IMG/VR virus record: IMGVR_UViG_3300045971_000482
Coordinates: 1 to 26,726 of that record
Strand: one strand, 5' to 3'
Source: a virus
Length of the DNA: 26,726 nucleotides
This document shows positions 1 through 26,726 of the stretch, one piece after another. The position numbers and the translations under genes were made by a program. The notes below the pieces were generated by a model. It was not told where the DNA came from. It saw only the letters and a list, made by a program, of their open reading frames with translations, and did not search any database. Every line of letters starts with the position of its first letter. Within the stretch, counting starts at the first letter, position 1.

Positions 1-90
1 CATGTGGATCGTGACCTCTTGCGCGGCGATGCCAGGGCTAAAATAGCCAGCCATCACCGCAGCCCATACGCAAAAAATCAACGCTTTCAT
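1..90 (-). CDS. Exported protein, N-terminal fragment (runs off the window)
   Basis: Reading leftward from the ATG at 88-90, the 30 visible codons begin MKALIFCVWAAV and continue to a GIAAQE-like signal peptidase site, a classical Sec signal peptide. The start codon overlaps the repressor stop codon in an ATGA junction, so the two genes are probably co-transcribed leftward and translationally coupled. The mature protein lies outside the window, so its function cannot be read. A gene lying beyond the repressor in the immunity operon is the place where phages often carry lysogenic-conversion genes; that role is inference only. Confidence 0.6.
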   Translation of the reverse strand, partial: MKALIFCVWAAVMAGYFSPGIAAQEVTIHM

Positions 91-530
91 TTAGACTTCC
101 TCTTTTTCTGGGACAGCTTCAGCTCGGCGATTTCCCTTTCGATCTCCCTGATCCGTTTCTTTTCCGCAGCAATGCCGAAAATCTCCGCCTTCGACGGCTC
201 GTCTAACTCATTGAACAATGCCAGCAGCGCTTCCTCGCGCGGGTGGCGCTTGCGTGCTTCTGCAATAGCAATCGGTTCGGCGGGCGTTGCCGGTTCATAG
301 GCCGCGCCGGGCCTGCGCATTGGCCCATCGCCGGTCAGCAGCCAGTCCAGCGACAGGCCGCGTTCTTCGGCTAGGCTTACACATAATGGGTAAGGCACCG
401 AGTCACGCGAACGCCAATTGCCCCACGTTGCGCGAGGCACAGCAAGCATTTTTGCCGCATCGGTATCGTTTTCAGCGCCTATGGCCTCTGCAATCCGATC
501 CAAAACAGCGCACGCAGATTTTTTACACAA
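87..530 (-). CDS. CI-type phage repressor with helix-turn-helix
   Basis: This 147-residue protein resembles the bacteriophage CI repressor HTH family. Residues about 10-70 hold the helix-turn-helix (AVPRATWGNWRSRDSVPY) followed by the family signature SLDWLLTGDGPM. There is no LexA/S24 protease domain; the C-terminal third is a charged predicted coiled coil (AEKKRIREIEREIAEL), probably for oligomerisation, so RecA-driven self-cleavage is unlikely. The longest frame starts at a TTG (528-530); another TTG at codon 10 is also plausible and the start is not settled. It is the only complete leftward gene and faces the rightward early operon, the arrangement of the Mu c repressor. It likely binds the repeats at 532-560 to keep the transposase operon off. 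Confidence 0.85.
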   Translation of the reverse strand: MCKKSACAVLDRIAEAIGAENDTDAAKMLAVPRATWGNWRSRDSVPYPLCVSLAEERGLSLDWLLTGDGPMRRPGAAYEPATPAEPIAIAEARKRHPREEALLALFNELDEPSKAEIFGIAAEKKRIREIEREIAELKLSQKKRKSK

Positions 531-531
531 T

Positions 532-560
532 TTGGGTTACACCCCGTTGCAATTACCCAA
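532..560. promoter_or_regulatory. Candidate repressor operator (inverted TTGGGTTA / TTACCCAA)
   Basis: TTGGGTTA at 532-539 and TTACCCAA at 553-560 form an imperfect inverted repeat between the repressor and the Ner-like gene. Related half-sites occur at 581-588 (CAACCCAA) and 624-630 (ATTACCC). Clustered half-sites overlapping the early promoter are what a Mu-type repressor or Ner would bind. Which protein binds is inference. Confidence 0.45.
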
Positions 561-575
561 AACGAACAATAAAAT
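547..575 (+). promoter_or_regulatory. Predicted sigma70-type early promoter (Pe-like)
   Basis: TTGCAA at 547-552 and TAAAAT at 570-575 are separated by exactly 17 bases and point toward the transposition operon. The spacer contains the TTACCCAA half-site, so a bound repressor would block RNA polymerase. The next gene starts about 90 bases downstream. This is the best promoter match in the divergent region; no equally good leftward promoter was found by eye. Confidence 0.55.
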
Positions 576-667
576 ACATCCAACCCAAGGCTACCACCAA
601 TAGGGCCAAAAAAAAACGTAACTATTACCCGTCCCTAGCGGGATGGGCCAGCCACGGAAAACACCCC

Positions 668-940
668 ATGCAGACGCAAGCCAAAACCAGCGAAAAGACG
701 CGCCGCTTCAAGCGCCGCCCGCCGACATCGGCGATCCACCCCGCCGACCTCAAGGCTCTGATCGCCAAGGCCGGCACCAGCCAAGCCCAGATCGCACACC
801 AGATTGGCGTGAGCGACTCGACCATGAGTAACGTCATTTGCGGGCGCGGCAACTCGCGCAAGGTCGCCTCCGCCATCGCCAAAGCGGTCGGCAAAACGCT
901 CGATGAGCTATGGCCGGGCCGCTACCCGCCTGCCAAATAA
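668..940 (+). CDS. ner: Ner-like (Nlp family) DNA-binding regulator
   Basis: The 90-residue protein has a basic N-terminus and then the Ner/Nlp-type domain: HPADLKALIAKAGTSQAQIA, a turn, and GVSDSTMSNVICGRG, ending in GKTLDELWPGRYP, a C-terminal signature typical of Mu Ner and its relatives. Ner is a small early protein that represses both the early and the repressor promoters during lytic growth. The open frame extends upstream to 287, but that part lies over the repressor gene and promoter, so the ATG at 668 is chosen. It is the first rightward gene after the early promoter, the same place as Mu ner. Confidence 0.85.
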   Translation: MQTQAKTSEKTRRFKRRPPTSAIHPADLKALIAKAGTSQAQIAHQIGVSDSTMSNVICGRGNSRKVASAIAKAVGKTLDELWPGRYPPAK

Positions 941-978
941 GTGCAAGTTTACACCACCATATAAAACAGGAAAAACCC

Positions 979-1200
979 ATGGCCCTCGACACGGCAGTAA
1001 CCACCAGATTTTTTACCAATTTATGCGAGACGCATCCCACCGTTGCCCACATGCTAATGATGAATATCTTGTCGGCCCCGACGGGCGGCGTGTCTATCGT
1101 CCTGCCCTGTCTAGTGCAGGAAAAGGACATTGGCCCGTTTTATCGAGAGCAGCAACGCATGGCGGCTGATTACATATTCAGCAAGGGGCCTCGCTCATGA
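979..1200 (+). CDS. Small early phage protein, function unknown
   Basis: This encodes 73 residues starting MALDTAVTTRFF, preceded by an ACAGGA ribosome-binding site. It has a hydrophobic middle (MLMMNILSAPTGG) and a charged C-terminus. An in-frame ATG at 910 lies inside the Ner-like gene and is less likely. The stop overlaps the next start in an ATGA junction, so it belongs to the early operon. I recognise no family. Confidence 0.6.
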   Translation: MALDTAVTTRFFTNLCETHPTVAHMLMMNILSAPTGGVSIVLPCLVQEKDIGPFYREQQRMAADYIFSKGPRS

Positions 1201-2156
1201 AGCCGGGAAAATTAGCCACCAGCCCGGTGGCAAACGAGACAGCCGGAAACGCCTTGGTCGTCGCCGATCAAGCCGCCCAAACCATCGCGCCGGAAGCCGT
1301 TGAGCTTTTGAAGATGGTGGGCCGCATTGAAATGGCCGGATTTTTTCTTACGGTGGGAGAGCGGGCGATTGTTGAGACTTACATAAAGATAAAGGAAACA
1401 AAGGCTTGGTTAGGTCTTGAGTACGTTGATGATTGCGGAAATGTCTTACGTGTAAGAACTTTGGACGAGTTTTGCAGACATTATCTGAAAAAATCCTACG
1501 TCCGTTGCCAAGCATTGGTGGGTAATTACCACCTTCTTGGCCCCGAACTCTACGAACAAGCAGAGCAAATAGGTCTACGCCAGCGCGACTACGACGCCAT
1601 CAAGGCGTTGCCCGCCGACGACCAGGCTATCATCAAAAACGCCATCGCCACCGAGGACAAGGCGCAAATCATCACCTTGCTACAAGAAATGGCGATCCAG
1701 CACGGCCAAGAAAAACAAGCCGCCCAAGCCGAAAAAAAGCAGCTCGCCACGGAAAAGGAAGAGACCGAAAAGCAGCTACAAGCCTCCCGCGCCCGCGTCG
1801 AAGTATCCCTAAAGCAAATCGCCGAGCTAGACGAAAAGCTCGAAATCAAAAAGCTCACCGTCCCCGACCCCGACGAACAAGGCCGCGACATGCGCATGAA
1901 ACTGATGAATTTCATGTATGACAACCAACGCGCCGCCGTCCGCGTCGCCATCCGCTCTCATGTGCAATACCTGCTCGAACACGGCGACGCCCACGGCGTC
2001 GACCACAGGCATTACATCGCGGGGCTGTTTGTTGAAGTGGAGCGCGAATACCAAATGCTGCGCGACGCCTTCGACATCCCCGCCGCCCCGTCCCCCGACG
2101 TGGCGCCGGAATGGCTGCGCGACTACACCGCCGAGATTGAAGGGGTGCGGTCATGA
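1197..2156 (+). CDS. Early phage protein with central coiled coil, unknown function
   Basis: The 319-residue protein has three visible parts. Residues about 35-160 form a helical domain (GRIEMAGFFLTVGERAIVET, then SYVRCQALVGNYHLLG). About 165-220 is a long Lys/Glu/Gln-rich coiled coil. The C-terminal region (MRMKLMNFMYDNQRAAVRVA) is amphipathic and helical. The N-terminal part resembles the small regulatory or plasmid-type proteins that phages carry before the transposase, but I cannot name a family with confidence. It overlaps both neighbours by four bases (ATGA), so it is coupled within the early operon. A DNA-binding or replication-accessory role is possible but unproven. Confidence 0.65.
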   Translation: MKPGKLATSPVANETAGNALVVADQAAQTIAPEAVELLKMVGRIEMAGFFLTVGERAIVETYIKIKETKAWLGLEYVDDCGNVLRVRTLDEFCRHYLKKSYVRCQALVGNYHLLGPELYEQAEQIGLRQRDYDAIKALPADDQAIIKNAIATEDKAQIITLLQEMAIQHGQEKQAAQAEKKQLATEKEETEKQLQASRARVEVSLKQIAELDEKLEIKKLTVPDPDEQGRDMRMKLMNFMYDNQRAAVRVAIRSHVQYLLEHGDAHGVDHRHYIAGLFVEVEREYQMLRDAFDIPAAPSPDVAPEWLRDYTAEIEGVRS

Positions 2157-2419
2157 GCCAAATAATTGCAGAATTCGGCCTGCCGCCCACGTTTCCCCGC
2201 GCCTTGGTGCCGAGTGAATTTCGGTTATTTGTCCAAACATGGGAGGGCGGCAATTTTAAAGACGCCATCGCTGACGCCACCCGCGCGGGTTTTGGCCCGA
2301 TCATTGAACCGCTGCCGCATATTCAATGCCCACAGGCCGGGCAGGTGCTTGGATTTGGATTGACCATTGCGGGCTTGTGCGTGCCGTTCATGGTGCGCGT
2401 TGTGGGGGCCGAATCATGA
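2153..2419 (+). CDS. Small early phage protein, unknown function
   Basis: This encodes 88 residues with an N-terminal segment rich in Pro and aromatics (EFGLPPTFPRALVPSEFRLF) and a hydrophobic C-terminal half (GQVLGFGLTIAGLCVPFMVRV) that could be membrane-associated or a buried beta sheet. ATGA overlaps at both ends tie it to its neighbours. No family recognised. Confidence 0.6.
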   Translation: MSQIIAEFGLPPTFPRALVPSEFRLFVQTWEGGNFKDAIADATRAGFGPIIEPLPHIQCPQAGQVLGFGLTIAGLCVPFMVRVVGAES

Positions 2420-2550
2420 ACCACCTAAACCGAGCCATCAACGCCCTAGACGCCGCCGTACAACACGGTGCCGACCTAGCCTGCGGCCTAATCCTCCGCG
2501 CCTACAGCCTGCTGGCGTGGCTGCTGCATCTGCCATCACAGGGATCCTAG
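2416..2550 (+). CDS. 44-residue early protein, unknown function
   Basis: The frame starts at an ATG that overlaps the previous stop (ATGA) and ends at TAG three bases before the transposase ATG. The product (MNHLNRAINALDAAVQHGAD, then a Leu/Ala-rich helix ending LLAWLLHLPSQGS) could be one amphipathic or membrane-seeking helix. Its exact fit between two genes supports it; the function is unknown. Confidence 0.5.
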   Translation: MNHLNRAINALDAAVQHGADLACGLILRAYSLLAWLLHLPSQGS

Positions 2551-2553
2551 CCC

Positions 2554-4329
2554 ATGTCCGCCGCCCCCCAATACGACTATCTAGTGGACGTGGCCCGCGC
2601 CGCCGCCGAGGCGGGGCATGGCAAAAAAGGCGCGATCTACGCCAGCGCCGTCCAGCACCTTGGAATCAGTAAATCCGAGTTGCACACCCGGCTGAACGAG
2701 GTCACCGTCCGCAAACAGCGCAAGCAACGGAGTGACGCCGGCAGCACCGCCGTCACCTACGACGAGGCGTTTATGATCTCGTGCTACCTCAACGAGCATA
2801 TACGCCGCAACGGCAAACGCATCAAATCGACCGAGCAAGCCGTGGACGAACTGCGGGCGAACGACAAAATCAGCGCCGCCCGCGTGGACAAAAAAACCGG
2901 CGAACTCAAACCCCTCTCGACCAGCGCCATTCTCCGCGCCCTCAGCCATTACAAGCTCCACCCCGGCCAAATCGCCGAACCTGACCCGGTGCAAGCCCTC
3001 TCAAGCCCGCACCCGAATTGGTGCTGGCAAATCGACGCCTCGCTGTGCGTCATCTTCAAGATGCCGGTACGGGGCCGTCGCATCGAGGAGCTGCGCGGGC
3101 AGGACGCCTACAAAAACAAGCTCCAACACTTGGCGAAAATCGAGCATCTGCTCGTCCAGCGCTACCTGATCACCGACCACGCCAGCGGCGCCATGTCCGT
3201 CTATTTCGCGCTAGGCGGAGAGTCGGTGGAGGGCTTGGTCAACACGCTGATCCACACGTTTATCGAGCGCCCCGGCTTCCCGCTTTACGGAGCGCCGAAC
3301 ATCCTCATGCTCGACCAAGCCAGCGCCAACCGCTCGGCGATGGTGCGTAACCTTTGTCGGTCGCTGGGCATCGAACTGAGCTACACGATGCCCGGCAACC
3401 CGCGCAGCAAAGGTCAGGTGGAGGGGGCGCACAACCTGTTTGAAACCGGCTTCGAGTCTGGCCTGCGGTTGGCCCCGGAAATCTCCACCACCGACCAGCT
3501 ACAGGCGCTGGCTGATAAATGGATTCATTGGTTCAACGGCGCGAGGCCGCATTCGCGCCATGGGATGACCCGTTACGAGGCATGGCAACTCATCACCGGC
3601 ACGCAACTGCGCCGCGTCGACGGCGACGCCAAAATGCTCCGCCTGCTGGCCCGCTCGGAACCCAAAACCCCCAAAGTCACGCCGTACCTGACGGTCGATT
3701 TTTTGGGCGATGAATACGACGTGTCACAAGTGCCTGACGTGATTGTTGGGCAAAAACTGCCCGTTTGCCGCTGCGGATTCGACGCCGAACAGGCCATTGT
3801 GGTGCGCGTTGATGCGGCCGGCCACGAAACCTTCCACTTGATCCCGCAAAAAAAACGCGAGGGCGATTTCAGCTTTTACGCCGGCGCGGCGGTCATCGGC
3901 CGGGAGTTCAAGCGATTTGAGGACACCCCCGTCCAGACGGCAAAAAAGCAAATGCAAATGGCCGCGACTGGCACCGACACGCTCAAAGACGCCGCCAAGG
4001 TGCGCAAAACCAGCGCTGCGCCTTTCAATGGTGAGATCAACCCACTCAAGACTGCCGAGGAATACAGGCACCCCGCCTGGCTACCCAAACGCGGCGAGGT
4101 CATCGACACACCCAAGCCGATCCTCGCGCCGCAGCGCTTGTCGCAGTTCGACTTTATCGACCGCCTAGCCGGCCATATGGGCAAGCGCTGGAACCCCGAA
4201 TTCACCCCGCGCATCCGGGCCATGTACCCGGACGGCGGGCTAGTGGATGACATCCCCGCGCTGGCCGAACGCCTGACCGGGGCCAACCCACCCGCCGAGC
4301 GGCCCGCGCTGCGCGTCGTCGGCGCATAA
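2554..4329 (+). CDS. MuA-like DDE transposase (integrase/rve core)
   Basis: This 591-residue protein catalyses strand cutting and transfer at the phage ends during integration and replicative transposition. Residues about 10-50 look like a DNA-binding segment. The retroviral-integrase-like core spans about 150-345 with D161 (WQIDAS), D254 (LMLDQAS) and E290 (SKGQVEGAHN). The second D and the E are 35 residues apart, the canonical DD35E spacing. WIHWFNGARPHSRHGMTRYE is typical of the end of the core. A beta-barrel-like region follows (about 375-430), and the C-terminal tail would contact the MuB partner. At 591 residues it is somewhat shorter than Mu A (663). It lies early in the operon, two genes before the MuB-like ATPase. 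Confidence 0.95.
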   Translation: MSAAPQYDYLVDVARAAAEAGHGKKGAIYASAVQHLGISKSELHTRLNEVTVRKQRKQRSDAGSTAVTYDEAFMISCYLNEHIRRNGKRIKSTEQAVDELRANDKISAARVDKKTGELKPLSTSAILRALSHYKLHPGQIAEPDPVQALSSPHPNWCWQIDASLCVIFKMPVRGRRIEELRGQDAYKNKLQHLAKIEHLLVQRYLITDHASGAMSVYFALGGESVEGLVNTLIHTFIERPGFPLYGAPNILMLDQASANRSAMVRNLCRSLGIELSYTMPGNPRSKGQVEGAHNLFETGFESGLRLAPEISTTDQLQALADKWIHWFNGARPHSRHGMTRYEAWQLITGTQLRRVDGDAKMLRLLARSEPKTPKVTPYLTVDFLGDEYDVSQVPDVIVGQKLPVCRCGFDAEQAIVVRVDAAGHETFHLIPQKKREGDFSFYAGAAVIGREFKRFEDTPVQTAKKQMQMAATGTDTLKDAAKVRKTSAAPFNGEINPLKTAEEYRHPAWLPKRGEVIDTPKPILAPQRLSQFDFIDRLAGHMGKRWNPEFTPRIRAMYPDGGLVDDIPALAERLTGANPPAERPALRVVGA

Positions 4330-4341
4330 CCGGAGGTAGAC

Positions 4342-4983
4342 ATGTACAAAAAATGGACACAGGCCGAAAAAGACCACCTGCGCGAGCATTACGCGATGGC
4401 GTTTTTGGATGAGCTAATGGCGGCACTAAGCCGCAGCGGCAAGGCGATACAACTGCAAGCCCAGCGCATGGGCCTTAAAAAATCCCCCGCCTTTTTTAGC
4501 GAGCGCTGCAACGGACGCCAAACCTCGGGCAAATTTAAACCCGGCCATGCCACCTGGAATAAAGGCAAAAAGGGGATTGACATAGGCGGCAAAATAAGCC
4601 AATTCAAGGCCGGCAATACCCCGCACAATGCCGCCCCGGTGGGCACCATCGTCAAGGCAAAGCAGCCAGATCGCGGCGAGGCGTATTACTGGAAAATCAA
4701 AATCGCCGACCCAAACCGCTGGCAATTCCTGCACCGGAAAAACTGGGAGGACGCCCACGGCCCCATCTCGCCCGGCTTTGTCGTCTGCTTCCGCGACGGC
4801 AATAGTGACAACTGCGCCCTGGAGAACCTAGAGCTAGTTGGCCGGGGCGAACTGACCACCCGCAACCGCTGGCCCGGCTGGCGCGACGTGCCGGACGAGC
4901 TAAAGCCCGCCATCACCCTACGCAACCAACTGAAAACCGCATTAAGGAGACCTAGAAATGACAAGACCCTACACAGCCAGTGA
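4342..4983 (+). CDS. HNH endonuclease-like protein with SANT-like N-terminus
   Basis: The 213-residue protein starts after a GGAGG site. Residues about 4-47 (KKWTQAEKDHLREHYA to MGLKKS) form a Myb/SANT-like helix bundle often found in front of phage HNH nucleases. Residues about 127-166 match an HNH_3-type fold: H131, W135, H139-G140, D152-G153-N154, N157 and ENLELV. The usual His pair before the DGN is replaced by C149-F150, a change seen in some phage members of the family, so catalysis is uncertain. It separates the transposase and MuB-like genes, which are adjacent in Mu, so it looks like a free-standing homing-type insertion. Its 3' end overlaps the next gene by 26 bases. Confidence 0.75.
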   Translation: MYKKWTQAEKDHLREHYAMAFLDELMAALSRSGKAIQLQAQRMGLKKSPAFFSERCNGRQTSGKFKPGHATWNKGKKGIDIGGKISQFKAGNTPHNAAPVGTIVKAKQPDRGEAYYWKIKIADPNRWQFLHRKNWEDAHGPISPGFVVCFRDGNSDNCALENLELVGRGELTTRNRWPGWRDVPDELKPAITLRNQLKTALRRPRNDKTLHSQ

Positions 4984-5194
4984 CCTGCGCGACGACCTCA
5001 GCGAAATATTGGGCAAGCTGAAAGACGCCGGGCCGGACGACAAGCACGTCCGCGCCAACGCCGAAGCGGCGGCCAAAATCGCCTCGCAAATAATCAGCAG
5101 CGCCCGCGCCGAGACCGAGGCGCAGCACAAGCTCAACCCCGATGGCAAACACACGCCGATGGGCTTTTTGCAAATCACCGGGGGCGAAAAATGA
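4958..5194 (+). CDS. Small helical phage protein before MuB
   Basis: The 78-residue product is mostly charged helix (SDLRDDLSEILGKLKDAG, then EAAAKIASQIISSARAETEA). Its start at 4958 is set by a good AAGGAGA site and lies inside the end of the HNH gene. It overlaps the MuB-like ATG by four bases. Small helical proteins at this position are common in Mu-like phages, but I know of no assigned function. Confidence 0.65.
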   Translation: MTRPYTASDLRDDLSEILGKLKDAGPDDKHVRANAEAAAKIASQIISSARAETEAQHKLNPDGKHTPMGFLQITGGEK

Positions 5195-6429
5195 CCGGGC
5201 TTGCCGCCCTCATCCAACAGCACGGCATCAAAGCGGCCGACCTCCGCCGCGCCACCGCGCAAGCGGGCCGAAGATCCGGCCAGCCGCTCTCGGCGGCGGC
5301 CATGTCCGACCTCATCAACCATGGCCGCTGGCCCAAAGAGACCCCTGAGGAGGCATTAAAACAGCAGATTGAAAATTACTTGACCGGCGCGGGCATAAGC
5401 CCGGCCCAACTGACAGGACTGTGGACAGAGGCGGCAACCCCCGCCCACAGCGAAACGAAACGCCCCGGAAAAGACGGGGCCAAACACAAACAGGCAGAAA
5501 TCATGATACCGCCCGCAGAGATTTTAACCCAAGACGCCAGGAAAGCGTTCAAACTCAAATTCAACCCGTTTGAAGGGTTGCCCAAAAACCCCGGCGACTA
5601 CTACGTCACCGACAACATGCGATTTGCTAAAGAGGCCATCAACGAGGCGGCTGATTTGAGTGTCCTTCGCGCCATCGTTGGCGAATCAGGCAGCGGGAAA
5701 ACCGCGATTAAGCGGATGTTTAAGTGGGATATGGACAGCAAAACCACGCTGATTGAGGTGCTGGTGACGAACATGAGCGACACCGACAAGCGCGGCGGGC
5801 GCGTCATGCCCTCCGCGCAAATCCACACCACCATTATTCGCCGGTTGGCCGGGGAAAATGCCCGCGTCAAAGCGGACAGCCACGATAGACAGATGCAGTG
5901 CCGCTTATTGCTGCAATCAGAGTCCGAGAGTGGGCGAAAAATCGTCCTAATCATCGACGAGGCGCATGATCTGCACGGCAATGTCATTGCACATTTAAAG
6001 CGCATCCATGAATTGTCGGACGAATCGTTCGGGATGGTGCTAATCGGCCAGCCGCGCCTAGCCGCCAAGCTCACCCCGCGCCTATCGCCGGAAATCAAAG
6101 AGGCCGGGCAGCGCATCCCCATCGAAACCCTCAAGCCCTTAGACGTGGACGAAATCGCGGGCTATCTCGACAAGCGCCTGCTTCGCGTCGGCGCCACGTT
6201 CGGCGCCGTGTTCAGCGATGACGCCCCGGCGGCGTTCGCGGAGCATTTGACGCGCCGCGAACAGCAGGGCCGAGGCCCCGCCGTCGCCGTGTTGGAAACC
6301 TACCCGCTGGCGGTCGGCAATCTGGCCGTGTGGGCCATCAACCATGCGGCCTCACGCGGATTCGACCGCGTGACGCCGGACATCATCAAAGCCGCCGCCG
6401 CGAAAAGCGCGGCGGCGCGGGGGGTGTGA
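5191..6429 (+). CDS. MuB-like AAA+ ATPase (transposition target selector)
   Basis: The 412-residue protein has an N-terminal HTH-like region (about 1-65), a linker, and an AAA+ module with Walker A GESGSGKT (164-171) and Walker B IVLIIDEAH (251-259, D256-E257). GQP at the end of the following strand (MVLIGQPRL) suits a sensor-1 region. This is the MuB/TniB/ExeA-type ATPase group. In Mu, MuB binds target DNA in an ATP-dependent filament, activates MuA and confers target immunity. At 412 residues it is longer than Mu B (312). Its place after the transposase matches Mu except for the inserted HNH gene and its small neighbour. Confidence 0.9.
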   Translation: MTGLAALIQQHGIKAADLRRATAQAGRRSGQPLSAAAMSDLINHGRWPKETPEEALKQQIENYLTGAGISPAQLTGLWTEAATPAHSETKRPGKDGAKHKQAEIMIPPAEILTQDARKAFKLKFNPFEGLPKNPGDYYVTDNMRFAKEAINEAADLSVLRAIVGESGSGKTAIKRMFKWDMDSKTTLIEVLVTNMSDTDKRGGRVMPSAQIHTTIIRRLAGENARVKADSHDRQMQCRLLLQSESESGRKIVLIIDEAHDLHGNVIAHLKRIHELSDESFGMVLIGQPRLAAKLTPRLSPEIKEAGQRIPIETLKPLDVDEIAGYLDKRLLRVGATFGAVFSDDAPAAFAEHLTRREQQGRGPAVAVLETYPLAVGNLAVWAINHAASRGFDRVTPDIIKAAAAKSAAARGV

Positions 6430-6430
6430 G

Positions 6431-6607
6431 ATGGATATGCAAGAGCTAGAAGATGAAATTGGGGAATTATTGGAGAGGTTTTGGCGGGCAAACCCGCCAG
6501 ATACTCATATGCAAATCAATGTCACCGCCTGGTCAACCGCGAAAGTAAAGCTAGATGGAAAGCTGGAAATAAACACCAATATTGACATCGACAAGGAGGA
6601 GCTATGA
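6431..6607 (+). CDS. 58-residue acidic phage protein, unknown function
   Basis: A complete frame starts at ATG 6431, right after the MuB stop, and ends at TGA 6605-6607, overlapping the next ATG (ATGA). The product begins MDMQELEDEIGELLERFW and ends KLEINTNIDIDKEEL: an amphipathic helix followed by likely beta strands. A GTGAGATGG context gives coupling rather than a strong ribosome site. It is AT-richer than its neighbours. No family recognised. Confidence 0.6.
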   Translation: MDMQELEDEIGELLERFWRANPPDTHMQINVTAWSTAKVKLDGKLEINTNIDIDKEEL

Positions 6608-6807
6608 CCAAATCCCAGCTTATCGGCCTGCTAATCCACTACCCCGACGACACCGACATCACCGTCCGCGTCGCCTACCGGGGTGACGCCGGACTCATGA
6701 AATCCCCGGCCATGACCCTGCTGACGATAGACGACGAACCCGACAGCGCCTGCCTGATCGCAGACGGCCTAGACCAACACGATGACGACGAGGACACCCA
6801 CGCATGA
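6604..6807 (+). CDS. Small acidic phage protein, unknown function
   Basis: This encodes 67 residues after an AAGGAGGAGCT ribosome-binding site, the strongest in this stretch. The pattern SQLIGLLIHYPDDTDITVRV resembles small phage proteins that begin with a helix and a beta strand. The C-terminus is very acidic (DQHDDDEDTHA). Four-base overlaps at both ends place it in the early/middle operon. Confidence 0.6.
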   Translation: MTKSQLIGLLIHYPDDTDITVRVAYRGDAGLMKSPAMTLLTIDDEPDSACLIADGLDQHDDDEDTHA

Positions 6808-7274
6808 ACGCCACAGCCCAAACTAAACCGACGACCAACCTATGCTGGCGGCCATTTAAAACCCGCGTCGGCGTATTCCCCACGCTCGACACCGCCTTTG
6901 ATGACATCGACGACGCCGCTAACTGGTTCCGCAAGCGCGGCATCCCGTTTAAATTCAGCGGCTACCGCCGTTTAGAACGCGAGCGGCCCATCGTCTACGT
7001 GGAGCATGTGCCGCAACTGGACGGCCTAGGCCGGTCGCTAGGCGTCACCGAGCGAGGCGCAGGCGAACGATTCCGACTGGATCTGTCGGGCCTGTCGCTG
7101 CGCTGGGTAAAGCCGCTGGCGGCGGAGGCGGTGTGCAGCGGTGGCGGTGGCGGCAAGACCCCGGCCCCCAGCATGTACCAAACTCCAGCCCAATTCATGC
7201 CGAAGCCGCGTGGCCTCATGGCCTGGGCGCTAAAACTCATCAACGCTGTCACCGGGGAGGTGCGCCATGGCTAG
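6804..7274 (+). CDS. Phage protein of unknown function
   Basis: The 156-residue product has a compact N-terminal domain (LCWRPFKTRVGVFPTLDTAF, FRKRGIPFKFSGYRRLER), a glycine linker (GGGGG near residue 115) and a helical tail (GLMAWALKLINAVTGEV). It overlaps its upstream neighbour by four bases and its downstream neighbour by eight. I recognise no family. Confidence 0.6.
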   Translation: MNATAQTKPTTNLCWRPFKTRVGVFPTLDTAFDDIDDAANWFRKRGIPFKFSGYRRLERERPIVYVEHVPQLDGLGRSLGVTERGAGERFRLDLSGLSLRWVKPLAAEAVCSGGGGGKTPAPSMYQTPAQFMPKPRGLMAWALKLINAVTGEVRHG

Positions 7275-7509
7275 AGCATCGCTAATTTTTGAGGACGGCC
7301 CGGACGGCGAAATGCACTGCTATGTGGACATCCCCGACGCCACGCCGAACACGCACTGGACGGCGCTTGCCGCCGCCGCGCTACATGAGGCGATCCACCA
7401 CGGCGAGGAATTAGTCCTGGTCAGCCTGCCCTTGCGCAGGACTCAGGACGGCACCGCGCTGTCCATCATCCGCGCCGCAGCGGCGGAGGTGGCCCATGCC
7501 GACGATTGA
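7267..7509 (+). CDS. Small phage protein, unknown function
   Basis: The 80-residue product (MARASLIFEDGPDGEMHCYV, then ALAAAALHEAIHHGEELVLV) looks like a beta-alpha-beta fold. Its start follows GGGGAGGTGCGCC, a clear ribosome site inside the end of the previous gene. It ends 14 bases inside the next gene. Function unknown. Confidence 0.6.
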   Translation: MARASLIFEDGPDGEMHCYVDIPDATPNTHWTALAAAALHEAIHHGEELVLVSLPLRRTQDGTALSIIRAAAAEVAHADD

Positions 7510-7804
7510 CGCCATCGCCGCCTTCGCCGCCGGCGCATTCAGCTATTGCATCATTGAGGCGGTCATCCACACCGGCGGCAACTGGCTAGACCGCGCCCTA
7601 TACGGCGCGGAGCCTGCCGTCGAAATGGACAGGGAGGATTTTATCGACCTACTAACCGGCGGCATCGACTACGGCAACCGACTGCCGTTTGATGCCAATT
7701 TTAACGAGGCGGCAAACGACTACCTAGACGACCTAATCCAGCACGGCGAACTGCCGCCCTGCCTAGCCAAACCCGCCCAACCCACGGAGACCGCCCATGA
7801 CTGA
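7496..7804 (+). CDS. Small phage protein, unknown function
   Basis: This encodes 102 residues. The first 25 are hydrophobic (IAAFAAGAFSYCIIEAVIH) and may be a membrane helix; the remainder is acidic with an amphipathic C-terminal helix (NEAANDYLDDLIQHGEL). It overlaps both neighbours, with a GGCGGAGG site upstream. No family recognised. Confidence 0.6.
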   Translation: MPTIDAIAAFAAGAFSYCIIEAVIHTGGNWLDRALYGAEPAVEMDREDFIDLLTGGIDYGNRLPFDANFNEAANDYLDDLIQHGELPPCLAKPAQPTETAHD

Positions 7805-8453
7805 ACCCACCAAACCCCAAGCCCCCGAATGGCTAGTCAACGCTACCGGCGCGAAATGCCACCGCGACACTATCCCCGCGATACGTTTAACCGAGGATCA
7901 ACTGGTGCGCGACCACCACGCACGTGCCGAGGCGCTGAGCGCCTATGTGCGGGCAGAAAAAGAGGCGATGTTTGCCGATGTTGAGGCGTTCCGGAAGCTC
8001 CAGATGGAACTTTACGGCGTCCCTCAAACCTCCGGCGAGCAGCGCGGCTTCGCCAACCTCTCAAGCTTCGACGGCAGCAAAACCCTCCAGATCGCCGACG
8101 CGACGACGATGTATTTCGGCAGTGAGTTGGACGCGGTAAAAAAGTTACTGGAGGGGTTCTTGGAGCGCAAAGGCAAGGGCATCGACCCCATCGTCCACAG
8201 CATGGCCATGGCCTCGTTCCAAAAAAACCGCAATGACGACGTGCAGCCCGACAAGGTGTGGGCGCTGACCAAAATCGACGGCTCAGGCACTGAGGACGAG
8301 GACTGGCAAAACATCATCCGAGCCATCCGCGACGCGGTGCGCTACCGCTTGACCAACACCCACATGCGGTTCCACCGACTCGTAAATGGCAAACGGGAAC
8401 AGATACCGCTGGATTTTTCAAAAATGGAGCGGCGCAATGATGAACCCGTCTGA
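7797..8453 (+). CDS. DUF3164 family Mu-like phage protein
   Basis: The 218-residue protein shows the DUF3164 pattern widespread in Mu-like phages. It has an N-terminal helical region (LTEDQLVRDHHARAEALSAY), a central GFANLSSFDGSKTLQIA with MYFGSELDAVKKLLEGFLE, and a C-terminal IIRAIRDAVRYRLTNTHMRF. The biochemical role of the family is unknown. It lies shortly before the gp16/Mor pair, its usual place. The ATG at 7797 overlaps the previous stop, and its own end overlaps the next gene by 17 bases. Confidence 0.85.
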   Translation: MTEPTKPQAPEWLVNATGAKCHRDTIPAIRLTEDQLVRDHHARAEALSAYVRAEKEAMFADVEAFRKLQMELYGVPQTSGEQRGFANLSSFDGSKTLQIADATTMYFGSELDAVKKLLEGFLERKGKGIDPIVHSMAMASFQKNRNDDVQPDKVWALTKIDGSGTEDEDWQNIIRAIRDAVRYRLTNTHMRFHRLVNGKREQIPLDFSKMERRNDEPV

Positions 8454-8823
8454 CCTGATCGCCCTACGCAAACGCTATGCCGACCTAATCCTGTCGGCCA
8501 ACCGCTACCAGGAATCCGCCGACCATTCCGACACCCAAACAGGCCGCGCCCGCGACCTGCAATATGCCCGCGAGGCGCGGACGGCGGCGGCGCTGGCGTG
8601 GGCCGAATACGAGGCCGCGTTTACCGGCCAGCCCGCCCCGCGCTGCCCGGAATGCTGCGAGCTGTTGGATATGGCGGCCCCGGCTAATCAGGGCATGTTT
8701 TTCCTCAACATGGGCCGGAATGGCCTGCTGGTCATCGACGGCCAGCCTTGCGGCCACAGCTACCTAGCCAAACCCACGATCACCGTCACATGGGGTACAC
8801 AGGGAGTGGACGATGGCCGCTAA
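8437..8823 (+). CDS. Phage protein with possible zinc-binding Cys cluster
   Basis: I take the start at the ATGATG at 8437, inside the DUF3164 gene; an in-frame ATG at 8386 would add 17 residues and is less likely. The product of about 128 residues has an N-terminal helical half (LIALRKRYADLILSANRYQE, with AREARTAAALAWAEYEAAF). The C-terminal half has CPECCELLD and later CGHSY, which could bind a metal. It overlaps GemA by 11 bases. No family recognised. Confidence 0.6.
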   Translation: MMNPSDLIALRKRYADLILSANRYQESADHSDTQTGRARDLQYAREARTAAALAWAEYEAAFTGQPAPRCPECCELLDMAAPANQGMFFLNMGRNGLLVIDGQPCGHSYLAKPTITVTWGTQGVDDGR

Positions 8824-9442
8824 ATCCGCCCACAAAGCCCCCAAGGCCGACCTGTCCGAGGCCGAACAACTGCGCCATTCCCGCATGAGCGCCATAGCCA
8901 TCATGCAAAAGCAGCTAGGCATCGAAACCGACAACCTGCGCTGCCTGATGCTCAACACCGTCGGCAAATCCTCCCGGACGGAGATGGACTTGCACGAGCT
9001 GACCAAGGTGCGCGACGCGCTAGTCGCCAAGGGCGGCAAGCTCACCGCCCCCGGCGGCAAAGCGCTGGCGAAGAACGCCGACGGCCAGGAGCGTAAACTT
9101 CGCGCCTTGTGGCTGCGCGGCGCGGAGCTAGGCATCCTCCGCGAAAGCTCCGACGCCGCGCTGTGTTCGTGGGCGGCAAACAGCCGCTCGCCGAATGTCA
9201 CGGTGCTGCTGTCCTCGCTCACTAGCCGCCAAATGCACGACGCCATCGAGCGGCTAAAAGCGTGGCTCAGCCGCGAGATCAAGCAAGGCGAGCTAGTGTG
9301 CGACGACGGCCACGTCTACCGCGTGCTAGACCACCACGTCGCGCCCGTCATCGAACGCGCCAAAATGCAATGCCCACACATGGCCCACGACGAATGCCCC
9401 AGCCTGATCGCGCTGATGCGCTGGCGCAAGGCGGCGGGATGA
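8813..9442 (+). CDS. gemA: GemA/gp16-like regulatory protein (DUF1018)
   Basis: The 209-residue protein matches the phage Mu GemA/gp16 family. It has a charged N-terminus, RMSAIAIMQKQLGIETDNLR, the hallmark QERKLRALWLRGAELGIL, and the C-terminal RQMHDAIERLKAWLSREI. Mu GemA (gp16) is an early protein reported to affect host gene expression and DNA topology; its mechanism is unclear. Here it sits immediately before the Mor-type activator, as in Mu. The ATG at 8813 overlaps the preceding gene, and its TGA overlaps the next ATG. Confidence 0.88.
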   Translation: MAAKSAHKAPKADLSEAEQLRHSRMSAIAIMQKQLGIETDNLRCLMLNTVGKSSRTEMDLHELTKVRDALVAKGGKLTAPGGKALAKNADGQERKLRALWLRGAELGILRESSDAALCSWAANSRSPNVTVLLSSLTSRQMHDAIERLKAWLSREIKQGELVCDDGHVYRVLDHHVAPVIERAKMQCPHMAHDECPSLIALMRWRKAAG

Positions 9443-9849
9443 CCCCGGAAACCGCCGCGCAACTCAACTGGTGGCTCATGCCGGAGGAGCTGCAAACCAT
9501 CAAAACGCTGTGCGGCGCGGACGTGGCGCTCGCCCTGGTCGAACATTGCGACGGCCAGCGCGTGTGGGTGCCACGCGCCGACTGGTTGCCGATAGACGAC
9601 CCGCGCAACCCGCTGTCACTGCTCCCGGTGGACATGGCCCGCCGTCTAGCCGCCCACTACCACGGCTGGCTACACGTCCCCCGAGCCTACCACGCACTGT
9701 TAAAGGTGCGGAATGACGCGATCCGCGCCAGCCACCGGGCGAAAGTGCCGACGGGCCGGCTCGCTCAGCAGTACGGCTTGACCGAGCGCATGATCTGGTA
9801 CATAGTAGGTCCATCCCCGCCGGATGCCCGGCAAGAGTCATTATTTTGA
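9439..9849 (+). CDS. mor: Mor-family transcriptional activator
   Basis: The 136-residue protein from ATG 9439 shows the Mor/C pattern. The dimerisation region is LQTIKTLCGADVALALVEHC followed by DGQRVWVPR. The C-terminal DNA-binding region is RNDAIRASHRAKVPTGRLAQ and QYGLTERMIWYIVG. Mor activates the Mu middle promoter by binding upstream of -10 and contacting RNA polymerase. The gene ends the early operon and is followed directly by a strong terminator, so the activator separates early from later transcription. The frame is open further upstream, but that part overlaps gemA. No separate C activator is seen, so Mor may serve both middle and late promoters. Confidence 0.85.
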   Translation: MTPETAAQLNWWLMPEELQTIKTLCGADVALALVEHCDGQRVWVPRADWLPIDDPRNPLSLLPVDMARRLAAHYHGWLHVPRAYHALLKVRNDAIRASHRAKVPTGRLAQQYGLTERMIWYIVGPSPPDARQESLF

Positions 9850-9853
9850 AGCC

Positions 9854-9892
9854 AAAAAACGGCGCTGAAACCTTTCAGCGCCGTTTTTTTTT
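9854..9892 (+). terminator. Rho-independent terminator after mor
   Basis: ACGGCGCTGAAA and TTTCAGCGCCGT form a perfect stem around a two-base gap, with an A run before and nine T residues after. The flanking A and T runs make it potentially bidirectional. Its sequence is nearly identical to the terminator at 20870-20904. Confidence 0.92.
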
Positions 9893-9959
9893 GGCCGCCG
9901 TTTAGACTAACGCCGCACTGATGAAGTGAACCCCATGCCACCCAACCCCGAGGAAGCTC
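9893..9959 (+). promoter_or_regulatory. Short leader between the mor terminator and the next operon
   Basis: These 67 bases lie directly after the terminator and before the first gene of the next block, so a promoter is expected here. TAGACT at 9903-9908 could be a -10, but no -35 is present because the T run occupies that place. Lack of a -35 is normal for Mor/C-dependent promoters. No clear Mor dyad was identified. GAGGAAG at 9950-9956 is the ribosome site of the next gene. Confidence 0.3.
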
Positions 9960-10196
9960 ATGTCAAAACCCGATTTGTCCCCGCTCCACAATGAAGTCGA
10001 ATCCACCAAGGGCGTCATCGCCTCCGCCATCGCCCTGATCAACGGCATTGCCGCCAAGCTGCGCGAAGCGCTGGCCGGTGACGACGTAAGCGGCGAGGTG
10101 TCCGCCATTGCCGCCGAGTTGGAAGCCGCGAAAACCGCGCTGGCCGAAGCCGTCGCTGCCAACAGCCCCGCCGAAGCCCCCGCCGTCGCCGAATAA
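9960..10196 (+). CDS. Small coiled-coil phage protein
   Basis: The 78-residue product is Ala-rich and helical: NEVESTKGVIASAIALINGI, then AAKLREAL and a second helix ending in TALAEAVAANSPAEAPAVAE. Small proteins with this VxxxxxVxxSAxxLIxGLAxx pattern are common and unassigned in tailed phages. It has a clear GAGGAAG site and starts the second operon. Function unknown. Confidence 0.7.
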   Translation: MSKPDLSPLHNEVESTKGVIASAIALINGIAAKLREALAGDDVSGEVSAIAAELEAAKTALAEAVAANSPAEAPAVAE

Positions 10197-10204
10197 CAGG
10201 AGCC

Positions 10205-10459
10205 ATGATACTAAAACCCCGTTTCCCGCTTGCGTTCCCCTTGGCGCTGTTTTTAGCCGGCCTGTCCTCGCTGTTTTGGGTCGGCCCCATCTTCGCCTAC
10301 CCGCTGGACCATTACGTTGCCGCCGTTGCGGTGACGCCGCCGCCGGTCATGCCGCTGCCGGTCGCCCAGCCGCCCGCGCCCTGTTTGCAAAAGCCGGTCG
10401 CGTTCGTGGTTGACCGCCAGCGCGAATGGCTAGTCGCCAAGCGCAGCCGCGCGATTTAA
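10205..10459 (+). CDS. Small membrane or exported protein, possible lysis accessory
   Basis: The 84-residue protein starts after AGGAG. Residues about 8-31 (LAFPLALFLAGLSSLFWVGP) are a hydrophobic signal-anchor or signal peptide. A proline-rich segment follows (PPPVMPLPVAQPPAP), then one Cys and a basic tail. There is no lipobox. The position before a holin-like gene suggests a lysis accessory such as a spanin component, but the sequence does not establish this. Confidence 0.6.
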   Translation: MILKPRFPLAFPLALFLAGLSSLFWVGPIFAYPLDHYVAAVAVTPPPVMPLPVAQPPAPCLQKPVAFVVDRQREWLVAKRSRAI

Positions 10460-10465
10460 CCCATC

Positions 10466-10489
10466 GCCGCGCCCTTAACGGGGCGCGGC
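10466..10489. other. GC-rich hairpin in a short intergenic gap
   Basis: GCCGCGCCC and GGGCGCGGC form a perfect nine-base-pair stem around a five- to six-base loop between two small membrane-protein genes. No T run follows, so it may be an RNA-stability or attenuation hairpin rather than a terminator. Confidence 0.5.
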
Positions 10490-10509
10490 CATACGCGAGA
10501 CGCAAACCT

Positions 10510-10755
10510 ATGGCCGCAGTGATCCCGTTTTTTGAGCAAATGCTCACCGGCAAGGACAACCAAACCGCCGACGTGGCCCGTGTGCTGGGGGTCGTCGTAG
10601 TGTTGACCGCGCTGGGATTGGAGATTTATAGCGTCATCGTGCGGGGAGCGGCGTTCGATTTGACCGCGTTTGGCGTCGGCATGGGCGGGCTGCTAGTGTC
10701 CGTCGGCGCTTTTATCAGGCTCAAATCAAACACCGAACCGGAGCCGAAAGCATGA
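10510..10755 (+). CDS. Holin-like small membrane protein
   Basis: From the ATG at 10510 this gives 81 residues with two predicted membrane helices: about 22-42 (ARVLGVVVVLTALGLEIYSV) and about 49-68 (LTAFGVGMGGLLVSVGAFIR), with a charged C-terminus (KSNTEPEPKA). Size and topology fit a two-helix (class II) holin, which would permeabilise the inner membrane for the amidase encoded at 16533-17090. The assignment rests on topology only. The stop overlaps the next ATG. Confidence 0.6.
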   Translation: MAAVIPFFEQMLTGKDNQTADVARVLGVVVVLTALGLEIYSVIVRGAAFDLTAFGVGMGGLLVSVGAFIRLKSNTEPEPKA

Positions 10756-11021
10756 ATTTTGCCATTACCGAACCGCTGACCGAAGCCGCTGACATCGGCG
10801 AGCAGGCGGCGCATGTGGCCGACATGCTACAGCGCGTCGCGCTGGCTGAACACGCCGGCCACCGCGAAACGGGCCGGCAGATTCGCGTCGGCGGCGTCGT
10901 GTATTGCGTCGATTGTGACGCGCCCATCCCCGAGCGCCGCCTAGCCGCCAACCCGTCCGCGTTTCGCTGCATCTATTGCCAGCGCGATGCCGACGGCACG
11001 CGCATTGCCGGGAGGGCGTGA
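10752..11021 (+). CDS. TraR/DksA-type C4 zinc-finger protein
   Basis: The 89-residue protein contains C52-x2-C55 and C73-x2-C76 in the context YCVDCDAPIPERRLAANPSA followed by FRCIYCQ, the TraR/DksA zinc finger. Like TraR it is short and lacks the full DksA coiled coil, but the N-terminal helix (about 10-40) could enter the RNA polymerase secondary channel. Such proteins may tune host transcription without ppGpp. Copies at this place, before DUF2730, are usual in Mu-like phages. It overlaps both neighbours. Confidence 0.85.
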   Translation: MNFAITEPLTEAADIGEQAAHVADMLQRVALAEHAGHRETGRQIRVGGVVYCVDCDAPIPERRLAANPSAFRCIYCQRDADGTRIAGRA

Positions 11022-11452
11022 TGGATTACCAAGCCGCCGGTTTTTGGCTCTCCTGCGCGGCGTTGCTGCTGTCATTAGTGGCAATGGTCTGCGCGGCGGT
11101 CGTCTGGTTTAACCGCCGCGACCGCGTCACCATCGACGCGATCAATCGCGTTGAAGCTCGCGCCGACACATCCAACGCCGGACTCTCCGCGCGGGTGGTT
11201 GACATGGTCAACGCGGCCGAACTGCGGGCCAGCGCCGCCCACGCGGAAACGGCGTCCCGCGTCATTGCCCTAGAGACCGAATTTCGCCATGTGCTAACAA
11301 CGGAAACCTTGAATGGTGCGCTTAGCGAGCTTTTTGTCCTCGTTAGAGCGTCTGAAGCGAGGCAAGAGAAGTTGGATGCGAAGCTTCAACACGTCGCCGA
11401 TACGTTAAACACGCTGGTCAATAAAATCATCGACAAGGGGATGGCGGCATGA
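11021..11452 (+). CDS. DUF2730 family protein (Mu gp25-like)
   Basis: The 143-residue protein has an N-terminal membrane helix (about 6-28, FWLSCAALLLSLVAMVCAAV), a basic stop-transfer segment (WFNRRDR) and a long helical coiled-coil region to the end. This is the DUF2730 architecture found in Mu-like phages before the gp26/gp27/terminase genes. Its role is unknown. The start overlaps the zinc-finger stop in TGATG; the GGAGGG upstream is a good ribosome site. Confidence 0.75.
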   Translation: MDYQAAGFWLSCAALLLSLVAMVCAAVVWFNRRDRVTIDAINRVEARADTSNAGLSARVVDMVNAAELRASAAHAETASRVIALETEFRHVLTTETLNGALSELFVLVRASEARQEKLDAKLQHVADTLNTLVNKIIDKGMAA

Positions 11453-11751
11453 GCGAATTTGCCAACGATATGAAAAAAGCACTGGACGAACGACGCCGGG
11501 CCAATGTTCTAAAATTTTTGAAAAAGCAGCCGCAATATATGGCCGACGCCGAGGCGATCCGGTTAAACCTCAGCATGGAAGGCACTGCGATTAGCCGCGC
11601 CACGCTGATCTCGGATTTGATTCGCCTGCGCGATCTAGGTCTGGTGCACGTGTTCGCGGACATCACGGCGGCAAAACTCACCGCTGACGGCCTCGACGTG
11701 GCCGACGGCACGACCACCCTGCCGGGCGTCGCCCGTCCGTTGCCGGAGTGA
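11449..11751 (+). CDS. Mu gp26-like winged-helix phage protein
   Basis: The 100-residue product matches the small ArsR-like winged-helix proteins that sit before the terminase subunits in Mu-like phages. Visible are ALDERRRANVLKFLKKQPQY, the recognition region GTAISRATLISDLIRLRDLG and the wing LVHVFADITAAKLTADGLDV. DNA binding is expected from the fold; the target is unknown. The ATG overlaps the previous stop (ATGA). Confidence 0.75.
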   Translation: MSEFANDMKKALDERRRANVLKFLKKQPQYMADAEAIRLNLSMEGTAISRATLISDLIRLRDLGLVHVFADITAAKLTADGLDVADGTTTLPGVARPLPE

Positions 11752-11755
11752 TGCC

Positions 11756-11992
11756 ATGGCACTCTTTAATATAGACTTGCTGCGCCAGGTCGCCGAGTAT
11801 GAAACCCGCCTGCCGTTCCAAACCATCAACCCGGACATCCGCGAACTCGAAAAGCGCAACCTCGTCCACCGCGTCGAATTCGCCGAACCCAACTGCCCGA
11901 CGCCGCGCACGCTTAGCGGCTGGCGGCCGACCAGCGCCGGCCTGTGTGTCATCAACGCCAACCCCGCCCCCGCCGATGGCCCGCGTGAATAG
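11756..11992 (+). CDS. Small winged-helix-like phage protein
   Basis: The 78-residue product (NIDLLRQVAEYETRLPFQTI, then IRELEKRNLVHRVEFAEP and GWRPTSAGLCVI) reads like a second small winged-helix domain, similar in layout to the preceding gene. It starts four bases after the previous stop and ends 17 bases inside the small-terminase-like gene. No family is firmly recognised; the pairing of two wHTH-like genes may reflect duplication and divergence. Confidence 0.6.
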   Translation: MALFNIDLLRQVAEYETRLPFQTINPDIRELEKRNLVHRVEFAEPNCPTPRTLSGWRPTSAGLCVINANPAPADGPRE

Positions 11993-12575
11993 CATTGATT
12001 TGCTGCCCGAAGACGTCCGGGCCGAACTCGCCGCCGGGCTGAAATCCAGCGGCTGGGGCAATATCGACCGCTGGACGGAATGGCTCACCGAGCGCGGCTA
12101 CGAAATCAGCCGCACCACCGTCGGCAATTTCAATAAAGTCAGCAAAGAGCGTTTTAAGCAAGCTTGGGCGGATGCCGAGCAGACCGCGGCGATGGCGAAG
12201 CTGTTGGTCGCCAATAAGGAAAGCGACGGCGGCGCGACCTTGGCCGCGAATGAAATCCTCGCCAGCGATGGCCTGTTGCGGATGCAGCTCATGCTGCGCG
12301 ACCTAGAAGCGCTGGCGGACGGCATGGAAAGCGCGGAGGACGCGACCGGGCTAAAAATCGAACTGGCGAAGCTGCAAGGCCGGTTTTCGCGCAGCGTTGC
12401 CGACCTCAACAAAGCAGGCATCGCCCGCGCCAAGTGGCAAGAGGAAGTCAATAAAAAAATCGAGGCCACCATGGCCCGGCTGGAATCACAAGCCGCCGGC
12501 GGTGCAGGTGCAGGCAAATTGGACGCCGACACGCTTGCCGCCGTGCGCCGCGAAATTTACGGACTGGTCGGCTAA
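11976..12575 (+). CDS. DUF3486 protein (Mu gp27-like, likely small terminase)
   Basis: From ATG 11976 the 199-residue protein begins MARVNSIDLLPEDVRAELAA, with NIDRWTEWLTERGYEISRTT next, the DUF3486 hallmark and an HTH-like region for DNA recognition. A long coiled-coil stretch follows (about 75-175). In Mu, gp27 is the proposed small terminase subunit that pairs with gp28. The frame is open upstream to 11799, but that part overlaps the preceding gene. No ribosome site is seen, so coupling is likely. The stop overlaps the large-terminase ATG (TAATG). Confidence 0.85.
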   Translation: MARVNSIDLLPEDVRAELAAGLKSSGWGNIDRWTEWLTERGYEISRTTVGNFNKVSKERFKQAWADAEQTAAMAKLLVANKESDGGATLAANEILASDGLLRMQLMLRDLEALADGMESAEDATGLKIELAKLQGRFSRSVADLNKAGIARAKWQEEVNKKIEATMARLESQAAGGAGAGKLDADTLAAVRREIYGLVG

Positions 12576-13960
12576 TGGCCGCCATCGACCTCTATCCGTA
12601 TCAAAAGCGCTGGTTTGCCGACCCGGCGCGGTTCAAGTTGGGCCGCTTTGCGCGGCAAACCGGTAAAACCTTTACGACCACGCTGGAGCTGGTCGACGAC
12701 GCATTGCAGGCCGACGCCGGCGGACGCCGCAGCCCGTGGGTCATCCTCTCACGCGGCGAACGGCAAGCCCGCGAGGCGATGGAGGAGGGCGTTTTCCGCC
12801 ACTTGGAAGCCTATGGCCGCGCCGTCAAAAAATTGGGCGTCGAGGAAATTGACTGGTACGACGCCGACAGCGGGCTAAAACGCAAGGCATTACAGGTCGT
12901 CATTTCCAAATTGAACAAAATCACCGCGCTGCCCGCCAACCCGGACACCGCGCGCGGCTTTTCCGCAAACGTGTTTCTGGACGAGTTCTCGTTCCATGCC
13001 GACAGCCGCAAAATTTGGACGGCGCTGTTCCCGGTCATTTCCGCCGGCTACAAATTGCGCGTCACCTCCACGCCAAACGGCAAGGGCAATAAATTTTATG
13101 ACTTGGCGACCGGCCAAGACGACGGTTGGTCGCGGCACACAGTCGACATTTATCAAGCGGTCGCCGACGGCCTGCCCCGCGACATCGCCGAAATGCGCCT
13201 TGCGCTCGGCGACGAGGACGCCTGGGCGCAAGAGTTTGAGCTTAAATGGCTAGACGAGGCCAGCGCGTGGCTGTCGTTCGACCTCATCAATAGCTGCGAA
13301 CACGACCATGCCGGCCTGCCCGAGCATTACGCCGGCGGGCCGTGTTTTGTCGGCGTGGACATCGCGGCCCGAAACGACCTGTTTGTGATTTGGGTCGACG
13401 AACAAGTCGGCGACGTGCTGTGGACGCGCGAGGTCATCGCCAAGCGCCGGATCTCGTTTGCTGAACAAGACGGCTTGCTGGATGACGTGTTCGCCCGCTA
13501 TCGCGTCGTGCGCTGTTGCATGGATCAAACCGGCATGGGCGAAAAGCCCGTCGAGGATGCGATCCGCCGCTACGGCGCAACCCGCGTCGAAGGCGTTTTG
13601 TTCACTGGGCCGAATAAGCTGCTACTGGCCACGGCCGGCAAGCAAGCCTTTGAAGATAAAAAAGTTCGCAACCCGGCGGGCGACGCCGAACTGCGTAACG
13701 ATTTCCACAAACTGAAGAAAGAGACCGGCCCGACCGGGTCGCCGCGCTTTGTCGCCGACTCCGACGCCACCGGCCACGCCGACCGCACCTGGGCGCGATT
13801 TTTATCGATCCACGCCGCGCAGGGCGCGAACTACGCCATCGACTATCTACCCCTCCCTGCCAAACAATCAAGCTGGGACGGCGAAGCCAAGCAACCCCAT
13901 TTTTCCCTGCTGCCTCCCCGCGACGACGGCCCCGCCGTCACCGCCGATGGCGGCTGGTAA
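12575..13960 (+). CDS. Large terminase subunit (Mu gp28-like)
   Basis: The 461-residue DNA-packaging motor has an N-terminal ATPase with Walker A GRFARQTGKT (23-32) and Walker B VFLDEF (133-138, D136-E137). SRGERQAREAM and VTSTPNGKG (coupling-motif region) follow. The C-terminal RNase H-like nuclease shows likely acidic residues D262 (FVGVDIAARND), D317 (CCMDQTGMGEKP) and D403 (GHADRTWA). Mu packages by the headful, cutting in host DNA. The small subunit gene is immediately upstream with a one-base overlap. A hairpin follows the stop. Confidence 0.93.
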   Translation: MAAIDLYPYQKRWFADPARFKLGRFARQTGKTFTTTLELVDDALQADAGGRRSPWVILSRGERQAREAMEEGVFRHLEAYGRAVKKLGVEEIDWYDADSGLKRKALQVVISKLNKITALPANPDTARGFSANVFLDEFSFHADSRKIWTALFPVISAGYKLRVTSTPNGKGNKFYDLATGQDDGWSRHTVDIYQAVADGLPRDIAEMRLALGDEDAWAQEFELKWLDEASAWLSFDLINSCEHDHAGLPEHYAGGPCFVGVDIAARNDLFVIWVDEQVGDVLWTREVIAKRRISFAEQDGLLDDVFARYRVVRCCMDQTGMGEKPVEDAIRRYGATRVEGVLFTGPNKLLLATAGKQAFEDKKVRNPAGDAELRNDFHKLKKETGPTGSPRFVADSDATGHADRTWARFLSIHAAQGANYAIDYLPLPAKQSSWDGEAKQPHFSLLPPRDDGPAVTADGGW

Positions 13961-13967
13961 TAACCAA

Positions 13968-14004
13968 TTGCCGGGCCGCCCCGCCCCGCCCCGGCAACTC
14001 TTTT
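13968..14004 (+). terminator. Possible terminator or attenuator after the large terminase
   Basis: TTGCCGGG at 13968-13975 pairs with CCCGGCAA at 13990-13997, and CTCTTTTAA follows. The loop is C-rich and the T run short, so termination may be partial. It lies in the 70-base gap before the non-Mu block. Confidence 0.45.
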
Positions 14005-14030
14005 AACGGGGCAATTAACCGGAGAATGAC

Positions 14031-14423
14031 ATGGCACAACGATTATTTATTAGCGGCACAACAGAAAGTGAAATTTTAGGCACTACGAGCGTCGTATATG
14101 ACGCGGCGGTCGCCGCCGAGGTGTTCGCTCAAATTACCTTGCAAATGGCCAACGACCCGGCGGAGCGCGTCCCTGACGCCGCGCTGACGCGGGTAATAGC
14201 CTCAGATTTTGGATTTTTGAACGGGTTGACGTATTTCGAGCTGCCACCGTACTGGCTTGAGACGCCTGCCGCCGTTATGGCCGGCACCGACATTGCCGCC
14301 ATCGAGGATTATTTATTGGCGGCGGGCATCCCGGTCGGTATTAGTGAGGCGCAAACCTATGCGGACATTATCCAGCTAATTGGCGACTGGATAGAGCCCG
14401 GCTTTAATGTGGCGACCTGGTAG
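14031..14423 (+). CDS. Putative phage structural-block protein, unknown function
   Basis: The 130-residue product (MAQRLFISGTTESEILGTTS, with YFELPPYWLETPAAVMAGTD) follows a GGAG site after the hairpin. It is acidic with few charged clusters and has no membrane helix. It opens the group of genes between terminase and portal that has no Mu counterpart. No family recognised. Confidence 0.6.
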   Translation: MAQRLFISGTTESEILGTTSVVYDAAVAAEVFAQITLQMANDPAERVPDAALTRVIASDFGFLNGLTYFELPPYWLETPAAVMAGTDIAAIEDYLLAAGIPVGISEAQTYADIIQLIGDWIEPGFNVATW

Positions 14424-14425
14424 CC

Positions 14426-15736
14426 GTGACCCAATACTATATCCCCGCCAGCGGCTCGCCGGGCTCAACCGTCAGCGGCTTAACGCCATTAGGTAATGCC
14501 CTCAGTTCGGATTTTACGATCCAAACGGTCGGCGGAAGCTTGGCGATGGAGGCATACCGCTATTTAGCGTCGACCCCAACGTATGGCGCGACATTCGATG
14601 TGGTGGACGCCGATGCGCAGCGCGGAGATGTTGAAATATGGGCGCTGTGCTCATCAACGGTGGGCCTGTCGTCGTCGTTTGGCGTGGTGCTAGCCAGGGC
14701 CAATGGGGCGCTAGGGGCCGAAACTTTTTATGCGTTGCGTTGGTTGTCGTCGTTGCTGCAAATCGGCAGGCAATCGTCGGGTACGTTCACCACGCTCACC
14801 TCTATTTCCGCTAGCCGGGCCAGCAGCACCCGCTATCAGTTCCGATTTCGGATTAATGGCACGACGCTATCGGCAAAATTATGGGTTGACGGGGCGTCCG
14901 AGCCGACGACATGGCAGGTGTCGACATCCAACAGCACGATTACCGGCGCGGGGCGGGCGGGGATTTTTTGCCGCGCGATCTATCCCGCCATGGATTATTT
15001 TGCGATTGGCATTGGCACCAACGGCGACGCGGCCCCGACCGCGCCGGTCAGTGTGCCGGACTCGCTGATCGCCAGCCCCGGCAGTGTCATCGCCACGGGC
15101 AGCGCGGCCATCCTGACCGAGACCGTCGCCGCCCAGCCCGGCGCGGCGGCTTTGACCAGCCGCGCGGCGACGCTCACCGAAAGCCTTGCCGCCCGGCCCG
15201 GCGCGGCGGCGTTGACCGGCCAAGCGGCGACGCTCACCGAAGCCCTCGCCGCCCAGCCCGGCGCGGCGGCTTTGACCAGCCGCGCGGCGACGCTCACCGA
15301 AAGCCTTGCCGCCCAGCCCGGCGCGGCGGCGTTGACCGGCCACGCGGCGGCGCTAACCGAAAGCCTCGCCGCCCGGCCCGGCGCGGCGGCTTTGACCGGC
15401 CAAGCGGCGACGCTAACTGAAAGCCTCGACGCCCAGCCCGGCGCAGCAGCTTTGACCGGCCACGCGGCGACGCTAACCGAAAGCCTCGCCGCGCAGCCCG
15501 GCGCGGCGGCACTCACCGGCCATGCGGCGATACTCACCGATGCCATCGCCGCCATCCCCGGCGCGGCCCGGTTTATCGGCGGCATAGCCGTGTTCGGCGG
15601 GGCGATTGTCAAAATCGCCCGCTGGGCGGCCACGCTATTAGCCCCGCGCATCCGCGCCAAGATCGACGCCCCGACCGCCGCGCCGCGCATCGAATCTGTG
15701 CGCGTCGCCGCGCAAATCTACCCGGACGAGACCTAA
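14426..15736 (+). CDS. Repeat-containing putative virion protein
   Basis: The 436-residue protein starts at GTG 14426 with no clear ribosome site, three bases after the previous stop. Residues about 25-195 look like a concanavalin/LamG-type beta sandwich (FTIQTVGGSLAMEAYRYL, YQFRFRINGTTLSAKLWVDG, AGIFCRAIYPAMDYFAIGIG). Residues about 212-390 are nine 20-residue repeats with the pattern AATLTESLAAQPGAAALTG, seven of them well conserved. The last 40 residues are basic and beta-rich. A carbohydrate-binding head on a repetitive stalk would suit an appendage or decoration protein; this is inference from fold pattern and context. Confidence 0.7.
   Translation: MTQYYIPASGSPGSTVSGLTPLGNALSSDFTIQTVGGSLAMEAYRYLASTPTYGATFDVVDADAQRGDVEIWALCSSTVGLSSSFGVVLARANGALGAETFYALRWLSSLLQIGRQSSGTFTTLTSISASRASSTRYQFRFRINGTTLSAKLWVDGASEPTTWQVSTSNSTITGAGRAGIFCRAIYPAMDYFAIGIGTNGDAAPTAPVSVPDSLIASPGSVIATGSAAILTETVAAQPGAAALTSRAATLTESLAARPGAAALTGQAATLTEALAAQPGAAALTSRAATLTESLAAQPGAAALTGHAAALTESLAARPGAAALTGQAATLTESLDAQPGAAALTGHAATLTESLAAQPGAAALTGHAAILTDAIAAIPGAARFIGGIAVFGGAIVKIARWAATLLAPRIRAKIDAPTAAPRIESVRVAAQIYPDET
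15121..15540. repeat. Seven tandem 60-bp repeats in frame
   Basis: Seven consecutive 60-base units encode the 20-residue motif; degenerate copies flank them at 15061-15120 and 15541-15600. Units differ at a few positions (for example CAGCCC versus CGGCCC, and GCCGCC versus GACGCC). The length is a multiple of three, so copy-number change would lengthen or shorten the protein without a frameshift. Confidence 0.95.
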
Positions 15737-16053
15737 TGGACATCATCAACGCCAACAGCACGGCCCGGCTAGTGCTGGACTTTATCCAGCCCGGCGGAGC
15801 ACCGGCGATAGTCGAGTCCGTGCATTATCGGATCGAAGACAGGACGCCAACAAAAACCGGTGAAACCCTGCGCACGGCCACTATCGGCGGCGGCGCGACG
15901 GTTGAAATCGCGCTGACGACGGCAGACAACGCCATCACCGCCAGCGGCGAAAACGCCCGCCGCCTCATTTATCGCGCCACTTACAATAGCGGCGCGGATC
16001 AAATCACGGGACAGGTGGACTGGCAAGTCCGCCGCTTGTCCACGCTACCCTAA
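15736..16053 (+). CDS. Small putative virion protein, beta-rich
   Basis: The 105-residue product (STARLVLDFIQPGGAPAIVE, then VEIALTTADNAITASGENAR and LIYRATYNSGADQITGQVDW) has the strand pattern of a small Ig-like domain. The start overlaps the previous stop (TAATG). It is likely co-expressed and associated with the repeat protein. No family recognised. Confidence 0.6.
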   Translation: MDIINANSTARLVLDFIQPGGAPAIVESVHYRIEDRTPTKTGETLRTATIGGGATVEIALTTADNAITASGENARRLIYRATYNSGADQITGQVDWQVRRLSTLP

Positions 16054-16065
16054 CCGAGGCCAGCT

Positions 16066-16521
16066 ATGCCCGCCGCATCCGTCACACTATTCAATCAGTT
16101 CAAACTCGACCTAGGCACTAAAAAGCACGACCTCAGCGCCGACACGTTCAAGCTTGCCTTTGTCCCGTCATCGGCGGCGCTCACCGCCGCCACCTCCGAC
16201 CCGCGCTGGGGCGCAGGCGGCGGCACCAATCTGGCCGCGCTGGAGGTCGCCACCGGCACAGCCTACAGCGCCGGCGGCTTGACGCTCACCGGCGTCGGCT
16301 GGACGCTAGTGGCCGGCGTGCCGACCTGGGCGGCGACCGAGGGCACAGTCGCGCAGGACGCGACGAGCGGATTCACTAACGCCCGCTATGCGGTGCTGTA
16401 CAACAGCACCGACAGCGGCAAACGCGCCGTCGGCTTTATCGACATGCTCAGCGACCGACGCATTGACACCGGGCCGCTCTCGATCTCGACCACCGGCAAC
16501 GTCGCTTTCACCCTCACCTAA
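16066..16521 (+). CDS. Putative phage structural protein, unknown function
   Basis: The 151-residue product (ASVTLFNQFKLDLGTKKHDL, SADTFKLAFVPSSAALTAAT, then TSGFTNARYAVLYNSTDSGK and RAVGFIDMLSDR) belongs to a type of beta-rich protein often seen beside phage tail or decoration genes. I know of no experimentally defined function. GAGG precedes the ATG. It lies between the small Ig-like gene and the endolysin. Confidence 0.65.
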   Translation: MPAASVTLFNQFKLDLGTKKHDLSADTFKLAFVPSSAALTAATSDPRWGAGGGTNLAALEVATGTAYSAGGLTLTGVGWTLVAGVPTWAATEGTVAQDATSGFTNARYAVLYNSTDSGKRAVGFIDMLSDRRIDTGPLSISTTGNVAFTLT

Positions 16522-16532
16522 AAGGCCCCGTG

Positions 16533-17090
16533 ATGACCGAGAACCATCTTTTGCTCTGGCTCCCCGCCGTGCTAACCGCCGCCGGCCTAAACGTGCAAAC
16601 CGTGAAGGGCTGGGAAAAGCGCGGCGGCGCGGGCGTGTTCGGCCCGCTGCGCGGCGTGCTCTGCCACCATACCGCCTCCAACCGCAAAGCGGGCAACATG
16701 CCCAGCATCACCATCCTGCGCGACGGACGCCCAGACCTGGCCGGGCCGCTGTGCCAGTTGGGCCTGGCGCGGGACGGCACCTATTTCGTCATCGCCGCCG
16801 GCCGCGCCAGCCACGCCGGCGCCGGCGTGTGGAACGGCGTCACCTCCGGCAACAGCCATCTGCTCGGCATCGAGGCCGAAAACGACGGCATCGGCGAACC
16901 TTGGCCGGCCGTGCAAATGGACGCCTACCGGCGCGGCGTCGCGGCGATCTGCCACCGCTTAAACCTGCCCGTCGCCATGGTTGCAGGGCATAAAGAGTAC
17001 GCGACGCCCAAGGGCCGCAAAATCGACCCGACATTCGACATGGATCAATTCCGCCGCGACGTGTTCGCCATTCTGCAAGCGTCGGCCTAG
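16533..17090 (+). CDS. N-acetylmuramoyl-L-alanine amidase (endolysin)
   Basis: The 185-residue protein has an Amidase_2/AmpD-type domain. LCHHTAS gives H45/H46, LGIEAEND lies in the active site, and GHKEYATPKGRKIDP gives H153 and D165. These histidines and the Asp are the likely zinc ligands, as in AmpD. There is no signal peptide, so it would need the holin to reach peptidoglycan. I start at ATG 16533, seven bases after AAAGG; a GTG immediately before is possible. Its position after the virion-like genes and far from the holin-like gene is unusual for Mu, where lysis genes precede the gp25-28 region. Confidence 0.87.
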   Translation: MTENHLLLWLPAVLTAAGLNVQTVKGWEKRGGAGVFGPLRGVLCHHTASNRKAGNMPSITILRDGRPDLAGPLCQLGLARDGTYFVIAAGRASHAGAGVWNGVTSGNSHLLGIEAENDGIGEPWPAVQMDAYRRGVAAICHRLNLPVAMVAGHKEYATPKGRKIDPTFDMDQFRRDVFAILQASA

Positions 17091-17092
17091 CC

Positions 17093-18757
17093 ATGGGCGC
17101 TATCGTCGACATCCACGGCAACCCCATCGAAACGGGGCAACTGGCCGAGCCGCAAAGCGCCGGGCCGAGCCTCGCCTATCTCAAACGCTACTACGCCGAC
17201 CATCCCTCGCGCGGCCTGACCCCGCCGCGCCTGGCGGAGATATTGGAAGAGGCGGAGCGCTTCCACTTCATGCGCCAGTCCGAACTCTGGCTAGACATCC
17301 GCGAAAAGTGGGGCCACGCGGCAGCAGAAATGGGCAAGCGCGAACGCGCTTTATTGACGCTTGAGCGCCGCTTTGTCGAACCCGACAACGCCAACCGCGC
17401 CGAGCGCAAAGCCACCGCGTTTTTGAATGACGTGTTCGATTCCTTCTTTGCGGCGGGCGTGCCGTCCGACGAGGAAGCGCAGGACGCGCCGCACGTCGAC
17501 AGCGTTATTTTGGGCTGCGCCGACGCTATCGGCCACGGCTTCAGCGCCCAAGAAATCGCTTGGCGGCGCGAGGGCAGCGAATGGATGCCCGGCGAGATCA
17601 CGCACAGGCCGCAAACGTGGTTCCGCCTCGACGTGGCAACGCACAGCAAAATCCGCTTGCGCGATCTGAGCGCCGAGGGCGCACGGCTGCGCCCGGGATC
17701 TTGGATATTGCACAAGCACCGCTCGACCTGTGGCTACGTGTCGCGGCAAGGCTTGGTGCGTTCGCTCGCATGGCCCTATATCTTCGCCAACTACAGCATC
17801 CGCGACCTCGCCGAGCTGCTCGAAATCTACGGCCTGCCGATCCTGATTGGCAAACACCCCGCGCAAGCGACCGACACCGAAAAGCGCAAGTTATTGCAGG
17901 CCGTCACCGAAATCGGCCACCGCGCCGGCGGCATCGTGCCGGATTCGATGGCGGTCGACGTGCTGCTCCAAGGGGCGGGCGCGAACGGCGACGTGTTCAA
18001 GCAGATGATCGAATGGGCCGAAGCGACCGCCTCGAAACTCATCACCGGGCAGCATCACATGGGCGGCAAAACCGCCACGGAGGCGATTGAGCGGCGCGAA
18101 ATCAAAGCCGACCTCATCACCACCGACGCCCGCCAAATCGACCAAACCCTGACGGCGTTCGGCTGGCTCATTTTGACGCTGAACCCGGCGGGCGTCGGCG
18201 TCGACCCTCGCCGCACGCCGCGCCACAAATTCGACACGGCGGAGGCGGAGGACGTGGAGCGTCTGGCGAAATCGCTGCCTCTGTTGATCGCCGTCGGCGC
18301 GGACATCTCCAAAAAATGGCTGTCGGAAAAAACCAAAATCCCGCCCGCCGAAAACGACGCCGACCGCCTCTCGCCGATGGCACCGGTCAACATCCCCGCC
18401 GTGGACGTGACCACCAAACAGGACATCAACAAGCCCGAACCCGCGCCCGCCGCGCTGGCGGGCAAGCCCTGGGCGCAGGCGCTGCTAGGCGGGCCCAGTA
18501 AGCGCCGCCCGCCCGCCGACCCCTCGCCCGCCGGGCTGTATGCCGAGCAGCTTGCCGAGCGGGCGGCAGGCCCGTTGGCCGAATGGGTCGCCGCGCTGAA
18601 ACAGGCGGCGGAGGACGCCGAATCGCTGGAGGAATTGAGGGACCGGTTCGGGGCGATGTTCCCCGATCTTTCGCCCAAGCCGATGACCGAGGTGTTCGCC
18701 GAGGCCATGCTGGCGGCGAATCTGGCGGGGCGGTTGGATGTGAGCAGGGGGAGTTAA
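17093..18757 (+). CDS. Portal protein (Mu gp29-like, DUF935)
   Basis: The 554-residue protein shows the DUF935 pattern: LTPPRLAEILEEAERFHFMR near the N-terminus, then GKRERALLTLERRFVEPD, HGFSAQEIAWRREGSEWMPG, RSLAWPYIFANYSIRDLAEL, LEIYGLPILIGKHPAQATD and ASKLITGQHHMGGKTATEAI. It forms the dodecameric channel at the head vertex through which DNA enters. The acidic, Pro/Ala-rich C-terminus is typical. The start is three bases after the endolysin stop. In Mu the portal follows gp28 directly; here about 3.1 kb intervenes. Confidence 0.93.
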   Translation: MGAIVDIHGNPIETGQLAEPQSAGPSLAYLKRYYADHPSRGLTPPRLAEILEEAERFHFMRQSELWLDIREKWGHAAAEMGKRERALLTLERRFVEPDNANRAERKATAFLNDVFDSFFAAGVPSDEEAQDAPHVDSVILGCADAIGHGFSAQEIAWRREGSEWMPGEITHRPQTWFRLDVATHSKIRLRDLSAEGARLRPGSWILHKHRSTCGYVSRQGLVRSLAWPYIFANYSIRDLAELLEIYGLPILIGKHPAQATDTEKRKLLQAVTEIGHRAGGIVPDSMAVDVLLQGAGANGDVFKQMIEWAEATASKLITGQHHMGGKTATEAIERREIKADLITTDARQIDQTLTAFGWLILTLNPAGVGVDPRRTPRHKFDTAEAEDVERLAKSLPLLIAVGADISKKWLSEKTKIPPAENDADRLSPMAPVNIPAVDVTTKQDINKPEPAPAALAGKPWAQALLGGPSKRRPPADPSPAGLYAEQLAERAAGPLAEWVAALKQAAEDAESLEELRDRFGAMFPDLSPKPMTEVFAEAMLAANLAGRLDVSRGS

Positions 18758-18759
18758 TC

Positions 18760-19296
18760 ATGGCTGAAAAATACGCCACCATCGTCATCGACCCGCCTTG
18801 GCCCGGCCCCGGCGGAGTGCCTGCGTTTGACGGGCAATCGGGTGAAGGCCGTTGCAAACTGAATTTGATCCCGTACTCGACGATGACCGGCATTCAAGTC
18901 GCTGGGCTAAACATCGACGACCTCGCCGCCGACGATTGCCAGTTATTTTTATGGGCCACGGGGCGGTCGGTCGGCGATGCGTTTTTGTTGTTGCAGCTAT
19001 GGGCATTCAAATATCGCGGCATATTCATCTGGCAAAAGCCCGGCTTGGGCATGGGGCGGCATATGCGCAACCAAGCCGAGTTTTTATTATGGGGCGGGCG
19101 CAAGGGCGCGCCGTTAGTTGAGCCTAAAAACTGCCCCCGGCAGATTCAATGCTGGCCGAAACCTAAGCGCCACAGCGAAAAGCCCCCGGAGGCTTACGAG
19201 TTTATTAAGTCGCTTTCAGGCGGGCCAAGGCTAGATATTTTCGCCCGCCAAGCCCGCGACGGATTTGAGCGGTTCGGGAATGAGGCACCGGCATAA
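18760..19296 (+). CDS. MT-A70 family DNA adenine-N6 methyltransferase
   Basis: From ATG 18760 (GGGGAG six bases before) the 178-residue protein has the catalytic motif D11-P-P-W (IVIDPPW). LFLWATGRSVGDAFLLLQLW and RGIFIWQKPGLGMGRHMRNQ follow, and RPRLDIFAR-like SAM-pocket residues appear near the end (GGPRLDIFARQARDGFERFG). This is the compact phage MT-A70 methyltransferase group, likely modifying adenine in phage DNA to avoid host restriction. It sits between portal and F-like head gene, which are neighbours in Mu. A longer upstream frame overlaps the portal gene and is rejected. Confidence 0.9.
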   Translation: MAEKYATIVIDPPWPGPGGVPAFDGQSGEGRCKLNLIPYSTMTGIQVAGLNIDDLAADDCQLFLWATGRSVGDAFLLLQLWAFKYRGIFIWQKPGLGMGRHMRNQAEFLLWGGRKGAPLVEPKNCPRQIQCWPKPKRHSEKPPEAYEFIKSLSGGPRLDIFARQARDGFERFGNEAPA

Positions 19297-20049
19297 ATGC
19301 CCCTAATCGCCTCCCCCGAAACGCTCAGCCTAGACAACGCGAAACTGCCGTTCGAGGAGCAAATCGCCTTTTTCAAAGGCAAAGCCGGGCTGCATATCCC
19401 GACGCAGCACTTCGACGACATCGCCACCGAGGAGCACGAGCACGCATTTGTCGTCGCCAACGCGCAAAAGGCCGATCTGCTGGCCGACTTTTACCACGCG
19501 GTCGAGACGGCGATTGCGGACGGCCAGTCCATTGACTGGTTCCGCAAACAGTTCGACGCGATCCAAGCCAAGCACGGCTGGGTTCACACCGGCGACGCCA
19601 GTTTCCGCACGCGGACGATTTACGATACCAACATGACGACCAGCTACGCCCGAGGCCGCGACGCGCAACTGGCCGACCCCGACCTGCGGGCCGTCCGCCC
19701 TTATCTCGAATACAACATCGGCCCAGCGGAGCACCACCGGGTAATACATCAATCATGGGCCGGCACGACGCTGCGCTATGACGACCCGTGGATCGAGGCG
19801 CACCGCCCCGTCAAAGCGTGGGGCTGTCATTGCTGGCTACGCGCCGTCCGCAACCCCACGCCGGGCCGCGACACCGCGCCCAAGGAATCGACCTATGAAG
19901 TCACCGACCGCCACGGCGTGCCGCACACGATCCCGATGGGCGTGGATTACGGATTCCACACCGATGGCTGGAAACCCGACCTGCGCGACTACCCGAAGCC
20001 CATCGCGGCGGATTTGAAAGCGGCGCTAAAGCGGGGTGACGATGCGTGA
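19297..20049 (+). CDS. Mu F-like head morphogenesis protein (SPP1 gp7 type)
   Basis: The 250-residue protein shows the phage head morphogenesis pattern. It has ADFYHAVETAIADGQSIDWF, then FRTRTIYDTNMTTSYARGRD, YLEYNIGPAEHHRVIHQSWA and the Cys/His cluster KAWGCHCWLRA, ending GVDYGFHTDGW. These minor head proteins associate with the portal and are ejected with or retained near the DNA. It is shorter than Mu gp30 (over 400 residues), mainly lacking C-terminal sequence. The start follows directly after the methyltransferase stop. Confidence 0.88.
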   Translation: MPLIASPETLSLDNAKLPFEEQIAFFKGKAGLHIPTQHFDDIATEEHEHAFVVANAQKADLLADFYHAVETAIADGQSIDWFRKQFDAIQAKHGWVHTGDASFRTRTIYDTNMTTSYARGRDAQLADPDLRAVRPYLEYNIGPAEHHRVIHQSWAGTTLRYDDPWIEAHRPVKAWGCHCWLRAVRNPTPGRDTAPKESTYEVTDRHGVPHTIPMGVDYGFHTDGWKPDLRDYPKPIAADLKAALKRGDDA

Positions 20050-20629
20050 ACTAATCCACATCGAAATTAAGGACAAGTCGGCGCTGCTGGCGCTAGACCA
20101 GATGCGCCGGGCCGCGATCAACCCGCGCCCGCTGCTGTTGGAAATCGGCGAGGACTTGGCGGCGACGACCAAGGCGCGGTTTGCGTCATCGACTGCGCCG
20201 GACGGCTCAGCCTGGAAGAAAAACTCAACAGCCACCATTGCCCGTTGGGTACATAGCAAAGGCACTGACAAGCACGGCAAATTGATCCGCCGAAAGGGCA
20301 CAATCTCGAAAGACGGATTAACCCTCAGCAAGGCCGGCGATCGGCGCTGGGACAGCAAAAAGCCGCTAATCGGCCACTCGAAAATGCTCAGCCACACCAT
20401 CGCCTACCAGCTACGCGGCAACCACGCGCTGCTAGTCGGCTCGCCGATGATCTACGGCAGCACGCAGCAGTTCGGCGCGGCCAAAGGCGAATACGGCGTC
20501 AACAAGCGCGGCGGGCCGATTCCGTGGGGCGTAGTCCCCGCCCGCCCATTTCTCGGCCTGTCGGCGGCGGACACCGCCAACATCGTCGCGCTGGCCGGCT
20601 CGTACCTGTCCGCCGTCTACAAAACGTAG
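20042..20629 (+). CDS. Phage virion morphogenesis protein (Mu gpG-like)
   Basis: The protein of about 195 residues matches the virion morphogenesis (gpG/gp31) family: LLLEIGEDLAATTKARFASS, TAPDGSAWKKNSTATIARW, KKPLIGHSKMLSHTIAYQL, then GSPMIYGSTQQFGAAKGEYG and IPWGVVPARPFLGLS. The family acts in head or tail completion. I prefer ATG 20042 over a GTG six bases upstream because GGGG precedes it at a suitable distance. Its TAG stop (20627-20629) lies inside the first arm of a palindromic element, so the natural C-terminus may have been altered by that insertion. Confidence 0.88.
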   Translation: MRELIHIEIKDKSALLALDQMRRAAINPRPLLLEIGEDLAATTKARFASSTAPDGSAWKKNSTATIARWVHSKGTDKHGKLIRRKGTISKDGLTLSKAGDRRWDSKKPLIGHSKMLSHTIAYQLRGNHALLVGSPMIYGSTQQFGAAKGEYGVNKRGGPIPWGVVPARPFLGLSAADTANIVALAGSYLSAVYKT

Positions 20630-20714
20630 GTCGGGTTAGGCGCGTCTGTTTGCGCCGTAACCCGACGCGACGCGCCCGCATTGTCGGGTTACGCTATCGC
20701 TAACCCGACCTACG
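20625..20714. repeat. Palindromic REP/MITE-like element
   Basis: CGTAGGTCGGGTTAG at 20625-20639 and CTAACCCGACCTACG at 20700-20714 are perfect 15-base inverted repeats. Between them GTAACCCGAC (20657-20666) and GTCGGGTTAC (20683-20692) form a second inverted pair. The element therefore has four alternating copies of the TCGGGTTA core, able to fold as one long cruciform or as two adjacent hairpins. Elements with this GTAGGTCGGGTTA core are, to my knowledge, dispersed in several gamma- and betaproteobacterial genomes. Confidence 0.8.
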
Positions 20715-20869
20715 CCGCTACGCCGTTTAGGATGCGCAACCGCCACAACGATAGCCCCCAAACCCGCCGAAAGCCGCAAAGGGTTTTCATGAAAGTTTCT
20801 GAAAGGCGTTTAAGGCCGGGTTTGCATCCGCAAGCGTTTTCGCGCTATCCTGCCCATCAATCCCCTAAG
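20715..20869 (+). other. Non-coding stretch with a weak promoter candidate
   Basis: Together with the palindrome and terminator this forms a 301-base gap (20630-20930) between the gpG-like and protease genes. No gene of convincing length is visible. TTGCAT at 20822-20827 and TATCCT at 20846-20851 with an 18-base spacer could be a weak promoter, but a terminator follows at once. Any transcript would be a short RNA unless read-through occurs. Confidence 0.3.
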
Positions 20870-20904
20870 AAAAAACGGCGCTGAAATCTTTCAGCGCCGT
20901 TTTT
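20870..20904 (+). terminator. Rho-independent terminator inside the head operon
   Basis: ACGGCGCTGAAA and TTTCAGCGCCGT form a perfect stem around TC, flanked by A6 and TTTTT. Over 35 bases it differs from the terminator at 9854-9888 at one loop position. It lies 26 bases before the protease gene, which would need read-through, antitermination or its own promoter. Confidence 0.88.
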
Positions 20905-20930
20905 GTTTTTATGCCGCGTAACATGCGGCC

Positions 20931-22070
20931 ATGCCAAAAATTCAGCAACACATCGCCGCCCTTTCGTTCGCCCTGCCCGCGCAGCGCGGCGACGGCGCGA
21001 TGCAAATTTTCCCAGCCGGGGAATTCGACGCGCCGCGCGGTGCGATGCAGGGCGCGGGGCCGTGGCGGATGAATGCGGAAGCGGCGGCGGCGCTAATCCA
21101 GAAAATTGACACGCTGCAAAACCCGATCCCAATTGATTACGAGCATCAACTGTTGCTGTCCGCTGAAAACGGCAGGCCCGCCCCTCTTGCCGGGAAGCTC
21201 CTGCGTGACGGATTCGAGTGGCGCGAGGGGCTGGGTTTTTTTCACGCCTCGCCCACATGGACCGCGGCGGCTAGAAGTTACATAGCAAGTGACGAATACG
21301 GTTTCGTTTCCGCCGTATTTTCCTACGATCCTAAAACCGGCTATCCGCTCGACCTGTACAGCGTGGCATTGACCAATCAGCCCGCCATCGACGGCATGGC
21401 CCCGGTCGTTGCCGCTTTGTCCGCCCGCCTAGCAGCCGCGTCATCCCCCCTTTTTAACCCCCCCACGGAGACCCCGATGGATGAAGAATTAGCCGAGTTT
21501 TTAGACGAGCTGCGCTGGATCGTGAGCATCCCCGCGCAGTCCACCGTCGCCGCTTTGCGTGCCGCGCTGCAATCGGCGCTGTCGCAACTGCCCGGCGGCC
21601 CGACCGCGAGCGACTTTGCCGCCGCCGTCTCCGCCCGCCGCCCGCTGAATTTGGGACAGGCCGTCGCGGCGCTGGCCGTCGGCAAGCCCGACCCGGCGCT
21701 GTTCGTGCCGGTCGGCGTAGTCGAGTCGCTGAAAAGCGAAATCGCCGCGCTGTCGGCCAAAGTGGCGGGCCGCGAAATCGATGAGCTGGTCGTCGCGGCT
21801 TTGGCCGGCGGTCAGCTACTGCCCGCGCAGGAAGTCTGGGCGCGTGACCTGGGTAAATCCAATCTGGCGCAATTGCGCTCGTACATCGACACCGCGCAGC
21901 CGATTGCCGCGCTGCGCGGAACGCAGACGAACGGCAAAAAGCCCGACGGCGAAGCGACCGATGGGCCGTCCGTGGCCGCGCTGAGCATCGTTAAACTGAT
22001 GGGCATCTCACCGGAAAGTTACAAAGCCGGCGCAGATGACCTTAATCGCAGAATTGGAGGTGCGGCATGA
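20931..22070 (+). CDS. Head maturation protease with scaffold domain (Mu gpI-like)
   Basis: The 379-residue protein resembles Mu protein I. The N-terminal protease region (about 1-165) shows LPAQRGDGAMQIFPAGEFDA, NPIPIDYEHQLLLSAENGRP, APLAGKLLRDGFEWREGLGF and YPLDLYSVALTNQPAIDGM. The C-terminal half (about 183-379) is helical and scaffold-like (EELAEFLDELRWIVSIPAQS, IAALSAKVAGREIDELVVAA). It cleaves the scaffold and head proteins during assembly. No clear ribosome site is seen before the ATG. It ends in a four-base overlap with the next gene. Confidence 0.88.
   Translation: MPKIQQHIAALSFALPAQRGDGAMQIFPAGEFDAPRGAMQGAGPWRMNAEAAAALIQKIDTLQNPIPIDYEHQLLLSAENGRPAPLAGKLLRDGFEWREGLGFFHASPTWTAAARSYIASDEYGFVSAVFSYDPKTGYPLDLYSVALTNQPAIDGMAPVVAALSARLAAASSPLFNPPTETPMDEELAEFLDELRWIVSIPAQSTVAALRAALQSALSQLPGGPTASDFAAAVSARRPLNLGQAVAALAVGKPDPALFVPVGVVESLKSEIAALSAKVAGREIDELVVAALAGGQLLPAQEVWARDLGKSNLAQLRSYIDTAQPIAALRGTQTNGKKPDGEATDGPSVAALSIVKLMGISPESYKAGADDLNRRIGGAA
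21477..22070 (+). CDS. Scaffold from an internal in-frame start (Mu Z-like)
   Basis: ATG 21477 lies in frame within the protease gene, seven bases after GGAG (21467-21470). It begins MDEELAEFLDELRWIVSIPA. In Mu the scaffold (Z) is made from an internal start in gene I. The intergenic-like sequence before this ATG (TTTTTAACCCCCCCACGGAG) encodes a proline-rich linker, consistent with a translation start. Product size would be 197 residues. The start is inferred, not shown. Confidence 0.6.
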   Translation: MDEELAEFLDELRWIVSIPAQSTVAALRAALQSALSQLPGGPTASDFAAAVSARRPLNLGQAVAALAVGKPDPALFVPVGVVESLKSEIAALSAKVAGREIDELVVAALAGGQLLPAQEVWARDLGKSNLAQLRSYIDTAQPIAALRGTQTNGKKPDGEATDGPSVAALSIVKLMGISPESYKAGADDLNRRIGGAA

Positions 22071-22483
22071 CCGCGTTGACAGCAGACCACAACACCCCGC
22101 AACTGGCGGACGGCCTGTATGGCGTGCCGGTCAAGGCGTCGGTGCATATTTACAAAGGCGCGTTGGTGGTGGCTAACGCCGGTTACGCGGCCCCCGCCAC
22201 GACGGCCACCGGGTTGATCGCGCTAGGCCGCGCCGAGCAGAACGTGGACAATTCAACGGGCGGCAACGGCGATAAAAACGTCAACGTGCGCCCGGGCGTG
22301 TTCCGGTTCGCGAATTCGGCCTCAACGGACACCATCGCCCAGGCCGACGTGGGCGCGGATTGTTTCATCGTTGACGACGCCACCGTCGCCAAAACCAGCG
22401 CTACCAGCACGCGCTCGCGGGCGGGGAAAATTCAGGCGGTCGATGCGGTCGGCGTGTGGGTCGCCATCGGCTTGCAATACTAA
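22067..22483 (+). CDS. Putative capsid decoration (cement-type) protein
   Basis: The 138-residue protein starts after a strong GGAGG. It has the pattern of small capsid-decoration proteins: a beta-rich core (VPVKASVHIYKGALVVANAG), then TGLIALGRAEQNVDNSTGGN and VNVRPGVFRFANSASTDTIA, ending VGVWVAIGLQY. It sits between protease/scaffold and major head gene, where decoration proteins often lie. The role is inferred from pattern and position. Confidence 0.7.
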   Translation: MTALTADHNTPQLADGLYGVPVKASVHIYKGALVVANAGYAAPATTATGLIALGRAEQNVDNSTGGNGDKNVNVRPGVFRFANSASTDTIAQADVGADCFIVDDATVAKTSATSTRSRAGKIQAVDAVGVWVAIGLQY

Positions 22484-22495
22484 GAGGCAAATAAA

Positions 22496-23404
22496 ATGCA
22501 GATTACGCCAGACACTCTCAGCGTCCTAAACAACGGCTTCAATGCCGCGTTCATCGAGGGATTCAATGCCATCGGCTCAACGCCGAATTTGTATAAAGAG
22601 GTGTGCATGGAAGTGGCGTCCGCCGCCGCCCTTGAAAACTACGGCTGGATGAAAGACCTGCCGGGTATGCGCGAATGGGTCGGCCCGCGCTTGATTAACA
22701 ATATGGAAGCGCAAGGGATGCAGGTCGCCAACAAGGAATATGAGCACGCGCTCGGCATTAAGCGATTCGATATTGAAAACGACCGGCTCAATATTTTTAG
22801 CATGGGTGTGCGGATGCAGGGCGAAATTGTCGCCCGTCATCCGAACGAGCTAGTGTTTGCCGAAACGCTGCTCAACGGCTTTACGAAAACCGGCTACGAC
22901 GGCCAGTATTTTTTCGACAGCGACCACGTCGGCTATACGAATAAGGGCGTCGAGACCAGTTACTCGAACACCGGCGGCGGTTCCGGCGCGCCGTGGTTTT
23001 TGATGGATCTGTCGCGCACCTATATGCGCCCGTTAATCTGGCAGCTACGCCGCGCCCCTGAGTTTACGCCGTCGGTCAGTCCGGACAGCCATAATGTGTT
23101 TATGCTGAATGAGTTCCTCTATGGCGTGTATGCGGTCTATGCAGCCTCGTTCGGGTTTCACCAGTTGGCCTATGGCTCAAAAGACACGCTGAACCCGGCC
23201 AATTACGCCGCCGCCCGCACCGCGATGACCTCGCAGTTTCGCCCGGACGGCTCTGCGCTGGCCGTGCGCCCGACGCACCTAGTCACCGGGCCGAGCAACT
23301 TGGGGCTGGCCAAGGCTTTGCTTGAATCGCAGTTCAACAACTACGGCGCGAACAATATCTGGTACAACGATGCGAAAATTATCGAAGTGCCACAGCTAGG
23401 CTAA
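22496..23404 (+). CDS. Major head protein (Mu gpT-like)
   Basis: The 302-residue protein matches the Mu gpT family: LNNGFNAAFIEGFNAIGSTP, MKDLPGMREWVGPRLINNME, YEHALGIKRFDIENDRLNIF, NGFTKTGYDGQYFFDSDHVG and HLVTGPSNLGLAKALLESQF. It forms the icosahedral shell. The length is close to Mu gpT (about 305). The order protease/scaffold, small protein, gpT is that of Mu. AGAGG precedes the start. Confidence 0.94.
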   Translation: MQITPDTLSVLNNGFNAAFIEGFNAIGSTPNLYKEVCMEVASAAALENYGWMKDLPGMREWVGPRLINNMEAQGMQVANKEYEHALGIKRFDIENDRLNIFSMGVRMQGEIVARHPNELVFAETLLNGFTKTGYDGQYFFDSDHVGYTNKGVETSYSNTGGGSGAPWFLMDLSRTYMRPLIWQLRRAPEFTPSVSPDSHNVFMLNEFLYGVYAVYAASFGFHQLAYGSKDTLNPANYAAARTAMTSQFRPDGSALAVRPTHLVTGPSNLGLAKALLESQFNNYGANNIWYNDAKIIEVPQLG

Positions 23405-23417
23405 CCCGGAGATTGCC

Positions 23418-23726
23418 ATGCCATTACGCATCACATCCCGCCGCGACGGCTTTCGCCGTTGCGGCATCGCCCATCCCGCGACGCCGACCACGCACGCGGA
23501 CGGCCAATTCAGCGCCGAGCAAATTGCGGTGTTAAAAGCCGAGCCTATGTTGATCGTGGAAGTTTTGCCCGATCCGGGAGCGCCTCTCAAATCGCTGCCC
23601 GAGCCGGAAATCGTCGAAACGGTCGAGGCCGTCAAGCCGGAGCCGGAGCCGGAAATCGTCGAAACGGTCGAGGTCACAGGCCCCGCCGAATCGGACGAAA
23701 AAAAGCCCCGGCCACCTAAAAAATAA
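23418..23726 (+). CDS. Mu gp35-like (HI1506-related) small head-region protein
   Basis: The 102-residue product begins LRITSRRDGFRRCGIAHPAT and QFSAEQIAVLKAEPMLIVEV, the pattern of HI1506-related proteins of Mu-like prophages. A low-complexity tail follows with two imperfect copies of EPEIVETVE and a Lys/Pro end. It follows the major head gene as gp35 does in Mu. Function unknown; the acidic repeats are probably disordered. Confidence 0.8.
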   Translation: MPLRITSRRDGFRRCGIAHPATPTTHADGQFSAEQIAVLKAEPMLIVEVLPDPGAPLKSLPEPEIVETVEAVKPEPEPEIVETVEVTGPAESDEKKPRPPKK

Positions 23727-23764
23727 GAATAAAACCCCGCAGCGACTCCCGGCTAACCGAGATA

Positions 23765-23897
23765 GCGGACGCACGGCTGGCCGGGCAGCCGTGGGCGTCC
23801 GCGCACGAATCCACCGAGCGGGCGATTACCCGCATAATAAGGCGGCGTAAAATCCGCCGGACGCGGCGCGAGCCGTCCGCATGAACTCCGCGTCCGG
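23765..23897. other. Four-hairpin structured intergenic region
   Basis: The 192-base gap between the gp35-like and gp36-like genes is packed with stems. The first is 15 base pairs with a two-base bulge (23765-23779 with 23786-23802). The second is GCGGG/CCCGC (23818-23833) and the third GGCGG/CCGCC (23841-23858). The fourth is a perfect ten-base-pair stem, CCGGACGCGG/CCGCGTCCGG (23857-23866 with 23888-23897), which competes with a shorter internal hairpin. No T run follows, so simple termination is unlikely. Confidence 0.6.
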
Positions 23898-23918
23898 CAA
23901 CCCAACCCAGGCGAGCGC

Positions 23919-24341
23919 ATGACCCCCTACGCCACACTAGACGACCTCTACGCCGCATTTCCCCGCGTTGAAATCGACCGCCTGCTAGACAAAAACGGCA
24001 CCGGCAACCCCGACGATGCAACGCTGGCCATGGCGCAGGACTACGCGACCGCGACCATCAACGCCACCGTCGGCAACCGCGTCCAGCAACTGCTAGACGA
24101 CCCGGAAAAATTGGCAATGCTGAAATTCCCGGCGGTCGATTTAATGCGCTGGCGACTCTACGGCTCAAAAACGACGGAGGAGGTGCAGGCGCGGTTTGAC
24201 GCGGCCATGACGACATTAAAAAACATCCGTGCCGGCCTGTTAGACATCGGCCAAACCGCAGGCACGGACGCCACCGCCGCCGCCGAGTCCACGATCCAAA
24301 TCCTAAAAGCCCCGACACGCTGGGGCGACGGCTATTTCTGA
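23919..24341 (+). CDS. Mu gp36-like protein (DUF1320)
   Basis: The 140-residue protein begins YATLDDLYAAFPRVEIDRLL and contains ATINATVGNRVQQLLDDPEK and AVDLMRWRLYGSKTTEEVQA, with IQILKAPTRWGDGYF at the end: the DUF1320 family of Mu-like phages, thought to act in head completion or head-tail joining. It starts after GGCGAGCGC with no strong ribosome site, downstream of the hairpin region. The stop overlaps the next ATG (TGATG). Confidence 0.87.
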   Translation: MTPYATLDDLYAAFPRVEIDRLLDKNGTGNPDDATLAMAQDYATATINATVGNRVQQLLDDPEKLAMLKFPAVDLMRWRLYGSKTTEEVQARFDAAMTTLKNIRAGLLDIGQTAGTDATAAAESTIQILKAPTRWGDGYF

Positions 24342-24982
24342 TGGCCCGCAACCTAATCCAACGCACCGAGGACGCACTGCTGAGCGAAGCCAAAGCGGCG
24401 ACGCGCGGCCTATGCCACACGTATGCGACCTGCCCGGCGGACTGGGATCAAGCCATCGCCGAGCAGCTATTGCAAGCCGCGCCGGCGGTTTATTGCGCAT
24501 TTCTTCGCTGGCGTAAACGCGAGGGCTATTACGCCGGGCCGAAAAATGCCGAATTTGCTCTATATATATTGATAGCGGATGGCACCGACGAGATGCTGCG
24601 GCGGCGCGGCGACGCCTACGCCATCGGCGCGTATGGACTGGCCGAAATGATCGACGCGGCAATTGACGGGTGCGCCCTGGTAGATGCCGACGCCAATGCG
24701 CTAGGCACGCCGAGCGTGGACGGCCTGGACAACCTGTTTACGGTGCCGCTGTGGGATCTCGGCGCGACCTGCTACGGCCTGAGCGTGTCCATTTTGCTGC
24801 AACCCGACCCGCTGCCCAACCCCGACGACCTCGCCAGCGACATGCCTCCGGGCCTGATTGATCGCGTGCATACGGACTGGGACGTGCCGCCGCTCGCCAA
24901 TGCCGCCGCCCACGCCCGCTGGCTGGCCGGCGACCGCACGACATTGCCGCCCCCTGACGCGCAGGACGACGTGGCATTATGA
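24341..24982 (+). CDS. Mu gp37-like protein (DUF1834)
   Basis: The 213-residue protein shows the DUF1834/gp37 pattern: ARNLIQRTEDALLSEAKAAT, APAVYCAFLRWRKREGYYAG, AEFALYILIADGTDEMLRRR, RRGDAYAIGAYGLAEMIDAA and VPLWDLGATCYGLSVSILLQ. In Mu this gene lies just before the tail genes (gp38, sheath L, tube M). Here it is the last gene I can assign to the Mu head/neck module. Confidence 0.85.
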   Translation: MARNLIQRTEDALLSEAKAATRGLCHTYATCPADWDQAIAEQLLQAAPAVYCAFLRWRKREGYYAGPKNAEFALYILIADGTDEMLRRRGDAYAIGAYGLAEMIDAAIDGCALVDADANALGTPSVDGLDNLFTVPLWDLGATCYGLSVSILLQPDPLPNPDDLASDMPPGLIDRVHTDWDVPPLANAAAHARWLAGDRTTLPPPDAQDDVAL

Positions 24983-25275
24983 GCGAGCATGGGTCATACC
25001 GCGCCGTAAAAGAAGTCATGGCGGAAAAATCCAAACCCAAAAACAGGGTTGAACTTTTGCAGGACTTGGCCCATTTTGAGCGGCTGTTAGCGCTACGTCC
25101 CCACAACACGGCTACAATGACTGTGGTTGAAAACCTAAGAGAAAGGCTGGGCGCGGCCAGCGCCGAGGTCGCCGAGGTCGCCGAGGTCGCCGAGGTTGCC
25201 GTCAACGGCTTGGCGCATTATCAAACCCCGGCGGTAGATGTTGGCCGGTTGAACGATTGGGCAGATTTGATTTGA
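24979..25275 (+). CDS. Small helical protein at the prophage-cassette boundary
   Basis: The 98-residue product starts in an ATGA overlap with the gp37-like gene, so its beginning is part of the phage operon. It has a helical middle (ELLQDLAHFERLLALRPHNT, VVENLRERLGAASAEVAEVA), a run of Ala-Glu-Val repeats from the 9-bp repeat at 25162-25197, and a tail GRLNDWADLI. The stop lies four bases before an attC-like inverse core. Its C-terminus could therefore have been replaced when the phage was joined to the array. No family recognised. Confidence 0.55.
   Translation: MSEHGSYRAVKEVMAEKSKPKNRVELLQDLAHFERLLALRPHNTATMTVVENLRERLGAASAEVAEVAEVAEVAVNGLAHYQTPAVDVGRLNDWADLI
25162..25197. repeat. Four tandem 9-bp repeats (GCCGAGGTC)
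   Basis: Three exact copies of GCCGAGGTC and a fourth with one change (GCCGAGGTT) lie in frame in the boundary gene, encoding Ala-Glu-Val four times. Copy number could vary by slippage without a frameshift. Confidence 0.9.
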
Positions 25276-25279
25276 CTAA

Positions 25280-25406
25280 ACCTAACGAAAACGCTCAGGC
25301 GACGCAGGCCACCAGAGCCGAAAAGAGAAACAAAAGTGGACAACATAACCAACCTTGAACAAAGCCCCGTCGTGGCCCGCGGCCGCCTGGAGCAGCTTTT
25401 TAGGCT
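25280..25406 (+). other. Decayed attC-like site (candidate)
   Basis: ACCTAAC at 25280-25286 fits the RYYYAAC core. AGGCGACGCAGGCCAC at 25297-25312 is nearly complementary to GTGGCCCGCGGCCGCCT at 25373-25389. The far end reads TTTTAGGC instead of GTTAGGC, losing the G at which integron integrase cuts. The A-rich centre resembles the next site. It could be an inactive cassette boundary; the assignment is weaker than for the sites that follow. Confidence 0.45.
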
Positions 25407-25599
25407 TGTTGATTGCCCGTTTTGCGGGCCATCAGGCTCTCTTTTTGTCGAGCCATCCATTACTATCAGTCTCGGCAAGAGACTGCCGCTAGACGATCCA
25501 AAAACATGGTGGTAGGTAAAATGCACAGCTTGCGGAACTGATGGCCCACTTGGGAGGCCGAAACAGGCAGCAATATCGGCGTGGAATACACGGGCCTAA
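25336..25599 (+). pseudogene. Lar-like restriction alleviation gene split by an amber codon
   Basis: Reading from GTG 25336 (weak GAGA upstream), codons 1-59 encode a protein with CPFCG at 27-31. Codon 60 is TAG (25513-25515). The same frame then continues VKCTACGTDGPLGRPKQAAI and SAWNTRA to TAA at 25597-25599. CPFCG, CxxCGxxGP and AWNTR in this order are the hallmark of Lar-type zinc-ribbon proteins. Lar proteins of prophages reduce cutting by type I restriction enzymes. The simplest reading is a nonsense mutation (CAG or TGG to TAG) in a cassette gene; suppressor read-through is possible. The stop is inside the attC inverse core, usual for a cassette gene. Confidence 0.75.
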
Positions 25600-25717
25600 C
25601 GCTGGCGGTGTGCGCCCCCGGCCACCGCGAAACTTGAACGGAGAACCGAACATGCAAACCACAACCGAAACACCAAGCGCAAACGTGGCCGGGGTGCGCC
25701 CGACCGGATTGTTAGAC
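25594..25717 (+). other. attC site 1 of the cassette array
   Basis: GCCTAAC (25594-25600) and GTTAGAC (25711-25717) are the outer core sites. The arms GCGCCCCCGGCCAC and GTGGCCGGGGTGCGC are near-complementary and would pair in the folded single strand used by integron integrase. At 124 bases it is long; the central A/C-rich loop carries a ribosome site (GGAG) and ATG for the next frame. Confidence 0.7.
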
Positions 25718-25912
25718 GTTCAAACCGCGCCATTCGAGTTGCTATGCGGTTGTGTCGCAGTAGTATTTAGCCAAACCGAAGAGATGCGATTGGGAAAAAT
25801 GCGGCCAGAACAGGCTCAAGAATGGGTACACGCAGCAATCAGAGGATGCAGACGAGACAGAATTGTTTTGGCTGATTGCGAAAAATGCAACGGCACAGGG
25901 CTGGTCGTCTAA
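25652..25912 (+). CDS. Cassette protein with a CxxCxGxG motif
   Basis: The 86-residue product starts at ATG 25652, eight bases after GGAG, and ends at TAA inside the next inverse core. Its centre (EEMRLGKMRPEQAQEWVHAA) is helical. The C-terminus DCEKCNGTGLVV has one CxxCxGxG repeat, the half-zinc-finger unit known from DnaJ. The first 20 codons lie inside attC 1, so recombination at GTTAGAC would exchange the N-terminus. No family recognised; a metal-binding or protein-interaction role is only a suggestion. Confidence 0.6.
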   Translation: MQTTTETPSANVAGVRPTGLLDVQTAPFELLCGCVAVVFSQTEEMRLGKMRPEQAQEWVHAAIRGCRRDRIVLADCEKCNGTGLVV

Positions 25913-26002
25913 CGCCGAGTTCAGCGGGCCGCGCCCTGAACTGGACTCCGAAAACAACAAACAAACCTGCGGGCGCGGCTCCGCTGAAACTGAGGGTTAG
26001 AA
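25907..26002 (+). other. attC site 2 of the cassette array
   Basis: GTCTAAC (25907-25913) pairs with GTTAGAA (25996-26002, last base not pyrimidine). The arms GTTCAGCGGGCCGCGCC and GGCGCGGCTCCGCTGAAAC are complementary apart from small bulges, the extrahelical bases expected of attC. The central loop is A/C-rich. Its first 64 bases after the core are identical to attC site 5. Confidence 0.88.
25909..25972. repeat. 64-bp direct repeat shared by attC 2 and attC 5
   Basis: These 64 bases recur without mismatch at 26663-26726. The two sites belong to different cassettes with unrelated genes and are separated by two divergent attC sites. Confidence 0.95.
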
Positions 26003-26005
26003 CAC

Positions 26006-26149
26006 ATGCCGGACATGGGACACAAAGAAGACCCCACGCGAAGAACCAGGGCGGAATCGATCATTCGTAAAAAATACCCTGTCTTAATGAAAAACTCGGC
26101 AGGTTGGAACCGCGCAGTCAATGCACAGATGCGCAAGAATGGGTTCTAA
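26006..26149 (+). CDS. 47-residue basic cassette protein
   Basis: The frame starts three bases after the attC 2 core and ends at TAA in the next inverse core, a perfect cassette fit. The product (MPDMGHKEDPTRRTRAESII, RKKYPVLMKNSAGWNRA, ending MRKNGF) is basic and probably helical. The GAGG serving as ribosome site lies within attC 2. No family recognised. Confidence 0.6.
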   Translation: MPDMGHKEDPTRRTRAESIIRKKYPVLMKNSAGWNRAVNAQMRKNGF

Positions 26150-26237
26150 CGACCAGTTCAGCGGGCCGCGCCCCGCTGAAAACTGGAAAATTGAAACGAC
26201 CTAGCGGCGCGGGTGCGCTGGAACGGGACGGTTAGAC
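26144..26237 (+). other. attC site 3 of the cassette array
   Basis: TTCTAAC (26144-26150, first base not purine) and GTTAGAC (26231-26237) are the outer cores. Arms GTTCAGCGGGCCGCGCC and GGCGCGGGTGCGCTGGAAC are near-complementary. An internal CAGCGGGGCG-type hairpin (CAGCGGGCC against CCCCGCTGA) may also form. Length is 94 bases, within the normal attC range. Confidence 0.85.
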
Positions 26238-26417
26238 ATGGCGCTTAATACACCACAACATGCAAGGTGGCTCGAACTACAAACGCTGTGCAAAAACTGC
26301 AAACTGAAACACTTGGCCCTTCGAGAATGCAACTTTAAGAAAGGCGGAGAAATGCACAGAGGGGCAAATGGCGAGGCGATAATAGACAAATGCGCCGGTT
26401 ATGATCCTGTCGTCTAA
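26238..26417 (+). CDS. 59-residue cysteine-rich cassette protein
   Basis: The ATG follows the GTTAGAC core immediately and TAA lies inside the next inverse core. The product has C18-x2-C21 (LCKNCKLKHLALREC) with Cys at about 31 and 52 and His at about 25, a possible zinc-binding set. The ribosome site GGACGG is supplied by attC 3. No family recognised, though small treble-clef-like proteins are common in cassette arrays. Confidence 0.65.
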   Translation: MALNTPQHARWLELQTLCKNCKLKHLALRECNFKKGGEMHRGANGEAIIDKCAGYDPVV

Positions 26418-26509
26418 CGCCATGCCGGTAAGCGACCCGCGCCACACCGCAAAAACTAAAAACACCACGCCGCGTTGTGGCGCGGGTGCGCTTGACCGGC
26501 CTGTTAGGC
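26412..26509 (+). other. attC site 4 of the cassette array
   Basis: GTCTAAC (26412-26418) and GTTAGGC (26503-26509) both fit the core consensus. The arms GCCGGTAAGCGACCCGCGCC and GGCGCGGGTGCGCTTGACCG pair almost fully with single-base bulges. At 98 bases, this is the cleanest attC in the window. Confidence 0.9.
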
Positions 26510-26529
26510 GCTCTGGTGCAATTATTAGG

Positions 26530-26726
26530 ATGTGCGCTTGTGGCACTCGACAATGGCCCCCTGTACCCTGCCTGGATATTTTTACCAATGGAGCGGTAAA
26601 CTTTGCCCATTGCGATATTTGCGGAAAAACATGGGACACTGACCGCCTAATCGAATTGCCGCCTAACGCCGAGTTCAGCGGGCCGCGCCCTGAACTGGAC
26701 TCCGAAAACAACAAACAAACCTGCGG
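26530..26726 (+). CDS. Cysteine-rich cassette protein, C-terminus beyond the window
   Basis: From ATG 26530, 20 bases after the attC 4 core, the frame encodes MCACGTRQWPPVPCLDIFTN, then HCDICGKTWDTDRL, suggesting a two-part zinc ribbon (CxC and CxxC). Unlike the other cassette genes it is not in frame with the TAA of the inverse core and reads on through attC 5 to the window edge. If attC 5 is completed like attC 2, the stop would be the TAG of its GTTAG core, adding an attC-encoded tail. Confidence 0.55.
   Translation, partial: MCACGTRQWPPVPCLDIFTNGAVNFAHCDICGKTWDTDRLIELPPNAEFSGPRPELDSENNKQTC
26661..26726 (+). other. attC site 5, left part (cut by the window end)
   Basis: GCCTAAC at 26661-26667 begins a site whose sequence from 26663 to the end is identical to 25909-25972 in attC 2, including the arm GTTCAGCGGGCCGCGCC and the A/C-rich loop. 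The right half lies outside the window. Confidence 0.82.

Follow-up and report, generated by a model that had tools for sequence, protein, structure and literature searches.

Plasmids and transposons are regarded as the main vehicles of integron cassettes. Integrons and clusters of attC sites lacking an integrase (CALINs) have also been described in both virulent and temperate phages; phage attC sites recombine with attI1, some are active with IntI1, and it was proposed that cassettes with DNA methyltransferases protect phages from restriction (Qi et al. 2023, PMC9892861). The locus described here resembles these phage CALINs: its attC sites are clustered with no integrase in the record, and its cassettes point in the same direction and have unassigned functions. 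It differs from them in its setting, because here the cassettes are part of head operons in transposable phages (four phages, two positions) and one of them is a Lar-type anti-restriction gene, whereas the survey of phage CALINs (PMC9892861) describes none in a Mu-like head operon and has the term "Mu-like" only in the title of a reference. Sedentary chromosomal integrons of Rhodocyclaceae are another close system: they have an attC core in common with one of our phages (contig L161), and the integrase is present in two of the prophage hosts. The array studied here, in contrast, has no integrase or recognised attI, and none of the attC types seen in these integrons is that of the window. Finally, Mu-like phages are known for morons or cargo genes, which, as in our case, are extra genes among structural genes (e.g., a methyltransferase between portal and gp30); to our knowledge, ordinary morons have no attC sites. 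Phage-borne attC clusters are thus known, and Mu-like head operons appear to be a new place for them: no paper on attC cassettes in such operons was found in the open-access literature searched.

The DNA analysed, referred to as the window, is the full IMG/VR record IMGVR_UViG_3300045971_000482 (26,726 bases, linear). It is probably a fragment of a virus genome with neither phage end present, and a further phage-side ORF is still open at its left end. The window encodes a repressor, MuA, MuB, terminase, endolysin, portal, gp30, gpG, protease, decoration protein, gpT, gp35, gp36, and gp37, and the virus is a Mu-like (transposable) phage, as it has both the MuA and MuB transposition proteins (phrog_310 and phrog_296) and the Mu-type head order TerL, portal, gp30, G, I, T, gp36, gp37. 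An earlier note, made from the letters alone, had recognised a Mu-like head operon in Mu order through gp37, and the profile searches bear this out (PF07030 for gp36, E = 1.5e-20; PF08873 for gp37, above the curated cut-off). The head genes through gp37 are all open and full length, and gp37 is complete in a full-length alignment with 7 relatives. Positions of the features are given in Table 1. The MT-A70-type methyltransferase gene (18754-19296) occupies the portal/gp30 gap, which in three relatives discussed below contains attC cassettes; no attC remains in this gap of the window, and the gap looks like a general cargo site. The interval between terminase and endolysin contains a 436-aa ORF (14426-15736) with many tandem repeats of 16-17 residues (ESLAAQPGAAALTGHAATLT) and no Pfam match.

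Table 1. Features of the phage backbone, the junction, and the cassette array in the window.
Feature	Position	Strand	Remarks
MuA-type transposase	2554..4329	+	phrog_310 transposase, E 5.6e-84
MuB-type transposition protein	5191..6429	+	phrog_296, E 2.1e-31
Large terminase	12575..13960	+	phrog_5909, E 8.9e-61
Portal protein (Mu gp29 position)	17093..18757	+	phrog_113, E 6.8e-114
MT-A70 DNA methyltransferase, cargo gene	18754..19296	+	phrog_359, E 2.7e-35; PF05063
gp30, minor head protein	19297..20049	+	phrog_220, E 3.6e-57
Major head protein gpT	22496..23404	+	phrog_371, E 5.3e-88
gp36, head-tail adaptor	23919..24341	+	PF07030, E 1.5e-20; phrog_195
gp37, last recognisable phage gene	24341..24982	+	PF08873 above curated cut-off
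ORF without family match	24979..25275	+	ATGA overlap with gp37 stop; at gp38 place of relatives
First cassette, Lar-family restriction alleviation ORF	25336..25599	+	GTG start; final stop TAA in attC1 R'' box
attC1 (GCCTAAC ... GTTAGAC)	25594..25717	+	scan, fold, covariance model
Cassette 2, 285 b	25712..25996	+	Cys-containing ORF, stop in attC2 R'' box
attC2 (GTCTAAC ... GTTAGAA)	25907..26002	+	scan, fold, covariance model
Cassette 3, 235 b	25997..26231	+	47-aa ORF 26006-26149
attC3 (TTCTAAC ... GTTAGAC)	26144..26237	+	scan, fold, covariance model
Cassette 4, 272 b	26232..26503	+	59-aa Cys-rich ORF 26238-26417
attC4 (GTCTAAC ... GTTAGGC)	26412..26509	+	strongest fold, z -5.2
Cassette 5, incomplete	26504..26726	+	Cys-rich ORF from 26530
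attC5, cut off by contig end	26661..26726	+	65/66 identical to attC2 5' half

The array comprises four complete attC sites (25594-26509) and a fifth that is cut off by the contig end. The array has the close succession of two or more attC sites that is typical of a CALIN. An architecture scan, which looks for R'' and R' boxes with complementary arms, returned exactly the four complete sites in the 26.7-kb window. Dinucleotide shuffles, 10 for the whole window and 100 for the array, gave no site at the same threshold, and 2.56 Mb (both strands) of related loci gave none at a stricter setting; thus, the sites are not due to chance. The scan also matches a MITE-like repeat (L086) and sites within genes (L085, L159), all of which were excluded by position. 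The former is a pair of near-identical long inverted repeats in a Mu-like head operon of a Methylococcaceae MAG (L086:1676-1941). The bottom strands of the window sites form attC-like hairpin folds (z from -2.0 to -5.2), and four of the cassette ORFs have their stop codon within the R'' box. The cassette ORFs are small, mostly Cys-rich, and in the direction of the operon; that of cassette 2 bears a weak likeness to phage antiterminator Q (phrog_127, E = 0.011). No exact match to the attC arms was found in approximately 85,000 genomes or IMG/VR, the array DNA has no match among plasmid and phage records, and an Rfam search gave none either. The integrase gene normally lies upstream of an array, and in the window that side is phage: only phage sequence precedes the first cassette. 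As for the integron integrase that the earlier note had proposed to look for in flanking contigs, none is encoded in the 26.7-kb record (TIGR02249), which therefore contains no complete integron; the record ends inside the array, and the right side past the contig end could contain one.

The first cassette deserves separate mention. With TAG read as X, its product matches Lar zinc-ribbon profiles (PF14354, E = 5.8e-9; TIGR03655, above the cut-off), and it also matches phrog_599 (E = 4.9e-10), which makes it a phage-type gene. The reading frame is broken by one in-frame TAG (25513-25515). We rejected recoding of this codon, because the endolysin and gpG genes of the same phage end in TAG, and we read Lar as a broken gene. 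Two weak terminator-like hairpins on the plus strand (25385-25439) lie within the Lar ORF.

The earlier note had the array following gp37 within about 300 bases, in a segment ending at 25410. The array is indeed there, on the plus strand and with four attC sites. It begins within approximately 350 bases of the end of gp37 (24982), an extra ORF (24979-25275) intervenes, and position 25410 falls inside the first cassette ORF (25336-25599). This extra ORF has no match in phage records and none in Pfam; since it matches no family, its identification as gp38 was rejected. Two GTT motifs that fit GTTRRRY (at 25048 and 25248) are within chance expectation, so the exact insertion point is not readable. 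The earlier note had also held that the phage genes stop here, with no tail genes or right end, and had inferred a deletion of the tail module. Repeats of the 66-nt attC kind are places where assemblers stop. The record ends 1,744 bases past gp37, and its last bases match the 5' half of attC2 at 65 of 66 positions. A lack of tail genes or a right end is therefore not observable: that no tail genes are seen is due to the fragmentary record, and nothing observable speaks for their deletion, as the contig ends in the repeat before they could appear. In relatives with a recognisable gp37, sheath and tail genes begin approximately 200-300 bases after it, which means that the array occupies the place of the next phage gene.

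The same junction raises the question of whether a phage contig and a cassette-array contig were wrongly joined during metagenome assembly, somewhere between gp37 and attC1 (24982-25594). On the one hand, the fragment breaks in an attC repeat, so assembly struggled there, GC content drops from approximately 0.62 to 0.54 across the junction, and the collections searched contain no close relative that shares this junction. On the other hand, a search for repeats common to the phage part and the array part gave none at the junction itself, the next ORF overlaps gp37 and is followed by the Lar cassette without a break, and a phage-type gene as the first cassette is what would be expected in a phage. 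The comparison with other prophages bears on this question further.

The closest capsid relatives (approximately 50-60% identity) are prophages of Rhodocyclaceae and neighbouring groups. The earlier note had looked to an intact version of the phage for the sequence after gp37; no close relative by gp37 was found in IMG/VR, and in relatives with a recognisable gp37, tail genes come next. We ran a covariance model of the window attC sites on the relatives, and it matched three independent Rhodocyclaceae Mu-like prophages, upstream of gp30 in each. In the 242-kb contig of a Pseudothauera rhizosphaerae isolate (strain CC-YHH848), two attC sites (L089:5882-5940 and 6307-6365) lie in the portal-gp30 interval with ORFs between them, and the remaining head and tail genes are found downstream. 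Two sites (L085:5269-5325 and 6407-6475) in a Thauera MAG bracket three ORFs at portal/gp30. In the third case, MAG contig L161, an attC site (6564-6622) lies upstream of gp30, and the contig ends before portal. Most relatives have the empty arrangement, with portal and gp30 joined within 20-60 bases. The cassette ORFs of the three prophages are unrelated in family searches (DUF2528, DUF7736, or nothing), which suggests separate captures. No relative has cassettes at the gp37 position; all three have them at portal/gp30. Searches with gp30 in 299 genomes from the family and 399 from the order revealed no case beyond these three, and there was no new one among 80 gp30 and 11 portal loci in IMG/VR; the association of attC sites with Mu-like head operons is therefore rare. 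Thus, capture of cassettes by Mu-like head operons recurs, though rarely, and the link between phage and integron that the earlier note had seen in one record gains strength from the three related prophages. With three other head operons containing attC cassettes, one of them in the long contig of a cultured strain, a misassembly becomes a weaker explanation for the window; it is improbable there in our judgement, and it is no option for the Pseudothauera isolate contig.

Two of these prophages have attC sites that resemble those of known integrons. Over 65 bp, the Pseudothauera site has 93.8% identity with class-1-integron attC sites of resistance cassettes, which are present in at least 5,000 plasmid records, and the L161 site has a core of 29-31 bp that is 93-97% identical and common to chromosomal attC sites of many Rhodocyclaceae. 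Two of the three host genomes, Pseudothauera (G006) and Thauera (G003), encode a full-length integron integrase (473 and 471 bits, respectively; cut-off 265), and attC arrays adjoin the integrase genes in both.

We favour the reading, to which we assign a probability of roughly 0.55, that a Mu-like prophage received a CALIN by insertion into its late head operon, directly behind gp37, likely through a host integrase. It builds on the head operon through gp37, the attC array and its orientation, and the record free of an integrase, and on a similar association in the three prophages, two of them in hosts with integrase genes. A host integron integrase would excise cassettes at attC from a chromosomal array and insert them into the resident prophage at degenerate non-attI targets. 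Integrases reportedly accept non-classical targets, and genomic insertion of cassettes at such attG sites is established (Loot et al. 2024, as cited in PMC12901181). Insertion of the attG type would explain cassettes in a target that is not an integron, a mechanism we infer for the window. Late phage transcription would then run into the cassettes, with the phage operon replacing the integron promoter. No promoter-like site was found in 23400-26726, and the cassettes lie in the operon direction, so their expression would depend on the late transcript; shared transcription of head genes and cassettes is plausible from their common strand and the lack of such a site. Phage tail genes probably continue past the contig end, and transposition and virions would carry the cassettes to new hosts. 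If so, a transposable phage that takes cassettes into its late operon would offer a further route of cassette spread, one with no fixed landing place in a new chromosome, and the phage would gain access to the host cassette pool, e.g., to anti-restriction genes. These Mu-like phages seem capable of acquiring integron genes and carrying them, and the Pseudothauera case, which sits in a cultured strain, makes this testable.

A different view is that the window derives from a decayed prophage in or beside a chromosomal integron, the tail module having been lost, as the earlier note proposed, by deletion or by integrase-mediated joining that fused the head genes to the array. Prophages do occur in such a neighbourhood: IMGVR_UViG_2834908352 (48,225 bases; L191-L193), with Mu-like head genes at approximately 14-23 kb and a long attC array at 37.5-46.6 kb, is a prophage beside a chromosomal integron, the two being separated by 15 kb. 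The nonsense codon in the Lar ORF and a related Azoarcus prophage (L094), which stops inside the gpT alignment and continues with non-phage ORFs, also fit decay. We nevertheless doubt this explanation, since the head genes through gp37 are intact, no host gene is seen at either end of the window, and the Pseudothauera cassettes coexist with downstream head and tail genes, which makes insertion without tail loss the simpler model. As to the Azoarcus MAG itself, the gpT match (L094:8186-9313) does not extend past the first half of the protein, and the ORFs that come next are not of phage type; this is a truncated prophage or a contig join.

A single classical cassette insertion leaves an attC only at the 3' end. 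In the Pseudothauera and Thauera prophages, the first attC contains the stop codon of portal and comes before the first cassette ORF, an arrangement for which one insertion does not account. Loss of an earlier cassette is one possible reason; the other is that the attC has been fixed as a docking site. The arrangement could also be taken to mean that homologous or illegitimate recombination between phage and integron, with no integrase involved, moved attC-bearing DNA in as an ordinary moron. We regard this as highly improbable, because cassettes with different attC sites and unrelated ORFs in the standard order are the known product of an integrase. Insertion by an integrase, as favoured above, can also be extended, more speculatively: Mu-like head operons might serve as a surrogate integron platform, the portal-fused attC (stop within R'') being a standing docking site in Rhodocyclaceae phages. 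Cassettes would be swapped at this site by host integrases, expressed from the late promoter, and spread by the phage, among them anti-restriction cassettes of use to the phage itself. We consider this extension rather unlikely.

Twenty-four IMG/VR stretches (L105-L128) contain a class-1-like attC 3' arm (GTCGGCTTGAANGAATTGTTAG); in one of them (L105), the arm comes after a gene that by eye resembles a phage head gene. Twenty viral contigs with such an arm were inspected by ORF only and are not counted as evidence here; phage-borne attC sites may be commoner than reported.
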